Source: an uncultured Nitrosomonadales bacterium
GTDB lineage: Bacteria; Pseudomonadota; Gammaproteobacteria; Burkholderiales; Gallionellaceae
Direction of reading: 5' to 3'
Assembly: GCA_903934275.1 (NCBI GenBank)
Contig: CAIZNF010000334.1
Location: 1-12,255, forward strand
Length of the DNA stretch: 12,255 bases
In this document: positions 1 to 12,255 of the stretch, in pieces
How positions within the stretch are numbered: the stretch's first letter is position 1
How the letters are laid out: each line of letters begins with the position of its first letter
The notes under the pieces: model-generated
Seen by the model: the letters and a program-made list of their open reading frames with translations, nothing else
Databases searched by the model: none
What the model was told of the DNA's origin: nothing
Translations under genes and position numbers: made by a program

Positions 1-66
1 GAGAGGGAGGAGAGGGAGGACGACACAGGTTAGGATGCTGAAGGCGTAGGTTGGCTGCAACCATAC
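1..66 (-). other. Start of an intron, running off the window
   Basis: Read on the minus strand, the exon is followed by GTATGG (66-61), then a TCCTAAC branch-site-like sequence (35-29), then an almost pure pyrimidine tract to position 1. This is the order expected of a short spliceosomal intron of about 70 nt, close to the 55-62 nt introns elsewhere in the window. The acceptor AG would fall just outside. If there is no intron, the frame would instead continue as a hydrophobic stretch. Confidence 0.5.
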
Positions 67-468
67 CTCGCGCGATAGGTTCGCCCGCCGCTTCGCCTGT
101 TTCGCCTCCATTTCCGGCTTGCGCTGGCGCTTCGTGTTCGCCCCGGGGGAGGAGGAGGACAACGAGGAGGAGGCGGAGCTGGCGGCGGAGTTACCGGCAA
201 CGTTGGCGGCATGCGACTCAATCCTTCTCCTAATCCGCTTAATGTATGCTTGAAGAGCATTTTCGACGGCCTCTGCTGACTTGTCGCTTCCGGAACCGGT
301 ACGATAGTATGCACGTACAATTTTTTCCAGCAGTTTCCGGGGCTTCGCCTCCCACTTTTTCTCTGTTTGATTCCATACCCGCCCAGGCATCGTTTTTAGC
401 AATATGTCATAGATCCCTTCAATCCCAGGATCTCCTTCATAAGTATTTTGTGGATGACCGCGAGGCAT
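67..468 (-). CDS. Partial gene, first exon, unrecognised basic protein
   Basis: I do not recognise this protein. Read on the minus strand from the ATG at 468-466, the frame gives 134 codons without a stop and then meets GAG|GTATGG, a plausible splice donor (intron begins at 66). The frame is also open upstream of the ATG to about 519, where stops appear. Residues 1-56 are mixed charged/hydrophobic and look globular (GIYDILLKTMPGRVW, then KLLEKIVRAYY). Residues 63-86 look helical and basic. A Ser/Ala run occupies about 93-108, and a bipartite basic stretch (KRQRK...KQAKRR) at about 113-128 resembles a nuclear localisation signal. The Ser run explains the GGA-rich plus strand near 150-190. A proline-rich frame overlapping it on the same strand looks less like protein. 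The 3' part of the gene lies outside the window. It is divergent from the recombinase gene at 816. That it is coding is inference from composition and the splice signals. Confidence 0.55.
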
Positions 469-815
469 TAACCCAGAACGTGAAACCGACCACGAAAAGG
501 GTGGAATATATGAATATAATTAGGAAAAAAATCATGTTCATTTTTCTGAGCATGTGTTGTGATATATATATATTTTCTGACAGCAATGACCCCGATCAAA
601 CCTTTTAATTTTTTTATTTTACCTAACCCAACACCCTAACCTTATGCCAACGCGTTTTTTTCCAGTTAAAAATTCTCAAAAGGTGGTTCAGAGTGGTCGG
701 TTAAGATCCAAAAAGAGCGGTTTGGCAGTTGGAGTGCACAAATTAATCTCTGTTCCGGCTTCACTAACCCCAGAGAGGACTTTTGACCGTGGTCAGTAAC
801 CCAACCACTCGCAGT
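469..815. promoter_or_regulatory. Divergent intergenic region with AT-rich core
   Basis: This is the 347-bp gap between two divergent start codons (468 minus, 816 plus). It holds an alternating AT run at 562-574 that could be a TATA element for the minus gene, about 95 nt from its ATG. It also holds a T-rich block near 606-626 and one degenerate CCCTAAC unit near 640. A pyrimidine tract ending in CCAG near 650-665 could be a 5'-UTR splice acceptor for the plus gene, but I see no clear donor. I see no coding frame that I would defend here. Confidence 0.35.
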
Positions 816-3195
816 ATGACAGAAGAAGAAGAGTTCAGCGACTGTGGCTCCCTGGTGTCCGACTCCGACTGCCCCCTTCTCTCTGCGGCCAGTGAAGATG
901 ATGATGATATCGGCAACGTCAGGGACTTTGTTGGCGAAGCTGTCGACGCAGACGAAGACCTATTGGTGGCGTTAAGCTCTTTGGGGTCCAGCTACACGGC
1001 CAACGTTGCAATCCGTCAACAGATTGAAGAATTGCAAACTGTTGGTCGTTGCAGTTTTCGAGTCGCTTTGCAATGCTCTATGGACGGATTCCATCACAAC
1101 CCAATGGGGTCTGTGCTGAGGTAGGTAATACATCTTTGTTCTTTGCAAATCAAACTTCCGCTGACGTCCAAACGACAGGTTTGCTGGGGACGACGTAGAA
1201 AGATCTATTATCCTTATCCATGAGGACGCTGACCTGATGGACAAATTTTCGCCTGGGTTTAGCCGTGAAGACCTCGCGCTTATGGATGGGGCCATTTTCA
1301 AAAAGGGCATGCAACACTGGCTGAGAAAAGCAGCACTCTCCGAGCACTGGGTTGATCAGACGTTCAAGACTGCCTCTACACGTTTTGTGAGGGATTTCTC
1401 TTTTTGGGCTCTGGGCCACGGATCAAAACTTAATCGGGAGCTGAATGTCGTGACCGGCTATTCAGAAAGATATGCTCTTGATGCGTTGGCAGCTATTGCC
1501 TCTGCATTGTTGTCCACCGGAAACCTTGCAATGTTTTGCAGTGCTTCGGCGCTATTAAACCTGGTGGGCCTGCAAAGCAACGGCGCCGCAGAAAAACGTG
1601 ATTATGTAGCAGAATGTTCGATTGGAAGCAGGACGGCCAGACTGTGTCACGTCGTGTTGGCATTCCGATTCGCCTATGCGTGCCGAGGAATTAGCGTCGA
1701 GAAGGGAATTGCCGCCGCTGGCCTCGCTCGACTCAAGGGGGGAATCGGTATGTTCAGTGTTTGTTCCAAGTACATCGCGTGTTCTTTGCTCACGCACGCA
1801 TTTGTTGCCGACTCAGCGTTTCTGAAGCAAGGACATTTGCGCTCGTTGTCGACGTTAGACGCTCGAAAGGCACGGACGGCCCAGATGAAGCCGTGGCCAG
1901 AAGTCTGGGCCAATCAAGCTGGTGTCACAGCCTCGTCCCTCGCGCGCCTTTTGACCACCGTGAACTCTGATGGGCGGGCGACTGCTGGCACGCGAACGGC
2001 AGTTTGGGAGTTTGAAAACGACATGGTGACAGAGTTGTCGACTCAAAATGGTTCGGCCCGGCCGGTCAATTTGGCCAGCTATCTTGTGCGAGATGTTCGT
2101 GCGCGTAAAGACACTGGAGGCACGCTTCACCAGATCGATATCGATGAATGGGGCGGCAAAGGCCACCAGAATCGCCATCTGCGACATGCATCACCGCTCT
2201 CCGGCAGCGGTCCTGCACAACCACACGGTTGCTACAAAGTTGTTGACCCGGAGTGTGTGGTCCATTTTGGTATGTGGCTTGGTAAAACTGTGCTTGGCAT
2301 GCCGTCGGCCGAACCCTGGCCGGCGTTGAAGTCGTTGTCACCGCTGGCGGCTGCGCACCTGTCAAAGGTAGGCCTCCGAAGTCTGATGCTCAGTGGGGCT
2401 CCCGATTCGGGCCACGTACTTCTGGCTTACAACGGCGAGGGCCCCATAAACCGCAGCTCGCTGTTTGTCCAGCTCAAGCAGCGCACGGGCGTGGCGCCTC
2501 GATTCGTGCGGCGCGCCCAATCTTCGCACATTGCAGATGTTTTGGTGGAGGACGCTGCCGGAGGACTGAGCACTGGAGGCGCTTCGCATGCGTTCGCAGA
2601 CCTTGTCAGTCACTTATCCTCAACCTCACTCGCAAACTATGTCCACCATCAACAAGAGCAGGTCCGTGGCGCTACTGCTTTAGCAGCTGTGCGTCGGTCT
2701 GTCAGTGGCGCTGCGCACGCCCTAGTAGAGACCCGGAACAACGCCGCCGCTCCGTCTGAGACGATGGTAACCCAGAGAGTTGTGGCTGCCGCTTCGAGTG
2801 TTCTCCCGCTCATGAGTGAGAGGTTGCAGACCGAGCCGCTGGCCGGCGGCTATGAGCCCATGCCCAGCAGCCATGATATCGACGCCGACGACTTCTCTAA
2901 CGCAAGCGACAATGGCTCGGAAATGCCGCAGCCGAATGGGAGCCTGGAGCACAACCAGCAGCGCCGCAGAGCCGCACGCAATACGATCAAATTTCACCCG
3001 CAAGCAGCCTCGTGCGGCACGTGTGGGACTGTTTTCTCGGATAAAAAGGCTTTGTTGAAACATCAAACTTTATCGGCCCGCACTTGTCAAGCGCGGAGGG
3101 AGCTGGCCGGAGATCGTTTGGCGGAGATAATTGCGGCGGGAGACAAAGCAGCCCACATGCAGCGGATGGAGGCCCGGGCCCAGAAGCTCAAGTAA
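816..3195 (+). CDS. Tyrosine recombinase-like protein with CCHC zinc finger (two exons)
   Basis: Spliced as join(816..1120,1179..3195), giving 773 residues. Splicing joins an AG|G arginine codon (residue 102) and keeps the frame. ATG 816 is the first ATG in the frame; the extra upstream codons lack one. Residues 1-60 are acidic and Ser-rich. The region from about 370 to 600 matches the catalytic core of tyrosine recombinases: R396 in NGSARPVNLASYLVRDV (Arg I box), K429 (beta-hairpin Lys), R546 in RFVRRAQSSHI (Arg II box), H580 and nucleophile Y589 in SHLSSTSLANYVH, with the usual 9-residue H-to-Y step. The usual box II histidine is R543. These enzymes cut and rejoin DNA through a 3'-phosphotyrosine. 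A zinc finger follows (C714, C717, H730, C738; C-x2-C-x12-H-x7-C), then a basic helical tail. Crypton, DIRS and Starship elements encode such enzymes, but I cannot assign a family. All core residues but one are kept, so it may be active. Confidence 0.85.
1121..1178 (+). other. 58-nt spliceosomal intron in the recombinase gene
   Basis: The donor is CTGAG|GTAGGTAA and the acceptor ACGACAG|GTTTGC, with a CTGAC branch-site-like sequence at 1160-1164. Removing it joins two open frames, 816-1120 and 1179-3195, into one. Without splicing the first frame stops at 1124. Its length matches the two introns at 4557 and 5013. Confidence 0.85.
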
Positions 3196-3207
3196 AAATT
3201 GGTCTAG
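3105..3207 (+). repeat. Recombinase 3' end, copy A of a duplicated 103-bp segment
   Basis: This stretch encodes the last 30 residues of the recombinase-like protein plus its stop codon and 12 bp beyond. It recurs as copy B at 3632-3748 with 3 substitutions and a 14-bp insertion, so copy A is the intact, coding version. Confidence 0.95.
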
Positions 3208-3396
3208 CCTGAAAACACTGTACCATTTTATACACATGTCGTGTGAGTATTCGCATAGCCCTAAGCCAAGCTGCGGAACGTACGCATGTTCTGTACATTC
3301 ATGTAAACACACAGGGTAGTGGCTGTGCGTATGGCAAGTGCGTAGCTACCACTAGCTACAAGTGCGCTGGGGGCCTCATGGGGTCCCTTCCTCTAG

Positions 3397-3415
3397 CTAC
3401 ATGTATTACATGTAG
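3397..3415. repeat. Perfect 19-bp palindrome
   Basis: CTACATGTA and TACATGTAG are exact inverted complements around a single central T. The arms could form a cruciform or bind a dimeric protein. The same TACATGTA words recur near 6560-6655, so it may be part of a dispersed family rather than a specific site. Confidence 0.8.
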
Positions 3416-3459
3416 ATCGTAGCTGGCGCCAATATGATCACCCATGGCTGGTACTACTA

Positions 3460-3493
3460 CCGACTAGTCTCAATGGCCGACTAGTCTCAATGA
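3460..3493 (+). repeat. 17-bp tandem duplication
   Basis: CCGACTAGTCTCAATGG (3460-3476) is followed directly by a copy with one changed base (3477-3493). The pair is bracketed by CATGGCTGG at 3443-3451 and 3495-3503. A related CCGACTAGT lies just after duplicate copy B, at about 3752. It may be a repair or excision footprint, but nothing shows which. Confidence 0.85.
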
Positions 3494-3631
3494 CCATGGC
3501 TGGCTGTACCTGGCTGTACATGTACCTACGTACCTACATATAAACACACGGGACACGGGGCAGTTGGCCTTGTGGAACGCACTGGCTCCCTCACGCACGC
3601 AGCCAGCCACTTGCCCTCATGTGGTAAGGGG

Positions 3632-3748
3632 GGCCGGAAATCGTTTGGCGGAGATAATTGCGGCGGAAGACAAAGCAGCCCACATGCAGCGGATGGATGC
3701 CCGGGCCCAGAAGACCCTAACCCTAAGCTCAAGTAAAAATTGGTCTAG
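3632..3748 (+). pseudogene. Copy B of the recombinase 3' end, with telomere-type insert
   Basis: This is a second copy of 3105-3207, 527 bp downstream in the same orientation. It differs by 3 substitutions in 103 bases and by 14 extra bases. It begins inside the codons for GDRLAEII and covers the recombinase C-terminus, stop and first UTR bases, so it is a gene fragment. The insertion shifts the frame past the original stop. It could in principle act as an alternative last exon, but I see no good acceptor, so a fragment from a segmental duplication is more likely. Confidence 0.8.
3714..3727 (+). repeat. Interstitial telomere-type insert, (CCCTAA)2
   Basis: The 14 bases ACCCTAACCCTAAG are present in copy B and absent from the otherwise near-identical copy A, where CAGAAG joins CTCAAG directly. 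The core at 3715-3726 is two perfect CCCTAA units, the complement of the common TTAGGG telomere repeat. This looks like repeat addition during break repair. Confidence 0.85.
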
Positions 3749-4251
3749 GCACCGACTAGTACGCATAAAATCAGCGTTTCGAGGCCAATGACTTTGCACC
3801 CACGCCTCGCGGCTGAACATACCACCCCCGCAAGCTCCGCACACACTCGCTGCTTCAATCAGCCCCAGCGTCTGGAGCGAGAGTACCAATGCTTAAATTA
3901 ATTAAAATGTTTTTCCTGCAGCTTTTCGTGCAGAACACAGGCCTCATTGATGTGGCCTTCCCTGCTGTCAGCCGCAGCCCAGCAGAAACAAGCAAAAACC
4001 CAAAATCGTGGACTCAGAAGTTCGCCTTCTGACCGCTGGATATCCAAGTTTTTTTCTGTCCGAAAAATTTCACTTCCGCGTTCCAGAACATAGACTTGGT
4101 CAAAGCTTGTAAAACCACGCCAAAGTGGCTGGCGTGGCTACTTTTTGGTCGTTTTTGTGAGTGGGCTCATATTTCCTGCGCAATAGCGGTTTCCAACTCC
4201 TTATTCCTTTTTCCAAAGCCGACAATTTTTCAGGGCGCGTGGAACTGTGGG

Positions 4252-5745
4252 ATGGAAGAGGCACCCGGCAAACGACGGGCAGACTCAGATGCCGCAGATT
4301 TGATGTACGAGTGGGGGCGCTCTGTCCGCCCGGCAAAATTAATGAAAGTGCTTGGCACACTTTTGCTAGCATCGGTCGCGATTGGTGTTTTGACCTCCGA
4401 CTGGAATAACCAAGTTCTCTGTAATGGATATTCGGAAAATGTCTATCGGGCTATGCACGAGGATCATCACCGAGTGACTGCCTTCGAAATTGGGCTGACA
4501 GCCTATTTTATTTGGTTGTTGGAGAATACCGAAGGGCCACTGGTGGTTATTGAGATGTAAGCAACATTCTGGTGTACTGAGGTGTTGTTTATTTATTAAA
4601 CCCGTTTTGCTTTTTCAGTGGCTGTGGCCAGTTTCTCACCCTCACAAAGATGCTCGTCTTACTGGCTGCTTCCGTACGCCTGACTGCGGAACAGAAGGAG
4701 CGTATCTCACAAATGGTCATAATTTGTATCGAAGGCAATGTGAAGGCTGCCGCGATAGCAGCGACAACCGTAGAGGGTGATTCCATGATGAAAGGGAGAG
4801 TGCATATCATCCCCGGACTGTCTACCACTCCAAGCGTGGTTAATCAAGTCCAGATTTTTATTGACGACGTCCCTGGTGCCATCGTCGTGGGTGCAGTTTG
4901 TGAACTGTTGGGTTCATTAGCGACAGTTGAAGGCTACGAATATGTCATGCGCAACCTTACTGCGTCGTTTCCAGTCATCACCTATACTCCGGGCCCCGAT
5001 CGTTACGCTACGGTGAGTGTTCTAGCCCGTGCTGCTCGCTCCGTACTAATTGTTCCCTTCGTGCCAGATCATGCACCCTGCCTGCGTGCAAGCATATGAT
5101 ATTTCGGGACAACGGGGAAATCTCGCGCGAAAAGATGTGCTCGCTGACTCCGCGGGCCGGTTTTGCTCTGTTCAGAAACTAAATTTTGCGCAGACGCGCA
5201 CTTTTCCAAAGCCAGCGCTCTTGGAGTTTATTACTGCCGCATCTCGACGACAGGACAGCATGGAGTCGCGTACCACCTCGTGGCGTGTCGAACTAGACTG
5301 CGTCTGCAATTGCCTGGCATTTTTTATTTGGTTTGCTTTTGATACAGGTTTAGTCCTTGGTTCTACTAAGTTCACTGGCTTTCCGTACGATTTATCGTGC
5401 GGGTCCGGCGATGATCCTCGAATGCTGCGTCCGGCTGGTGTATCTGATGGCAGTAGCAACGTGAACGATGGCCTAACTGCCAACACCAATTGGCGCAACA
5501 TTATTTTGTGGTTGCCCTACATGAACCTTTCCTGCGGGGAGGTCCTTACCGTTCAGACACGTGTGGACACAACAGAGTTCAACGTGGTTTACCATTTTGA
5601 AATTTTTCGAGGAGTTGACGGCAACCACCCGGTTAGGCGCATTTCTTTAAAAGCGACAGATATGATCGGTTGTGATTGGCGAAAAGTAACCGCAGCTTCC
5701 CCAGTTCCAATCGTCCCGGTCGAGAGCGAGGGACGCCGTCGGTGA
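4252..5745 (+). CDS. PRMT-like protein arginine methyltransferase (three exons)
   Basis: Spliced as join(4252..4556,4619..5012,5068..5745), giving 458 residues. ATG 4252 is the only in-frame ATG before the conserved region. Landmarks follow the arginine methyltransferase order: an N-terminal helix VYRAMHEDHHRVTAF (64-78) resembling the PRMT D..R segment; SAM motif I VVIEIGCGQ (98-106), created by the first splice; acidic post-I IICIEGN (E140); a double-E loop CELLGSLATVE with E197 and E206, nine apart as in PRMT1; and a C-terminal beta-barrel with LAFFIWFAF (316-324) and NWRNIILWLPY...CGEVL (374-393). PRMTs transfer methyl from SAM to arginine of histones and RNA-binding proteins. Here the THW loop reads TNW (373-375), replacing the usual His, so activity or specificity is uncertain. 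A stretch at 30-48 is hydrophobic. An alternative 3' end is listed separately. The subclass is unknown. Confidence 0.8.
4557..4618 (+). other. 62-nt intron, PRMT-like gene
   Basis: The donor is GAGAT|GTAAGC and the acceptor CTTTTTCAG|TGG, with a strong pyrimidine tract. Removal joins an ATT codon and builds the SAM-binding motif VVIEIGCGQ across the junction. That a family motif appears only after splicing is strong support. Without splicing the frame stops at 4560. Confidence 0.9.
5013..5067 (+). other. 55-nt intron, PRMT-like gene
   Basis: The donor is CTACG|GTGAGTG and the acceptor TTCGTGCCAG|ATC, with a CTAAT branch-site-like sequence near 5046. The intron falls between codons (phase 0). 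Without splicing the frame would stop at about 5099 and lose the beta-barrel. Confidence 0.85.
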
Positions 5746-5747
5746 AT

Positions 5748-5809
5748 GCTCTTCTTTGAAGTTTAGGACGGCGCCCCGGCTCCGGCCCCGAATAAACTTC
5801 TGTGTCCAC
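5748..5809 (+). repeat. 62-bp direct repeat, copy 1
   Basis: It starts just after the TGA of the PRMT-like gene and matches 5949-6010 at 61 of 62 positions. A weaker match extends upstream into the last codons (GACGCCGTCGGTGAATGC versus CTGCCGCCTTCGGTCAAAGC, counting from about 5731 and 5931). The copies are 201 bp apart in the same orientation. Confidence 0.95.
5791..5796 (+). terminator. Polyadenylation signal AATAAA, proximal
   Basis: AATAAA 46 bp after the TGA of the PRMT-like gene, inside repeat copy 1, followed by T/G-rich sequence at 5800-5845. This is a normal distance and setting for a eukaryotic 3'-end signal. Confidence 0.6.
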
Positions 5810-5848
5810 TGGTCAACATTTTGTTTTCTTGTGTTTTCTTTTTTTCAG

Positions 5849-5868
5849 CGGGGGGACGGGTGACCACG
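5849..5868 (+). other. Candidate 20-nt micro-exon of the PRMT-like gene
   Basis: Twenty bases lie between a very strong acceptor (a T-rich tract of about 25 nt ending in TTTTTTTCAG) and a perfect donor (GTAAGT at 5869). The following 56 nt (5869-5924) look like a normal intron of this gene, ending in GCTTCACAG. If the third exon uses the GTGAAT at 5742 as donor, bypassing the TGA at 5743, then 5741, 5849-5868 and 5925 join in one frame. The product then gains residues encoded up to a TAG at 6209, about 559 residues in total. Confidence 0.5.
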
Positions 5869-5948
5869 GTAAGTGCGCTGTACGTAGACTGCACCATTCA
5901 GCCCTCACCTTTCATGCTTCACAGATTTCCCTGCCGCCTTCGGTCAAA

Positions 5949-6010
5949 GCTCTTCTTTGAAGTTTAGGACGGCGCCCCGGCTCCGGCCCCGAATAAACTT
6001 CTCTGTCCAC
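5949..6010 (+). repeat. 62-bp direct repeat, copy 2
   Basis: Second copy of 5748-5809, one mismatch. It lies after the candidate micro-exon and leads directly into the 11-bp minisatellite. It carries its own AATAAA, so the gene may have two possible 3' ends. Confidence 0.95.
5992..5997 (+). terminator. Polyadenylation signal AATAAA, distal copy
   Basis: The same hexamer in repeat copy 2. It would serve a transcript that splices over the proximal site, but it would lie inside the reading frame of the candidate last exon (ending at 6211), which weakens one of the two readings. The sequence after it is the minisatellite rather than a T/G-rich element. Confidence 0.3.
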
Positions 6011-6016
6011 ACTGGT

Positions 6017-6166
6017 GCCAGCCAGGCGCCAGCCAGGTGCCAGCCATGTGCCAGCCAGGTGCCAGCCAGTGCCAGCGAGGTGCCAGCCAGGTGCCAGCCA
6101 GGTGCCAGCCAGGCGTCAGCCAGGTGCCAGCCAGGTGCCAGCCAGGTGTCAGCCAGGTGCCAGCCA
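6017..6166 (+). repeat. 11-bp minisatellite, about 13.7 copies
   Basis: The unit is GCCAGCCAGGT. There are thirteen full units, one of them 10 bp, and a final partial. Variants are GGC for GGT, GTCAG for GCCAG, and single changes in units 3 and 6. The unit has no stop in any frame, so long repetitive frames appear on both strands. None needs to be a protein, apart from the possible terminal exon noted separately. Confidence 0.98.
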
Positions 6167-6168
6167 AT

Positions 6169-6550
6169 GTACAAAACGTCTATGTATGTAGGCCGACATG
6201 CGTGCATGTAGGTAGTAGCTAGCTGCAAGTTGAAGCAACAGCTACATGCTAGTAGTACTGCTAGTAGCTAGCTAGGGAAGGGTACAAAACGTCTATGTAT
6301 GTGGGCCGACATGCGTGCATGTAGGCAGTAGCTAGCTGCAAGTTGAAGCAACAGCTACATGCTAGTAGTACTGCTAGTAGCTAGCTAGGGAAGGGTACAA
6401 AACGTCTATGTATGTAGGCCGACATGCGTGCATGTTGGTAGTAACTAGCTGCAAGTTGAAGCAACAGCTACATGCTAGGAGTAGGTAGTAGCTAGCTGCA
6501 AGTTGAAGCAACAGCTACATGCTAGGAGTACTAGTACTAGGGAGGGAAGA
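6169..6550 (+). repeat. 113-bp tandem repeat with a shortened third copy
   Basis: Copies at 6169-6281 and 6282-6394 are each 113 bp and nearly identical. Copy 3 starts at 6395 and diverges after about 88 bp. Inside it a 47-bp part is itself tandemly repeated (6437-6483, 6484-6530), ending near 6550. Each full unit contains a bulged hairpin (GTAGCT...GTTG-AAG-CAACAGCTAC) and an imperfect palindrome (CTAGTAGTACTGCTAG). No coding signal is seen. Confidence 0.95.
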
Positions 6551-6732
6551 GGGGTATCCCACATGTAGCTAGGTTACATGTACATGTAGTAGCATAGCTA
6601 GCAACCTACATACACTAGTACATGTAGACAGCTCGAAGCGAGCTACATGTACATGGCGTGCATCGAATGCATTGAATGCATCTTTGGTCATGCTAGAAGC
6701 GAGCTGTAGCTAGAATCGAGACAGTCCGTTGA
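6551..6732. other. Palindrome-rich spacer after the tandem repeats
   Basis: TACATGTA, CTAGC and GCATCGAATGCA words recur in this 182-bp spacer; GCATCGAATGCA occurs near 6660 and again near 6738, the second overlapping the end of the methyltransferase gene. There is no gene. For the convergent 3' ends of the flanking genes I find no AATAAA on the minus strand here. Confidence 0.6.
6619..6651. repeat. Hairpin with 6-bp inner and 7-bp outer stems
   Basis: AGCTCG (6630-6635) and CGAGCT (6639-6644) pair around an AAG loop. Outside this, TACATGT (6619-6625) pairs with ACATGTA (6645-6651), leaving a 4-nt bulge on one side. It lies 80 bp beyond the stop codon of the minus-strand methyltransferase gene, so it could shape that transcript's 3' end. 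It may also be only part of the local palindromic repeats. Confidence 0.7.
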
Positions 6733-7803
6733 TCATGCATCGAATGCAAGGTGACATTCACTTTGAGTGATTGTATCGTACAACCTTCGCAACCTGTTGT
6801 CCATCGGCACTGCCGGTTGCGCGTCTGAAGTACTCATGGAAACTATTAAATCCGGCCGGTACCACACGTATGTTGACGTATGGTGATTTCCACTTCCGAA
6901 CGAATTGTTGGGTACCTCGATGTATTCTAAAACACGCCCCAGAGGACACAAAAACAGACGATCGTCCGACAAATCGTAGTCGTTGGGCTGTTGAAACCAG
7001 GGCAAATGGCGCTCGATGGGGGGCTGCTGCATGTACTTCCTTAACACAGGCGGACTGAGGGCACTGGAAGCCAGCGCCTCTACAGTAGGTGACGAGAGCA
7101 TCCAGCGGTGATAGCCAAAAAGTTCCCACGCTCTCCCGAGGTTCTTTGACAGCTCATCAACAACCGTGGATGCTGCCTTAGCCTGCCCGTCATACACGTA
7201 TATCAGAGTAATACCGCGTGGGTCGAATGTGGTTGCGTCTCCCAGGGCAAATGCCATCCTTCCAAACGCGCTCTCTCTGCCAGTCCGGCGCCGCACTTCA
7301 TCGAACTTTGTCTTGATCGCAAGAAAGATTTGGGGCGACACCTCTAGACCAAACGCTACCACGCCCAAAAACCAACTGAAGTACGCAACAGCACAGCCCT
7401 CTCCAGCACCAGCATCGACCAGCAAGTGCCGCCGTGGGTTGAATTTTTCCATTCCCCCATAGATCATCAAGATGACAGCAAGAACCCTTTTCATTGACGC
7501 AAAGTCCGTGTGGTTATATATATGGCCACCTTTATCGAGTGAACTTGTGACGAGCGGTGCGTGGCCGCCATAGTTTTGCTTCCACTTATCATCTTTTTTT
7601 TTCTCAGTTAATTGTCGATGCGTGGTAGCGTTGGTTTTTCCTTCTGCCAGGAGCACACGGAAGGCGGATGTGAGCTCGTTACTGGGAATTCTGAGCGGCA
7701 TCGCGGCAACAGCGCGGATCGCAGCTTCTGTCTGCACCATTTCGCAACTGGTAACGCTGCCCTCGATCGGTTGCCGCTCTACCGGTACGTCTGCCCGCTC
7801 CAT
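6733..7803 (-). CDS. Class I SAM-dependent methyltransferase, possibly DOT1-like
   Basis: A single exon of 356 residues. ATG 7803 is the first ATG; the frame is open further upstream but only with non-ATG codons that overlap the divergent gene. The SAM-binding fold shows motif I LLVDAGAGEG (127-136), the acidic post-I residue in FGLEVS (E154), then FALGDATTFDP (185-195) and ITLIYVYDG (198-206) at the motif III/IV positions. The order GxG, GxE, GD with an upstream YxxxG resembles DOT1-type lysine methyltransferases, but a DPPY-type or NPPY catalytic motif is absent and I cannot name the substrate. The C-terminal third (HLPWFQQPNDYDL, VLEYIEVPNN, TSTYVWYRP) is not recognised and may bind the substrate. 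A basic stretch EKKKDDKWK (68-76) lies near the N-terminus. It is divergent from the large gene at 7851. Confidence 0.8.
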   Translation of the reverse strand: MERADVPVERQPIEGSVTSCEMVQTEAAIRAVAAMPLRIPSNELTSAFRVLLAEGKTNATTHRQLTEKKKDDKWKQNYGGHAPLVTSSLDKGGHIYNHTDFASMKRVLAVILMIYGGMEKFNPRRHLLVDAGAGEGCAVAYFSWFLGVVAFGLEVSPQIFLAIKTKFDEVRRRTGRESAFGRMAFALGDATTFDPRGITLIYVYDGQAKAASTVVDELSKNLGRAWELFGYHRWMLSSPTVEALASSALSPPVLRKYMQQPPIERHLPWFQQPNDYDLSDDRLFLCPLGRVLEYIEVPNNSFGSGNHHTSTYVWYRPDLIVSMSTSDAQPAVPMDNRLRRLYDTITQSECHLAFDA

Positions 7804-7850
7804 TTTTAACGGTCCGGCCCACGCCGGCAAGCCGGCAAGTTCGCGCCAAG
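7804..7850. promoter_or_regulatory. 47-bp divergent promoter/5'-leader with E2F-like site
   Basis: Only 47 bp separate the two start codons. TTCGCGCCAA at 7840-7849 is a perfect match to the 10-base core of the E2F/DP consensus TTSGCGCSAA. It sits one base before the plus-strand ATG. A tandem GCCGGCAA pair lies at 7823-7838. E2F sites control S-phase genes in animals, plants and algae. The gap is too short for two full leaders, so promoter parts must lie inside the coding sequences or the transcripts must have very short leaders. Confidence 0.45.
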
Positions 7851-10800
7851 ATGGACGACGCAACGCAGATGGACGTAGAGTTTGCAGGTAGTGACAGAAT
7901 TACCCGTGCTAGCTTGAATGGAGTTACTCGGGTCTACGATGAGGACATAAAATCACATGATTTTGAGAAATACGCGTCATCAGACTCAGGTGAATCCGAA
8001 CCGGAAACTGCAGACGTAGCGGACAATGAAACAGATGCAGCTACCGCTGGTGATTGGGAAGGGACCAGGGTAACCAAAACAAAAAAACGGCAGGAGCGGG
8101 GGAAAAGCAAAGTAGCAGGAACGATTGCGAAGAAGAAAATGCGACATGAAAAGGGGGAAGGTCGTGGCGGTGGGTGTTTGACCTCGTCATTCGTTGTGAA
8201 GATAGAAGGTGGAGTGAAACATGAGGGCGCAGCGGGATCTCGAGCACGTGTGCCCCAGCTTCTTTGGACCTTATTGGCCGGCCACGATCTCTACTCGAAT
8301 TGTGAAATCCATCTCGCGACGCATGTGGTTGAACTGTTGTTAGATTGGTTTCTTCCCAAGTTCACTAGCGCTTCGATTTTTTTTCCCGTTTATGAATTCC
8401 TGTACTTGAACCCGGATAAGTTGTGCCAGTTTCCACGTGAAGCATTAGCGGACGCTGTTTCATTTTTGGACGTATGTAGTAGAAACACAGCTTCAGATCC
8501 TGTGACCCATGCTCTTCTTTGGGACAATCCGCACCTCAAAGCAGTTTTCCGTCATCTGCTAGAGGCGTCTGGTGTGATCACAGGTGGTGCAGAAGCCGTA
8601 GAGCAGCATTGCGAAGTGATCGAGACTTTACGGCTATATTTAAAAAATTTGCAGGACCCCTTAAAATTATTTTCCTGCATATCTTGTGATGCATTAAAGG
8701 AGGAAGCGGAATGCGCTCGAGTGTTTTTTATGTTGCAACCGGTTATGCTCAACCTCGACGCATTGGGCTCCTTGATGTTACACGATCCGGATAAGACCAT
8801 CCAGCTTCTGAGTGCGCCAACCACATGGGTTAAAATCAATACGCTGTGTGACAAAGGATCCACCGGAACCCAAGACCTCCTTTTTATTAAAGGTGCGTTC
8901 AAGGAAATGGTTTTGCTGATCCGAGATGGAATCGCTCTGCTTCCACACGAGACTGTGAAGGGCCTGCGGGCGCGGCCATGGGTAATGACTCCGCGGCAGT
9001 GTACGGACACGTGGAATATTCTGGTGCGTTTTTATTTGAATTTCTTTAACACTCAAACCCAATGCTGTTTTGACCCACTCGTTATTCATCAGCATGAGGC
9101 GCTAAATGAACAAGTCCGAGAGACCATGGAGCAATATCTCAGGAGGGTAGAAGATGACCGGAAGGTTCTGGCGGAGCACAAGGCTTCTGAGGAATCGAGG
9201 TTAGAATCTGAAAAAGAACAACGCACACGGGCGCTGGTGCGAGCAACTCAACAGGTCGAGCAAGCAGCTGCCGCTAAAGCTGATGCCAAGAAGGCCTTGG
9301 ATGCAGCGTTATTACAGGTACAGGCGGGCAAATCTATGGGCCCGGTTGCCGCGGCCTCATCCATGGGTTCGGTTGCGGCAGTTGGCGAGCTTGAGGTGGT
9401 TGTTAGCGGTGGTTCGTCATTGGATCCTAATCCTAATGCCGTTGATGTGCTGCCGGGTGGGCATGCTCCTGATGCCGATACCGACCGGAATCTGGAAGAC
9501 CTGCGACGTAGTTTGGCTAATTCAGAACGAGTACTGCAGCTTGCGAACGTGGAGAAGGAAGGTGCTCAAGTAGCAGCCGTATCAGCGCAGGTTCCTTCTG
9601 TGCGCAGCAATCCGTTACCCAGTCCCGGCAGCCTGGTACCCGCTGCCGTTGAGACACCCCCTACTCTTGTTTTGTCAGAGGGGCCTCTTCCTGATGGTTT
9701 AGCTGCGGCCGTGTCAGCGTCAATGATGTGGCTACGACCTTTTTTACTGTCACACTGCACCGACGTGGTGATGGCGTTAGCGATTAGTCCGGTCGGACCA
9801 ACGGTCGTCCGCATTTCGCAGGGGACCAGCGGTGTAAAATTTGATTTGTTTCACGTGCCATCGCGGACTACGGAGAGTGGACTTGAGGAACCCCTCTTAA
9901 ATGTCCGTCTCATCATCGAATCATTTTTGGACGGCGTTCACGATCGATCAGTTCCGAGTCGGCACACGAAGTCCCTCACGTGTAAATTAGACAAAGCTCG
10001 CTCGTCGAATGGTAAGGCAGACATTGAAAAGGTTGCGAGTTGTTTGGGGCAAGATCACGTGGCATTTGTGTGTGGAGACGATGACGACGGTGCTGGTTCC
10101 GCTTTGTGGAGAAGTTTGAAGGATCAAGATCGGCAAGCTAGTTTTGAAGATAGTTTTGAAATCACCACGACTATTTTGCCTGCTGTCAGTGTCGGTACTA
10201 CGCTCTCGTCTCAGGTGTTGCCCCTTCTACCGGCATTAGCAGTATTTTCTGCGCTCGCCCGGGGATATGGGCACTTTGATGTGGGTCTCTTTTTTCGTAT
10301 TCAGACGTATCAAGTCCTTACCCTGGCCAAGACTGGGCCCGCGTACTATTTTGCGGAATTGTGTGTTCCACGTAACCTCGCGTCCAGAGCTGAGATCGCT
10401 GTATTTGATCATGCTTTGTTGCTGGGGTGGGCGCAAACTTTGACCGGCGGAAATATTCCAGGTTGTGTGCCCAACCTTCCGGGGGCTGGCGGTTGGTTCA
10501 TTCCGTCGCGGCAGAACTGTGCAAATTGGCTGAAGTGTCAGTTTCAGGGTGGTATGGATGATACTAGGGCTGATGTAGGTAACACTTCTCCCCAGTGGAT
10601 GCTAGGCGTGTACAACAGATATAGCGCGCCGTCGTTGATGGCACAAGAAACTACAACGTTCGCGTTAGACTTTCCATTGTCGAAGGACACAAACTCTTTC
10701 GGGGGAATTTTTAGAAAGGCAGAAAATTCACGTGGCAAATATCTGGAGTCCCGCGACGTGTACCATCACCAAGCAGCCGTATGGGCGTCTGACATGTTGA

Positions 10801-12137
10801 AGGTGGTGGATTTAAACGCCAGTTATATGTTTGGAATCACCACCCCTGCGTGCGAGGACGAACGCAAGCTGTATCTTCAGTATTCAAAACTTCCCGTGTC
10901 CGAATTCCCTAGATGCTGTGTGTCCACTTTTGGGGGCAGTGTGTTAGACGCAAATGTGCGCAAATTTACTGGAGTTTTAGCCCCTAATCCCGAGCAACTC
11001 GCTTATCTCAGTACCCTGACGGTCGACGACAGGGAGCTACTACGGAATCATGCGCTTTTTTTGATCGAGTTTTTTGTTAGGATTTGCTCTGAATCGCCTG
11101 ACCTTTTTGTGAAAAACGGAGTCGCTTCCCAGTCCGAGTCGATATCCGCACTTCGTGGGTTTAGTGACGAGCTGACGCGTCTCTCGGCCCCAGGAGCAAC
11201 TGCTGCGGGTCAGTCACATTCCGTTGATGAGCAAAGACGGACCTTATGTTTACAGATTAAAAAATGTTGCGAACTGTTTGATTACTACAACCAACCACTA
11301 CGTCGATTTTTGGATTTCGGTTTTAACTGCCTGGTCTATCCCGCTTACCGTGAACTGGCGTATGTAATCACTTTACGTCAAAAGAAAAAACAGGGAAACA
11401 AGGCGGCCATGACGGTGCTCGAAAAAAGGTCACTGACTTATCAGGATAGAATCCAACTTGCGCAAGCGCACGCAAAGGAGCAGCTATCTGCGTCTTCCTA
11501 TCCCACAGCAGAAGCTGAAACGGCTGTTTTGGAAGCTTTGTGTGTAGGGAGAGTTTTCGTTGGTGGCAGTCTGCGACAGGGACGGGAAGGTCTGGATGTC
11601 GTATACCTTGATGACTGTGTCCCTGTTGGTGCATCAAATCAGCTAGTGGCCGACCCAGTGTCCGTGAAAATCGCACTGATTGGATTGGTTGATGCGGATC
11701 CCGAGCGGAGGTTCGCCCTGGATTCTAGGTGGCTGGACAACAATATCTCGCCTGACGGCTTTGTGGTGGTGGAAGTGCTTACCCAGTCGAAACATGCGTT
11801 CGTCATCGACGGCGGTCCCGGAACTACGAACATAGCGGGCATTGTTTTCCTGCTCGGCCACTCAAGCTGGAATCAGTACCTTAAGGGATCACTAGTTGGA
11901 AGGCAGTTATCCAGTTTGGAACCGTGGATGGGGCGTACTTCATTGCAGACTAAAATGATCGAGCTTGATGTGAATTGTGATCTGTTCGAAATTTGTGATG
12001 GACAGTTTCCACTCTCCTGGATTTCCATCCCGCGGATCCACAATTTGATGAAAATGGGCAAGGGTGCCGATGTTCAGTGGAAGAGAGGAAATGCAGTGAT
12101 AAGTGGGCTCATCTGTCCAAACCAATTCTGTGTTTGA
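7851..12137 (+). CDS. Large orphan protein, 1428 residues, nuclear-type, coiled coil
   Basis: I do not recognise a family. One uninterrupted frame starts at ATG 7851 (context GCCAAGATGG, good for eukaryotes). Residues 44-66 are acidic and Ser-rich. Residues 74-108 are strongly basic (TKTKKRQERGK, AKKKMRHEK), a likely nuclear localisation signal. VKIE and VKHE, both fitting the SUMO consensus, lie at about 114-123. Residues 130-410 look globular and helical. A charged coiled coil spans about 418-492 (EQYLRRVEDDRKVLAEHK, then Ala-rich heptads) with a shorter one at about 543-580. A low-complexity linker contains SMGPVAAASSMGSVAA (about 494-510). Residues 620-1428 look globular, with aromatic and Cys-rich parts but no catalytic motif I can name, and no membrane segments stand out. 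It shares its 5' region with the methyltransferase gene, suggesting co-regulation. Confidence 0.85.
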   Translation: MDDATQMDVEFAGSDRITRASLNGVTRVYDEDIKSHDFEKYASSDSGESEPETADVADNETDAATAGDWEGTRVTKTKKRQERGKSKVAGTIAKKKMRHEKGEGRGGGCLTSSFVVKIEGGVKHEGAAGSRARVPQLLWTLLAGHDLYSNCEIHLATHVVELLLDWFLPKFTSASIFFPVYEFLYLNPDKLCQFPREALADAVSFLDVCSRNTASDPVTHALLWDNPHLKAVFRHLLEASGVITGGAEAVEQHCEVIETLRLYLKNLQDPLKLFSCISCDALKEEAECARVFFMLQPVMLNLDALGSLMLHDPDKTIQLLSAPTTWVKINTLCDKGSTGTQDLLFIKGAFKEMVLLIRDGIALLPHETVKGLRARPWVMTPRQCTDTWNILVRFYLNFFNTQTQCCFDPLVIHQHEALNEQVRETMEQYLRRVEDDRKVLAEHKASEESRLESEKEQRTRALVRATQQVEQAAAAKADAKKALDAALLQVQAGKSMGPVAAASSMGSVAAVGELEVVVSGGSSLDPNPNAVDVLPGGHAPDADTDRNLEDLRRSLANSERVLQLANVEKEGAQVAAVSAQVPSVRSNPLPSPGSLVPAAVETPPTLVLSEGPLPDGLAAAVSASMMWLRPFLLSHCTDVVMALAISPVGPTVVRISQGTSGVKFDLFHVPSRTTESGLEEPLLNVRLIIESFLDGVHDRSVPSRHTKSLTCKLDKARSSNGKADIEKVASCLGQDHVAFVCGDDDDGAGSALWRSLKDQDRQASFEDSFEITTTILPAVSVGTTLSSQVLPLLPALAVFSALARGYGHFDVGLFFRIQTYQVLTLAKTGPAYYFAELCVPRNLASRAEIAVFDHALLLGWAQTLTGGNIPGCVPNLPGAGGWFIPSRQNCANWLKCQFQGGMDDTRADVGNTSPQWMLGVYNRYSAPSLMAQETTTFALDFPLSKDTNSFGGIFRKAENSRGKYLESRDVYHHQAAVWASDMLKVVDLNASYMFGITTPACEDERKLYLQYSKLPVSEFPRCCVSTFGGSVLDANVRKFTGVLAPNPEQLAYLSTLTVDDRELLRNHALFLIEFFVRICSESPDLFVKNGVASQSESISALRGFSDELTRLSAPGATAAGQSHSVDEQRRTLCLQIKKCCELFDYYNQPLRRFLDFGFNCLVYPAYRELAYVITLRQKKKQGNKAAMTVLEKRSLTYQDRIQLAQAHAKEQLSASSYPTAEAETAVLEALCVGRVFVGGSLRQGREGLDVVYLDDCVPVGASNQLVADPVSVKIALIGLVDADPERRFALDSRWLDNNISPDGFVVVEVLTQSKHAFVIDGGPGTTNIAGIVFLLGHSSWNQYLKGSLVGRQLSSLEPWMGRTSLQTKMIELDVNCDLFEICDGQFPLSWISIPRIHNLMKMGKGADVQWKRGNAVISGLICPNQFCV

Positions 12138-12255
12138 TGTGGTCTGTAGTCACCCACCCAGCCATTGCAACAGGTGGGGGCAGAGTTGTCTAACTCAATA
12201 CAGATATAACCCCATACATGACGCGGGAAGCTCTGTGTAGTGTAGGGTAGCGCGA
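12138..12255 (+). other. 3' flank of the large gene
   Basis: 118 bp after the stop codon. No AATAAA is present within the window and no further gene start is visible. A short inverted pair, CCCACCCA (12152-12159) and TGGGGGC (about 12175-12181), is too imperfect to call a terminator. Confidence 0.4.

Follow-up and report, generated by a model that had tools for sequence, protein, structure and literature searches.

The gene at positions 816-3195 of the forward strand of the window (the whole stretch of DNA analysed here, 12,255 bp) appears to encode a very divergent eukaryotic tyrosine recombinase carrying an added C-terminal C2HC finger, and the account towards which we lean is that it is probably the sole enzyme encoded by a Crypton-like DNA element, or by something recently descended from such an element. 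The broader proposition that the protein is a tyrosine recombinase, whether it serves such an element, has been domesticated by its host or belongs to a virus or other large element, is likely to be correct.

Origin of the contig

The window constitutes an entire contig (C334) of a prokaryotic bin of 3.33 Mb and 722 contigs, with an estimated completeness of 93.9% and contamination of 5.7%; the 20 genomes of the same genus among those listed measure 1.6-3.2 Mb. The tetranucleotide correlation between the window and the sampled bin is 0.66, against 0.83-0.96 for ten of the 13 readable bin contigs (of 722) and 0.57-0.76 for the other three, which makes the window a compositional outlier, though not the sole one (seven of 20 bin stretches, returned as N, were excluded from this comparison and from the control set described below). 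Genes of the contig contain what look like GT-AG introns, 55, 58 and 62 nt long. The eukaryotic origin put forward in the original prediction is borne out by the presence of introns in both the recombinase gene and a neighbour and by a composition unlike that of ten of the 13 sampled contigs, and the contig is most likely misbinned eukaryotic DNA. The recombinase, a 1460-aa ORF, a methyltransferase-like ORF and an intergenic 12-mer of this contig were not found on any other contig of the bin. Neither an Rfam family nor a tRNA was detected in the window, and a search across the bin for three telomere units returned none. Another contig of low ORF coverage (L045) was considered as a second eukaryotic one and dropped, its ORFs being bacterial-looking by eye (dockerin-like, antitoxin-like).

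Structure of the gene

The sequence delimits a first exon at 816-1120 (+) and a second at 1179-3195 (+), the latter supplying the remainder of a 773-aa protein and the stop codon. Between them lies the 58-nt intron that had been proposed earlier (1121-1178, +), a GT-AG intron of the form GTAGGT...GACAG with a branch-point-like CTGAC upstream of the acceptor, the removal of which by splicing would yield the 773-aa product. A shorter unspliced product may also exist, since exon 2 has a downstream ATG of its own. Exon 2 lies in an open frame of 676 codons and shows codon bias in that frame: when the 1460-aa ORF serves as the training set, this frame scores 0.09 and the others -0.07 or less. The same test is indecisive for exon 1, where the proposed frame scores 0.17 and the others at most 0.07, because the non-coding stretch immediately upstream (520-815) reaches 0.20 with the same training and because, with exon 2 as the training set, the proposed frame (0.10) is outscored by one on the reverse strand of exon 1 that is interrupted by two stops (0.13). 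The N-terminus of the protein is acidic, with 18 Asp or Glu residues and a single Lys or Arg among the first 60.

The probable Arg II-His-Tyr half of the active site

The five putative active-site residues named in the original prediction are all found where it had placed them in the spliced 773-aa protein. These are R396 (2059-2061, +), the candidate Arg I, in GSARPVNLASYLVRDV; K429 (2158-2160, +), the candidate catalytic Lys; R546 (2509-2511, +), assigned to Arg II; H580 (2611-2613, +), at the GH position of the conserved His; and Y589 (2638-2640, +), the candidate nucleophile. The place of the first His in the HxxR of Arg II is occupied by R543. As evidence, the bare five-residue motif was dropped, since 3618 of 5000 shuffles carry its loose form, R-x(18,40)-K-x(40,140)-R-x(18,40)-[HW]-x(7,10)-Y; adding the context of the boxes lowers the figure to 421 of 5000, and requiring the protein's own spacing, which is a post hoc pattern, to 44 of 5000.

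Searches of curated libraries gave no match to a recombinase model, be it in Pfam (exon-2 product at E values up to 1, slices up to 10) or in PHROGs and NCBIfam (both at E values up to 10, for the exon-2 product and slices). When the protein was compared with PDB sequences, the searches yielded zinc-finger proteins only, nothing at all, or matches judged to be due to chance. The missing Pfam match reflects the divergence of the host as much as that of the enzyme, because other genes of the contig are equally invisible to Pfam.

Profiles were built from known recombinases and aligned to the protein with hhalign, an HMM-HMM method of greater sensitivity. PF00589, run against the bin at E values up to 10, matched 17 places, none of them on this contig; two of these matches, both below the cut-off, were left out, and the others gave a profile of 15 bacterial enzymes. 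A phage profile comprised 11 enzymes, namely lambda Int, Cre and nine integrases (12 had been taken from the 40 matches listed, of which the fragment L060 and the unannotated L057 and L061 were left out), and the two sets were merged into a 26-enzyme profile. With the 15-enzyme profile, the E value was 0.018 for residues 341-620, a slice picked around the motif, and 0.037 for the whole protein, at an hhalign probability of just 2.6%. Its best stretch covers residues 521-600, in which PRFVRRAQSSHIAD is aligned to PHTLRHAFATHLLN and, after an 11-residue insert, ADLVSHLSSTSLANYVHH to QMLLGHADISTTQIYTHV. One of 1000 shuffles reached the score of the protein (1 of 100, 0 of 500 and 0 of 400 in separate runs). 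For the 26-enzyme profile the E value was 0.026 and none of 400 shuffles scored as high; for the phage-only profile it was 0.062, with 9 of 400 shuffles as high.

All three profiles, when offered the whole 773-aa protein, choose the same place within residues 515-600 (2416-2673, +): two align 515-599 and 521-600, and the phage-only profile aligns 571-595, with His and Tyr in an unchanged register but in a stretch too short to include Arg II. H580 and Y589 are paired with the conserved His and the nucleophile in the three profiles, and R546 with Arg II in two. Each of eight of the 15 bacterial enzymes, left out in turn as a positive control, was recovered at E 1.8e-17 or better. Among 99 control slices, drawn from the two other large ORFs of the window, the N-terminal 340 residues of the query and stop-to-stop ORFs of at least 300 codons from the bin (not all of them genuine genes), one outscored the query, on a different part of the 15-enzyme profile. 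With HMMER and the 15-enzyme profile, 31 of 500 shuffles outscored the protein, the best-scoring stretch of which (567-600) again aligns H580 and Y589 to the equivalent residues of the profile.

These results bear directly on whether the protein is a recombinase at all. It could instead be a zinc-finger protein of other descent whose Arg, His and Tyr match the recombinase positions by chance, as would suit the frequency of the bare motif among shuffles, the silence of the curated families, the low hhalign probability and a HMMER score no better than those of shuffles. We hold this to be unlikely, given that three profiles converge on one place and one His-Tyr register with scores above those of nearly all shuffles. 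H580, Y589 and, in two profiles, R546 are modestly but repeatedly supported as catalytic residues. The original prediction of a tyrosine recombinase is accordingly retained for the Arg II-His-Tyr half, on the strength of the three profiles, and found no echo in the Pfam, PHROGs, NCBIfam and PDB sequence searches.

The candidate Arg I and Lys region and the C-terminal finger

The segment containing R396 and K429 scored no differently from many shuffles, 57, 155 and 120 of 200 being as high with the three profiles, so that K429 is without profile support and R396 is weak in the profile tests. A position matrix built from 26 Arg I boxes likewise gives R396 a weak result: its window ranks second in the protein, behind that of R740, which lies beyond the Tyr, and a score as high turns up somewhere in 133 of 500 shuffles. 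The assignment of R396 and K429 as candidate Arg I and Lys rests on the eye, the comparison for Arg I being between R-P-x-x-L...D-V in the protein and R-x-x-E-L...D-I/V. AlphaFold2 models computed without an alignment for residues 329-613 and 380-618 had mean pLDDT values of 33.6 and 34.6 and carry no fold information.

Downstream of the putative catalytic region, residues 714-738 (3013-3087, +) form a C-x2-C-x12-H-x7-C motif with Phe and Leu at the places typical of classical C2H2 fingers and the last His replaced by Cys (zf-C2H2, E 0.02, below the cut-off). The retroviral Gag knuckle has the spacing C-x2-C-x4-H-x4-C. The finger that the original prediction had described as CCHC is indeed present, as a C2H2-type finger with Cys for the last His and not as a knuckle of the retroviral CCHC kind. 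The finger is presumed to bind metal, and the protein DNA.

Comparison with known tyrosine recombinases

Starship captains (DUF3435) are eukaryotic tyrosine recombinases. A profile match to Crypton or Starship recombinases, suggested earlier as a check, did not materialise: Pfam-A, which we take to contain the DUF3504, GCR1_C and DUF3435 models, returned neither DUF3504 (the Crypton lineage) nor DUF3435 for the exon-2 product and its slices, and no GCR1_C for the exon-2 product at E values up to 1. Likewise, no reverse transcriptase of the kind that, together with RNase H, accompanies the recombinase in DIRS and Ngaro elements was matched in the eight window ORFs scanned against Pfam at E values up to 1. 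The bacterial and phage enzymes Xer, lambda Int and Cre (PF00589) share with our protein the register of Arg II, His and Tyr over about 80 residues, as well as a GEGPINRSSLFVQLK-like segment before Arg II; the protein differs from them in lying below Pfam detection, in having Arg for the first His of HxxR and an 11-aa insert, and in its long N-terminal half, its finger and its intron.

Tyrosine recombinases are rare in eukaryotes, and those known there in 2011 all belonged to mobile elements (PMC3212892). Cryptons (F, S, A and I) resemble the present gene in that a eukaryotic tyrosine recombinase is provided with an extra C-terminal region. According to that source, this region is the DNA-binding GCR1_C in CryptonF, whereas CryptonS lacks GCR1_C and has a conserved C-terminal region of its own together with terminal repeats of 5-6 bp, and some Crypton elements carry a C48 peptidase (PMC3212892); here, in contrast, the region holds a C2HC finger, and no Pfam match was obtained.

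A recombinase-like domain is also found in the DUF3504 genes of hosts (ZMYM2-4, QRICH1, KCTD1, KIAA1958 and WOC), the ZMYM genes among which have zinc fingers as well. Our gene may similarly be a host gene of recombinase ancestry, combined with a zinc finger and now employed in transcription or chromosome maintenance, a possibility worth entertaining if on the whole doubtful. The single full copy in the bin, the intact frame and the resemblance of the acidic N-terminus and finger to nuclear regulators would all fit with domestication. However, the DUF3504 genes are reported to have lost the Tyr and the second Arg (PMC3212892), whereas the candidate Arg II, His and Tyr are kept here and the DUF3504 profile is unmatched; moreover, the copy count covers the bin only, in which this contig is the sole one of its host to have been recognised.

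Neighbouring genes and relatives in other genomes

A lysine- and arginine-rich ORF at 1-468 (-), which may splice at a GTATGG near 66, is divergent from and head-to-head with the recombinase gene and runs off the contig. Downstream, a three-exon gene at 4252-5745 (+; exons 4252-4556, 4619-5012 and 5068-5745, introns 4557-4618 and 5013-5067) encodes 458 aa. Removal of its first intron restores VVIE|IGCGQ, which we take to be a methyltransferase-like motif, so that by eye the product is perhaps a second, arginine-methyltransferase-like enzyme; it is without Pfam or PDB support. A 76-nt direct repeat (5734-5809 and 5935-6010, 95% identical) lies across the end of this gene, a second short tail duplication like the one described below, and tandem arrays follow at 6014-6560 (an 11-nt unit repeated 14 times and a 113-nt unit repeated 2.9 times), together with intergenic DNA rich in CTAGCTAC/ACATGTA. 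The single-exon ORF of 356 aa at 6733-7803 (-) resembles a class I methyltransferase; its sole PDB match is to a DOT1-type H3K79 methyltransferase, at E 0.55 and over the cofactor-site stretch. The ATG of this ORF is 47 bp from that of a divergent, intronless 1428-aa frame (7851-12137, +), which is acidic at its N-terminus and drew no credible family match from the libraries tried.

Tyrosine recombinases also occur in integrated viruses and in large cargo-bearing elements. The neighbouring ORFs, compact and in two cases methyltransferase-looking (partly by eye), could accordingly be the cargo of a Polinton-like virus, a giant-virus insertion or a Starship-like element to which the recombinase would belong. 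This is improbable in our estimation: besides the missing DUF3435 match, no viral family was recognised in the ORFs scanned (eight against Pfam, four entries in a second scan), and peptide-pattern scans of IMG/VR, two of them using six exact patterns of 8 residues apiece, found no relatives of the 1460-aa ORF, the recombinase or the methyltransferase-like ORF. The latter is a weak test, as such pattern scans are insensitive: for a bacterial Xer-like enzyme they missed relatives that tblastn detects in 1388 phage records. With tblastn, no relative of the recombinase was detected among phages and plasmids. Searches of the relatives set (299 genomes) and of the phylum (398 genomes), the genome itself included, returned the window alone, and the 1460-aa ORF found only itself among 369 genomes of the class. 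The one locus returned by a scan of GTDB (L009, Caulobacter) was rejected, the matched frame being antisense to a long RTX-like repeat ORF.

Duplicated 3' end and telomere-like words

The 3' end of the recombinase gene (3105-3207, +) is duplicated downstream as a 103-nt copy (3632-3748, +; 100 of 103 positions identical) that spans the last coding bases and the first bases past the stop; all three differences alter an amino acid. The copy is split by a 14-nt insert, ACCCTAACCCTAAG, made up of two telomere-like units, and looks as after break repair with telomere-like filler. Other copies of the gene with empty sites had been suggested as a further check; the bin contains one full copy and this 103-nt piece, and no empty site. 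Cryptons have terminal direct repeats of 4-6 bp and lack TIRs; no element ends or terminal repeats were found around the gene.

The telomere-like 9-mer ACCCTAACC occurs upstream of the gene (633-641, +) and again inside the 103-nt copy (3714-3722, +). Two occurrences in the window compare with 0.06 expected, and none of 200 shuffles had two, for a word that was picked after being seen; three 9-mers are common to both flanks of the gene. CCCTAA is not enriched in the window (5 against 4.3 expected). ACCCTAACC could be the mark of a target site, repair filler or chance. As the word flanks the gene on both sides and the 3'-end copy holds two telomere-like units, one may conceive of an active recombinase element outside Crypton, DIRS and Starship that is directed by its C2HC finger and inserts at telomere-like repeats, although we regard this as very improbable.

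Proposed mode of action and implications

Returning to the Crypton-like element that we favour, the enzyme would bind short sites at the element ends with the help of the finger, and Y589 would attack the DNA, assisted by R396, K429, R546 and H580, to form a 3'-phosphotyrosyl link. Strand exchange, in two rounds and by way of a Holliday junction, would then excise the element as a circle and insert it elsewhere. We infer the N-terminal half of the active site, the mobility and the circular intermediate in this scheme. The enzyme is said to work like a Crypton-type recombinase and is not filed as a Crypton because, as set out above, the silence of Pfam speaks of the host as much as of the enzyme.

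If this interpretation is correct, the gene would represent a new deep lineage with a DNA-binding finger of its own and would extend the range of site-specific recombinases in eukaryotes; were it instead domesticated with its active site intact, it would be still more unusual. In addition, such genes can sit unannotated on eukaryotic contigs within prokaryotic bins.
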